Positions 1 through 64,000 of a stretch of DNA of 64,000 nt are shown one piece after another. The notes under the pieces were generated by a model, which had not been told where the DNA came from, searched no databases, and saw only the letters and a list, made by a program, of their open reading frames with translations. Positions within the stretch are counted from its first letter, which is position 1; each line of letters starts with the position of its first letter. Source of the stretch: Rhizophlyctis rosea (lineage: Eukaryota; Chytridiomycota; Chytridiomycetes; Rhizophlyctidales; Rhizophlyctidaceae); contig JADGJC010000235.1 in the NCBI GenBank assembly GCA_027596075.1, positions 1-64,000 of the forward strand. The letters are read 5' to 3'. The position numbers were made by a program, and so were the translations under genes.

Positions 1-396
1 ACATAACACGTACACGCAGGCACATGCACATATGTACCACCCAAGGTGGCACAGGTGCGACAGAAAAACACGTAAGCGATCGACGTGATTACATAAGGGT
101 CACGTGATCCTTACTATGCTAATAAATCAGTCACATGTTTATCTATCTAACCAATCACGTGACACGTCCGAACTACCAGACGCGTCCTACTAGTCCGCAT
201 CCTTGCACTTGAAGTGGAAGGGTTTAAGAAGAAGATGCGGGCTATCGACGACCCATACAAGAAGAAACAGCCTAAAAAGAATCGTGTGGTGGTAAATGAG
301 GTCGATGACGATGACTAATCAATCATTTCTGTTGTTGACAACTTCGGAGATTTGGACGATTTGTGCTGAATCTTTCCTTTCCCAAATGCCCCCAAA

Positions 397-648
397 ATGG
401 ACGAAGTGCGTGACAGCTTGAGAGACCACATAGCAGCCACTCGTTGGTTCATAAACATATGCCAATGGGGACTCCAACATCCTGGAACAACACTGAACAA
501 CTTTGAAGCTTACCGAAACGCCCCGCCTCAATACCAACGGCTCCTGCGCCGGAAAACCCGTGCCATGACACTCGACAGCCTAACCACCGCTCACCGGAAC
601 CTTTCAAGACTCGAAGCGGCTCTCTCCATTGTTGAGGAGATGGAATAG
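397..648 (+). CDS. Small hypothetical ORF inside the inverted-repeat element
   Basis: An ATG-started frame of 83 residues begins MDEVRDSLRDHIAATRW. It is rich in Arg, Leu and Glu and could form helices. I recognise no family. It follows about 75 bases after the acidic frame that ends near 318, so the two may be parts of one decayed element gene. It could also be a chance frame. Confidence 0.25.
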   Translation: MDEVRDSLRDHIAATRWFINICQWGLQHPGTTLNNFEAYRNAPPQYQRLLRRKTRAMTLDSLTTAHRNLSRLEAALSIVEEME

Positions 649-1595
649 CTGCGTAATGTAAGCGTTTCACACACTCGTGGAACCGTTCCTTCCCCCTGGT
701 TGACCTTTTTTTCCACCCCACTCGACGTTTGATGTAGGTAGTGTGTGAAAATGGTGCGGAGAGGCCCAATGTATGTAGGGATGATGTAGGGAGGTAGCAC
801 AAACAGCACTGATTTTGCCAAAAAGTCTGGCAAATGAGGGTGACCTATTTACAATTCTTGCTTGTGTGTTTGATTTTAAAATGACACCCTATAATATCAA
901 ACTTTTATGGAATAGAGTTCTACCTTTCTACTGATCCCATACATGGAGTGAGAGAGAAGAGTGAAATGTTTCATCAATGTAGAGACGGTTATGGCGTCAG
1001 TGAAAGCTAGCACAAACGACCCTACTTTTGGTCCCTTTTCGTCGAATTTCAAGAATGGCAAAATCGAAAAATGAAAAAGTGAAAAAGGTGCCTGTCATTT
1101 CTATCGTGTGTCGCTCCGTAAATGTGAAGGCGCGAGATGTTCAAATCGTAATTGTGAAAAAATCTTCAGAGGCAATTTATGATGAATAGCGAATGAGGGA
1201 AAAAGGGTCGAAAAAGCGGGAAAAAGGACGGAAAAAGGGTGAAAAAGACTGAAAAATGGATGGAAAAGCGGTGAAGAGGACTGCAAAATGGAAGAAAAAG
1301 CGTGAACGTGTAAATTAAGGACGGAAAGGATCGTTGAAGACCGGCTACCAATGGTCCGAACACCAATTTTATCGATAAAATCAAGGAACAAACAACGAGT
1401 CACAATGAGTCATACGGCCCGACTTGGCGCAAATTTGGACTTGGCGAAAATTTTGAGTTGATAAAAAGTTGCTTAACAAATGGCTTATGAAATCAATGAT
1501 TCGTCCGAAATACCAGACTACATATATCCAGGATAAGCTGTTATATCCAGAATTGGCCCAACAGATATATCCACAATATAGCCAACAAAAATATC

Positions 1596-1646
1596 CTGGA
1601 TTAGTCCACATAACTATATGTCATATAGTCATGTGGACTAATCCAG
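1596..1646. repeat. 51-bp near-perfect palindrome
   Basis: The arm CTGGATTAGTCCACAT plus ACTATATG is mirrored immediately by its complement with one mismatch, so the sequence could extrude a hairpin of about 25 bp with almost no loop. Just upstream, 1525-1595 contains several loose copies of 'atatcca' spaced by 20-25 bases. This resembles the core of a foldback element or MITE nested in the larger inverted repeat. Confidence 0.7.
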
Positions 1647-2110
1647 CATGAGCCTCAATTGATTTCTTTGCGTGTATCGCATGATGTGCATGCATCCACT
1701 GTTTGACTCGATCTCACATGAGGAGAATCGGTGGGGAGAATGCAGGGGTGTGGACTTGTAGGATGCGTTCAGTAGTTCGGACGTGTCACTTGATTGGTTC
1801 GATAGATGAACATGTGACTGATTTATTAGCTTAGTCAGGATCACGTGACCCTTATGTAATCACGTCAATCGCTCATGTGCTTTTCTGTTGCACCTATGCC
1901 ACCTTGAGTCACATATGTGCTCGTGCGTGTGCGTGTATGTATACTATGTTCAGTTTTCTTTTTATCTGAATATACATCCAAACAGTTAACCATCGCGTTC
2001 ATTTGAGTGTGTATCGCTTCATTACCAAGCAGGTCTATTGACCAGCCGTAGGGATGATGTTGTGGATGGTCAGGACCCCGCATTGGAGTTCAATACTGCG
2101 AATATGCGGG

Positions 2111-2908
2111 TCACACCGAAGGATCTTCAAAAGCTTGCTGCGTTTTCGGAGGTGCTGCTACTGTGGACGGGTCTCGGCCAACGGCGTTGAGGCCTTCACC
2201 CATGGTTTTGTTGAACATCTGTAACTTCATGACTTTGAGACGATCCAGGGTGCTACCCTGCTGCTCGATGGCTACAATATGTTTGAGGATGATAGAACGG
2301 TCGTTCCGCTGGAGCTTTGCCAGGCTGTCAAGGTGATGGAAATTATCTGAGCGGAATTCAGCCTGTTTTTTCTGAAAATCATTCCACCACCCGGAGGAGC
2401 CCGCCCCACTTTGAAGATTGTCGTTGTTGTCTTCGTGCTCGCTGGATGGTTGCGCTTTGACTTCAGGTTCCCTCGTATCATCCTCAGGAACAGTGAAACT
2501 ACTTGTTTGTTGTTGTTCTGAGTTGGTAGGAGGTTGGGGGTCCATGGCCGACGCCGCCGCGGCAGGGCGACCGTCGTTACGGCGAGTATCCGGGGTAGAT
2601 GAACCCTGTTGGGTGTCGTCCTTTGTCACTGGAGGTTTATTTTGATGCCAAGCTCCTGTACCTGTGATAGGAGGCTCAGGGTTGTTTTCAGTGGTGTCGC
2701 CGGCCAGCGGCGACGCTTCCTTGGTGGTGACTGGCGTCCCGAGCACTCTCTTTTTCCATCCCTCCTTGATTTCTTTGAACATCTCCGCACTGAACGTTCC
2801 CGGTGACGGGTAGAGTCGCCAAGTGTCGGCTGACTCTCCAGTAGTCTCTGCAGATAACTCCCTGGGTGTGGTCGGAGGACTAGAGGGACGTCTGTCGTTG
2901 CCGGCCAT
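2111..2908 (-). CDS. Hypothetical protein, disordered with helical C-terminus
   Basis: A single frame of 265 residues starts at an ATG. About the first 170 residues are rich in Pro, Ser, Thr, Glu and Gln and look disordered. The last 95 (from about WWNDFQKKQAEF) look helical and coiled-coil-like, with heptad-like spacing around LAKLQRNDRSIILKHI. I recognise no domain. It sits among transposon fragments, so a Gag-like or accessory element protein is possible, but there is no zinc knuckle. It ends directly beside the inverted-repeat element. Confidence 0.4.
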   Translation of the reverse strand: MAGNDRRPSSPPTTPRELSAETTGESADTWRLYPSPGTFSAEMFKEIKEGWKKRVLGTPVTTKEASPLAGDTTENNPEPPITGTGAWHQNKPPVTKDDTQQGSSTPDTRRNDGRPAAAASAMDPQPPTNSEQQQTSSFTVPEDDTREPEVKAQPSSEHEDNNDNLQSGAGSSGWWNDFQKKQAEFRSDNFHHLDSLAKLQRNDRSIILKHIVAIEQQGSTLDRLKVMKLQMFNKTMGEGLNAVGRDPSTVAAPPKTQQAFEDPSV

Positions 2909-3525
2909 ATTGGATACTTAAGCGGTTGCAAGGAAAACGATAGTTTGAAATAGGCTGAACCAGGGCTCATAACCTGTTGATAGCGCAGGTCTGTTAAGGG
3001 ATTCACTAGCTCAACCAACTCAATAGGACTCCTAATAGCCATACGGTACTATGAGTATATGTTGCAACGACGCGTTTCATTTGCCTGGATGAAGATAGTT
3101 TAGCCGGAGCTGCCCCACTGGCTAGCAATGTATTTCCTGACCCTGGTCAAATATCGCCGCATGATTGTATTTAATTTACTGCGTCCAATGCACAGCATTG
3201 GACTTGGGATAGAGACGTTTGGACTTTGTACTATAACCCGATCGCTAACGAGACTCCCACTTGTCTCGTCATCCGAATGAATATATAGAAGTCCACCTCT
3301 AGCCTCTGGCTCTTTGGTTAGTTCTCACTTAGTTTCAAACCGTTTCTGACTTAGTGTTCGGCCTTCGCTCACGCAACATAGGCCGTTCCATATGTGTAAA
3401 CAATTGTATTGTAAACTGTATCTAGATCCGCTCAAAGCCTGATCATGAGGAAGAAAATCCTGATGGTTGCGTGGCTTGGGCGATCGCTGATCTGATATCT
3501 GATCTATCCCAGCTCTCCTAGCTAT
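2909..3525. other. Gene-free stretch with promoter-like sequence
   Basis: No convincing coding region. A TATA-like 'gaatatatag' lies near 3284-3290 and is followed by a T-rich, C-rich run toward the Gypsy fragment. It resembles an LTR or promoter segment. I found no second copy near 6.1-6.3 kb that would prove an LTR pair. Confidence 0.35.
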
Positions 3526-4479
3526 ATGCCGCAGTACTCTTTGTCACTACTGACATATACTCTCGCCCGCATGATCATTGATACGATGGAGAGAGAGGGA
3601 CGGAGTGTGGAACAATGCGCAGAACAGTGGCACGACATTTGGAGGGAGGAGGTCTATGCGTACAACGTTCACGTGTCTCGAGTGACTGTGTTGAGTCCTT
3701 ATCAAATGGTCTTTGGTCAAGAGACATTGTTACCCGTAGATGAAATCACCTCGGACATCGCGAAGAAGTTGAGGGAACGCCGAGTGGAAAATATGCCGAT
3801 TCTGAGCTATTTGCGGGAGTATGCGGCTGAGAACAGAAGGAAGCAACACGAATCCGCGGCAAGGAGGGAAGAAGAACGAGGAGTTTCTGAGCCGAGAAAG
3901 TATCAACCTGGCAATAACGTATGGATCTACGATGCGCGAGCAGCCCATACGTTCCCATTGCATCACAACATACTTCTGCGCTGGGAGGGACCAGTAGTTA
4001 CTAGGGATATGATACGGAAGGGGGCATACACTGTGGAAGATCTGGATGGCAGGTTGGTATTTGAGGGGAGGACACATAATCATGTGTGGTTGAAGCCTTA
4101 CCGGGAGGGAGTCAAGTGGAATGACATCGGACTGGGGCCAGGGCTACCAAGGAGAAAGGATGACGAGGAAGATGATAAGGACGCAAAACCTGTTGAGGAG
4201 GAGTTAGAGGAGATGGGAGCTAGCTTTGTGCAGATGTTGGAGAATGGGAACAGAATGGAGGAGGAGTCGGGTCAAGAGATGGGAGGGAGTCTGGTTGATA
4301 AAGAGGAGGGAAAAGGGAAGGGAGGTGATATGAGGTTAAGAGGTGGGTCTGGGCATACTGAGATCAGTAGTGTAGCTTTTGGAGATGGGGTAGCTTTAGA
4401 GGTAGAGGTGTCGGGCGTCAAGGCGAGAAAGAGAGGAGACAGGGTGGTGATGCGAGGAGGAAGGTTAAGAGGTGGGTAA
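3526..4479 (+). pseudogene. Ty3/Gypsy-type Pol C-terminal fragment (end of integrase)
   Basis: The frame (317 residues) begins inside an integrase. The segment with AYNVHVSRVTVLSPYQMVFG matches the end of the catalytic core, where family members read roughly YN, then (T)GxSPFxxxxG. It is followed by a GPY/F-like C-terminal domain: LRWEGPVVTRDMI, then GAYTVEDLDG, then VWLKPYRE. These domains bind DNA or chromatin during integration. Protease, reverse transcriptase, RNase H and most of the integrase core are absent, and stops lie just upstream in frame, so the copy is 5'-truncated. From about residue 210 the protein turns into a Glu/Gly-rich tail. The first ATG is only the first Met of the remaining frame. 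Confidence 0.75.
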
Positions 4480-4484
4480 GGGCG

Positions 4485-5807
4485 ATGTGTGATAAAGAGG
4501 AGGAAAAAAAAGGTGTGGACTGGGTGGGAGGTAAAGAGACGGGAATTGGGCTTAAGGTATATAGTGTTGAGGAAGATGAGGAGGAAGTGAATCATAGCGA
4601 GTTGAGCGATGTGGAGCTCACTTTGGCGATTGATGCGTTGATTTTGCGGAGGGAAAGGGAATGGAGACGAGAATGGAGAGACGAGAGCGGAGACTTTGGC
4701 TGGGAAAGGATGGAATTGGGTGGAATGCATGGTTCGAGCGAGAATGGGACGGGCGTCGCGCAATCATGTAATCAGGAAGAATCGGGGAATCATGGGACGT
4801 GGAGTTCAGGAAAGTTGAAGGGGGTGCCGGAAAATGAAGCTAGAGGATCCGAAGGTTACGTGATCAAAGCAAGGGTCGGAGATTCAGGAGATGCAGGAAC
4901 GACAGGTGATGGGAATCAAGGGACGGAACGGGATGGGAGACTTGACGGATTGGGCTCGAAGTCTGTGGCTCTTGCATCTGGAGTACCCATAGTTCCCTCC
5001 CACAAATAACTTGAAACTTTGGGCTTCGGAGTAGGAGACACCAGCAGAGACGGCGGAAATGGAGATCATATCGACGGAAGACGGCCGGGACACTTTGAGG
5101 TACCATCACAAACAGAACCTTTGTTTGATACCAAATTACGACGTAAGTCCAGGAACCGTGATAACAGACACACTTTGAGTTCAGAATTGAAGGGAAGTTT
5201 GGGACATGCGGAGGGCTACACGGGGTTGGGAGAAAAGGATACTCATGCAGGGCATCATGCGGATTCAAGGGAATCGGGTTGGCGAACTTTGAGTATTACG
5301 GTGGACAGGACATACGAAGGGGAACCTACGGCGTCAATGGAGGATCATACGGAGTTGGAATTGAGCGGGAATATTTTGAGAATCGGGAAATTGGTTGGAT
5401 TGGGATTGAGGAGTCTGGTGGAACGGGAAGGGAAGGAAAAAAACGGTTTGGTTGAGAGGGTCGGACCTGGGACGCAAGGAGGTTTGAATTTGGGGCGTGG
5501 GGACTTAGCGAATTTGGAGGTAGCCGGGAGGGCGAAAATGGAAGAAGGGCGCGTGGGGGGTTTGAACACCGGGTTGGGTGGGAATCATATGGGCAGTGCT
5601 TTGGGACTTAGGGAAATTTTGGGCGAGGAGCAGGTGATGAGGAGACAGCCGCAAGACTCGATTAGAGTTGATAACCTATGGAACTCACACCAACGGCGCG
5701 CTGAGCCTTTGCTCTCAGAAAGGTTCAATACATTGTTGAAGCAGGCGACAGATTTTTCGAGAACGACCTTCGTAATCCGCAAAGATTTCTGGGGGACGCA
5801 GTACTGA
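4485..5807 (+). pseudogene. Gly/Glu-rich frames downstream of the Gypsy fragment
   Basis: Two same-strand open stretches (4485-5009 and 5019-5807) follow within a few bases of the Gypsy frame and of each other, in different frames. They continue its bias: Gly, Glu and Arg rich, with repeats such as GGLN and RREREWR. They read best as a long low-complexity tail of the same polyprotein, broken by frameshifts. The last 45 residues (from about DNLWNSHQRR) are less biased and look like a folded end. No known domain is visible. Confidence 0.4.
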
Positions 5808-6339
5808 GACGTCAGGTTGGCAGGAATATGGAGTCTTTCGGGAAGGGTGCAAGCAGGGCACGGCGTGTAGGGGCTCGTAGGGATTGGGGGACTTGTTAGT
5901 TTGGAGGCTTTTTGTGTGCGGCTTTCGGTACGGGATGCCTAGATGTGGGATGTCGGTTGCCGCCCATACTTTTTGGGGCTTCAACTTCGCTGATATTTGG
6001 TCCAGGTTGCCAGCTGTGGGCTTACGGGGTGGTGGACTCTGCGGAGGCACTGGGGAAGCTGTGGGCGCACAGGCGACACCCAAGCATATTCTTTAGTTAT
6101 CATATGACGTCTAGCTTATGTATTGATTAGGAAAATAATGATTTTTAGTCGTAGGGCTTCAGAAGCATCGCCACATGTGGTGCAGTGCCCTATTTGATTT
6201 ATTTTGCCTTTTTTAGTTTAATCGCATGAGTGGGCGTGACTCAGTGGTGGCTGTGCACGAATTGTATATACTTTGGGCTTCGGCCTTGGTTCTAATAAAC
6301 TGTGTCATATCCGTGTTGTAAATGTTATTCAGTATTAGT
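5808..6339. other. Gene-free junction between Gypsy and Crypton remnants
   Basis: No coding region is supported. A TATA-like 'ttgtatatac' near 6263 precedes 'aataaa' at about 6294, which could be a retroelement or 3'-end polyadenylation signal. The Crypton frame stops at 6340, so this interval probably contains the breakpoint that removed its C-terminal half. Confidence 0.4.
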
Positions 6340-7186
6340 TCACGTTAGCGACGTAGCTCCGATGGAGCAGAATTTCACATTGTCATGCCGCATGACTGCT
6401 TTGTATTCATATCTCCCCGTAGTATTCGTCCTGCCCTGGTCCAACGTGGTGCCCATGATGAAGGTGCAATGGGGCTCTTCTTGCCTGGTGTCTGCTGTTT
6501 GCATCCACATAAAGGAGAACTCCAATCCACGAAAGTCTTCCTGTGTGTGACACGTTTGAGGGTGATTCCATCAGATGAGATGAACAAGGTGACTGAAAAA
6601 GGGACCAAACATGTCACATGTTCCTACCTCCCCAGCTATGGTATTGTGACACCATAAGAATCCAGCGCGGTCCCGTAATGCTGTGCCGGCATTTCCCCTT
6701 CTGTTGAAGAAGTAGCTGCTCAACTCCGCGCGTTGTTTATTGTCATAGACATCCAATACAGTGTTGATTTCGCATTTGTGGTATTCTTCTCTCCTCGTTT
6801 TTTGTGTCTGGAGTTCCATGCCTCTTTTGATGAGGCGCCATAGATCCGTTCGCGGCGGAGGGTTCCTATGTTTGTGTACTCAGTACAACAGATAGAGCAT
6901 GCTCCAGGTTCCATAAGCGAACGAACGACTCCTTACTTGTTTGGCTTGTGAAAATCATCCTTCTGTTCATTATACAGGTGAATGAATGCGGCGAACATCG
7001 TGTCCAATGTTGGCACTTTGTATTGCGATCCTGTCCTTGGGTCTCCCAGTAGGAACACATCATTGTAAAAGGCTTCCGCCTTCTTGTCGCTCATCAATTC
7101 CCCATCAACTATCCAGGGGTTGGCCTTCACCCAATTTTTGAACCTCATGATCCCTGTCCTGTAAGAATCCTGCGTGGACTTGGCCT
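6340..7186 (-). pseudogene. Crypton-type tyrosine recombinase, N-terminal half (broken)
   Basis: Three minus-strand exons join in frame: about 7186-6937, 6865-6628 and 6540-6340, with GT-AG borders. The first gives a core-binding (SAM-like) domain: DSYRTGIMRFKNWV, FYNDVFL, FAAFIHLYNEQ. The second ends with RDRAGFLWCHNTIAGE, which corresponds to the RDRxxFLLGHxxLxRGE signature of Crypton and CBF3/GCR1-like recombinases and carries the first catalytic Arg. The third gives CTFIMGTTLDQGRTNTTGRY, then VMRHDNVKFCSIGA, matching the GKTNxxGRxE and RH..P..CPVGA block. Translation then stops where family members read LAFYLF. The downstream HxxR and Tyr catalytic segments are missing, so it cannot be an active recombinase. 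Confidence 0.75.
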
Positions 7187-7494
7187 TTTAAGCATGGCCC
7201 TCCGTCCTTGTTTTGTGAGCAATCTCCGACAACCTCCATGCCTGCTACCGCAGCGGGTTCGATTACATTACGTTGAGTTCCACCGCCGGGGTCGATTCAG
7301 CAATGATGTCATCCACTGATTCACCGTGCCTCTCTGTATTGGTATCAGTTTGAGGGCCTTGGGGTGCGCTAACGCTGACTGCGACATGTTTGGTTTTGTT
7401 TCTCAATAGGATATGTAGGATTGTGATTCAACTAAGCATTCAAACGTGTCACATACCCCCTGACTCCTCTAATTGAAGTCTTTGTCTGAAACTG
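7187..7494. other. Stretch between the Crypton exons and an upstream ORF
   Basis: On the minus strand a 39-codon frame beginning MSQSALAHPK (ATG near 7388) ends at a stop. A second frame across the same bases is acidic (ESVDDIIAES). Either could be a decayed 5' exon of the Crypton gene, but I could not connect one cleanly. Confidence 0.3.
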
Positions 7495-8205
7495 CTAACT
7501 GTGACACCTTTGAATTGCCTTTTCATCAATACAAGGGGAGACGCAATGGAAACGGCCACTCGGAACGAGTGTCACATACCATGGGTAGCCAATGGGAATG
7601 GCAAGTGTGTGGCTGAGGTGGAGTCGGCGGGTGTCGCACTCTGCTTGGCAGTTTTCTTTCTTTTGGGAGTTTTCTTTGCTTTGGACGATGCTAAAAGATT
7701 GTCTAATCAGACGTGTGGTTCCGAACCCTATGAGAATTGGAAATAGGACAATACCCGTGCTGGCTGTTGTAGCAGGATACTCGTTAATGTGAATGATGCG
7801 CGGTGGGCCCTCTCCATAGTGATACTCGTCTGCGCCTCTGCTCCGTTTTGTGGTATTATCACCATCAGTACCGCCCTTACGCTTGCGTTGGGGTTGGTTG
7901 CGGGCGGGAGGGGCAAAGGAAGCTAGAGTGTGTGGAGTGGGAGTGTGCGGAGTAGGAGTGTGCGGAGTTGGGGTGACGTCCTGTGGAGAAGTCCGACTAC
8001 ACGGTCCTGGTTGTGCATGGACTCGAAGGCAGTCTCCAAAATGGTTGACAAGGAATGGTGGGATTGAGTTCATGGTGTTGGTATCAGCTCGACTGAGGGC
8101 CTCCCGGAGTGTACAGCTACTGCCGGGGAGTGCAGGAGGCAGACGTAATGGTGTTTGTAGGGCAACCGAGGTGGCATGGAACTGGGCGGCCCATGGCTGT
8201 GACAT
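7495..8205 (-). CDS. Hypothetical protein upstream of the Crypton remnant
   Basis: From the first ATG (8205) the frame gives 236 residues. It contains a perfect TPTPHTPTPHT repeat and a basic, nuclear-localisation-like patch RKRKGGTDGDNTTKRSR. No domain is recognised. It lies on the same strand just upstream of the Crypton exons, so it may be the disordered, nuclear-targeted N-terminal part of that gene. Its last third may run into an intron, because the composition changes after about residue 155. It could also be an unrelated small gene. Confidence 0.35.
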   Translation of the reverse strand: MSQPWAAQFHATSVALQTPLRLPPALPGSSCTLREALSRADTNTMNSIPPFLVNHFGDCLRVHAQPGPCSRTSPQDVTPTPHTPTPHTPTPHTLASFAPPARNQPQRKRKGGTDGDNTTKRSRGADEYHYGEGPPRIIHINEYPATTASTGIVLFPILIGFGTTRLIRQSFSIVQSKENSQKKENCQAECDTRRLHLSHTLAIPIGYPWYVTLVPSGRFHCVSPCIDEKAIQRCHS

Positions 8206-9123
8206 GTTTGCGGGCAGTTTTGCTAGTAACCTTTTGAGTGAGATGTTGAAAAGACCATCAAACCTGTCACAGCAGAAGTGTGACACGTGTGAACAGTATT
8301 CTTGTTAAGAAGGGCGAGTGCAGGCAGGCAAAAAGAGCATGAAAAGTGTCACGTCCGACGCTTCCGACTCGGTGAGGCAAGAGACCGTTCTGGGCGGCGC
8401 GGCCTGCTGTGGGCCCAGCGGTCATGTGATGTGGGCCACTTTGGCACCGGGCGGTTGGACGTCCGTAAGGAAATTCCGTCCGTGACTGCGTAGGAAAAAG
8501 GGGGGCTCTGATCCGGGGGCACGATGGTGGCGAGGTGACGTGCCACACCTAGGGCCCCATGACTCATCGGGCCACGTGCCAGTCAGTCATGGTGATTGTG
8601 AATTCATGATTGCCACCCCCCCTAAGTTCCGCTTGTGGCTCGCATTAGGTTCGTTCGCCGAATCTAGATATGGGCGTTTTGGGATGAAGGAGCGAATGTG
8701 CTCATTGCGAACAAAATTTAAAGCTCCGGTAAAGATCTGATCGGGCTATGTCACTAATGTGAGCCGTCATAGAGAGCTCTGGCTTTTGGCTCTTGAAATC
8801 GTGCACAGTGTGCACGTCTCTCGGACAGGATGGCGAAGGGCATTGCAATCATTCTACATCACTCATTTCCGTTTCATTTCACCGCTGAATGTTGGGCGAG
8901 AGAGTTCCAATCGGAAATTGACCTCAAAATGCTTGATTCATGGGCTTTCATGACCTTCATGAAACTCCTTCCTCTGCTCAAACCTAATAGTACTACGGGC
9001 ACCAGTGCCCATGTTTCGCCCGCGATAGGAACAGCTGTCACCAACCCAGTGTTAGCTATTACCATGTGGGGTGGGACAGTTGCATTTCAAAGTCAATTGC
9101 ATATGATTATTCAAGATGGCATA
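8206..9123. other. Gene-free stretch
   Basis: Short frames on both strands look like chance. GC-rich around 8370-8560. No RNA gene, tandem repeat or transposon signature stands out. Confidence 0.4.
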
Positions 9124-12100
9124 TTACACCCGATCAACAGATCTTGACGACGCGTTGCTATCACCAACACTCCTGGTTGCCCCTTTACCAGAAACACTGG
9201 TGGTGCCCTTCACACGATAGGTACTTGAAGTTGAAGGACGATCCTTCCTCTCGGCTGAGCTGCCCATGGTGGAGACCCCCATCTTCGTAACCACATCACT
9301 GAAGGTGTAAATCTCGTACGCGATGGCAAGCTTTGGGACTGCGAAGACCAAAGTTGAGCACAGGGTGCCAAGAATTGTCCCGAGCGAGACCATCAGGAAG
9401 CTGCAGGATGTGGGTGAGTTTGTGTTTGGTGACCGGTCACATCCCAATTCCTTGCGTACATGGCATTTGGATTGGATATGATCGACAGGACCGGGACGAT
9501 AATGATGGAAATGACCGAAATCAAGCTGATGGCGGCAACAGTGAAGGTGTTTTCATTGAAATCTAGGAAGGAATTTGCAGTCAGAAAGTGCGAGCAGTTG
9601 TTGACTTACATTGGTTCCTACCTGACTTCACGTTCTTGGTGCGTAGAGCATAGATGGCGGCAAGAAGAATGATGAAGCCATTCCACTGTACTCAGGACCG
9701 CAGTGAGTATAGGAGAAACTGTCACTCAGACAATCATGAGCGGTATTTTTACCCCGTACAAAAGACCTGGCCCAACAGGCGATGATTTCGGACAAGCATT
9801 CTGTGTGACATATCTGTCTGTCAGAGGAATTTGGATGGACTGTTCATAGGACGGATCATCCAATTTGAACTGCAAAACCTATTCGAAAACAGAAGGTGTC
9901 AGTACTGCTCTCTGTCTCAATTCACAAAAAGTCCTTACCAAACAAAATCCAACTTCCACCGCAACAATCATAACTATGTAAGCAAATAGTTGGATGTCGG
10001 GAAGTCGGAAACCCATAGTTTTGTTGCGGAAGATCCGATCCACCCGATAGGTTTTGATGAAGAGTGAACCCAACACTAAGCCAAACCCAATGGCGAAAAG
10101 CCAGTCTGACGGAATATAAAGTTTAACCTTGCGGCAACGAACTGATCTGGCAAGACATCGGTTTTACATGTTCCGAAGCACTGAGCCCATCCGACGGTAT
10201 TCTGCGTCGACACTCGCATCAAAACACTACCAAGGGTAAGCTCGGCGCCTGAAAAACTGTTTCAGCAATGATCATATGCACAGTTCATTTGCTGCAAGTT
10301 ACCTATGAAAATCAGCATACTGAATATTCGAGATGCTGCTCGCATAACTTTCGTATCTCCTTTTTGAATAAACATGATAATCAACAGTAATTCGATGATC
10401 ATTGCTGCCGCCGCAAGCCCCATCATTCCCTTGGAGAGGCCGCTCTTGGTGCTCAAATATGAAGTAGAGACTGCCGCCACCAAGGGAGCAGGAATTTGGG
10501 CAGCATTGGGCAAAAATTCATTGCAATCCTGTGGCAGTCAGAGAGATGTTCAGTTTGGAGTCATTCATAGGTTGATGATACAACGTTATGAAATTCCACA
10601 TACCCTAACCGCCTTCCACTTGTATCGCAATGTTGCCGAGTTCGTTGTCGGATCATCCACAAGGTAGGGTTCCATATCAGCTGCCGTGCAGGGTGGCTTC
10701 GTCAACTTGTTAATGATCTGCGCAGAAATACTAAAATGAATGAGCCTCTACGGAAAAAATATCACAAAGCACACACACGAAAGCACGAACCAGGCAAGCC
10801 CTGTCAAGAGCTGTTTGAATAGACATGTTTTTGTAAAGAATGTCATTGATCGCAACACCCATCGGGTTAGCCAAGCTGATCTGTCCAAAGGATATCGACT
10901 GCGCAGCTGGCTCCCCAGCGACCATTGCATGATCTGTCCAAAAACGCATCACAAATTCCGTCCTATCAAAGCACAAGTGGATTGCTACTTACTAATCATG
11001 CCGTCGTAAAATGATTTTCCGGTGTACTGGGGTCAAAAGGGAATTAACTTTTCGGTTCCATGATGGCCAGTCCACGCATGCAACTAGTACCGCATATTCT
11101 GGGACGCCCGCCGCCTTCAAATACCCCGATATACCTCCATCGTTCGAATAGCCGAGAGAAGGACAGTTGATTTGGAATCGTGTGTTCTGAGCGAAAGCTC
11201 CCATGAGCGCCGAGTAGGCAAATGTCGCATTCCGGGTTTGTTTCGCTATCCCGAAAAGCTTCGGCGACATTGCGGCGGCGCCTAGAGGTTTGCATGTTAA
11301 CATCAAGTTTGCTTCCCTATCATTGTCAGTTTGCAAAGAGGATGTCCATTGGACATATATACCTGTAGGCGGATATATTTTTGTCTGATACAGAATATGA
11401 GCCTCAACGTCGAAATGCGTCAAAGATGACCAACAATATGCTCACCAAACCATATCCTGACTTCATAGCAAAGCCAGGTTGACCCGGCAGGGGAGCAAGA
11501 ACGCCCGCGTCTTGGGCATCCGCCCATTGAAACAATGGTTCTTCGGAAGGGTCTTCTTTTGGAGGAGAGTAGTACCAATCCCAAAAGCGGTCCGGTGCGT
11601 ATCGGCCCCGCCATTGGAGGATGCCCGGTTTAGAGAAATACAAAGATCCCGTGTTGTCCCCAAGAGACCAGTCTGTTTTATTCCTCCAGCGAAGAAGCGT
11701 GTCGTTGATGGCGTTCACCATTCGATCATCAAGCCCGCACCTGAGACTTGTTTTCAGCCCAGCTTGGTCGAACCAAGCGTCCTCGATGGATTACATACCT
11801 TCCTTCGGGACTTAATACCGTAGCTGAAGACAATCCGTCAAAAGTTGCGTTTGTTGAGTAGTGGCCACAAACATTTTCAATTTCTGAGGAAACATACCGC
11901 CGTATCCGAATCCAACATAGGTAATCAATTTAGTATCCTGGGCGACATCCTGCGCCCAAAACATTGTGTTCGAATACCCTGCCACCATCCATAAATCGGT
12001 TATCATTCAAAGGGAAGCATCAGGTCATTTTGGTTCGCTTTACCTTTGGCATATAATTTATCCAGATACTCGTTGAGCTTGGCCATATTCCATTTTTCCC

Positions 12101-14877
12101 ACCATGTAGTCCCCCAAACTGCTTGAGTTGCTGTCGTGCCTGTAGATGGATGAATGATATTGGCTCTAGCGTGCAGCAAATTGTCGGTAAACATCAAAGC
12201 ACTGACCATCAGGCGGCCGTGGCAGTCCAACTTTGTTCAGTGTTGTCATGTTGACCATCCAGGGCTCAAAATTTATGGCAAAAGGAATTGCTAGGTAGTG
12301 GTCGTTTAACTTGTCAGAGTGCCGCTTCCAATGCAAAAAACATCATGTTGTACCATAATTTTCTCCATCGTAAACCGTGTACTTTTGTAGAATGGGTTGA
12401 ACCTGCAGGGTGTTTGCATATCAGAGGTGTTTTATCAGCATTTACGGGCCAAATGACGTTCTCACCTCCAATTTGGCCAAGAATCTTGAAATGCAATTGC
12501 AGTGTTCAGATAAGACTGTCAAGACAGATGAATTTCATCACGTTACTCACCCATTGTCCTTAAAATACTAATACGCCGAAAACATATCAATGGTCAACAG
12601 AAATGTCTTCTTCATAGACAACTTCAGCCCCACAACCATACCTTTGACTCAAGTGCATCCAAAGAAAGCAGCATATCTTTTCCATCCTTCAAAAAGGCCA
12701 ATTGATGATCCTGGAACAGAATAATGTCCGGACATTGCCAAAAAGGAGCGCCATCAGTACAATTGACAGGCGCGAGTTGGACGAACTTATAGTCTGCAAC
12801 AGAAGTTGTAGGGTGCGGCTTCAAGTTATCCTTTAGCATCAACATGTACAAACCCCATCCGTACTGGCTCGGTGGCCGTGTCCGCATATGAACAGCGACG
12901 GTATCAGTGCCATTGATTCTATTCGACTTGACCCATGAGGCAAAAGCGGCAATAGCATGCGCTTGATCAAACCACAATTCAGGGAACCATACGACCAATG
13001 TCTTGTTTCTTCCTGGAGGGCATGATGTGTTTAAAAGCGGCCAATGTCGCCGTTTCAACTTTGCCCTATCTGCCTACCTGCAGCGGTGACATCCCCGATT
13101 TCAATATAGTCGGCACTGTGAAGAGCACAGACGAGACCGGGGTGCGGAAAGTAGGAGGTGTCCACAGTGATAGGCTGAGGTTTGGAGCCAATGGATTTTT
13201 TAGCAGCCGTCAAACCAAGAAACAAAAGTGGCTCCACTTTTTCGAATCACGATTCCAGATCATGCCACCCATGGAACCCGTATGTACCACGACACACTTA
13301 CCCCGAAAATACCATAAATTGTCCACTGCGCTCCTCCATTAGAGGGAACGACGCTCGTCGACCAATCTAAAGGAACGGGTATGGAGACATTCGTCCTTTT
13401 CGATAGTGTCAGATACACCTCCGATTTTTACCAAACTGCTTGGACATGCGGAAACTTACTCTCTCCATCCAATAATCGAAACATCCCCCAATTCAGGATC
13501 TATATGGATAAGTTAATTCATTATCAGACAGATGCCATTTGCATGATCCTTACATCCAGAAGTCGGAAGGAAATTTGGACAGATAAACTTCATTGCAAGT
13601 CCCGTGTCAGCGGCTCCACCCGGTTGCTGTAATTATGGTGACATGTAGTGAACTCAAGTGCTTTATGACCATTTGGACAGATGTAATGCATACCCTGAGC
13701 GAGGTGTTGACATTAATGAATTCATATGGCCTAAAGATCAATCAATCAGACAAGAACATCCTGAGGCCTATGCAACGCAGAAGATCATACTCATTGATTG
13801 TCACCGCAGGAACAGTTGGTATTGATGGATAACTACTCGAACCGTCCGCCTGAAATCATCAACAGGTCAGATACTTCATCACAAAGAGGGAGCAACAAGC
13901 CGTTCATACATTCATGCCGAAGAAGCCGCAAAATTGAATGTTTACTAAGGGCTGTATAAAGATGAATGGCAGTTTGAAGTTAGTCGAGAAGACTGGATGG
14001 CGACAAAAACTCAACCATGAGGTGGTTGTTTAAATCAACTCACGGAAGTCGGGAAAATGATTTTCATCATATCATACGCTCCCCCGTTGAAAATCGACAT
14101 TGGTACAACATACTGAGAACTGGAATCAATATCCTTGCACTCACAAAACATCAAGCGTCTTACTTACTTTGGTCCATGCATCAACAGTACTTTTTTTCAG
14201 TCCAGGAATGTCCGACAATGCATATTGGGGCGATGAACCGGTAATTGACGCAGGAAGCGTGTACCAAGCAACCGATGAATTAGCGGTGTCCATGCGAAGT
14301 GAGATTTGAGTGTCATCGAATTGCACATCCAGTTGCTGCAATTTCATTAAGCTCAATCAGAAACAGATCGCTATCAATCAGAGAATGCGTGAGATACAAA
14401 CCTGCAAAAAGAACACAAAATAGGTATAGCGCGGATAGGTGGAATACTACACATGAATTCGAAATATTTCTTGTCAGACGATTCTGTAGAGCCATATGAG
14501 AAAGGACATGCGCACTTGGATAGGGCCACTGATCTTTCTCCAGCACAAGGTGGCAAGGGATGTTCCGCCCGCCCATAGATCGTTGCCCCCCGTCCACCAT
14601 TTCATCGTTTGCAAATTGGTGTAGCCGGTCGGTGGCCTATGAACAAGCAAGTCATCAGCAGGCCACATCAATTCGGTGACTATTGAGCACTATGATAAGG
14701 TACTTACGGGGCACCCAATGTCACGTTCGCCCTTGGATATCCATCGCACTCATATATATCATTCTCAGCGAACCAATTGTTGGTGTCCAGATACTTGACA
14801 TCCCATCTCTGCGATGTCGCTAAAGTGAGCACACTCAAAAGCACGCAAAGTGCTTTCCACTTCTTCGAGTTTATCAT
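9124..14877 (-). CDS. Class C (GABA-B-like) G-protein-coupled receptor
   Basis: A gene of many short exons. Exon 1 (14877-14708) encodes a signal peptide: MINSKKWKALCVLLSVLTLA, then SQ. The in-frame upstream Leu/Met-rich extension was not used because this ATG gives a clean signal peptide. About 12 exons then form a large extracellular region with N-glycosylation sites and several Cys. One exon contains CPDIILFQDHQLAFLKDGKD and another LPGQPGFAMKSGYG, which resemble periplasmic solute-binding proteins. Seven membrane segments follow (about 10.5-9.3 kb). Class C marks are KVMRAASRIFSMLIFIG after TM1, LFIKTYRVDRIF after TM3, RTKNVKS after TM5, DFNENTFTVAA before TM6 and VFAVPKLAIAY in TM7. The cytoplasmic tail is Ser/Thr-rich. 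It should sense an extracellular ligand and signal through heterotrimeric G proteins. Not every ectodomain exon boundary was fixed. Confidence 0.8.
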
Positions 14878-15535
14878 TGAACCTTCCAATCCGTGAGCTC
14901 TGTTGAGGGGGTTGAGTCCAAGTGAAAGCAATGTCTAGGACGGTGGTTCTGGCCATTGACGTATTATCAGTCCACTTTTCGTCAAACATCCGACGGTGAG
15001 CTGCACATTCATGTTGCATGTGCGCACAATCTTCTTGAATGAGGGGTGCCAAGGGCTTGCTGATGAAGTTCTGAATGTTTGCGATAATCCGTCTTTGCAG
15101 GGTCCAACACCCAAATTTGATTACGTCATCACCCCGGTTGGAATGGGCGGTTGCCAAGGCGGATTGAGTGCGTTGGCTTGAATTGGACTGCGGGTTGACA
15201 TGATGAAGTCTGAAATTCAAGAGGCTTCGCAAAAACTACACGCGGCCAGATACATACAAACAAAGAAAAGAACAACCAAGCTATCTTGCACAATCTGTGG
15301 CATCCCTAAACACAATGCTTCTAATCTGCTGCTATCTGCGCCAATCTTCAAGCTACATCCACACCTAAGTACAATCCGGTCCCCGTTCGTTCATGCCACA
15401 TAAAACGGTTTCATGCCGGCAATGGGAAGGTCTTCAAAATATACGTAAATAACGTCAAGATTTTACCCCGGTCACCGCTCATCAGATCTGCCAAAACTTC
15501 CAAGTCAGATATAATGCTACATTATGCTTTCCCAT
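14878..15535. other. Spacer between GPCR start and CH-domain gene end
   Basis: Both neighbours are on the minus strand, so this holds the 5' leader and promoter of the receptor and the 3' end of the upstream gene. No extra coding region is convincing and no clear TATA box is placed. Confidence 0.4.
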
Positions 15536-18500
15536 TTAACAGTCCGGAACTGAAGTCCAAACATCAATCCTACCTTGTGGCGTGAACGCCCTTACATCGA
15601 CACCCTTCTTCGCCAAAAAGGCCAGCACAACGCTCCAATTATCAATCTTATGTACCGGCAACATTGCTCGCTTATTGTACTTCCCGACACTTTCACCCGT
15701 TGCCGTTTCCAATGCATGGATTAGGTTAAGGCCATTCTCCAACTGGCTGTACAGGTCGTCTACTTGCGTGTCTTGCGATGCAAGGTTGTGGTTGAGCCAA
15801 TCCAAAGCACTCTGACAAGACGGCACATGATGAGCCACACGTCTTGGATGTTAAATAAAAGATCTCACCCTTTCAATGGCTCTATCATCTCCGCTACGGC
15901 TATCCTCCTTCTTCTTGAAGATCTGGTGAAGAAGTCACTCGGGTGAGGACATTGTCAACTTCGCAAGGAAGATCTGTGATTGGGCTGAATCTTACCATCG
16001 GAGTGCTTGAAAGGACTGACTCTTGGGACTGTCCATACATTGGCCGACGCAAAGTTCCGGTCGTTTCCGTCTGCACACATGCAGTGAGGGTGTGGCTCAT
16101 CATAATCCACAGGTTCCTTCCATACTTACACGCTCAGGTTCTTCTTCATTACCCTCGTCCGGCAAATGCATTTCAGAGACGGACGTCGAGGGCGATGGCC
16201 GCGTGGGCATAGTTGGGCGGGATGGTATCTGATCAACGGCGTGTAAGCATTCTGATCGGCCGCAGCAATGGCCGAGTGCTACACACCTGGGGCCGTGGTT
16301 TTGCTTGTGGTTCTGGAGGATCTTCCGGTTCAGTCTCATGCTGCGCTACCGGTGCCATCTCCTCCTTCTCCGCCACCATCGACGTTGGTCTGGCTCCTCG
16401 GGGTGGTGCACCTCCGCGCACTGCAGCAGCCAGAGCACCTAATGCCCCATGGCTTGTTGCAAAGACCCCAGGAATCTTTTTTGGAGGACGAGGGGGCGGC
16501 GCCTTTGTTTCAGCGGGGGCTTCCCCCACTCCTTCATGTTCTTCTACTGACCCCCTTGCAGAAATCTCACTTTGAGCGTTCTCGGAAATGAGTGAGTGCG
16601 GGCGGTCCCCAGCAGTATTAGTGGAGTAAGTAGAGATGGGGCGATCGGTGGTGGCCGTAGCGGTGGAGTAGGTTGACGTGGGCCGGTCGGTTACTGAGTA
16701 GGATGATCCGGGACGCTCTTGCGCGTATGATGGTACGGGTTTAGGAGGACGTGGTCGCACAGCTGGCGCACCAGATGGTGGTGCATCGGATGGACTTGCC
16801 GGAATGGGAGAAATTGGCAGTTCGCCTGTGACCGTCCGACTAATGGGGCTGGGCACCGGTGGCTGTGGTTTCGGCGAGACAGGTGAGTGAGCTTGAGAAT
16901 CGTCCAAAATGACGGATGTTCGCGGCGATGTTACGGGTTTGGGCATGCGTGGACGCACGGGTGGTGGGGACGCGCGGCTGGGGGATGGCGGAAGACCCAC
17001 CGTCTCATCCAGCACCTGGCTCTTCCGTGCCGGACTCAACGGGACGGAGGGCTTGCGGGCAGCAGGTAAGGGTGGATAACGCGAAGTCTCTTCCAAGGGC
17101 GAATGTTCCCCATGAATTGAAGAGCGGTCTCCTGCAGATACAACTTCCGATAATGTGCTTCTTCGCTTATCGTCTGCGGTGACTTCTGTGCTTTGTTCTT
17201 CTAAAGTTTCATACGTTGACTTGCGTTGCGTACCACCTCGCATAACCGACGCTAGTGCACTCATTGCGCCTGTTGGCTGCGGCTTTCTCGGCTTCACAGG
17301 CACCGACGGTAGCTCTTGATCGGCTGGAGCGGTGGAACTTTCCTCTGCAGTCACCAATTCACTTCCCGCCGCTTGGATCTCATCACTTAAACTTTCGGCG
17401 TGTGCTGATTCAACTGGAGGAAGTTGTGGTGCATGCTGGGCGATGACTTGAGGTTGGGGCGTCGGCGGCTTTTGTGAATATGCAGGGATGGAAGCAGCAT
17501 CTGCAAGCGCTGCACTACGGGCTTCTTCTTCTGGTAGGGATTCCTGCGAACGACAATTTCAAAATTCAGCTTTGAAATAAAGTTGCATTCCAATTGGAAA
17601 CAAACCTGTGAGCTCGATGCTGCTTCCAATGCTTCCTCTTCTCCCACCTCTTTTGCCGGAGAAGCAGCCTTTCCTTTCTTCACCTTTGGTCGGGATTTCG
17701 TGAGCGAAGTGAGCATGTTGCGGAAGCCGCCTTTGTGCGCTTTCTGCGCTTTCTCAGGTTTTTCCTTCTCGGTGGCGGTAGCCGATGTCTGCAACTTGGA
17801 GGGTGAGCGCGACAAGTTTCCGCCGAGTGGCTGTTGAGATGGAGAAGCAGGTAGTGTTTCGGTAAGTAGGGCCCTTGCTGGTGCTGCAGGAGGATGCTCC
17901 TCTGCAACCGGAACTTCTGCCGGCTGAGACTTTTCTGCGACTGCAACCGCTAATTCGGGTTCTCCTACAAGCTGACCCTCCTGCACCGCCACCGCCCCAC
18001 CAATTTGCTCATCAGCCGTTGCTGCATGCTCTTCTCCTTCAAATTCATGCTCATGGTTCTGTTCATCCGAATACTCTACTGTGTGCCGTTTTACTTTAGG
18101 AGGTGGACCAGCCAACATACGATTTAAATCCGCCATCAGACCAATATTGCGGCCTGCAACCCCTTTCCCTGAAGTAGCGGACGTTGGGGTTTCTGGTGCT
18201 TCCGGCGAAGGTTCCCTGGCGTCCGATTCCGGACCTGCCGGGGAGGGTTGCGACGGCGTAGTGTCTGTGTATTCCTGTCCGGTTGGAACTGCCACCGTTT
18301 GCGGTCGCGGTTTTATGGGAGGAACAGGTCTCTGGAGAACATTTTCCACAGCGGATTGTGGACGTGGAACACCAGGCTGCTGAGGGCGAGGGACGACAGC
18401 AGGCGGTTCTGTTGCAACTGGCGAAGGACGAGCCGGCATTGTTGGAGGATGTGCCGGAGTCGGTCGCTTTTGTGAGGAGCTGCATGAGGAAGTTGTGTTG

Positions 18501-19596
18501 TGTGATGGTATGAAAATGTACTTACCGCAGGAGTGCGAGCGGGGACAGCAACGGCTTCATAACCCTTGATCAGATTTTGCAAATCGTTCGCATTGACCCG
18601 AATTCGTTCTTCCAGCTTCTGACCCGCCTTATCCAGGGTCGCATTCACCATATCCCTGTAAGTATTCCGAGCATCGGTAATAACGTGTGCTTCCAAGAAG
18701 TCGTTCAGCGCTTGACTCAGTTGCGCTGCAACGTTTAATCTCTTGGACGCGTCGATTACTTGATGACGAGTCTCGGTCAAGGCTGCTTCTCCTGTGAACG
18801 CGTGGTAAGTTGTGAGCACACATTAGGCTGCGAACCCGGGTCAGTCATCGTTCCGCAGCCAGAACATTTGCTCTTAGAGTCAAGCTTATGGATTTTTGTG
18901 ATTCGGCAGTATGCTTTCTTGGCATGACGCTTCCAACACAATTCCAGCGGAAAACTCTCTTCTCTTCTAGTCGCCATTCCCAACCCACGTGCTTGCTGAC
19001 GCTACTCCACATCCGTTGCATGCGCCTCGGTGGCACATGCTCAAAGTATCGAAGACCCACTGGAATTTTCCCCACAACTTTCACATTGCTATCTTACCCA
19101 TACGGGATGACCCGACTTGCACCAGTCTCTTCACTCACCAGTGCTCGGGTCTTCGTCCTCAAAAATGAATGCAATGTCACCAACTAGATTGTGAGAAACC
19201 TTCTCCAGCTCTCTTCGCACGACTGTGTCGACTCGATGTGGTACATCCTTTAGGATGTTTCTCACTGCGGCGGCCAATTTGTCGTCGATGATCTGACCCT
19301 CTCCATTTCTCATATCCGTCACGGCAGCCGTGAAAGAGTTGATTTCATCACAGGCAACAGATACTACATCTTGCACTGTTGAGTGCTCTTCCTCTGGAGG
19401 ATTATACGTTTCATATTTCGCTAGAGCAGCACGAAGATTCTCCCCTGCAGTTGCAAGAATGGCAACCCAGTCTGGTTCTGAATGGAGTTCTGAAGTCATA
19501 AAATTGCGTCCCAGAGTGGTTAGGAAACTTTGGCGGTTCTTTCGAGGAAAAAAGCTCAACTTGCACAAGGTTTATGTCCTCACCGGTGGTCGTCAT
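15536..19596 (-). CDS. Proline-rich protein with C-terminal calponin-homology domain
   Basis: Exon 1 is 13 bases (ATGACGACCACCG); its join to the exon at 19489 gives MTTTELHSEPDWVAIL. The N-terminal ~240 residues are helical with no Pro runs. The middle (18.5-16.2 kb) is long and disordered, full of PxxP and PRP motifs that are potential SH3-binding sites, and basic patches such as KSRPKVKKGKAASPAK. The last exon (15811-15536) is a CH-like domain: SALDWLNHNLASQ, then LYSQLENGLNLIHALETATG, then KIDNWSVVLAFLAKKGV. A single CH domain behind a Pro-rich scaffold suggests a cytoskeletal or signalling adaptor, which is inference. I do not recognise the N-terminal region. The length is about 1,000 residues. 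Confidence 0.7.
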
Positions 19597-21230
19597 TCTG
19601 GCGTGCACAGCTGATCGTTTGTAAGATGCTTTGAGAAGTCGAAAGAGTCGACCTACAGCGCACCAGTTACCGGACTGGTTTTATCCGTCTGCCAGGTTCG
19701 TGAAGTTGAACATTAGTTGAGCAGCGGGTATGACGAATAGATGTGCAGTCGGTCAAAACTTACCCGATGAACCAAATATCTGGAAGCAGGAACTACTCGT
19801 TAGCAGGGAGTTGACACCCCCAAGGCAAAAAAGGTTTCAGGCACACGACGATGCTCACAGCAATTATTGTGCACTAATGGTCGCGAAATGCCTGGGTACT
19901 GGGAAGAAGCAAGCAGGTCGGAGTAGTTATATATGCGTCGTGAGAGGTGGGTCTACCATCCGACCACACAAGTGACGGTAGGGTGATGGTGGGTGCAAAT
20001 GGGGTACGTAGGTAGGGTACCCAGTTTGGTAAGTAGGCGGTAAAAAGTTAAGTCGGCATTGACGTTGCAAGGGTGCAAGGGTAAGAAGACCTCAATACCA
20101 CAGGGACGACAGGCACGACAGGCACTGTCACGCAGCAACTGCCAACTGTTGGTGACGGTCCTGAGGAGCATGAGCAGCCCAAAAGGGAGGGCGGGCCAAC
20201 TGGGCGTCAAGTGTATCACTCAACCAATCAGTTGATCCAAGTGGTGATGATGACTCATGCATCGTCATCACCATCATCATCACCCGCCCGTCATGTAGAT
20301 TCATCAATCAGAAGCCAATCAATCAATCACCATCCACATCAGTCAATGGGACGATGATGGCAGGTGATGGCATCCAGAGTGAGTAGAGTGGCATCCAGAG
20401 TTGATAGAAGGTAAGCAAGCTTGGGTGACTATTGGAGGGACTGCATGAGGTTGGTTGTTGCGGAGACTGTTCATGATTCACGCTTGACTGCACTGTTCCC
20501 TGGAGGAGAGACGTATTAGGCATAGTGATACAGCAGTGACTGTATCGACTAGTAATTGCCTATTTGTCATTGCTGGCGACTTTACTTGTCCACACGCGAC
20601 CTGGACTAGTGACTTGGTGCAGCCGCTAACAGTATTCGACTTGAGCGCGGGGGTTCTTGTTGTCTGCAGGCATAATGGTGATCTGGATGGTGTGGTAGTG
20701 TGGTCTGCGACGTATGAGGCTCTGGGGCCTACAATGGACCCCTGGCGCCACATCCCCGCATACACTGCAAGATCGAGTGGCGATCGTACAATGCTCCCTT
20801 CAGGATGGCGTTTTCAATAACGATGCCGCGATCCATCATACAGATCCTCAGTCAAAGGGACAGGTGGAATGCAGACCCCTCACGCGACCATTTTTCTTCA
20901 GCTCGTCATCCACGATCGACTCGGCTTTAAATCGGTCTTTTTGATTCTGGAAAATAACACAACCCAATAAACAAACGCGCGAAAATTGCAAGAACATTGT
21001 GCAGGTGGAAGTTATGGATGCACCCTCCTGATTCAGATCCCGATCTATTCGCATCGCCTTTTTCCGAAATCATATAAAGCCATGCATGTTTCAGTACTCC
21101 CCAGGTTGCGCAGGTGTAATAATCACATCGTGACACTCCAAGTAAGGCTTTTATTTGCACGACTACAATCTCCTCCGAGTGAGATTTACAAGCTCCAGAC
21201 TTAGCTTTTTAGATTTCACACCTGATCAGC
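19597..21230. other. Intergenic, divergent promoters
   Basis: Lies between the starts of a minus-strand and a plus-strand gene, so both promoters should be here. It holds short runs of ATC/GAT triplets around 20240-20290 and a repeated 'gtggcatccagag' (about 20364-20400). No supported gene. Confidence 0.45.
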
Positions 21231-22706
21231 ATGACCCGTCAAAACAACACCGCCGCCGCCGCCGCACGTCCCGCCGCCGCTAGTCAACAGCAGGCCAATC
21301 TCAAAAATGCAAATGCGGAGTTGCCGAACTTGCCCAAAAAGGTAAAGGGAGAATCCTGTGATCTCATTCATTTTAAAAAATACATGGTGCTAAACAATTA
21401 GTTTTCCTTTTGCATCATGTAGGCTGATTCCCGCCCGTCTACTCCGCAGCCGCAGGCGAAAAATGCTCAGTCTGACGTTCAGCAACAGCAACAACAGAAC
21501 CAAAAGCAACAGCAAAAGGCTGTGCAGCCGCAACAACAGCAAAAGGCATCGCAGCAGCCTCAGCAACAAAGTCCTGCTCAGTCCCCTGCTCCTCAACGTC
21601 AAGCAAAGGGTGCTCAGGCCCAGAGCGGCAGCCGTCCTCAATCGCCGGCTCCTGAAAAGGCCAATGCCCAACAGACCAAGGCCCAAAAGCAGCCTCAGCA
21701 AGTTCAACAACAAAACCAACAAAAACAAGCCAAGGCATCTGATGCTCGTCCGGCGACCCAATCCATCGCTCAGACCGCAGCCGAGACTGCCAAGTCCGCC
21801 GCTCAAACTGCCGCTACTCTGGCATCGCAGGTAGCTTCCGCCGCCGCTCCCATCGCCCAAAGTGCCGTGGCAACCGCTCAGCAGGTCGTCCAGCCCAAGC
21901 AGGCCCAGGGTGCTAAAGCTGACGGCCGACCTCAATCTCCCGCTCCACAACAGAAAAAGGCACAGCAACAGCCTGAGGGCCAGCAAAAGCAAGCTCAACC
22001 ACAACAAGCAAAACAAGCTCAATCTGCCAAAGCTGATTCTCGCCCGCAATCTCCTGCCTCCCAACAGCAGCCAAAGCAGGCTCAGCCCACAAAGGCCGAT
22101 GCTCATTCTCAATCACAAAAGCAAAACCAGCCGAAGCAAGCTCAACCTCAAGCCCAACCCATCAAAGCGGACAGTCGCCCACAATCTCCGTTCCCGCAAC
22201 AAGCCCAGAAGCAAAACCAACCGAAGCAGCAACAAGCTCAACCTTCCCGTTCCCAGCCTTCCTCTCGCCCGACAAGCGCGAACATCCAAAAAGCCCCCGC
22301 CCCTCCCGGCTTCATTGCTGTCCGCGGCGGCGTAACCCCACACGCATCCTCCCAGACACGCAAACTCACTCCAGCGGAAGAGAAGGAGAACGAGCAGCGG
22401 GCGTTGCAACGCAAAGCGGAACAAGCTCAACAGCAGCAAGAGCAGCAGCAGCGCGAGAGAGAGCAGCGCGAAAAGATTGAGAGGCAATTGATGAAGGAGG
22501 GACTGATTCAGGCATCTCGTCCTCGGTCTGCTCAGCAGATTCAGAAGCAACCCGCCTCCGCCCCTCGATCGGCACAGGCTTCGCGGCCCCAATCTACACA
22601 AAAGGACGAAGTTGACTGGTCTGACAGGCGCAGGGAGAATCGCAAGGCAAAGAAACAGGCCAAGCAGAGGAAGCAGCAGCGGAAGAGTAGGTCCTTGCGG
22701 GCTTAG
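21231..22706 (+). CDS. Gln/Ala/Pro-rich low-complexity protein with basic C-terminus
   Basis: Two exons (21231-21341 and 21423-22706) give 464 residues. Exon 1 begins MTRQNNTAAAAARPAAAS. The middle is a long Gln-rich tract with recurring units of the form (A/S)RPQSP(A/S)P and KQAQ. Near residue 380 it changes to a charged helix (KLTPAEEKENEQRALQRK), and it ends in a very basic stretch (RRENRKAKKQAKQRKQQRKS). No named domain is visible. The composition suggests a disordered, condensate-prone nucleic-acid- or ribosome-associated protein, which is inference. The second exon is open over 1.2 kb in one frame, which with the clean intron argues it is real. Confidence 0.6.
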
Positions 22707-24544
22707 TACTATATTAGGTTCGGGTGCATAGAATGGATCCACATATGTTGTAGTCTATATGGTCAGATCGTGCTAGGGTAATTATTTGATTGGTAGTAGA
22801 TGGGTAGTAGTACTAGATTGATGTCGAGATTGGAATTGAAATATGATTTTGGTTGCACCTATATTTTGCAGAGTAAGCGAGGTGTGATCTCAAAAGTTGA
22901 GGACATGATGGCATTGGCGCGTATAGACTGTGTTGTGCCCATACAACGCGGATTGATATGTAGTTCAGAGTGGCACAGAGTACTAGCAAAACAACATCTG
23001 CCACTCAGGCTGATCGGTAGTGTCAGGTGATTGAGCAAAAGTGACTGCCAGTCTGCCACAACTTGCCACAGCCAACATTGCACATCAACGCTTTCCCCTT
23101 TCTGCGCATCAGTTGATAGTGCGCTCTCACTCACTGCAGTCATTTTTACTTCTGTCACTGACTGTCAGTTGTAAAAGTCGACCTTCCCAGTTCCGGCTCG
23201 GAGTCCCAGTGAAAAATGAACCCTCGCGTGTGTGCTGTCGACTATGTAGGTATGGGTCTTGTCGTCTGCTTACATCATCATCATCATCATTTTGGGGGCA
23301 GCGTTGAATTGAGTGTGACACAGAGTGACACAGAGTGACACAGAGGGACACAAATGATCTGGCCCGTCCACTGACCAGCCAGTCAGCCAGTCAGTGGCCG
23401 TGTCATGACATGCCACAGGCTAGGCACCCCACACAAAGGTCCCCCTGGACTCCTCCTCCACCCACTGCACTTGCCACTCTGCATGAGACTGCACCCCTTT
23501 CCTCTCATCCTCATTCACTGGCCTGCATACCCACCTACCTGCCTGCTTCAACCACAGCCAGTACTGGTGCGGGCACTGTCGGTCTTATTGTATACACCTC
23601 ACTGCGACATATCCGTTTGGGTCCCACAATAACAACTCTGAGAGCGCCGGCGGTCCCTTTGCTTGACAGCCCGCACCAATCGCGTCGGTGTATTTCTCGC
23701 AAGTGGAAAGTGGTCTGCAGACACTCGTAATCACAACAACACCAATTCCAAGTAGTTCGGGCAGTGAGGGCCACTACCTATTGAGAGAACGGGCATAGAG
23801 TTGAAGGGCGAGACCGGGCGGTCACACCCACGAAGAGATTGCCAGCTCGAATATTTGCACTCTTCACCACTTGGAGTCGTTGCTGTCGGTGAAGGCTTTG
23901 CGTGTGCTCTCAGAAGGAGACCATCGCTACCGACCTGGTGTGTAACCTTGGAAGTAAGTGTTCCATCTGTTGTAGAGCAATGCAGCGGAAGTGGGAAGAC
24001 GCTCAGGGCAGGCTCGGGCCCGCGCCCCGTGTTTGTTGGTAAACAAATGGTGAAGTGGGGAAAGACGGACGGACGGATGGACGGGCGGACATAATGCTCA
24101 TCATTTTGAGTTCATTAAATGTGTGCTTTCTCCTTTTGCTCGGGGCGGGGGGGGGCATGATTGTGTGTGAAATTAGAGCATATATATGCAGTGCATATAT
24201 CAGACATTAAGCGGGACCGTGAGAAAGTGGGATCACACACACTCTCTCTCCATATGACACCCCATGATACGATGTTGCTTTGGATGAAGGTGTTCATCGG
24301 ACTGCGTGTGGGGAGTGTAGCTTATGTGGATTGTATGGGGGCGTGAGCAATGGCAACAAAACGCTCGCTATTGGCGATGTCTTGTTCCTTGACAGCATTG
24401 CCTCAGTGTTGAACTGATCTAGAGTATATTTTGTTTCCAATAGACACATACATTTTTCCAATCATATGATAACCGTCACATATCGGACCTTAGCACAGAC
24501 ATCTCAACCATTTCGTTTCGACATCGCACCACAGCTCCCACAAA
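22707..24544. other. Intergenic region upstream of the Pkc1-like gene
   Basis: No supported gene over 1.8 kb. Contains a (CAT)n run near 23274-23290, a 10-bp tandem repeat at 23315-23354, GAC/GGAC runs near 24063-24085 and a G9 run near 24147. The 3' part should hold the Pkc1 promoter; no single TATA box is assignable. Confidence 0.45.
23315..23354. repeat. 10-bp tandem repeat (GTGACACAGA)
   Basis: Three perfect copies and one diverged copy of GTGACACAGA in intergenic DNA. Confidence 0.8.
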
Positions 24545-29078
<4,534 letters not shown>

Positions 29079-29716
29079 CGTAAGGCGATCGGGGTCGGGT
29101 TTCCAAGTGGTGGCGCATGTCGAGTAAGACTGGCGGTCTCAATCAAGGAGAGGGGACTGCGGGGTAGAGGGGAATTTGATATGCTTCCTTATTGTGTTTA
29201 TTTCTTTTGTTCATCTGTTGTAGATGCCATAGAAAGGCGCTGTTTCTGCTTGTGAGATAATGTATCTTTGATCGCTTGGCTTTTAGTAATTGTGTCATGA
29301 CCATGAACCGCATCGCAACTTCGTTTCTCATGTTGGATTTTGGGGGTAGAACTGGGCGCTCGTACGTGCCAACAGTTGTGGTGAACCCTTTTTCATTTTC
29401 AGTGTTGTGGTGATTTGATCCTTCAGCAGGTACAGGTTGCAGCTTACAGCACAAATTGCCAATCCCAAAGCTTCAAGTAAAATTTACTGGAAGGAGACAG
29501 TCCTGCCAACCGGTCGCTTGGCCACTGCGCCGCCTTGTAAATTGTTGATAAAGACTCAAGGGGTTGCAATTCACCACAAGACACACAGCTTGATCACCCA
29601 TTAGAAAGCCTCGGCTTTCTGCAATACCACAGCAAGCATCTACATGATCGGTCCTGAAGGGCGCAATGGTACAAAATTCTAATTACATCATGAACCTAGT
29701 GCTTGATATGCTACAT
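29079..29716. other. Convergent 3' spacer
   Basis: Separates the 3' ends of the Pkc1-like gene and the STAND gene. No supported gene; only 3' UTR sequence is expected. Confidence 0.5.
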
Positions 29717-32700
29717 TTAGGGATGGTACTTTACAATACTAACATGGCCGTTCGCGCCGCATAGTGCGACTTTGAACCCGCCGCGATGGTGATCAGAGGA
29801 ATCGCGGGGACATAGTGCTGCCCCATGTAAGGGCTCATCCGCATGGAAAACAGCATTGACTGTTCCTAAATTATAGTCCTGCACCAGGAAAAGATCAAGT
29901 CAGTACCAAACAATGAGTAAACTTTGTAGCCCACCACCAACCTGTACTAAAACTAGCCCATCTTGCCCCACAGATACGACCACCCCATTATCGACTTGCT
30001 TTCCGTCGTTCGTGTCACCCCGGTTTCCTTCCTCGTATCTCGCCCCCCTTTTCAAGTTTCCACACCACGGCACATAGGTGCACATGATCACCCGTGCTGA
30101 CCTGAACATCCCAGCATGCGCAACCAGGTAATTTACGGTCTCAGTCTTTGACTCTATTTTGAAGGTTCGGTCACACACCAACCCATTGCTATAGGCAAAT
30201 GTTGTATGGATGGAAAGCGGAGCAGAGCTGGGTACAGATGGTATGATTTGTGCAAGACCCTCGGTCGCGGTGCCAGCACCCGACGTTATCCGGGATAGGG
30301 TGAATGCCGTAGTGGATCCGGCTGGCGAGAGAGTACCTAAAAATCGGTTTGTCAGGACAACTCTCTTGGTGCTAATACAAGTCGCTGCAGATGGAATAGC
30401 AGGTCCGGTCCAATCTCCAGGCTTCCCCGTAAATTTATCATCCGGCAGAACGTGGATACGGTGCTTGGGAGCCTGCCCCAAGGCGATCGACATTCTATCC
30501 CCTTCTTCGACCGTTACACTACACCGTTTCCAAACGCTTGCATCGTCTGATAAGTGCAAAACTCCCATCTCTGAATCCCATTCAATGGCAAACGGGTTGA
30601 GTCCAGCGAAACTTGTTGTCTCGGTCCACCCTGGGACAGACCGATAAGGATCAAAACAGATATTCAAGTCAGGAGACGTGACTACAGAACAGGGTGTCCC
30701 CGAGAGGTTCCAAAATGCCAATTGGACTATGTCCGGTAACTTCGCTGGCGTCAGGATGCCCTTAAATCGCTGCTTCCCATGATAAGCTATTGCAATAATA
30801 TCTAGCTTGTGATGCAATGCGTAACCGGTGGCCTTGCATCCGCCGGCAGCAAATGGCCAGTTATCCCTGCTTTCCGTCCCCCCGTCACTGTCCTTCGCAG
30901 GAGCACTGCCATTACTCCATGAAAGATCTGGTTCCGCCCAAAACTGCTTGATCATGGTTCCCTCCAGCACACCTGGAGCCCCAGCCGGTGGCACTGATGG
31001 AATGGAGAAAAGTGTGATGAGACCATTACTGCAACCGGTGACGATCGTCCCGGGGTTACTGGGCATCCAGGACGCATAAATCACTTCTGACCGAGATTGG
31101 CCGCTGCTCCCAACGTCAAGCCGATAACGAACTAAACCGGTCTCGACGTCCCAAACTTGTACTGCCGTCTGCGGTGAGCCATCCCGATCCACAACGATAG
31201 GCCCACCACCAACAGTGAGTAAGTATGCGCCATTTGTGGAGAAAGAGCACGTTGTCACAGAGTGATGCCCATGCTGACCGTCCGTTATCTCCAAGGTGCA
31301 ACATCTCACCAGCCCATCTGTGGTACTAACCAGCACTTGCAAGTCGGAGGCCTCAGCGCTGAAAATTGGGGCTGGGGAGGACTGCTTTCTTCCTGTGCGT
31401 TCCAATGTCTTTGGAACCGGTAACACTTGCAATATCGTGCTGGCGCTCACTTCTTTAACGTAGATCAACTCCCCGGTCGCTGCCCTTCGCGCTGCTACAC
31501 TACCACGGTCCCCTGCCGTAATGATGAGGGATCCATCTTGAGAGACAGCCATAGTTGTGAGTTGTTCGTCTACAGAAATGACGAAACGCAGCTGTCCTGT
31601 GTGCACGTTCCAACATCTAAGGATCGAATGTCGCAATCGCTTGATTTGGTCCTCGAATGAAAGTCCCCCGTCCCCATCTTTCTTTGATCCCTTGGACTGC
31701 GCACTTGCACTTCGTGCCGTCTCTTCAATCTTCTCCGAGGAAGGTGACTCTGTAGCCCGTGATCTTGCTTTTTCCGCCTCCACCGCCAAATGCGCCAACG
31801 TTCGTTCCACTTCCGGCTTTGTGATAAAGGTCGCCGCATAGACAAACTCGTTGTCCGGTGAAAATACGACAGCACTCAACTGATGCCCTCGGACCGCTGT
31901 TCCACCGACAGTGCTGACGTCGCATGCCCAAAGCTCTTTCTGACGAGCGTCCAAGACAGTCAAAACTCGAATCCCATACGCAATCATTCCAGACTCGGAC
32001 ACGGCACCGGCAAAAGCTCTACCCTGCCTTCCGAAGCCGATACCCCCTTCCCACGGATTGCCACCTTCGTCCCCAGTGTCGACTCCCTTTGAGTGGAATG
32101 TTCTAATCACTTTTGCTCTTGCCAACTCCCATACAACAACAGTTCCGTCCTCAGACCCCGTCACAATCCTTCTCTCTTCAGACCCGCCGTAAGCAATGAA
32201 CTTAACAGGACCAGCACCTGGATGACCACCGCTAAGCGTTTTTTCTGCCATTGCTAATTTCAGACTCCACACTTTCACCGTTGGTCCAGTGGCCGCACTT
32301 CCCGTGGCACTTATTGGGCGAGTTGAGCCACTCATCCCCCCCGCCGCAGACATCAAGTATGCGCCATTCCGAGAAAATGCAATTGCCGTGACTTGTGTAG
32401 ATGGTGCATTTTTCCCCAGTGGTTTCGTTCCACCTTTTTTGCTGCCAAGAATTGCAGAAACCGCGCCATGATGAAGTGTAAGTATCTCCTCCCCTGTCGA
32501 AATATCGAAGACTTTGATGGACCCGTCAATGGCTCCAGTTGCTAATTTGCTACCATCAGCAGATATGGCGGTACACACAAGCGTGGGGTGACATTGGGCC
32601 CACGTCATGCGCGCAAGTGAAGGCGAATCTGGCTTCCAGCAATCAAGATACCTAAACTACGATATGAGATATTGCAAGATCAGAATGGATCTCCAGACAA

Positions 32701-35700
32701 TCAATCATACTCACTCTAGTCTCCCTCCTCGCCATTTTTCTAAGGAACTCCGATTCTCTTTTACATATTCCGCCACACCTTCCGCCTCTACTCCATCCAG
32801 ATGCAAATAACCATTCACGCACTCTTGAAACCACAATGCGGCCATCAAATCACCCCGGATATTTGCCAACTGATTCATCCAATGTTGCCGCTGCCGGAAG
32901 AAGGACATCATGCTTCGCAGCTGTAGGGTGATATCGAATGGCATTGAAGGGGAAGACTTTCGTCCCATCTGCAGCAAGTGATTGAAAAGGAGTAGCGCTT
33001 GCTGTACACCCTAATTGCCAAGATCCATCAGTTTGAACACCATAGGTTTTCAGAATCACTGAGCACGGAAAAATTTATGTCCTACCTCCACGACCAGAAG
33101 CCCCTCGATAAAATCGAATTCAGTCAATAAAGTTTTCAGGTCTTTCCATCGCTGAGTCGCAACCAGGAGAGTTGGCGCCTCGCGGATCTTGCGCACATTG
33201 TACACCGGGGGATCCAAATTGGATCCCGCAAGATCAGTATCTTGCGGCGGGAGGTGCTTGTGTAGGCCGGACAGTGGCATACTTAGTCCGCCACGCAATT
33301 GGATAGTGTCTTGCTCTGAACGTTCACCTAGTGATGGGGGTGATCCTTCATCACACAAACCGCCCCCCTGGGAAGTGAAATAGGATGCGAGGGAGTTTTT
33401 TATTGCCTTCGTTTCTCGATCGGACAAATAACGCCTCTTGGCAGCATCCTCGAAAGAGCGATGTTTGAATCGAATAATAGGCTGCCCGCCGTAAGCCCCT
33501 TGCGAATGGCGTATCAATATCTCCCATTCCACAATCAATGATTTGAGCAAGTCTGCAAATACAACAGGCGGCAATCGGGCCATAACTGATGGAGGCCCGT
33601 TTCCGACCGATTTAGTCAAAGGTTTAGGGCTTACTTGTGAGAAGACTTCCGCCAGCACTGAGCGGTCCGTGCTCAGCAGATCAAAGAGCTCATGTTCCGT
33701 GATCCCATCCCGAAGACAGCACACATATTGGAACGTTTGGCAAAGGAGGCGATATCCATGGCGTTCTTCTAGCGACTTGAGCAAATTATCCAACAATCCC
33801 TCAGCATCAATCGAAATCTTTTCGAGTTTTACCCTGCTCAACGCCTCCGCTTTGACCACTGCCTCGAATCCACCATCAGCTTCCTCCTCCCCATGAGCCG
33901 AGCACCATCTTGCAACCCTACTCGTGATCAGTTTCCAGCTGATTGGATTCACTCTCTCATCTGATGTGAAAATGCTTTCTAATATCACTCTCCTCTGTGA
34001 TCGATGCACTTTACGCTCCACCGCATTCAGCCAGCTGCGCAGCGCAACGCTCGCATCCCGTAAGGTAAATTCTTCTGAACGAATAATGCCATGCTGGCTG
34101 ACTATTGATGACGGGATTGTAAATGGAACTTGAGCCTCCAACAGGGACTTATAAACGCTTTTGATACGATTGACTAATATGTCGACAGGAGCTGCGGCAC
34201 CAGTTTCCGTTTGAGACAGCGTGCAGATGATACAGACTCCGGTTGGTATGTCCTCAACAGGTAACCATCCGAGCTTTCTGGAATTATCAAAGTCGTCCAG
34301 TTTATCCAATCCCAACAGAACAATGACGATAGGACGCTGGGCAGCGGCGCTCTCCAGGGTGGAACGAAAGAAGGCACAAAGGGATGAATGGTCGGTGGGA
34401 ATTGCCGTGGGATTCTCGAATGGGTTGAAGATTGCCGGAGTTGGATGAGAGGCCTTATCTGATGACTGACTGCATGCCAGCAGAATTTGTTGGCATATGG
34501 AAGTCATCAAGGCGGCTGGGGTCGAAGATTGCGGAGATGTGCCAATGAAGCGAATGACGACAGTTGGTTTGATGTTCGCAGTGGACGGATGCATGTGCGC
34601 TCCTGTGTTGTTTGGCGATGGGTCCATGGTCTGACGTGCTTCCTCAATGCTATTGCCTTCCATTTCCCACTCTGCTTCAATGATTTTCCGCACAGCCCAA
34701 CACACCAACGTTGATTTCCCAGTTCCAGGTCGTCCGCATACCAGCAGTGGCGGGGTGCCATCCTCTGCTCTCCAAGCGTTGCTCATAAGGCCAGAGACTT
34801 GCTCCACCGTACCTCGGTACCCAATGAAAGGCACATACCCAGTATTGCCCATGCCAAGTGATTCTTGTCTTCCCTTCCGACCTACTACTTTGTTGTGGTA
34901 TAATCTGATGTGATGCAATATCTCCAACCGCATCTTTTCTTCTGCGGTACATGGAATCCACGATGGTAGTGTGGATGCAGACCCTCCCCGCGCCTGTTCA
35001 GCCGAATTTTCTAAGACGGTCATGATACGACTGGTGGTAGCATCCTGTACTTGTGTTAAGTATGCCTGGTGCGTTGGGTACAGGCGCGGTTGGATACCGG
35101 ACGGCTGCCAGCGAATCTGCGAGTTTTGGAGAGGAAGGGCTCTCTTAACAAGGTTGCTAGCATGAAACACATGTGTAGTAATACAGTTATCTATTGCTTA
35201 CCTCAGTTTGAACAAATCGATCATCTCCCCAACTAGCCAGCAATCTCGTTTCTATTTTGGCTACATCCTCCTCAGCTTTCGAATTTACCATAAACGCTTC
35301 CTCTGGGGAATCAGCAACCGCTTCGGTCACTGCTGGTTCTGTGACTTTCTCTTTGCGCACCCAATCAAGGTACTTCCCCTCCGGTGCGGACTTATGCAAA
35401 GGCTTAAATTCCGTTATGACTCTTTTGATGAGAACTCCTGTTCCGCTGCCGCCTCCCACCCCATCTTTGTTTTCGCCAACTGTGCCGGCATAGGGGGATA
35501 ATTCTTCATTTTCCAAGATAGAGTCGATTTTGATTTCAAATGCACTTTTCAGGAACAGCCCATCCAATAGATCGAGCATATCATCTCCCGGTCCCTCATC
35601 GGTGTCGGCCATCAAGTGTTGCGTTGCCAATGCAAACGTCTGCAGCGCAATGGATGACAACTGTCTGTGGTGGCTTCAGTATTAAATGCAATTGAAGGGA

Positions 35701-38093
35701 TAAATGCAACGAACAACAACACTCACTTCCATTCTTCCATAGCATGTTCATGCAGATCTTCATCCTTAGAATACCAGTCGGGAATCATGTCCGATATCTT
35801 ACGCAGTCTGAAGTGCGGTGGGATGGCATTAAAATCCAGCTTATAGATTCTTCGCAATAGATCGGAACGACTTGATTGGTTGTTGCTTTGAGGGGTGGAT
35901 GATTCACTGAATCGTCGTTCAACCGTTTCTAGTATGGTATCGAAAACATTGGCTGGCAAGCAAGATGGTAGCGGAGGTGGATCGCCTCGCTTATTTGTGA
36001 GCAAAACAATTGAGTCCATGCCCACACTCGTCTGCTCATTGCAAATCAGTCCAATCAAGTACTCTGCTTGCTCCCACGAATGTGACACACACCGACGCAC
36101 TGTTACTACTCTCAGCCTGTATCGTCTCCCAAAGCACATGCTCATCCTCCATTCTCCGGGTCCAGCCCCACTCCATGTCTCTGACTGCGAATTCTAAGCC
36201 CAGGCTTCGGGCGTACTCCCGCACATTTGGGACCACTTCATCCACAACCACTTCTCGCTCCAAACGTGAATCTTCCTCCGCAGCTGCACACCAAAATGCC
36301 CGAGTCTCACAACGATGGGGAGGCGGTAAGGGCGTAGCAGGATGCAGGAATGTTGTTGTGTTGTATACTGATTGAGCGTACTCGGTCTCCAGTACGGCTC
36401 GCTTTGGATCAATTAGATTGGATTGTATCGGAACGTTTTCGTAACCATAAGCTTCTTCATCTACCTCTCCTTCCAATACTTTTTGCCGTTCTTCCTCTTT
36501 AAGATCTATCTGTTCATCCTTTGCTTCCTCAACACCGCTCGCCGCACTTGGGTCTTTTGCTTGCCCGAAATCAACTCGAGCTTCCACATGACTCAAGTGC
36601 CGTTTGTCTCTCATCTTTTCTTCTTTCGCTGCAAGCAACCTGGCACGCTCTCGTTCCTGTTCTTCAAGACGCAGCTGCTGGGCGCGATTAAGACGCACAG
36701 GAAGCGTCTGTTTTGCACGGGCCTCTTGATCTGAATTTGATTTCGAATCTTGAGAGTGTTCCTTCATCTTCTCTGCCCTTCGTTTCAATTGCATTTCCTC
36801 ATCCGGACTTAAGGGTCGCCCATATCGTATCATTGCTTCTGTATGAGCAGCTCGAAATCTGCTCATCTCCTCCGTGCCCCCGATTACGGCCTGAGCATAA
36901 TCATGTTTCAACCGCGCAGACCGTGTCATATATACTCGCAGCTTTCTATCTGATGCAACTTGTCCTTCCTGACCTTCACCGCTTTCAGCAAAATCTCCAG
37001 TTGCGTCATGCCGGTTTGGTGATCGACTTCGGTCTCGCTCCTTTTCCCGCTCTTTCGCCCGTTCGCGTTCTAGCTTGTCCAATTTCAAGGTGAACGATCG
37101 ATTATTCCGAATGGGTAAGGGTCCATGCGTAGCCGCTGGGAGGGGCACGCCAGACTTTTGAAAGACATCCGTGTAGCCTTCAGGGAAGCGGGACATATTG
37201 GCAAGATATGTCAGGTTTTGATGGCGGTCTTCCTGCCAAGCATGCTTGTCGTAGATAGGTTTACTGTGTTCTACTCGGTTGAACAACACCTGAGGAGGTC
37301 ACAAATGGTAAATACACGCTTCGAGACTCGACTGGTTCACATCTTGTTGTCCAATACCTCGTTCTCTTGTGCTATTGTTCTCGCCCTCTCCATGCGCTTC
37401 TGTAAACTAGGATGCGGCCGTTCCGGCAGCGGGATCAATTTACCCTCTGGATTGAGGTTGGAGATACCATGAGCAACGCTCCACTGTCGGGCCATCCGGT
37501 CCAAAAGCACGGTGTTTTCCCGCTCAATCTTTTCATTATTTTCTAGGTTGCGGACAATATCAAATCAATGAGTGATCAAACCATTTCGACCGCGGGCCCC
37601 TACCTTCAAGCAGAACCCACTTTTTCAGTCTCCGTTTCAGATGTGGGTACTCTCTTGGTCTGCGGTTATCTACGTCGGGCCCCATGCTCTTCAACTTCCT
37701 CACGTGCCGACGACGCGCTGCATCGTCCCAACGTTTTGCGAGAAGCCGATTGGAACATGCATATATTGGGTCATATCGCCTGTGGGCTGTTGCAGTGGTG
37801 GGCGGAGGGAGTGAAGTATGAGGGCGGACGAACGGCTCAGGGGAAGGGGCCGGATAAGATGGAGGTGGAGCTGAATTTGTTCGGTAGTATGCGCTGCTAT
37901 GGGTGTGGATATCTGAACTTGTGGAGGGTCGGGTTTTCCCTCGTTTTTGTATGGTTGGTTCTGACGGCAGTTCGTCGATCATATCAGAACGGGGAAATGC
38001 AGAAACAGGTGGGCTCAACGTCACCGCTCGAAACGACGGTTGGTAATCGACACCGTTTGATGACGATGACCCTTCATCGGCAGCCCGAAGCAT
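29717..38093 (-). CDS. CFAP97-like / DUF4062 / NACHT / WD40 STAND ATPase (NWD1-like)
   Basis: Nine or ten exons give 2,630 residues: 38093-37604, 37542-37358, 37289-36101, 36066-35727, 35664-35202, 35143-33086, 33010-32715, 32651-29942, 29878-29717. The N-terminus has a Hemingway/CFAP97-like block (NRLLAKRWDDAARRRH, PDVDNRRPREYPHLKRRLKK, then IERENTVLLDRM), a flagellar/axonemal family. A charged coiled coil follows. Exon 3 then enters a DUF4062-like region (EREVVVDEVVPNVREYARS, then LEFAVRDMEWGW), as at the N-terminus of animal NWD1. The NACHT domain has Walker A GRPGTGKST at about 1026 and Walker B IVIVLLGLDKLDD. The C-terminal ~950 residues are WD40 repeats (GSIKVFDISTGEE, GTVVVWELA, AVQVWDVETG). 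The last exon, after a 63-base intron, adds the final blade. STAND ATPases are signal-dependent oligomerising switches. The 34-base gap at 36067-36100 is a very short intron or a frameshift. Confidence 0.8.
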
Positions 38094-39022
38094 GTTGGTT
38101 CATTCGCAACAGGGGATATATGGAAGAGCCTTTTAATTGTGCGCCCAGCCTCTTCCAGGTGAGGAAAAGCGTCCCACAGATGGAGATGTGGAGTAGAAAA
38201 TGTTGTGAGAATGTGGAGGGAGCAGTGGGGAATGCCGAAAACACTTCCTGCCGGGGCCACTTCCTGGTGGCTGACGCGTCCGTCTCCGCTCACATTACAA
38301 AGCAAATTTATCGCTGATCCGATCGTCATCAGCATATTAACTCACATTCTGTGACTAATTCTCAGCAATTTCCTCAATGAGTTGCAACGCTGAAAACCAA
38401 TAGCACCTACAACAAAAGGATTAGAGGTAGGGAGTTATGCTCAACAGCTTCCATTCGACGTTTGGATATTTGAAATGCATTCACCGATCTGCTTTTCGGA
38501 GGAGCGGAAGCAGCTGCACACGTGAAGCCCAGCCAGACGGGTATGCTGATTGACATTTATGATGGCGGTTGGCTGAGCGGAAGATGTAAGTCGACATGGT
38601 GACGGCCTCCCACGTCCACGACAGTGTTGAAAAAGCCGAGCGGAAACTGCCTTTGAAAGTACTAGTCTAAATTTTGGATGGCAAAAATTGGGAAGCTGCC
38701 TTTGAAAGTACTATTCTAAATTTTGGATGCCTTCAATTTTTGCCGTACCATAGTTATGAAGGCAAGGCTGCGTCACCAAAATCCATCATCATTGGAATGC
38801 TTGACCCAACCCTACAATTCGTGGACAAAACAGGAAGTCCGAAGCTCTGTCGGCTGTACAGAACACTTCCATTGATGCATTCCTTCAAAATGCCAGCCCT
38901 CAAAAGCACAACCCTGACGTCTCATCATACGTGCAACCGGTGAATCATTGTGACAGATGACCATGTTTATTCCAAACCCAATGCGGAGCAGCCCATCATT
39001 GTAGTTACAACGGTTTGGACAT
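38094..39022. other. Gene-free stretch upstream of the STAND gene
   Basis: Minus-strand promoter and leader of the STAND gene plus the 3' side of the P0 gene. Contains the duplicated 34-mer listed separately. Short frames on the plus strand mirror the STAND gene's first exon and look like shadows. Confidence 0.45.
38647..38743. repeat. 34-bp direct repeat with flanking inverted decamers
   Basis: A 34-bp unit starting CTGCCTTTGAAAGTACTA occurs at 38647-38680 and 38696-38729 with one mismatch. The first copy is followed by GCAAAAATTG and the second, four bases later, by its reverse complement CAATTTTTGC, so the pair could fold. Intergenic. Confidence 0.75.
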
Positions 39023-40243
39023 CTAATCGAAGAGACCGAAGCCCATGTCGTCGTCGGACTCCTCCTTCTCCTCCTCCTTAGCGGGAGCAGCCTCCTCGGC
39101 AGCAGCACCGGAGCTGGCAGCGGGGGCAGAGGCGGCAGCAGCGGCAGCGAACTTGGAGGGGTCAGCAAGGATTTCCTTGATCTACAATAGGATATATGTG
39201 TGAGCACATGTTACGAACGATGATAAACAAGAAATCCCCGTTCAGTCAACCCTCATGAAAAAATTAGAGTGTATATGTTTTGATATCGCCATAAATAGGG
39301 TCCGGAAGAAACTATAATCATAGAGTCCACCGAACGGGGATGTTCCAAAAAGAAAGCAACGAGATCCGAAAACTCACCCTGTCGGCAGCCTCGAAGGAGT
39401 AGTCAGTGGCGAGAGCGACACCAATGACGTTCTTGTAACCGCGGATGAGGGAGTGGGGAACGGAGGCAACAGTGGGGAAGCCGATGGCCAAGGAGATCGC
39501 GGCGATGGTCTGGATACCAGTCAACAAGTTGCCGATAAGGGAAGACTCCTCAATGTCGAGAACGTCGGGAGAGAAGACCGTGCCGGAGTCGTAGATGGTC
39601 AAGATGGACAAACCGTAGGTGAACGGGGAGATGTTCAACATGTTGAGCAAGGTGGCCTCGGACACACCGACCTTGTCACCGGTCTTGATGAGAACGACAT
39701 CGGTGGAGATTTCAATGGTACCACGCGCAATCTTGGTAGGGATGGGGATGGAGAGAGCCTGGAAGAAAGACGTCTTTCCGGGTTCGAGACCAGTGTTACC
39801 GGCGGGGACGACGACATCGACGGGGGCGGTGGCACCGGCCTTGGCGGGAGCGCGGACACGGTTGGACAAGATGGTCTCACGGACCTTCTTAAGGTCGCCC
39901 TTAGTGAAGACGAAGCCGACGTTGCCCTTGACTACGTTCATGAGCTTCTCGTAGTTGGGGTTCTCCGGGATGAGGTTGCGGAGGGCCTTGCGGACCATGG
40001 TGTTCTTCCCCATGAGCACGACACCCTGGCCACGGAGGGCGTGACGGACCTGGTGCATCTGGTTGGAGCCCACATTGTCAACGTTCACAATGAAAACGGT
40101 GGGGTACTCCTCCAAAAGCTGGGTGAGCTTTTGGAAGTAAGCTTCCTTCTTGACGCGACCTAGAACAAGAAAAGATGGAAATCAGCCAAAGGCTCCTCCC
40201 CAGCAATCGACGCAATAATATACGCACCGTCTCCCTTTGACAT
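39023..40243 (-). CDS. RPP0: 60S acidic ribosomal protein P0
   Basis: Three exons (40243-40228, 40159-39378, 39181-39023) give 318 residues, the normal length. The start [17 protein letters not shown] is split after 16 bases by the first intron, as in many ribosomal protein genes. The L10-like RNA-binding body is intact ([25 protein letters not shown], then [22 protein letters not shown] sequence). The Ala-rich hinge and acidic tail end in [12 protein letters not shown], the stalk peptide that contacts elongation factors. P0 anchors the P1/P2 stalk on 28S rRNA at the GTPase-associated centre. Third-position C/G bias is strong, as expected for high expression. Confidence 0.97.
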
Positions 40244-42079
40244 CTTTACTGTGTGCAAGGGGCTCCTTAAATTGGAATTTCAAGAGCGGTCTGCATGAAA
40301 GAATATTCAATGTTGGTCAGCGTCAGATCAAGAAGCTCGTGTCTCCGGCACTTGTCAACCCAGCATTGAAGAACATATCCTTTGTGACATCGGCTGTCTC
40401 ATGCTCCTCCGGCGGAAGCTGTACAGAACTCCTGCCGCGGAATTTATGTCCTCTACAATCAATCCTCCCCCACAACCACCCACCACCCACCCACCCACCC
40501 ACCCCATCCATCCATCCATCCATCCATCGCCCTGCTCTTGTCGCACGTCCGAACACATCTATCATCCATCCAGCATCCTTCGTAACCTCTAGCTCTTCTA
40601 TTGCAACCGCTCTTCCCTATCATACTAACCTGCAACGAGTGCGGTATATGAAATTGCAAAGAGTCGGATGGTTGTGTTGTGAACTATTCCCAAAGGGGCT
40701 GGAGGTGCCATGTGGCTTGCACGAGACAGCCACATTGGTGGCGGTGTCACTGGATACCACATACAGTGCATCCGGTGATGTGATTAACAAATTCATCTTC
40801 GATTGAAGACAGTTTGAGTTGACAAGAAGCTTGAAGCTGTTTGTTTTACTGCTTCCAATTTTGGCTGACAATCCAGTGGACCGTTGCACTGACGGTATCG
40901 CTGACAACCCTGCGGCTCAAGGGGGATGGCATTACACCAATTCGAGCCACCCAGCACCGCCATAATGTTCATATTAGAATGCGCAAGCCATGTAGGAAGA
41001 GCATCAGCAACATTGATTTCCCCACGTATCAGATTGGTTAAGTGCTATGAGCAAGTTGGCATTCATGATTTGCCCAAGCGAGCGAGCAATCTTCAACTTG
41101 GTTGGCTAATCCATGACAACTGTCACTGCAGATGAGGGCAGATCAGTGCTGAACAGCATGATTGCCGGACTGGCTAGCTTTGCTTCATGATGTTGAAGAC
41201 AATGCACCCTTCGCCATCAAGTAGCGATGTGGACAACAATGTCGGTGACAATGGTAATAAATTAATTTTCAAGGTTACTCTTGGCTTGGCAATCGTGGAA
41301 GCCACGGAGCGCTCGGAGCGCGCAGAAGCCCGTCAAGAGGTCAAGGCTTTCAAGGACGAGTTCCGAGTTGGGACCCTGGAAGGTCTGAGTAGGACCGCGG
41401 GAAAACCATGCTTCGATGTAACGATGTTCAGGTCATTGGATTTGGATATGGGTAAACCTTGATGATTATCATGATGAAATGAACGGCAACAGCCGGAGCC
41501 CCGGAGCTCGCCAGGCCCATTGTATGCTGACGTCATGGCTGTGCCACCCCGGGTTTAGCACGTGGCATTGAGGCGGATACGCGGACATTTGGGTTCCTGG
41601 AAAAATACAAAAACCTGGGCAACACTCGTAACAATGATGTCGGAGGGCTGTGTATGTCCACACCAATTGGCAGGCATGGTATGCAGGCTGGTTACGTAGG
41701 TAACATTTGTGTGTGCATGGTACAGATGGTACACCGACCCCCGACAAGTTTATGGACATGAGCAGGTTATGGACACATATGTTTGCAATGTGTAGCACAC
41801 AGCGGACAACGGCACAGCATATCTGATAAGAAACAACTGAAAAGGTCCACATCCGAAATGCGGATACCAAACCCATGATTGTCAAAATCAGAACTTGTTG
41901 AATGGGGTTGCTCGCAACACCCAACACGGGTGGGACACAGGATAAGGGCGCGTGCTGACCTCGCGGGGAGAACGATAGGTCTGATTCTTCCGCAGAACGC
42001 TGGCTTATCAAATCTTACAAAAGACTCCATTAGGTATTACCCCGTTCGTTGCAAAGAGAACACATCACCTACGTAAACC
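40244..42079. other. Divergent intergenic region
   Basis: Holds the P0 promoter and the GT4 gene promoter. Contains (CCAC)n and (CCAT)n runs at 40487-40529, about 250 bases upstream of P0, and a perfect CRE-type palindrome TGACGTCA at 41528-41535. A 91-codon frame at 41187-41462 has no family match and weak coding character. Confidence 0.45.
40487..40529. repeat. Tetranucleotide microsatellite, CCAC then CCAT
   Basis: About four CCAC units pass into six CCAT units upstream of the P0 gene. Confidence 0.8.
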
Positions 42080-43803
42080 ATGCTTCAAGTAGCAACGCAT
42101 AATCTTGCTCCTCACCATGACCACCATACATCATGGCAAGCAACTCATCACATGCTAACCGGTACATCCACTTCCACGATACCAGTACAACGTTCTTGGC
42201 CTTTGTCATCAAGCAAATGCCACATCTATATCCGTCAAGCTGCTGAAGGCCTCTTTGCCTGTTCTGGTAAGTAGCAATGGCCTTATCCTTCCATTGGCAT
42301 CACTGAACTTAATTATACGAACCAAACACAGGAGGGTATAAAGCGAACCTTGCTCTTGCCCGGGCAATGTCGTTGGGCGGGCATGGCGTCACCATGGAAG
42401 TTCGATGTACCTTGGAAGATGCCAAATCCGTGGCGACAAATGGGGACGTGGAAGAGAGTGAAGTCATGCTGGGCGACCAGGTGGTGAAGATCTACCGCTT
42501 TGAATGGGAATGGCCACCATGCAAGGGGAAGAGCATTCAAGTCATTGGTTTAGATATCAATGCGTGGGTGTGCATCTTCGGGACTGGACAACAAGGCAAA
42601 GGGAAGGGGTTGTGCAAGCTGGACAGATGGAAAGGATGGTTGGAAGACAAGATCTCGGACCCCTATCTTGCATCTTTAACGATATTTGCCCTCAACGAGA
42701 TTCGATTATCAGGCGCAACCCATTACATCTGCAATGAGGCCACCTCACTCAAAATCATCACCTCAAACCCCACACCACCTTCCTATGCTCGCATCTTCCT
42801 ATGCCATGCTTACGAGCACCTCCCATTCGGACCCTACGCCTCCCATACCGGCTTCCTCTCAAGTCCGCCAGACCTCGCACGCCTACATCAAATCGAAGGC
42901 ATTTGGACTGTCTCCAAAGCTCTGGAACAGTACATCCGGCATTACGATGAAGGCCTTAAAGACGTGGTGACATTGCCCAACCATCCATTTGTTTACGCAA
43001 CCGATCAGGGAGAATGGGACTCCATTCCATTCCATGACAATTTCGACACGGGCAAGATTGCAGCTATCAATCCAGGGGTGGTGAAAGGTTGGCCAGTCCT
43101 GAAGCGGGTGGTGGAGGAGATGCCTGATGTTGAATTTTTGGCTGTGAAGAGTTGGGCTGTCTCGGAGGGCGTGGAAAGAGAAATTGGAATGCTGAAGAAC
43201 CTGGAGTAAGTCCTGCATTTGCGTGCAATGTAATGGCAAATATTCCTCTTCATATGCTCATCCGTTTCCTAGACTGGTCCCGTCTACAAAGGACATGTCC
43301 ATCTACTGGCCTCAAATCAAAATCCTACTAGTGCCTTCCGTATGGCAAGAAGCCTTTGGCCTAGTAGTCGTCGAAGCCATGCTACGTGGAATACCAGTCA
43401 TCAGCAGCGACACAGGTCAGTACCACAGCACCTCATCCGTCTTCACCACAACCAAACTCATACTAACCATCAATCAACAGGCGGTCTTCCCGAATCCCAT
43501 CTCTCCATACCCTACGTCCTCCCTGTAACACCTATAACCGGCGCCCGCGAAACACACCCACACCAACATCAGCTCTTTGGCGAATACAAAGTTCCCATAC
43601 AAGACGAAGCGCACATCAAGTCATGGGTGCAGACAATACGGAGTCTTGTCAATGATCGAGAGACGTACGAAGCAATAAGACAAGCAGGACGGGCGAAAAG
43701 TTTAGAGTACTGCAAAGGAGTGGATTTGCCAGGTTACGAACAATGGTTCCACGAGTTGACGGCAAAGTTGGAAATGAACCAGGGAGAGGGGTTAGGGCGG
43801 TGA
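42080..43803 (+). CDS. Family 4 (GT-B fold) glycosyltransferase
   Basis: Four exons (42080-42266, 42332-43205, 43273-43415, 43481-43803) give 508 residues. The N-terminal half contains GGYKANLALARAMSLGGHGV, a Rossmann-type start with a Gly-rich loop. The C-terminal donor-binding half has GKIAAINPGVVKGWPVLKR and then VPSVWQEAFGLVVVEAMLRG, the E-x7-E motif of GT4 retaining glycosyltransferases, followed by GIPVISSDTGGLPES. No signal peptide or membrane segment is obvious, so a cytosolic enzyme using a nucleotide sugar is likely. Acceptor and sugar cannot be told from sequence. The splice frame is consistent throughout. Confidence 0.8.
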
Positions 43804-44425
43804 AGACAACCTTCCAAATAGAGATCGATTCAACATACCATATTTTGTACATAAGAACGGTAAAGGGAAACGAGTCAGTTGGAGTATTAACTATTATCTT
43901 CGATGCACAAATACATACAACTGTAGTGTGATCATTTATATACAATGTAATATGAAAACTGCTGGTGACAGTATGCTACCTCTAACTAACTACAAAAATC
44001 CCCAACCGAAATCCAAGACAAGCGTGCCCCCATTGCTCCTCGTCCTATATACCATACCCGCCTTATAATATACAGTGCTGCAGCTAATGTTAGCACAATA
44101 CTATATACATTTCCCCACCGATATGACCGCCACTTCACCAAGCGTCGCATTGGCCGTCGCCGCCACAACCCTCCCCACCATCGGGAACTGAGTCATTCGT
44201 GTGTAACATGCGACCAATGCAATCAACCCAAGACTCGGCGAACAAGATGAAAAATGTGCGAAGAGTACATGTTCCCGCCATGACGCATCGGATCGTGAAA
44301 CCGGATGTCCGAACCACTCCTTCCCCCCTTTGCAGCCCACCCGCCACCGCTATATCAAAGTGGCGATACTGATCCCGTCCATCACTGATATCTTCCATAT
44401 AGTGACCACCACACGCCATCTCTAC
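43804..44425. other. Convergent 3' spacer
   Basis: A/T-rich 3' ends of the glycosyltransferase and PPR genes. No supported gene. Confidence 0.5.
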
Positions 44426-47126
44426 CTATTTTCGATACCCAGAACGATTCGACCGTAACGACGACTTCATCGATCCCAAAACATGCTCCCCAATGACATT
44501 ATCCGGGCCCTGTTTCTTTCTGACAACCTCGCTTCGAATCTCGCCCACCGCCACAGCTGAATGCCGCTTCACCATCTTTTCCATGCCCCAATGGTGGTCT
44601 GCATTTTTCCCCATTACTTCAACGGACGTAACCGCGCTATTGCGAACTTCAGGTCCGTTCTCTTTCGGACGCGGATTCGGAGCAGAGGCTCTCCCACTCA
44701 CGGTCCTCTGTTGGATGCGTAACCGCCGTTCTTCAAGCTCCTCCTTGGTGGGCACCGTAACCCCATGCATCTCCATAAACGCCCGCACTTCCTCATATTT
44801 CGACTGTTCCTCGTACGTTAAACATTTCCGCAGCATTATACCCCCAACGACTTCCAACTCCTCCTTCCACTGTCTTCCATCCACCGGGCTATCCCCCATA
44901 CTCCCAACGTCCGCCGAGCTAGAACCATCCGACCGATCCCCAGTCCCATGCTGCAACCACCGCGTCCACACATTCCACATTGCATTCAAATCCCTCGATA
45001 TCCCAGCATGATACGCTATCAGAACGCAAGTAATATACATATTCCAATCAATGCCCAACCGTTCCATCTCCTCCAAAATCGGACCGACCGGCTGACCCGT
45101 ATGATGGCAGGCCAGGAGGAGCTGTTGGAACGTAAAGCTATCCGGCTGTTGACCATCCGTACGCATCATCTCGTAAAACTTAGACGCATCCTCATATCGT
45201 TTCTCCACCACCATTGCAGCTATCAGATGGTTGTAGAGTAAAGCCCGAATATGATATCCTGCCGCAACCAGTTTCTTAACCCATGAGAGCGCCTTCGACA
45301 CATCCTTGGTATGCCGCAAGTGTCCCAAGGCCATGAGTTCGTAACATGCGTATACGACATGCCCCCCGAGCCCCTCCGACACCGTCAACACGTGCTCCGC
45401 TTTCTCTAACTCGTTCCGAACCACCAGCCCATGGACTAAATGATATATGGCTCCCGGACCCAAAGGACGGTTCAACTGCCGTGATTCTTCAAACAGCCCC
45501 ACAGCTTCCTCCAGTCTCCCCTCCTCTCGACAGGCTCGTATAAGCTCCCGGTACGTGATCAAATCAGGTTTCAGACCCCTCATCTTCATTGTCGCATACT
45601 CTTCAGCGGCCTTTTCCAAACTCCCATGCCTTGCCTCCACCACAATCACATACCGATAGCTCTCCGCATCCGGTGCATATCCCGCCACGGCCATGTCCGT
45701 CACCGTTTGTCTCACCATCTCCACATCACCCGCCTGGCTGAACATGTACATCGCAGCATGGTATTCGGATCTGCCCATCTTCATCCCAGACGAACGTAAG
45801 AGCCGATAGAACCGTGATGCGTTGACGATCAAGTCCTCTCTTGCGTACGCACGGATAAGCAGAACATACGTCCGCATGTTTGGAGTTACGTCCGCCAGAA
45901 CCATCCGATCGTAGATATCTTTGGCATCGTTAACCCGTCCCGAATGAATCAACCCGATAATCAAAGCGTTGAAAGTTTCGGCATCTGAGCCCTGACCCCT
46001 CGCCTGAAGCTCGTTCAAAATGCTTTGTGCTTCTTCTCCTCTATTTTGCTCCATGTACGACCGGAGAAGAACGTTATATGTAGCGTCTGTCGGTGTGACC
46101 CCCCTTTCCCTCATTTCCGTGTGCAAAGTATCCACCAGGGAATAGTTCTTCGCGATTGAAGCAGTATGCATCGCAGTTGTGTATATGTCCACCCGCGGGA
46201 TCGTTCGGTCCTTGAGTTCCTCGAATTCACGCAAAGATGTCGTGAAGTCTTTTGCACGGGAATGAGCTAAGATAGACCAATGCGTTAGGTTTTCATCAGA
46301 GCCGAATCCTTCATTTCCTGCCCATTCGGCAACCGACTGCAACCCTTTCACATCGCCACCCCGACCCAGCGCACGTGCAAGCAGATCGAATACGATGCGA
46401 TCAGACTCAATCCCACTCATTCGCAGAGTATCCATGAAGCCCTTCGCTCCTTCCAGATCCAGATCTTCTACGCTATCGACTATGTGTAGGTGGAAAGGCA
46501 ACAAGTTCATGGCTACCATCCACTCTGAATGACCCGCCAACCGCAAAAGATAATATAAGCGGGCTTTCCATCCCTCCACATTCTCCTCACGCAGAAGGGA
46601 TGCCCGAGCAGAGCGTAGTCTATCCCGGAGTTGACGGATGTCGCTACGAGAAAGAAGGGAGCGAGCTGTACGATCTTCGGCAACAACTAGCAATTGCTGC
46701 CAGGTCGTAGCAGGATGAAAATCTTCGTCCGCAATAAGTGACCGCAACTGTTCCAGAGCTGGTGGGACAACGTTATGGGATTTGACAGCTGATTGGGAAG
46801 ATTTACGACTGTTGAGATCAAGAGGTCATGAGCTTCCATCTCAATTCCGCTACCTCACCTCCACTTTGGGCTGACAAAGGCGCCTGCGATACTTCCGCTA
46901 TAATACTCTCAGTCCGAGGTGCCGTTCCTTCAATGTGTTGCGTACGAGTGGTATGGAAGAACGCTCTTTGAGCCGCGTGCGACCGCCAGAGAAGTTGACG
47001 TTGGCAGCACGTCGGTGACCGTGCATTGGCAGGAAGGGTATAAGTTGCTTTCGACTTTCCAGTGTGGACGATGATAGCAGCATAACGTCGACAGGTTTGA
47101 ATGCAACACTGCCATACGCTCGACAT
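44426..47126 (-). CDS. Pentatricopeptide repeat (PPR) protein, probably mitochondrial
   Basis: Two exons (47126-46859 and 46788-44426) give 876 residues. The start is the ATG at 47126: MSSVWQCCIQTCRRYAAIIV followed by an Arg-rich, acid-free stretch ending RAFFHTTRTQ, typical of a mitochondrial presequence. From about residue 290 there are consecutive ~35-residue PPR motifs, for example VTPTDATYNVLLRSYMEQNR, DAETFNALIIGLIHSGRV, VTPNMRTYVLLIRAYAR, LKPDLITYRELIRACREEGR and QPDSFTFQQLLLACHHTGQ. PPR proteins bind organelle transcripts base by base and act in processing, stability or translation. The C-terminal ~150 residues are polar and disordered. The RNA target cannot be inferred. Confidence 0.88.
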
Positions 47127-47596
47127 GGAGGTTTGACCGCGACCGACGAGCACGTTCTCAGGCCCGAGTATTGTAAAAGCGTGTTGTTATGAAGTTGATT
47201 GTTCGTCAGTCGACCATAGTTGCCTGCAACGACCAAAAACTCTGTCAGAGTGGATACCGAAGGTAAAGGGACCAGAACACGTAAACAATTTCAAAAGAAG
47301 TGCTCAAAAGCAAAATACTCACCAGCAATATGGTGGCCGATATCACTCCAGATATAGAGACCATACAACAGTAGGCACCACGGGAGTGAAACGTACTGAT
47401 CGTAACGAAGAAAGATTGCGCAGATACCTACCGTACCTAGGTACCTAAAAATATGTCCAACAAGCACAAAGGCAATGCGGGTGATGTCGATGATTTGACC
47501 TGAGTCATGGTCCTGATGGATGATTACGTAATCAGTTCTATTGAGGGAACGGGTACCCACATTTCGAATTGTATGCAATTCCAGAGCTTTGTACAT
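46898..47596 (-). CDS. Putative small membrane protein overlapping the PPR gene start
   Basis: An ATG at 47596 opens 91 codons with two likely membrane segments (RIAFVLVGHIFRYLGTVGIC and WCLLLYGLYIW). It ends at a good donor (47323, GTGAGT). A good acceptor (GTTGCAG, exon from 47223) continues the frame to a stop at 46898, 199 residues in all. The second exon overlaps the first exon of the PPR gene (46859-47126) on the same strand in another frame, so the two cannot both be translated from one simple transcript. The second exon may instead be leader for the PPR mRNA. I recognise no family. Confidence 0.4.
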
Positions 47597-47728
47597 TAAC
47601 TACGAACATTATATACACTTTTGTACAGAGAAAGGGACGTCACGCGCAATTCATGCGCAGCACCCCACACACATTGGTCCCACATTACTAAAACCAGCAC
47701 TCCTCAACGAAAGTAAACAAAAAAATCC

Positions 47729-48316
47729 CTACCCAACACGCTCCGCACCCCTCCTCTCCACCCGAATCCACCATTCAGCTATCTTCCCCAACAACCTAAC
47801 AAACCCCACACTCTCACCACCCTTCACCTCCCGCCCACCCACCCCAGCCGCACAACCCTCACAAACCGCAAACGGATCAACTACAAAAAGCCGTAACAAA
47901 AACCCAACAAAAAAGCACAACCCCCCAACCAACACAACTTGCAAAACAGAGTAAACAACTTGTTCTCCCGCCAACCCCTCAGTCCTCCCAATCGAACCCC
48001 CTCCAAGCAAAACTCTGTCCCCACCCTTAACCGTGATCCGCCCCTTATCGCGTGTCGTCGACGCTCCAGACTCCCCCGCAACACGTGAAGACAAAGTAGA
48101 CACGTTTCCAAAGTCCCCAGTATCAACACGCGCCGGCTTGCTACCACCTATGCCGTCCGCCGGCGGCTGGTGCTCCTGTGGTCGCTTGTTACCCAGCAAA
48201 TCCTTATCCGAAACTCCCGATTGCAACTCGTATTTCGATTTCGATTGCAGATTGGACGAATCTGCCTGTAGATGCACCACATCAGTTTGTGAACTTTTGG
48301 GGGTGGATGAGATCAT
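47729..48316 (-). CDS. Hypothetical single-pass membrane protein
   Basis: A single exon of 195 residues starts with ATG (MISSTPKSSQTDVVHLQADS). The first ~115 residues are Ser/Gly-rich and disordered. One strong membrane segment follows (VVYSVLQVVLVGGLCFFVGF, then LLRLFVV), then a short basic/Gly-rich tail with a Cys pair. No signal peptide, so it may be a tail-proximal anchor protein. The C-terminus ends WWIRVERRGAERVG. No homologue recognised. It lies 172 bases past the 3' end of the START gene on the same strand. Confidence 0.5.
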   Translation of the reverse strand: MISSTPKSSQTDVVHLQADSSNLQSKSKYELQSGVSDKDLLGNKRPQEHQPPADGIGGSKPARVDTGDFGNVSTLSSRVAGESGASTTRDKGRITVKGGDRVLLGGGSIGRTEGLAGEQVVYSVLQVVLVGGLCFFVGFLLRLFVVDPFAVCEGCAAGVGGREVKGGESVGFVRLLGKIAEWWIRVERRGAERVG

Positions 48317-48488
48317 AATTCATATTCCCACCTTCTTGTCCGTGACAACTCCAAAAAGTTGTTTCTCCGGGAAAGAGAATGCCCTTTTGCGGTTCCCAAC
48401 TAAACCAGGAATGTCCACCCTCAATAAGTCCCGGCTAGATCGACTGCATATATGCAATGGTAAAAACTCATCAATGTCATGGCCACAA

Positions 48489-51400
48489 TCAAGCCACTAC
48501 CGTGCATTGACGTGCAGCATACCTCAACTTCCTTACCAACTCCTCTTTTCCCCTCCAATCCGCCGCCTTCGTAACCACAGCCTTGACTCCACCCACCAAA
48601 ACTTGAAACTCCCCCAGCGTCTGCCCTTCTCTTAACTTGTCCGCAAACACAATCGTAACATGGCCCCGGAACCACCGCTCCCCACCACCGGCATTCTCAA
48701 CATCAGCCGACAAGCGATAAAACCGATCTCTCGCGCCCACAGAGACCGATCGTTCGAGAAACGTCGACTCCGACCCCATGACGTCGTCTCCGTCTCCCGC
48801 CGTCCCTCTCATTCTATCCCCCATCTCCGCACTCCCCACCATCGCATAAACTCTAATAGCATGCTTCGTCACTCCAGCGCTCCCTCCACTCTGTCCCACC
48901 CCACCACCAGGCCACCTCCGCCCCGCCAAAGCCCCCCACGTATCCGAAATCCTCCCAACAGCCCCCTCAACAATCGACCCACCCCTCGGACTGCCACTCC
49001 CCTCCCCACCTCCCGCCCCCAAATGCGTCGCAGAATGCGTCGGCACCGGCGGAATCTCCGCAACCTCAATTCGCAACTCCGGCCCCGCACCGCCACCCAA
49101 CCCTTCCCCCGCCTCACTCTTCCACCCAACATCATACCCAAACCTCTGCCGACTAACATCAACAACAATCTCAACCAACATATTCCGATCCCTCTCCAAC
49201 TCCTCCTTCACAGTCCTCCCAACCCCAGACTCCTCCATCTCAAGATGAAACGTCTCCCCGCCATCCTCCCCACCAACATCATTCCCAGTTTTCAATTTCT
49301 TCGGCCACCCAGCCTCAAACCCAACCTCAAACCTCCCCGCCCCACTCTTCACAGCCTCCTCCTTCACAACCCTAATATCCTCCCTCTTCCTCCTCAACGT
49401 CACAACAGGATCCAAATCCTCGTCTTCAGGCCCCTTTACACTATTCAACCCCCCACTCATATTCCTCGACGGACCCGGCCAACGCACGTAAGGCGGCGCG
49501 CCCTGCATCTTCAAAAACGATTCGAGACTAGCCGGAGATTTGGCTACTGCCCCCAACAGGACGCCCTGAACCGTCAACGGTATGCTGCCGCCCAGATCGA
49601 GTTTGACAAAATACGTCGCCCGTGTGGAAGGGATAGGGTAATGATGCGGATCTTCATATGGATCTGGAATTTGTACCCAAAGTTTGTCGGATGAGAAAGA
49701 CTTGCAACATAAAGCACAATTTTACCAATAATCAACATGTCAAGAACCCTCACCGATAGCTTCAAGCACCCATCCAGCAAGAACAAGATTTGCTCTCATT
49801 TTCCCCACCCCAACATTTTGCAACAACTCCCTCCTCGCCGAATCAGACAATAGATTCTCCGGAATGGACGTACTAGCCGAAAGGATAGTCGGCAAGGCCG
49901 TTCCGGTTGCTGTCGAAGGAACAAGTTTATTGATCTCCACCGCTACAATATCTCGACGGCTGAATCACAGAGGCAGAGGATAAGTGGAATGAACGATCCT
50001 TGCATATGGTACTTTCTGCCCAATAAAATCGAATTCATAATCATCGATAGGGAAGCACCCACCTCATCGGAAAATATCCCCGATAAGTAGCATACGTCGT
50101 CCGAATTCCATCCCCGCAATACTCCAACTGCTTGCCGCTCTCCATAGTCTCGTCCCCTACCAAATCAACACGAAAAAATCAACAAAAAAAAAAGAAACAA
50201 ATGATCAAAGCAGAAAAGCCCATGACAATAGACACTCACAAGCCCTCCGACACTCAAAACTCCTCAAAGCCGCAAAAGTCTCCTCAGGACTGAACCCCTC
50301 AACAACCTTCACCCCCTTCCAAACACTCGTTTGATCCCCACTCTCATCCCCCAAAACCGGCAACTTCTTCTCAATAACCAATCCACTCCTCAAACTAGAC
50401 ACCGGCATCCACTCATACGTCTCGGCCCTCAACGCCGCCAACCGGTTCATCGCCCCCTCCGCAGCATTATAAAGTGATCGGGTCCGGTCCAAATCCGGTG
50501 GTCGGTCCTGTAACGCCAGAGAACTATTTCGCGGTCGTAACGTCGATGCGCCGTTAACAGCACCGTCGTGTTTTTCGTCCATTCGGGTATCCCACGCGGT
50601 TCCAGCAAACGTCGACGTGACAGAAAGACGTCCCGGAGATCCCCACCCCGTCGCACCACCTCCCGGCGAAATCGACGACAACGACGGGTTCTTCCGATGC
50701 CGAATCCCACCCCTTACCGCCACAGGCGTCGAACCCGCCCTAGAACTCCTCTCCTCTCCACCCTCATCCTCCCGCCCCACCTCCCCACTCTCCACCCCAT
50801 AGTCCATCGTAACTCCATTAACAACCAACCCCGTCTCCCTTCCCCCCTTCCGAACCCTCAACTTGACATTCGCATCCCCAATCCCCTCCTCAAACCAAAT
50901 CCTCAACACCACCGCCCCCTCCCCATACGCCGCAGAATCCTGCACCCACGCAACATTCGCCCCCTCCCCAATCCTAACTTGTCCACTTTCAAACATCACA
51001 TCGACATTCCCCTTGCCCCACCGTTCCAAATCAACTCTAACTTCCAACCCCCTCACGTCTTCTCCGCCTTCCTCACCACCACCCGCCGACGCAACAACCG
51101 CAAAATCCACCTCATAGTCCCCACTATCCTGATCATAGTTCATACGAGACACACGACACCCGTTCAAGACCGCTATACACGGCGGCGGTGCATATTTGCG
51201 GAGGTAGTCAACAACGGACGCGACCATCAACGGCGTCTGGACCGAGACCATTTTCAAAACTGCCGATGGAAGCCAGCCGCCTGGATGAGTCTAAGAAGAT
51301 CAATGTACAAGCATGTCAGTTTCAGCATTATCCATATCTCCCTAAACATCACACCAACCGCAAAACAAGCACAATAACACACCTGCGCAATATACGTAAT

Positions 51401-54191
51401 CCTATACCTGGCCAAACCCGACGACGACCCACCGTCCCCCTTACCCCTCACCCTCTCCACATCCCATCCAGCCAACGTCACATGCGCTCTCACAACTCCC
51501 GCTTTCGGCACCGGATCCTCAACCTCCCCCTCATTCCCAACCGACACCGACACAAATTGATACCGATCCTCCGACATGCACTGCACGCTGGCGATTACCG
51601 CATCTCGTTGACTGATTGGGTGTGAACAATAGGGTAAATAAAGAATGAAATGACAATCGGGACACACCATTCAAGGAAGATGAGGATCCAACAGACCTAG
51701 TAGGCCAAACAGCTTTGAAATGCACATGCGAAAGAACAGTAATAGGACTAAGCTGTTCCAAAATCTCCGCACTCTCAAACTGAACGTCCCCTATCATTGC
51801 AAAAGAAATAGAGGGAAGCTATTAATCAACAATCCTCTTCATCATCCAAGATCTCCCCTGCGCAACACAATATAACCCTAACCCCCCCGATGCAACTCCC
51901 CACCACAAAAAATACTCACACCCCCTCCTAGTCCCAACATTCTCCACAACCGCCTTCAAATCCCATAACCCCCTCACACTACTCTCCTGAAACACCCCAA
52001 CACCCTTATAAACCCCCGTCGGGTGCCCCGCAACCTCCTTCCCATACATCGCAACATCCCTCTGACTCCCCACAAACGTAAACTCGTCCGGATTTGCCAA
52101 CAAATAGTTAAACGTCTCAAAAGCGCGGGCGATATCGCCGGAGTAGCGGCTCGGGTAGTTGGGGAGGTGTATGTTGTTGGATGTCAGGGTTGTGGGTGGG
52201 GGTGGGAATCTGGTGGGGTGTATTTTGCTTGGTTTTTAGTGGTGCGGTTTTGGTATGTGGAGAATTGCGGCATACCCACCTCGGCTTTACATTCCGCTTC
52301 TTTGGTTGCGGCGATGCTGGAATACTTTTCACTGATGTTGACGCCGCCTTATCAGCATCATTCACCGCATCAGCATGGAAACCCAAAAGTTCCTTCGGCG
52401 CCTCCTTCCGATTCAGCAGAACAACACCCCCACGACCGTCCAACATCTCCACGCGCAACAACCGATTGACTGCCTTCAAACCGGAACAAGAAACGATCAA
52501 CCCTCCTTCACCATCCCTCTCAAATCCAATGTCCGAATCATTCGGCGACACTGACGAATCTTCATGCATAATAGAATAATCAACATTAATCCCCGTCCGC
52601 TCCACCCACGCGCCATGATCAATACGAATCTCCAAAACAGCCTTTGACCCATCCGTATCGCCGCCGGCTGCACCATCCTCCTCCTCCTCCGTCGTCCACT
52701 CAATCTGCCACGACTTCTCCGCTCCAAATTCGCCCAGGACTTTGACTGCCGGTGCACAATCCTGCAAATATGGAGCAAACCCACGTGCGGAGAGATGAGA
52801 CGTTGCGGCGGTGATGGATTGCGACAAGGCGTCGAATATAAAGTCCTCTTCATGTTGGGTTTGTCCTAGTATGAAGCATGTGGCGTTTAATCCGTCTCCT
52901 TGTGCCAGGCGTTCCACTGCCCATGCTTGCAGGTTTAGAGGAGAGTCGTCGGTGCTTTCTGATGCGCAAGTGGATAGAGAGACATAGGTCGAGGATGTGG
53001 CGGCGGTTTGGGTGACGATTGTGAAGGCCCGTTGTCTGTAACGATTGTAAAATAAGTACAAGCTCCATCATCACGCCGTTCAACCACACCAACATTCATC
53101 GCATCACCCCACCAACGCCAAATATGACCACTGCTGCCCTTCTGGCAACATCTAAACGCGCAAGCGAAGCAGTAAACTCACGTTGAATAGAGGCGAGAGC
53201 GAACACGCCGCACAGACGTTCGGGCGTCCAACCGCTCCAACAAGGTTACTTCTTCGAATAGCGCGTTCCCTGCTGGTGGTGACAATGAGAAGCACATGAG
53301 TCGTTGGCAGGATGGGAGCGGCTGAGAGTTGAAGCAGCTGCCACCGCACACATCCACAGCATCCCCAACAGCCCATCACATTCATTCCCCACTGCCCAGC
53401 ACACACATTCCACAGCATTGGCGACCGCCCACCACACCCAACCCCCAACAGCCCACCACACACATCCCACAGCACCCGCAACAGCCCACCACATTCAACC
53501 CCCACCTGCCCACCACACACATCCCACAGCATTCCGCAACAGCCCACCACATTCAACCCCCACCTGCCTACCACATGCATGCCACAGTATCCGCAACAGC
53601 CCACCACATCCAAACCCCACACATTCAACTCCCAACTGCCCACCCCACACATCCCACGGCATCGGCAACACACCACATTCAAGCTCCAACCGCCAACCAG
53701 GGATCCCACCCCTCCGCCAACCATACCACTAGTGACCCAGTGCCAAGTGCCTTGCCTACACATCCCAGCCCCACCATGCGCACCATACATACATTGTCTA
53801 TCGACGCCCGGAGCGTCCAAGATAGCACCCAAATTACGTGGGCGAAGCACGTCTGAGGCAGCAGAAGAGTCCCCATTGGATTCGGCGATGATTCCGGTCA
53901 ATTTTAAAGCATTGCCTCTTTTCCATCCGCGGAATGTGTGAGACGCAGAACCAGACGCAGACGCAGAAGGTGACGACGAGGCCCTTTCCACGACCAGTTG
54001 CCAGTCAGTAGCCGAACTGAGGTTTCGATATACATCTCTTGCACGCGACAAGCGTTCTGCATATTTGCCGTCACTATCCAAGTTCCATCAAAAATATGGT
54101 GAATGATATTATGGTTTAGATAGAAGCTCGTGTTGCATACAGGCAGGAAAAAAGGGGGCCCTCGCAGCCATGCGCACCTCGTGTCTGCCAT
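48489..54191 (-). CDS. Protein with three tandem START-like lipid-binding domains
   Basis: Eleven exons give an uninterrupted 1,405 residues: 54191-54178, 54073-53793, 53269-53182, 53035-52280, 52149-51920, 51790-51697, 51611-51383, 51290-50240, 50156-50063, 49959-49754, 49663-48489. Three START-like units are visible. Unit 1 (~1-240) has ERLSRARDVYRNLSSATDWQ and LFEEVTLLERLDART. Unit 2 (~380-640) has MYGKEVAGHPTGVYKGVGVF, HFKAVWPT then SQRDAV, GVVRAHVTLAGWDVE and GGWLPSAVLKMVSVQTP. Unit 3 (~895-1090) has RAWDETMESGKQLEYCGDG, RGYFPM then SRRDIVAVE, GKMRANLVLAGW and DLGGSIPLTVQGVLL. Gly- and Ser-rich linkers separate them. START folds bind sterols or phospholipids in a deep pocket; here a multi-lipid transfer or sensor role is inference. 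No membrane segment seen. Confidence 0.8.
53340..53700. repeat. Intronic minisatellite, about 57-bp unit
   Basis: Inside the second intron of the START gene (53270-53792), a C/A-rich unit containing 'cccaccacattcaaccccca' and 'acacatcccacag' repeats five to six times. Copies in the middle (about 53484-53600) are closest to identical; those at the edges are truncated or diverged. It keeps several frames open on both strands by chance. Confidence 0.8.
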
Positions 54192-54835
54192 CTTGCCGCG
54201 AAGTATATGGCCGTTGTCAGCAACCAGCTATGAAGGAGTGTATGTATTTACCGTCCAAGGAGGGGTGATACCGGTATGTGACCCTCTTAGAAACCTGACC
54301 GTGGGCCATGCAATCGACACACTGAATAGGCAAGGCAGTTGAGTGAAAGTGCGTGTCGTCCGGTAATCCTATCCTGTAGTAGGCTGTCACCTCACAAACC
54401 ACCCTGTGCCTACCAGGCCCTACCTACCTACCTACCGTGTAGTGAGATATATGCAATATGGGGGGTGTGGTCCACGTACGGGGTTTCAGTGTTGTGAAGC
54501 CCAAAGGAAGGATTACATCTAATTTATGCCAGTATGGAGAGGACATCATGTGTGGCCCCACATGGTGATCCCTGGTTGGGCCCTGGGGAGTCGGGACTCG
54601 TGAAGGGCGTCATCATCCCAGATTGCCTGGGCCCGTGACACATGTTACTTAAGTATGATCGGCGCTCTTCCACACTCACTGCTGGCTGCTCCTTCTCCTG
54701 TTCTCATCAGTAGTAGTAGGAGTGTGGCTATTATTAGGCACTGACATATATAGGAGGAGGAGGAGGAGGAGGAGGAGTGACTCACACTACTGACACTGAG
54801 ACACTCGCTTGACACTCTCATACAATACATACATA
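54192..54835. other. Spacer between START gene start and Fanzor element
   Basis: Minus-strand promoter and leader of the START gene. Contains a run of five TACC-like units (about 54420-54437) and a (GGA)8 run at 54752-54777. No supported gene. Confidence 0.5.
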
Positions 54836-54849
54836 TATAGTACAAGGGT

Positions 54850-54857
54850 TATATAAG
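54850..54857 (+). promoter_or_regulatory. TATA box of the Fanzor gene
   Basis: TATATAAG lies 61 bases before the start codon, 14 bases inside the putative left end of the element, so the element would carry its own promoter. Confidence 0.55.
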
Positions 54858-54917
54858 GAGAGGGGACCCCGGATATTCCCTGTTGCTCCCTCGGCCCACT
54901 TTGCTAGTTTGACAGTC

Positions 54918-57179
54918 ATGGTCAAACGTAAGAGACCTCCCGACCCTCAATGTCGGAAAATTACAGATTTTTTCACAACACAGTCTCCTACCACAGACCA
55001 TGTTTCTGTTTGCAGTGCCAATAGGGAAACACCAATCTCGCCCACAGAGGTCGTCCTTATCGGTGAAAGCAACCAATCCACCCTCGGTTTACCCACAAAT
55101 ACATCATCGTCTACACCCTCACCAACGACACCACCACAACAACCAATGACAAAGAACTTCAAACGTCAACGAACTTCTCTTCCACCTCGAAGGTCATCCA
55201 ACAAAACTCGGCTTAAGACGTATCTTCGAACTGATTTTCCCGAGTCCCGAGTGCTTGTAGACCGCCTTTTCGCCTACATTCGAAAACCACACCGCCTTGC
55301 CCTGCATACCACCGAATTTCTTAAATTTTGGTTCCTCGCTGCCACCGACTACCCAATACTGACGGAAGAACATGTAGAAGGTGCACTCTACATGATCAAC
55401 AAAGGCTCTGCTTGGAGTCCCAAATCTGAAAGCAAACAGGCCGTAAAGTTAGAGCTCGAACCTTTTCTACAACCTTATCGGTCGATTCGAAAAATTGAAT
55501 CCGTCAATCTTGAATACGATCAACAGCCCATCAACTACCTCGCGAAGAGCATCTTCTCCAACATCAAAACGAACGTTCAGGAACATTACATGCAGATGTT
55601 ACTCCGCTTCATCAACCTCCGTTTGGGTAAGTATGTTTCTCTGACAGATGTAAATTTTCGTGAATTTCGACTCACAAACAGCAATCATCAAGGTGTGAAG
55701 GAAAAGAAGAAAGAACTATCAGGAGAGGGACGGAAGGAAGAACTGCAACAGTTCTTCGCTCGCGTGAGGTGGTTGAAACGTTTTCTATTGATGGAAGCGG
55801 AGCCAACCAACGCCGAATGGACTGACTTGACCCCTCATGATCGAAATATTTTTGACGAGGTCCTCGACATCCTCCCAAAACTACCGTCCAAAGAACCGCT
55901 CGCATACCTAATTGTCGCCGATCCCATCTACTTCCTCCCGTCCTACTGCCGCCTCTCTCGTCGATACGAATACCATGGCTTTCCTCAATTCAGCGCTCTT
56001 CCTCTACGAAGGACCCTTGTTCAGTCCCACGTCCAGATCGACACGAACATCCTGTACAACCACATTCTCTGTATCACGAGAGGGGTCGCGGAGGGTCTGG
56101 AAGACATGAAGGAAGAGCTATGGGGGCGGGTGTTTCATTTGAAGAAGAAAGCATTTCAACCCCGGGCGGGAATGAGGTTCGATGGGACGATATACACCGA
56201 TGGACACTCCTTGACGGTCGGTATCAGCCACCCGGACGCCAAGAGGGGTCAGAAGGCGGGGAGAAAGTCCAAGGCCACCCTTCAGGCGGAGGTTCGTGAG
56301 CAGTACGTTGAGAACAACTTGGATCGACTCCAACTGGCAGAGAATATCGTGGCGGGTGATCCGAATAAGCGAGACTTGCTTTACTTCCAGGACACTTTGA
56401 ATGGGACCACATTCCGTTATACATTAAACCAGAGGGCGGTGGAGACGGGAAGCAGGACGTTCAGGAAGAAGAGGGAAAGGTTGAAGGCGTTCAGCGGGGT
56501 GGAAAAGTTGGAATCGAACATTCCCACGCACAAAACGATGGACCTTCAGGGGTTTTGTCAGTACCTAGCAACATTGGCGGCAACAGAGGCGGAGAGACAA
56601 AGCTTTTACGACCGCGACATCCACCGCAGGATGAGGTTCAACTCTTACCGCAACACCCAACGAACGGAGGCGAAGATCATTGCCAACATGAAGGAAAAGT
56701 ACGGGAAGAACTTTGTGGTCGTCCTCGGTGATTGGAGTGATGCGGGGAGGACGGCAAAGTTCCAGACGTCGAGCAAAACAAAGGGATGGAGGACGTTGTT
56801 TCGACGGAACAGCATCCCTTGTTTCCTGATTGACGAGTTTCGAACGTCGTCTTTTTGCCCGATGTGCGAGAATAAGGTGGAAGGGAAGTTGTGGAAAAGG
56901 CCGAGTTCGAGGCCTTGGAGGAGAAAAGAGGGTCACCAGGAGGATGTCCATGGATTGTTGGGTAAGCAATATTCTATTTGAGTTGTATTTCAATAAGGAT
57001 TTTGATCTGTTTTTCGAACGTTTGCAGGTTGCACCAACCCTAACTGTTTCAAACAACCCGGTTGGACACACCGTTTCTGGAACCGAGACTTGCTGAGCAC
57101 CTGCAACATGATCAAGATTGTCCGCTCCTTATTGCTGGGATGTGGGCGTCCTTCTTTGTTTTGCAGAGGTTCAAATTAG
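54918..57179 (+). CDS. fz1: Fanzor1 RNA-guided DNA endonuclease (eukaryotic TnpB homologue)
   Basis: Two exons (54918-56961 and 57028-57179) encode 731 residues; the second is needed to complete the nuclease. The N-terminus is basic and nuclear-localising (MVKRKRPPDP) and runs into a disordered Ser/Thr/Pro region to ~90. Residues ~90-470 form the recognition part. The RuvC-like core follows: GDPNKRDLLYF (Asp481), VVLGDWSDAG (Asp605), LIDEFRTSSFCPMC (Glu640, Cys646/649), HGLLGCTNPNC (Cys683/688, completed across the intron) and FWNRDLLSTCNM (Asp702). The two Cys pairs make the TnpB-type zinc finger inside RuvC, and the NRD segment is RuvC-III. By family, it binds a guide RNA made from the element's 3' end and cuts matching DNA beside a short motif. 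All nuclease residues and the zinc finger are intact, so it could be active. The upstream in-frame TTG was not used. Confidence 0.93.
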
Positions 57180-57315
57180 GTTTCAGTTATATTTTAGCTT
57201 TTTCCAGGATTGTTGACGCGATCCAAGACGCGTGCTGGGTGGTTCCAGCCGTGTTGGTTTATCCGGTTTGATCTGTACTATAGACAGTACTTATTGGCCA
57301 AATACTATATAGTAC
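57180..57315 (+). ncRNA. Predicted Fanzor guide RNA (omega RNA / fRNA) scaffold
   Basis: Directly after the Fanzor stop codon. GGAT (57207-57210) can pair with ATCC (57261-57264), enclosing two adjacent 5-bp hairpins: ACGCG/CGCGT (57216-57233) and GCTGG/CCAGC (57234-57249). An AT-rich segment with GTACTATA and TATAGTAC follows to the putative element end. Known omega RNAs lie at this place, overlap the nuclease 3' region and continue into flanking DNA as the guide. The 5' end may lie inside the coding region. Boundaries are inferred. Confidence 0.55.
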
Positions 57316-57364
57316 ACTGCAACTCAAAGACACGTGACACTCACAACAACCAACCCCCATCCCT

Positions 57365-57451
57365 GTCCCTGTCCAAACCCACTCTACACACCCACACACC
57401 CACACACGGTGACACACCCACACACACATACACACACATACACACAAACCC
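57365..57451. repeat. CA-rich microsatellite in the GID1/RanBPM leader
   Basis: Alternating CACACA, CCCACACA and CATACACA units end about 20 bases before the start codon of the next gene. Confidence 0.75.
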
Positions 57452-57473
57452 TCCCACGACGGAATTGGACCGA

Positions 57474-60400
57474 ATGACAAACACGTCGGACACTCCCGCC
57501 TCGATATCCTCACGGAGAGCGGGCGCTTACTCTTTCTTATCGAGAACAAACCCTGCGACTACTTCCTCAATGCCGCCACCACCAGGTCCCTCATCGGCGT
57601 CCCGTGCAGCCGCACTGGACTCGTCTTCCCTGTTGCTGGGTCAGGGTTCATCTTCAATACTCGCTGCACAGGACGCCACGGGTGGTAGTGCTAGTGCACT
57701 GGGTTCCTATCAGACACCGCAATATCTGCTGCCGGACTCGCGCGGAGGTGGTGCTGGGACTGGTGACGAACCCTTGCGTATCACTCCTGCAAAGGCAAGA
57801 CCGCCCGATTATCTCATGGATACTCCAATCGGAGGTGAGTAATGTTCGCATGCCGAAGGCATATATTGGAGGAGGCGCCAGCATGGATTGGGGTGGGTGA
57901 GCGCAAGCGAACAGTTCGCGCGAAGCGCGTGGGTGGGGGTGGGGGTGAGTTGGAAGGTCCGCAGGATGGCCATGCCAAAGGCATGAAATGGAGAAGGTGC
58001 CAGCATGGACTGGGGTGGTAGTGAGCTGTAGCGAATGGATTGCGAGCAGAGCTCGCGCAAGTGCGCCCAGCGCACATCCTATCTTGGTGTAAAGACTCAT
58101 TGTGAGTGAGCCTTAGCGAATGGTTCGCCGTGCGCAAAGGTGCACAATTTACCGGCGGCATCAAGTTTACTCATGGAGTATAGTCACAAGCTGACATATT
58201 CGTTGCAAATTCACCATGTAGAAGAGTACAGTCGCTCCTTGCCGTCATTCGATGAACAGCACATTCCCACGCCATTGTTTGCGGGCCTCGAACCAGATCT
58301 ATTCGCGGCCCCGCAAGCATCTTTTCCACCAGTCTCACACAATACCCACACCAACCTCGACGACTCTACAACCGATATGTTCCTTGATCTCCCTTCATTC
58401 GATATACCCCTAGCAGATGCATCACCAGAGAGGGGCTATACGTCTCGGCGAAAATCGCTAGTTCTGCCCACCCATTGGAATGCGAGGGACAAATGTCAAT
58501 ACGTAGAATTGTCAAATTTGGGTTTGCGCGTGAGCTACACAGGTATGTGTTATTCATTTTGAATTTGAGGTATGAGGGACTGGGGCAAGCAATTGACATC
58601 TGTGAAGGGACGGGAAAATCAGACTCAGACGCGGCAGCAGTACGAGCAAACAACGCAATTCCGCCGCAATGCGGCATCTACTACTATGAAATTTCGGTGA
58701 TCAGCAAAGGAAGAGACGGGTATGCATTTCATCAGTATCTGATGATCAGACAGCATTTGCTTACATCCATTGGCATAGATATATTGGGGTCGGATTCAGT
58801 ACAAAGAGCGTGGCGTTGGGTCGTCTACCAGGTAAGCCATGTGCTCGTCACATCCATCTTTAATGCACTGCACATGCTGAACTATCTCATGCGCAGGTTG
58901 GGAGGAAGCATCCTGGGGTTATCATGGCGATGACGGGCATTCCTTCAGCTGCTCAGGAACTGGCAAAACATATGGTCCGACGTACAGGTGTATATCATGG
59001 ACTTTCGCATGTGTTTTACTCAATCATACTGACCCATCGGAATATCAAGCACCGGTGACGTCATTGGTTGCATAATCAACTTCTTGAATATGACTGCTTC
59101 ATTCACACGCAATGGTGTTTACCTCGGTGGGTTCATGTTGCCGGCTTCCCGTCAGTTTGCCTTGTGTCGTCAGAAATGGACGTTGCTAACGCCAATCACA
59201 AATAGGAATTGCATTCAAGGACCTCAATAAGTCGATTCGGGGACCGGAATCTGCTCTATACCCCTCCGTAGGATTGAGAACACCTGGCGAGATTGTCGAG
59301 GCGAACTTTGGCGCTCAGAAGTTTGTTTTTGATATCGATCAATATGTGAAGGTGTGGGTCGCTTTTCCCGTTCAAAAATGTTGACATTATGTAACTAACC
59401 CATTGCATCTAACCCTGCAGGAAGAGAAATCCAACCTCTGGCACTCCATCAACGCCTCGCCACTTCCACCTCCCTCGGGCAGCAGCAGCGCAATCCCCTT
59501 CACCATTCCCGGCACAAAACTACTCGACAAGCTCTCCTCCGCCCCTACACCTCGCACACAATCAATCAACATCAACGACCTCGTCCTAAATTACCTGATC
59601 CACAGCGGGTTCTCGGACACGGCCGAAAGTTTCGCACGAGACGCCTTCCCGCAGGACCGCGCAACGACAGGAGAGTCAGGAACAACGGATGGCGGCGGCA
59701 AGGGTGGTAGCGGGTCAGAGGACGTTGTGATGGGCGAGGCGGACATCAGTGGCGGGAATCTCGCAACGTCCTTTGATGTACACGAAATCCGACGGAGGAA
59801 AGAGATTCGTGCGTGTGTCTTGGATGGGGACATGGACCGGGCCATGGGGATGGTTCGGGAGTCTTACCCGGGGGTGTTGGAAGCGAACCGGCATGTGGAG
59901 TTTATGTTGCGGTGCCGGAAGTTTGTTGAGATGATTGTGCGGATTGTGCCGCGGGAGGGTGGTGGTGGGGAAGGAAGAGGGAAGGGAAAGGCGGTTGCGG
60001 TGGCGGAGGCGATGGAAGTGGAGAATGGGCATGTGGATGGACGGCTTATGGAGTTGTTGGCGGAGGTCGTTGCGTTTGGACAGGGGATTCAGAAGGAGTT
60101 TCGGGATGTTGAGAATGGGAGGGTGAGGAGTGCTTTGACTGTGAGTGTTTTGTGTGTGGTTTTATTCATGGGCATGGGGAGGAGCTTGGTGTGTTGGAAT
60201 ACGACAGTTCTATTGTTCTTACATACATTGCAATTGAACAGGAGATCTACTCGCTACTCGCATATCCAGAGCCATGGTCCAGTCCCATGTCCTACCTGCT
60301 CAACCCGTCCGGCCGGCATCAAGTCGCGGAAGCATTGAATGGCGCCATTTTGGGTAAGTGTCTTCTTCCAGTTTTTGCAACTTCAGATTCTACCACTGTA

Positions 60401-60622
60401 CGGTTCGGCGGACTTGACATTCCACGCCCGCTCCCAATGTTCTTAACCCCTCTTACTAACATTTTCTATCTCCTCCCCGACATCACAGAACACACCTCCC
60501 GCACCCGCCACTCCGCCCTCGAACGCATATACCGCCAATCCGTCGTCGTGAACCGCGCGTTGGTGTCCGAGGGGTCGGGTGCGGCCGGGTTGGTCAATTT
60601 GGAAAAGTCTTGGAAGTGTTAG
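57474..60622 (+). CDS. GID1: RanBPM/Gid1 (Vid30) homologue, GID/CTLH ubiquitin ligase scaffold
   Basis: Ten exons give 708 residues: 57474-57834, 58222-58542, 58608-58719, 58779-58831, 58897-58987, 59050-59126, 59206-59351, 59421-60140, 60242-60353, 60489-60622. The N-terminal ~175 residues are disordered. The SPRY domain follows: [84 protein letters not shown] and [13 protein letters not shown] LisH motif ([20 protein letters not shown]) and CTLH ([14 protein letters not shown], then [14 protein letters not shown]) come next, and the protein ends in a CRA region. Order and length match RanBP9/10 and yeast Gid1. The complex marks gluconeogenic enzymes and other substrates for the proteasome. 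The first intron is long (387 bases) and hairpin-rich. Confidence 0.92.
57850..58135. repeat. Hairpin-rich repeat units within intron 1 of GID1
   Basis: Two diverged direct copies about 121 bases apart. Each has a small hairpin (ATGCC-gaa-GGCAT at 57850-57862; CATGCC-aaa-GGCATG at 57971-57985), then 'ggngccagcatgga' and 'tggggtgg', then a GC palindrome (TTCGCGCGAA at 57915-57924; GCGAGC-aga-GCTCGC at 58042-58056). A third partial copy ('tgagccttagcgaatggttcgcc') is near 58107-58129. Confidence 0.7.
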
Positions 60623-62476
60623 GAGGGGACGAAGTGTGTTTTTCGCGTAGTTTGCGGCTTTTTCTCCGTGCAGGTTGTACATGGTTGGTTGGTTGAGATG
60701 GAGATACCATAGCATAAGAGTTTTGGTGTTCTGTTGGGTTGAGCATTTTTATGTAGTGTAGTTTTTGTTGTTTGTTTTGAAGGGGTGGGTTTTGAAGGGG
60801 AGGGAGATGTATGTTGTTTGCATGGGATGGAAGAGTCCCTTTCCTGTTCCATTTGTATAATTTTGATTGCATGAAAGTTTGTGCTTGTATTCGTCGGAGG
60901 TGCCCTTTGTGTTTGGCGGTATGTGTGGATATTGAATCATGCGGTAATGCAGCAACTTCCAAGACGAGGCATTTTAGGCACTTTATTCGATCCGTCCATG
61001 CAAACAAGAGAAGTTTTTTTGAGCAACTTTCACTATTTCCTGATTGCGAAGTTTGCGAGGTTGAGGAACCTCGAGTCTGTTGACACCGTCCGATTGGTTT
61101 TTACGTGAAGGCTGGATTATTCCCGCCATGAATCTCCTGACCCACGCACATCCACCCACCAACTCGGAATGAAACTTGTCCACATGGCAATTGCATAGGA
61201 CCCTGAAACGCGTCTTGGGGAACAAAAACGCGAGATTTGGTCAGCAAGGCTCCCATCCACACAACACCCACACAAAAATGAATGGAGACAATCCGACAAC
61301 CATCTTATTTACAAAATTTCGTCACAACATTATATACAAAGTCTCCACAACATTACATACGTCAAAAATCCTCGGGCATACATTTACCCATCCCCCACCA
61401 AAACTATATAAACTCCCCCCATCCCCCTCCCCGCGCTACCATACGTCCAACTACACTATCCAAACCCCACCGTCAACCTACAACTATCTTACCCGAACAC
61501 ATCCATAACAACAGTCACATACAGCTTTTCTCCACCCCCACCAGCGCAAAAAGCACCAAGCGAGGAAACACAACACAACACAACTTGGATTACTCGCTTG
61601 CGTCTTGTGCATAAAAAATAAAGAAGAAAACCAAAAGAGAATAGTCAGAAAGCAGCAAAGAAACGAAAGGTCCCGTACCTGACTGATATGCTGATAATCT
61701 CACGCCCAAGCAGACTTGATGAGTATGACGGAGGATGAAGTGCAAAGGACGTACCTGACTGACTCGTCTTTCCCACCCCGCCCCACCCCTCGAGTTCACC
61801 CTTCCCCCATATCCTCCCAAACAGGTTTCTAAACATATAAGTCAGACGTAAATCCCCATCACGAACCATCGACACTAACCGCAATCCACCTTACCATCAT
61901 CATCTCCTACCACACATACTCCACCAATCGAAACCTCTCAATCGAATCCATCCCACAAAACCCATCCACAAGTCTCTCGCTCCCATTCCCTCCCCTTTCG
62001 CTCCCTCTCCACTCGCGTCATCCGCGTGTCGTCTCGAAGAAGGACGACTTCGAAAAGAGGATCGCGTATCGACGAGGAAGGACGAAAACGACGTACGAAA
62101 GGTTTTCGAACTGATACGACTCCTCGCGCGCATGCATCTCCGCTCCCTCCGCGTCACGATCGCCTCGGGATCCCAAAGATGCATTCGCGTTTCGCGTCTT
62201 CGTCCTTCGTCACGTTCGAATCAACAATATAGTGTCTGCCTTTAGTTTCATCCACGCCTCCAATTCGATGATGTGCATGCCTCTCCGTGGCTCTCGTAGC
62301 CCGGCATTCGCACACTTGGAGCTGGACTACTCACAGGGATGACCGCGTGAAGGCGGACAGACGTTTCATCCCCTGCCAAGGGTCCTTCTTCCCCTTGACC
62401 CCCGGGCCTTTCACCCGGGGAGCCTCCCACTCTACACGGGCTGCCGCCCTAGACCACGGCAGCCCACCACAATACT
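60623..62476. other. Convergent intergenic region
   Basis: Between the 3' ends of GID1 and the kinase gene. Short frames (for example minus strand 61645-61884) have no family match or coding bias. CpG-rich patch near 62020-62230. Two strong GC hairpins lie next to the kinase stop (listed separately). Confidence 0.45.
62400..62465. repeat. Pair of GC-rich hairpins just past the kinase stop codon
   Basis: CCCCGGG/CCCGGGG (62400-62420, 7-base loop) and GGGCTGCCG/CGGCAGCCC (62438-62465, 10-base loop), both perfect, lie within 80 bases of the minus-strand kinase stop and so in its 3' UTR. Confidence 0.75.
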
Positions 62477-64000
62477 TCAGCCGCCGCCACCAACCCCTTC
62501 CCCACCACCACCCTTCTTAGCTTCCCTACCCCCATCACCAAACTCTCCCTTCCCCGTCCCAACGCTCCTCCCATCCAATCTCAGCCAGGCCAACTGCAAG
62601 ACTTCATCTGCGCTTGGGCGCCGCGTCGGATCCGTCTCTAACAGCTTTTCCAAAAACGGTTGGGCTGCGCCGAACGTTTCCCAAGTTTCCGGATCATTCA
62701 TGATAATGTATGCAACGCCCATCTCGATCGACACCATATGACCATCGAAACTACTAGGACGGCGGTATGGGGTCAATGGTCGACTTTCCGCATACTCGGC
62801 AAAGGGTGATTCTCCGGAAAGACACTGTGCCGTGATGATTCCCAACGCCCAGATATCACCGCATTTCGACTGTCCTTCCCCTTTGAAGGTCTCCGGAGCG
62901 ATATATCCAGGTGTTCCAACGATATCCGTACATGCTACGTCCCACAATTCCGCCATCAAGCCGAAATCCGTGATCTTCGCTACGGTGCCGGCACGGGAAA
63001 TGAGGACGTTATCAGACTTGAGGTCTCGGTGGACCAAGCCGCGGCTGTGCAAGGAGCGAAGCCCATTCGTGACGTCGCGGATGATGGGTTTGAGCAACGA
63101 TTCGCTTATGACACCATGCCGCTGCGCAAACTCATATAAATCCTCCTCCATGGATTCAAAGATCATGGCAAACTTCAATGGGGTGATGACCAAGCCAAGG
63201 AATTGCACGATGTTCGAGTGATCGAGCGTACTCGTCAACAAAATCTCCGTTCTCATCCCCTCTGACTGTACAAATAAGAACAAAGCATCAGACAGCGCTG
63301 GCATGCGATCATTGAAAATGCAGCTTTACCATTCGAGTACTATGTTTCGAGTTTGCAATCAAAGCCGGCCTGCTCCAGTACTTGATGACGACCTGTCGGC
63401 CCTTTGAGCCTTTCACCTTGTACCGTTGGACGTATCTAGGAGACCTCCTATAATTGATGAAATTGCATATCAGTCATCTAGAGATATATCTGAAATGCAT
63501 GGTGGCAATGGGAATATATGCTCACTCCAACAAAGGCTGCTGGAAAACTTCAAATTTGTTTTCAAAATCCTGCGCAAAAACCATCTGTAGTCAGAAAGCC
63601 AGGTAACGAAGAAGGAAGCATATTTGCGCCATAAACAATACCTCATCATCAGTAATTATGAATTCGTGATCGCCGTATTTGTCAAGCTTCTCAAATGCAT
63701 AATCTTTTGCATGGGTTAGCCATTCGATGTGGTGGGCCTGTTCCTGCAGTTGGGCATTTCAGGCTTTTAGCTGATTGCCTTGCTACACTGCTTCTGGTTT
63801 CTATACCTGAATTTGGCCTTCCAGCTCGCTCTTTGCTATTTGCAAGTTCTCCGCTTTTGCCACCAAATCTTCCACAACAGCCTTCAACCTCTCCGTCTTG
63901 GGCGAATCCACCAATTGCGCAAAATCCTCACTGGGATGCAACAAAATCTGCTTCAAACCCCCCGCAACAGACGTATTCGCGCCAAAAGACAGACGGCGAA
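62477..64000 (-). CDS. Protein kinase with N-terminal coiled coil (5' end outside window)
   Basis: Five exons are visible: >64000-63807, 63743-63642, 63569-63526, 63447-63330 and 63265-62477, all frame-consistent; the start lies beyond the window. The first visible part is helical and coiled-coil-like (TERLKAVVEDLVAKAENLQI). The kinase domain has VVIKYW (Lys), MRTEILLTSTLDHSNIV (alpha-C Glu), LVHRDLKSDNVLI, ITDFGLM, GTPGYIAPETF and DIWALGIITAQCL, and ends RRPSADEVL. Catalytic residues are intact, but the glycine loop is poorly formed: the exon before VVIK reads YKVKGSKGRQ, without GxGxxG. It is most like Ser/Thr or tyrosine-kinase-like families; the substrate is unknown. The C-terminus is Gly-rich. 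Confidence 0.8.

Follow-up and report, generated by a model that had tools for sequence, protein, structure and literature searches.

The window, by which we mean the whole stretch of 64,000 nucleotides of Rhizophlyctis rosea DNA analysed here, carries on its forward strand, at 54918-57179, an apparently intact gene for a Fanzor1 protein, and just beyond its stop codon lies a short conserved element that is probably the scaffold of the corresponding omega-RNA. An earlier note on this DNA had described the gene as encoding a 731-residue protein in two exons. Joining 54918-56961 to 57028-57179 does yield an open frame of 731 residues with the motifs quoted there, but the first of these two exons very probably holds a second intron. 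The candidate, 55627-55692, is a 66-nt stretch of the form GTAAGT...CAAG that was overlooked by eye because its length is a multiple of three and it contains no stop. At the same codon, a paralogue on another contig of the assembly (C89) has a 56-nt intron, GTAAGT...ACAG, across which in-frame read-through is impossible, and removal of 55627-55692 raises the score of the match to SpuFz1, the Fanzor1 protein of Spizellomyces punctatus, from 657.1 to 683.2 bits (a gain of 26 bits). On the C89 intron and the gain in score we rejected the 731-residue, two-exon model as the main product, and the gene is likely to consist of three exons encoding 709 amino acids. The other intron, 56962-57027, stands as the earlier note had drawn it: it is 66 nt long (GTAAGC...GCAG), its removal completes the zinc finger, and it is matched in position by a 66-nt GT...AG intron of the C89 paralogue.

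Alignments to the C89 copy and to SpuFz1 assign the N-terminal extension, the start of the WED domain and the first part of REC to exon 1 (54918-55626), the remainder of REC and WED, the RuvC residues D459, N461 and E618 and the first zinc cysteines (CPMC) to exon 2 (55693-56961), and the second zinc pair (CTNPNC), the WNRD motif with the catalytic D680 and the stop codon to exon 3 (57028-57179), all on the forward strand. In the alignment the start codons of the window and C89 copies lie one residue apart, and the 709 codons of the window gene are free of stops and frameshifts. The acceptor CAAG of the first intron is less usual than CAG or TAG, and because of this atypical site a retained-intron form, in which 55627-55692 is kept as a 22-residue insert, is possible. 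A TGA inside the C89 copy was considered as a lesion and rejected, since the stop sits within the 56-nt intron. Introns and nuclear-localisation signals have reportedly been described in one paper on Fanzors, and we do not claim the introns or N-terminal extensions as new.

Downstream of the gene, open reading frames on the forward strand from 57474 to 60622 possibly belong to a single gene for a LisH-CTLH protein, which we take to be RanBPM/Gid1-like. Pfam places LisH and CTLH within 59403-60338 and a weak, below cut-off CTLH match in 60152-60622, with no match in 57474-57842 or 58140-58562. Elsewhere in the window there are a tandem array of about five copies of a ~57-base unit at 53341-53620 and, on the reverse strand at 33056-35170, an ORF for a STAND-type NTPase (AAA_16 with an NWD1-like winged helix). 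STAND-type NTPases are sometimes linked to fungal self-recognition.

The assignment to the Fanzor1 family, made in the earlier note from motifs in the translation, agrees with a sequence search of all PDB chains, in which the only matches at E<=1 were SpuFz1 (8gkh and six more entries; E 4.2e-204, with 329 of 617 aligned residues identical to the spliced protein) and PpFz1 (E 9.6e-48); no non-Fanzor chain was among them. The further suggestion that this might be the known chytrid Fanzor1 or a close relative needs to be narrowed, in that the protein is not SpuFz1 itself but a homologue 53% identical to it. By this comparison SpuFz1 is the closest solved relative of the window protein, and chance as the source of the Fanzor1 reading is excluded by the strength of the match (E 4e-204) and by a dN/dS of ~0.1 between the paralogues. 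The 731-residue protein matched no Pfam family above cut-off, and two pattern scans of IMG/VR viral contigs returned no relative.

The motif common to Fanzor and TnpB proteins has been given as D-X(125,275)-[TS][TS]-X-X-[C4 zinc finger]-X(5,50)-RD (PMC3627910). In the 709-residue model it is represented by D459, T621-S622, the cysteines C625, C628, C661 and C666, and R679-D680, with 161 residues between D459 and T621 and 12 between C666 and R679. For residue-by-residue comparison with the SpuFz1 structure we used chain numbers minus 394, by which all 48 listed residues fall on the letters named in PMC10432273. The four RuvC metal-binding residues reported there for SpuFz1 (D383, N385, E541 and D606) are all kept in the window protein, as D459, N461, E618 and D680, and all four are kept in the C89 copy. 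Contacts to nucleic acid are kept in part: four of six for the target-adjacent motif (TAM; R96 is replaced by K169 and Y345 by R421), four of seven for the guide (H21 is replaced by R92, T22 by S93 and R481 by T558), four of six for the DNA of the heteroduplex, 12 of 17 for the 5' end and SL1 of the RNA, and four of eight for its linker and stem 2. The corresponding numbers of kept residues in the C89 copy are five, three, four, 12 and four. With its complete zinc finger and all four active-site residues the window Fanzor1 looks intact, and the same chemistry as in SpuFz1 would be expected, with a target motif that is similar though perhaps not identical; the changes Y345/R421, H21/R92, R96/K169 and R481/T558 are the reason that the motif or the efficiency may differ.

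Across the assembly to which the window belongs (44.1 Mb in 634 contigs), a search found this Fanzor1 family represented by the window copy, one other full-length copy (on C89) and a fragment of 120 residues on a third contig (C21:87000-94500), which has 99 of its 120 residues identical to the window protein and ends abruptly. The window and C89 proteins are identical at 524 of 690 aligned residues, and by two methods the genes differ by dN 0.15-0.16 and dS 1.42-1.64. The paralogues are thus old, at a dS of 1.4-1.6 that is near synonymous saturation, and a dN/dS of ~0.1 indicates that both have long been maintained under purifying selection. The stretch before NKTRLK has evolved faster (dN 0.43-0.47 over 77 codons, vs 0.12-0.13 over the 613 codons of the core). 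When SpuFz1 serves as outgroup, the window copy has 22 changes of its own and the C89 copy 34 (p=0.14), while at 70 positions all three proteins differ; the 22 against 34 unique changes give no sign of decay of the window copy. Selection measured between two old copies is blind to the last few substitutions, and the first intron has an atypical CAAG acceptor, both of which would suit a gene that died recently and is a relic still intact in look. Such a relic is unlikely: the 709 codons are free of stops and frameshifts, all four active-site residues are present, the zinc finger is complete, and the window lineage has no excess of changes. Purifying selection on the protein and conservation of the RNA-like element downstream of it indicate that both functioned while the two copies diverged; that the nuclease is active at present, as the earlier note had concluded, would follow by extrapolation. 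The purifying selection could also be a trace of past transposition and not of use by the host.

More distant sequences of this kind also occur in the assembly. Matches to PF07282 (Cas12f1-like TNB) above cut-off lie at eight further places (L017-L024), around which the longest open frames look short or interrupted, introns being left aside. A distant Fanzor1-like sequence in C391:3500-11000 (L025), at 3857-5293 on the forward strand, shows GVDPGR, DGFRTSITC and WNRD, spread over two neighbouring open segments in a single frame. An IS607-like arrangement is present in C21:103500-109500 (L027), at 2191-3972 on the forward strand, on the same contig as the Fanzor1 fragment: a serine-resolvase ORF (PF00239, E 6e-16, and a weak MerR match below cut-off) overlaps a TnpB/Fanzor2-like ORF pair (HTH_OrfB_IS605, E 1e-5; PF07282, E 2e-16), for which the label Fanzor2 is provisional, and an ORF for a C5 DNA methylase lies nearby on the opposite strand.

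The proposed omega-RNA scaffold occupies 57233-57307 of the forward strand, consists of two stems and a linker, and is recognised from its conservation, its consensus fold and its spacing from the gene. The spacer between stop codon and element is 53 nt in both the window and C89, and the elements themselves, 75 nt in the window and 77 nt in C89, are identical in 66 of 77 alignment columns. Of the fourfold-degenerate sites in the two genes, only 98 of 222 are identical, a difference from the element with a binomial p of 5e-14 when sites are treated as independent. The spacer is conserved as well (37 of 58 columns identical; none of 1000 shuffles as good), which makes this contrast slightly weaker and suggests that the 75-nt scaffold may be only part of the conserved unit. 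By blastn, homology between the two loci runs to 57311, 132 nt past the stop, and the sequences diverge within a few bases after 57307, as expected of guides. The consensus fold has 19 pairs, none of them non-standard in either copy; one pair has changed on both sides in a compensatory way (U-A to C-G) and two have changed on one side. Since these two sequences also served to predict the fold, we place weight only on the three changed pairs.

A shared 3' UTR, or a transposon end with some function other than that of an omega-RNA, is an improbable account of the element. It would accommodate the partly conserved spacer, the overlap of transposon right ends and omega-RNAs in SPu-1 elements, and single-sequence scaffold folds that barely beat their shuffles (z -1.06, 33 of 200 as good; z -1.74, 10 of 200), but it leaves aside that the element has the position of the SpuFz1 omega-RNA and the same 75-nt, two-stem plan, that its pairing is preserved through one compensatory and two one-sided changes, and that the protein conserves 12 of the 17 residues listed as contacts of the RNA's 5' end and SL1. 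We read 57233-57307 as a putative and probable omega-RNA scaffold, located 3' of the gene and followed by its proposed guide. The window had no Rfam match at gathering score, and two genome searches with the element found the window and C89 places only, with no guide-only ghost copies; repeat counts in the genome search, where very common words were skipped, are lower bounds. The native guide is proposed to be ~15 nt long, at 57308-57322 of the forward strand, with a boundary uncertain by ~4 nt; this placement draws on the divergence from C89 and on the guide length of SpuFz1 (~15 nt; PMC10432273). A search of the genome for CATA followed by the guide, with up to two mismatches, gave no site besides the locus itself for the first choice of boundary (three for the reversed control) and two other sites for the second (one for the control), so that there is no convincing target for the native guide beside CATA.

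Recognisable ends were sought at both loci. Inverted repeats of at least 12 nt at element scale were absent from the window locus and from C89, as were terminal inverted repeats of 30-33 bp like those of SPu-1. The best upstream partner of the right end, 54823-54844, contains CATATATAGTAC, with CATATATAGTA at 54832-54842, and lies close to the gene. Its score of 19 was equalled in 44 of 500 shuffles, and in 35 and 50 of 500 (for two upstream lengths) when a 35-nt right end was used; lengthening the right end to 95 nt makes the match unremarkable (138 and 243 of 500). The C89 right end has no upstream partner above chance (217 of 500 shuffles as good), and between the two upstream regions there is no long shared match, the best local match being 13 nt. 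Terminal inverted repeats were not accepted on these results, the window match being at best borderline and C89 having none. The genome holds two full copies and one fragment with no ghost found, which differs from the multi-copy pattern with omega-RNA-only ghosts of SPu-1 elements, and 20 chosen ORFs of the window matched no Pfam transposase family at E<=0.01.

That the gene belongs to a still-mobile element of the SPu-1 type, whose nuclease maintains the transposon by cutting the empty sister site and whose copies are simply few, has a small but real chance of being correct. The SPu-1 elements of S. punctatus combine terminal inverted repeats with multiple copies (PMC10432273, PMC3627910), two loci with different flanks and the C21 fragment of 120 residues bespeak past movement or duplication, the proposed right end finishes in TA, which would fit a TA target-site duplication, and the upstream match at 54823-54844 is borderline when the right end is taken short (35-50 of 500 shuffles as good). 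Weighing against continued mobility are the absence of element-scale inverted repeats of at least 12 nt from both loci, the ordinary upstream match with the 95-nt right end and its lack of a C89 counterpart, the absence of ghost copies from the genome searches and the near saturation of the paralogues at synonymous sites. The simplest reading is that mobility was lost and function kept; it is possible as well that two elements arrived independently and that each later lost its ends.

The window protein is also distinguished by its N-terminus. SpuFz1 (638 aa) has ~7 residues ahead of the aligned part, and ~78 N-terminal residues of the window protein are without counterpart in it. Residues 3-19 (54924-54974, forward strand), KRKRPPDPQCRKITDFF, combine a basic, NLS-like cluster with the PIP-box-like KITDFF; the counterpart in C89 is KRKRPPDTQSHKITDYF, with KITDYF, so that the extension opens in both paralogues with a basic cluster plus KITD[FY]F (residues 14-19 in the window, 13-18 in C89), ahead of a divergent linker. 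The pattern [ILMV]TD[FY][FY] appeared in 0.005% of 200,000 shuffles of the 93 window residues before NKTRLK and in 0.001% for the 79 residues of C89, and the looser [ILMV]xx[FY][FY] in 0.9% and 0.2%; these figures are descriptive, the motif having been chosen after it was seen and the copies being related. KITD[FY]F resembles TD-type PCNA-binding peptides such as those of p21 and Cdt1. The canonical pattern, Qxx[ILMV]xx[FY][FY], is absent from both proteins, the glutamine being missing from its place in CRKITDFF and SHKITDYF; the published consensus is Qxx[I/L/M]xxF[F/Y] (PMC5371812). No PIP-like motif was found at a plausible N-terminus in three further loci (L025-L027) with provisional N-termini, the one match in L025 being chance-like and beside a stop. 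The first 36 residues of the C89 protein had no match in the PDB, and none of the papers searched mentioned both Fanzor and PCNA as whole words. A SUMO-binding-like stretch (EVVLIGES) was set aside as unsupported, since it lies mostly within a segment that C89 lacks. The N-terminal block may act in nuclear import and PCNA binding. PIP boxes have been described in pogo and in LINE-1 ORF2p, and the IS608 transposase TnpA is reported to bind the beta-clamp (PMC5371812); docking on a clamp by a relative of TnpB would fit this trend. A more ambitious and rather unlikely proposal is that this Fanzor1 has left transposon life and is kept by the host as a fixed nuclease that carries its own guide and uses an N-terminal PCNA-binding motif to dock on DNA under replication; the literature matches listed included no paper on domesticated Fanzors. 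If true, it would tie cutting by an RNA-guided enzyme to the replication fork, as a eukaryotic parallel to sliding-clamp binding by IS608 TnpA.

Collectively, we consider it highly probable (about 0.86) that the locus encodes an RNA-guided DNA endonuclease of the SpuFz1 lineage of Fanzor1 with its own omega-RNA directly downstream. What the present analysis contributes to this reading is the homology, the intact active site and zinc finger, the intron model, the conserved element at fixed spacing and the purifying selection; RNA binding, guide use, target motif and cleavage are extended to it from SpuFz1. On this view the 75-nt, two-stem scaffold would be what the protein binds, pairing of the next ~15 nt would pick out a target flanked by a short motif (CATA or one much like it), and cutting of the DNA would take place at the single RuvC site. 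The gene probably descends from an SPu-1-like mobile element and is now one member of an old pair of copies that lack recognisable ends, on which account it is most likely at present an immobile nuclease kept by selection, perhaps with a function in trans for the host or for other elements.

What Fanzors do biologically has been described as unknown, and deleting the several copies present in a host like S. punctatus as calling for better genetics (PMC10432273). Two full SpuFz1-like copies, both under purifying selection and with one predicted guide each, would make deletion experiments more feasible in R. rosea; other, distant Fanzor/TnpB-like sequences also occur in the assembly. With few copies, no clear ends, introns and a conserved protein and RNA element, the locus is a good candidate for asking what Fanzors do. 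A solved structure of 53% identity (SpuFz1) is available, and the clamp-like N-terminal motif offers a specific and cheap hypothesis on where a Fanzor1 might act. New in this analysis are the 75-nt element, the old paralogues with dN/dS ~0.1, the lack of convincing inverted repeats and of ghosts in the searches made, and the N-terminal extension with its PIP-like motif.

Among known systems, SpuFz1 of SPu-1 (PDB 8gkh; PMC10432273, PMC3627910) is nearest, with 53% identity over 617 aligned residues, an identical active-site set, a zinc finger and an omega-RNA matched here by a 75-nt, two-stem element just past the stop and then variable sequence. SPu-1 is described as having a single ORF, 33-bp terminal inverted repeats and putative TA duplications (PMC3627910), whereas the window gene has two probable introns and no convincing repeats; for S. 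punctatus 42 Fanzor loci (19 of full length), 134 ghost loci and 30-nt inverted repeats are reported (PMC10432273), in contrast to the two full copies and a fragment, with ghosts not found, in the present assembly. PpFz1 of Parasitella parasitica (PDB 9cf0; E 9.6e-48) shares the family and the C-terminal motif but is far more distant and has a RuvC insertion of ~100 aa (FRI) that binds cyclophilin (PMC11423790); its alignment to the 731-residue protein is interrupted between two matched stretches, where PpFz1 has ~110 extra residues. GtFz1 of Guillardia theta, which was compared by description and had no chain among the PDB matches, is unlike the window gene in its 150-nt omega-RNA and TTAA motif, as reported, and like it in that its Fanzor1 locus is reported without inverted repeats (PMC10432273). 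The pogo transposase and LINE-1 ORF2p (PMC5371812), although their PIP boxes differ from the glutamine-less window motif, resemble the window Fanzor1 in being transposon-related proteins that carry a motif of this kind.
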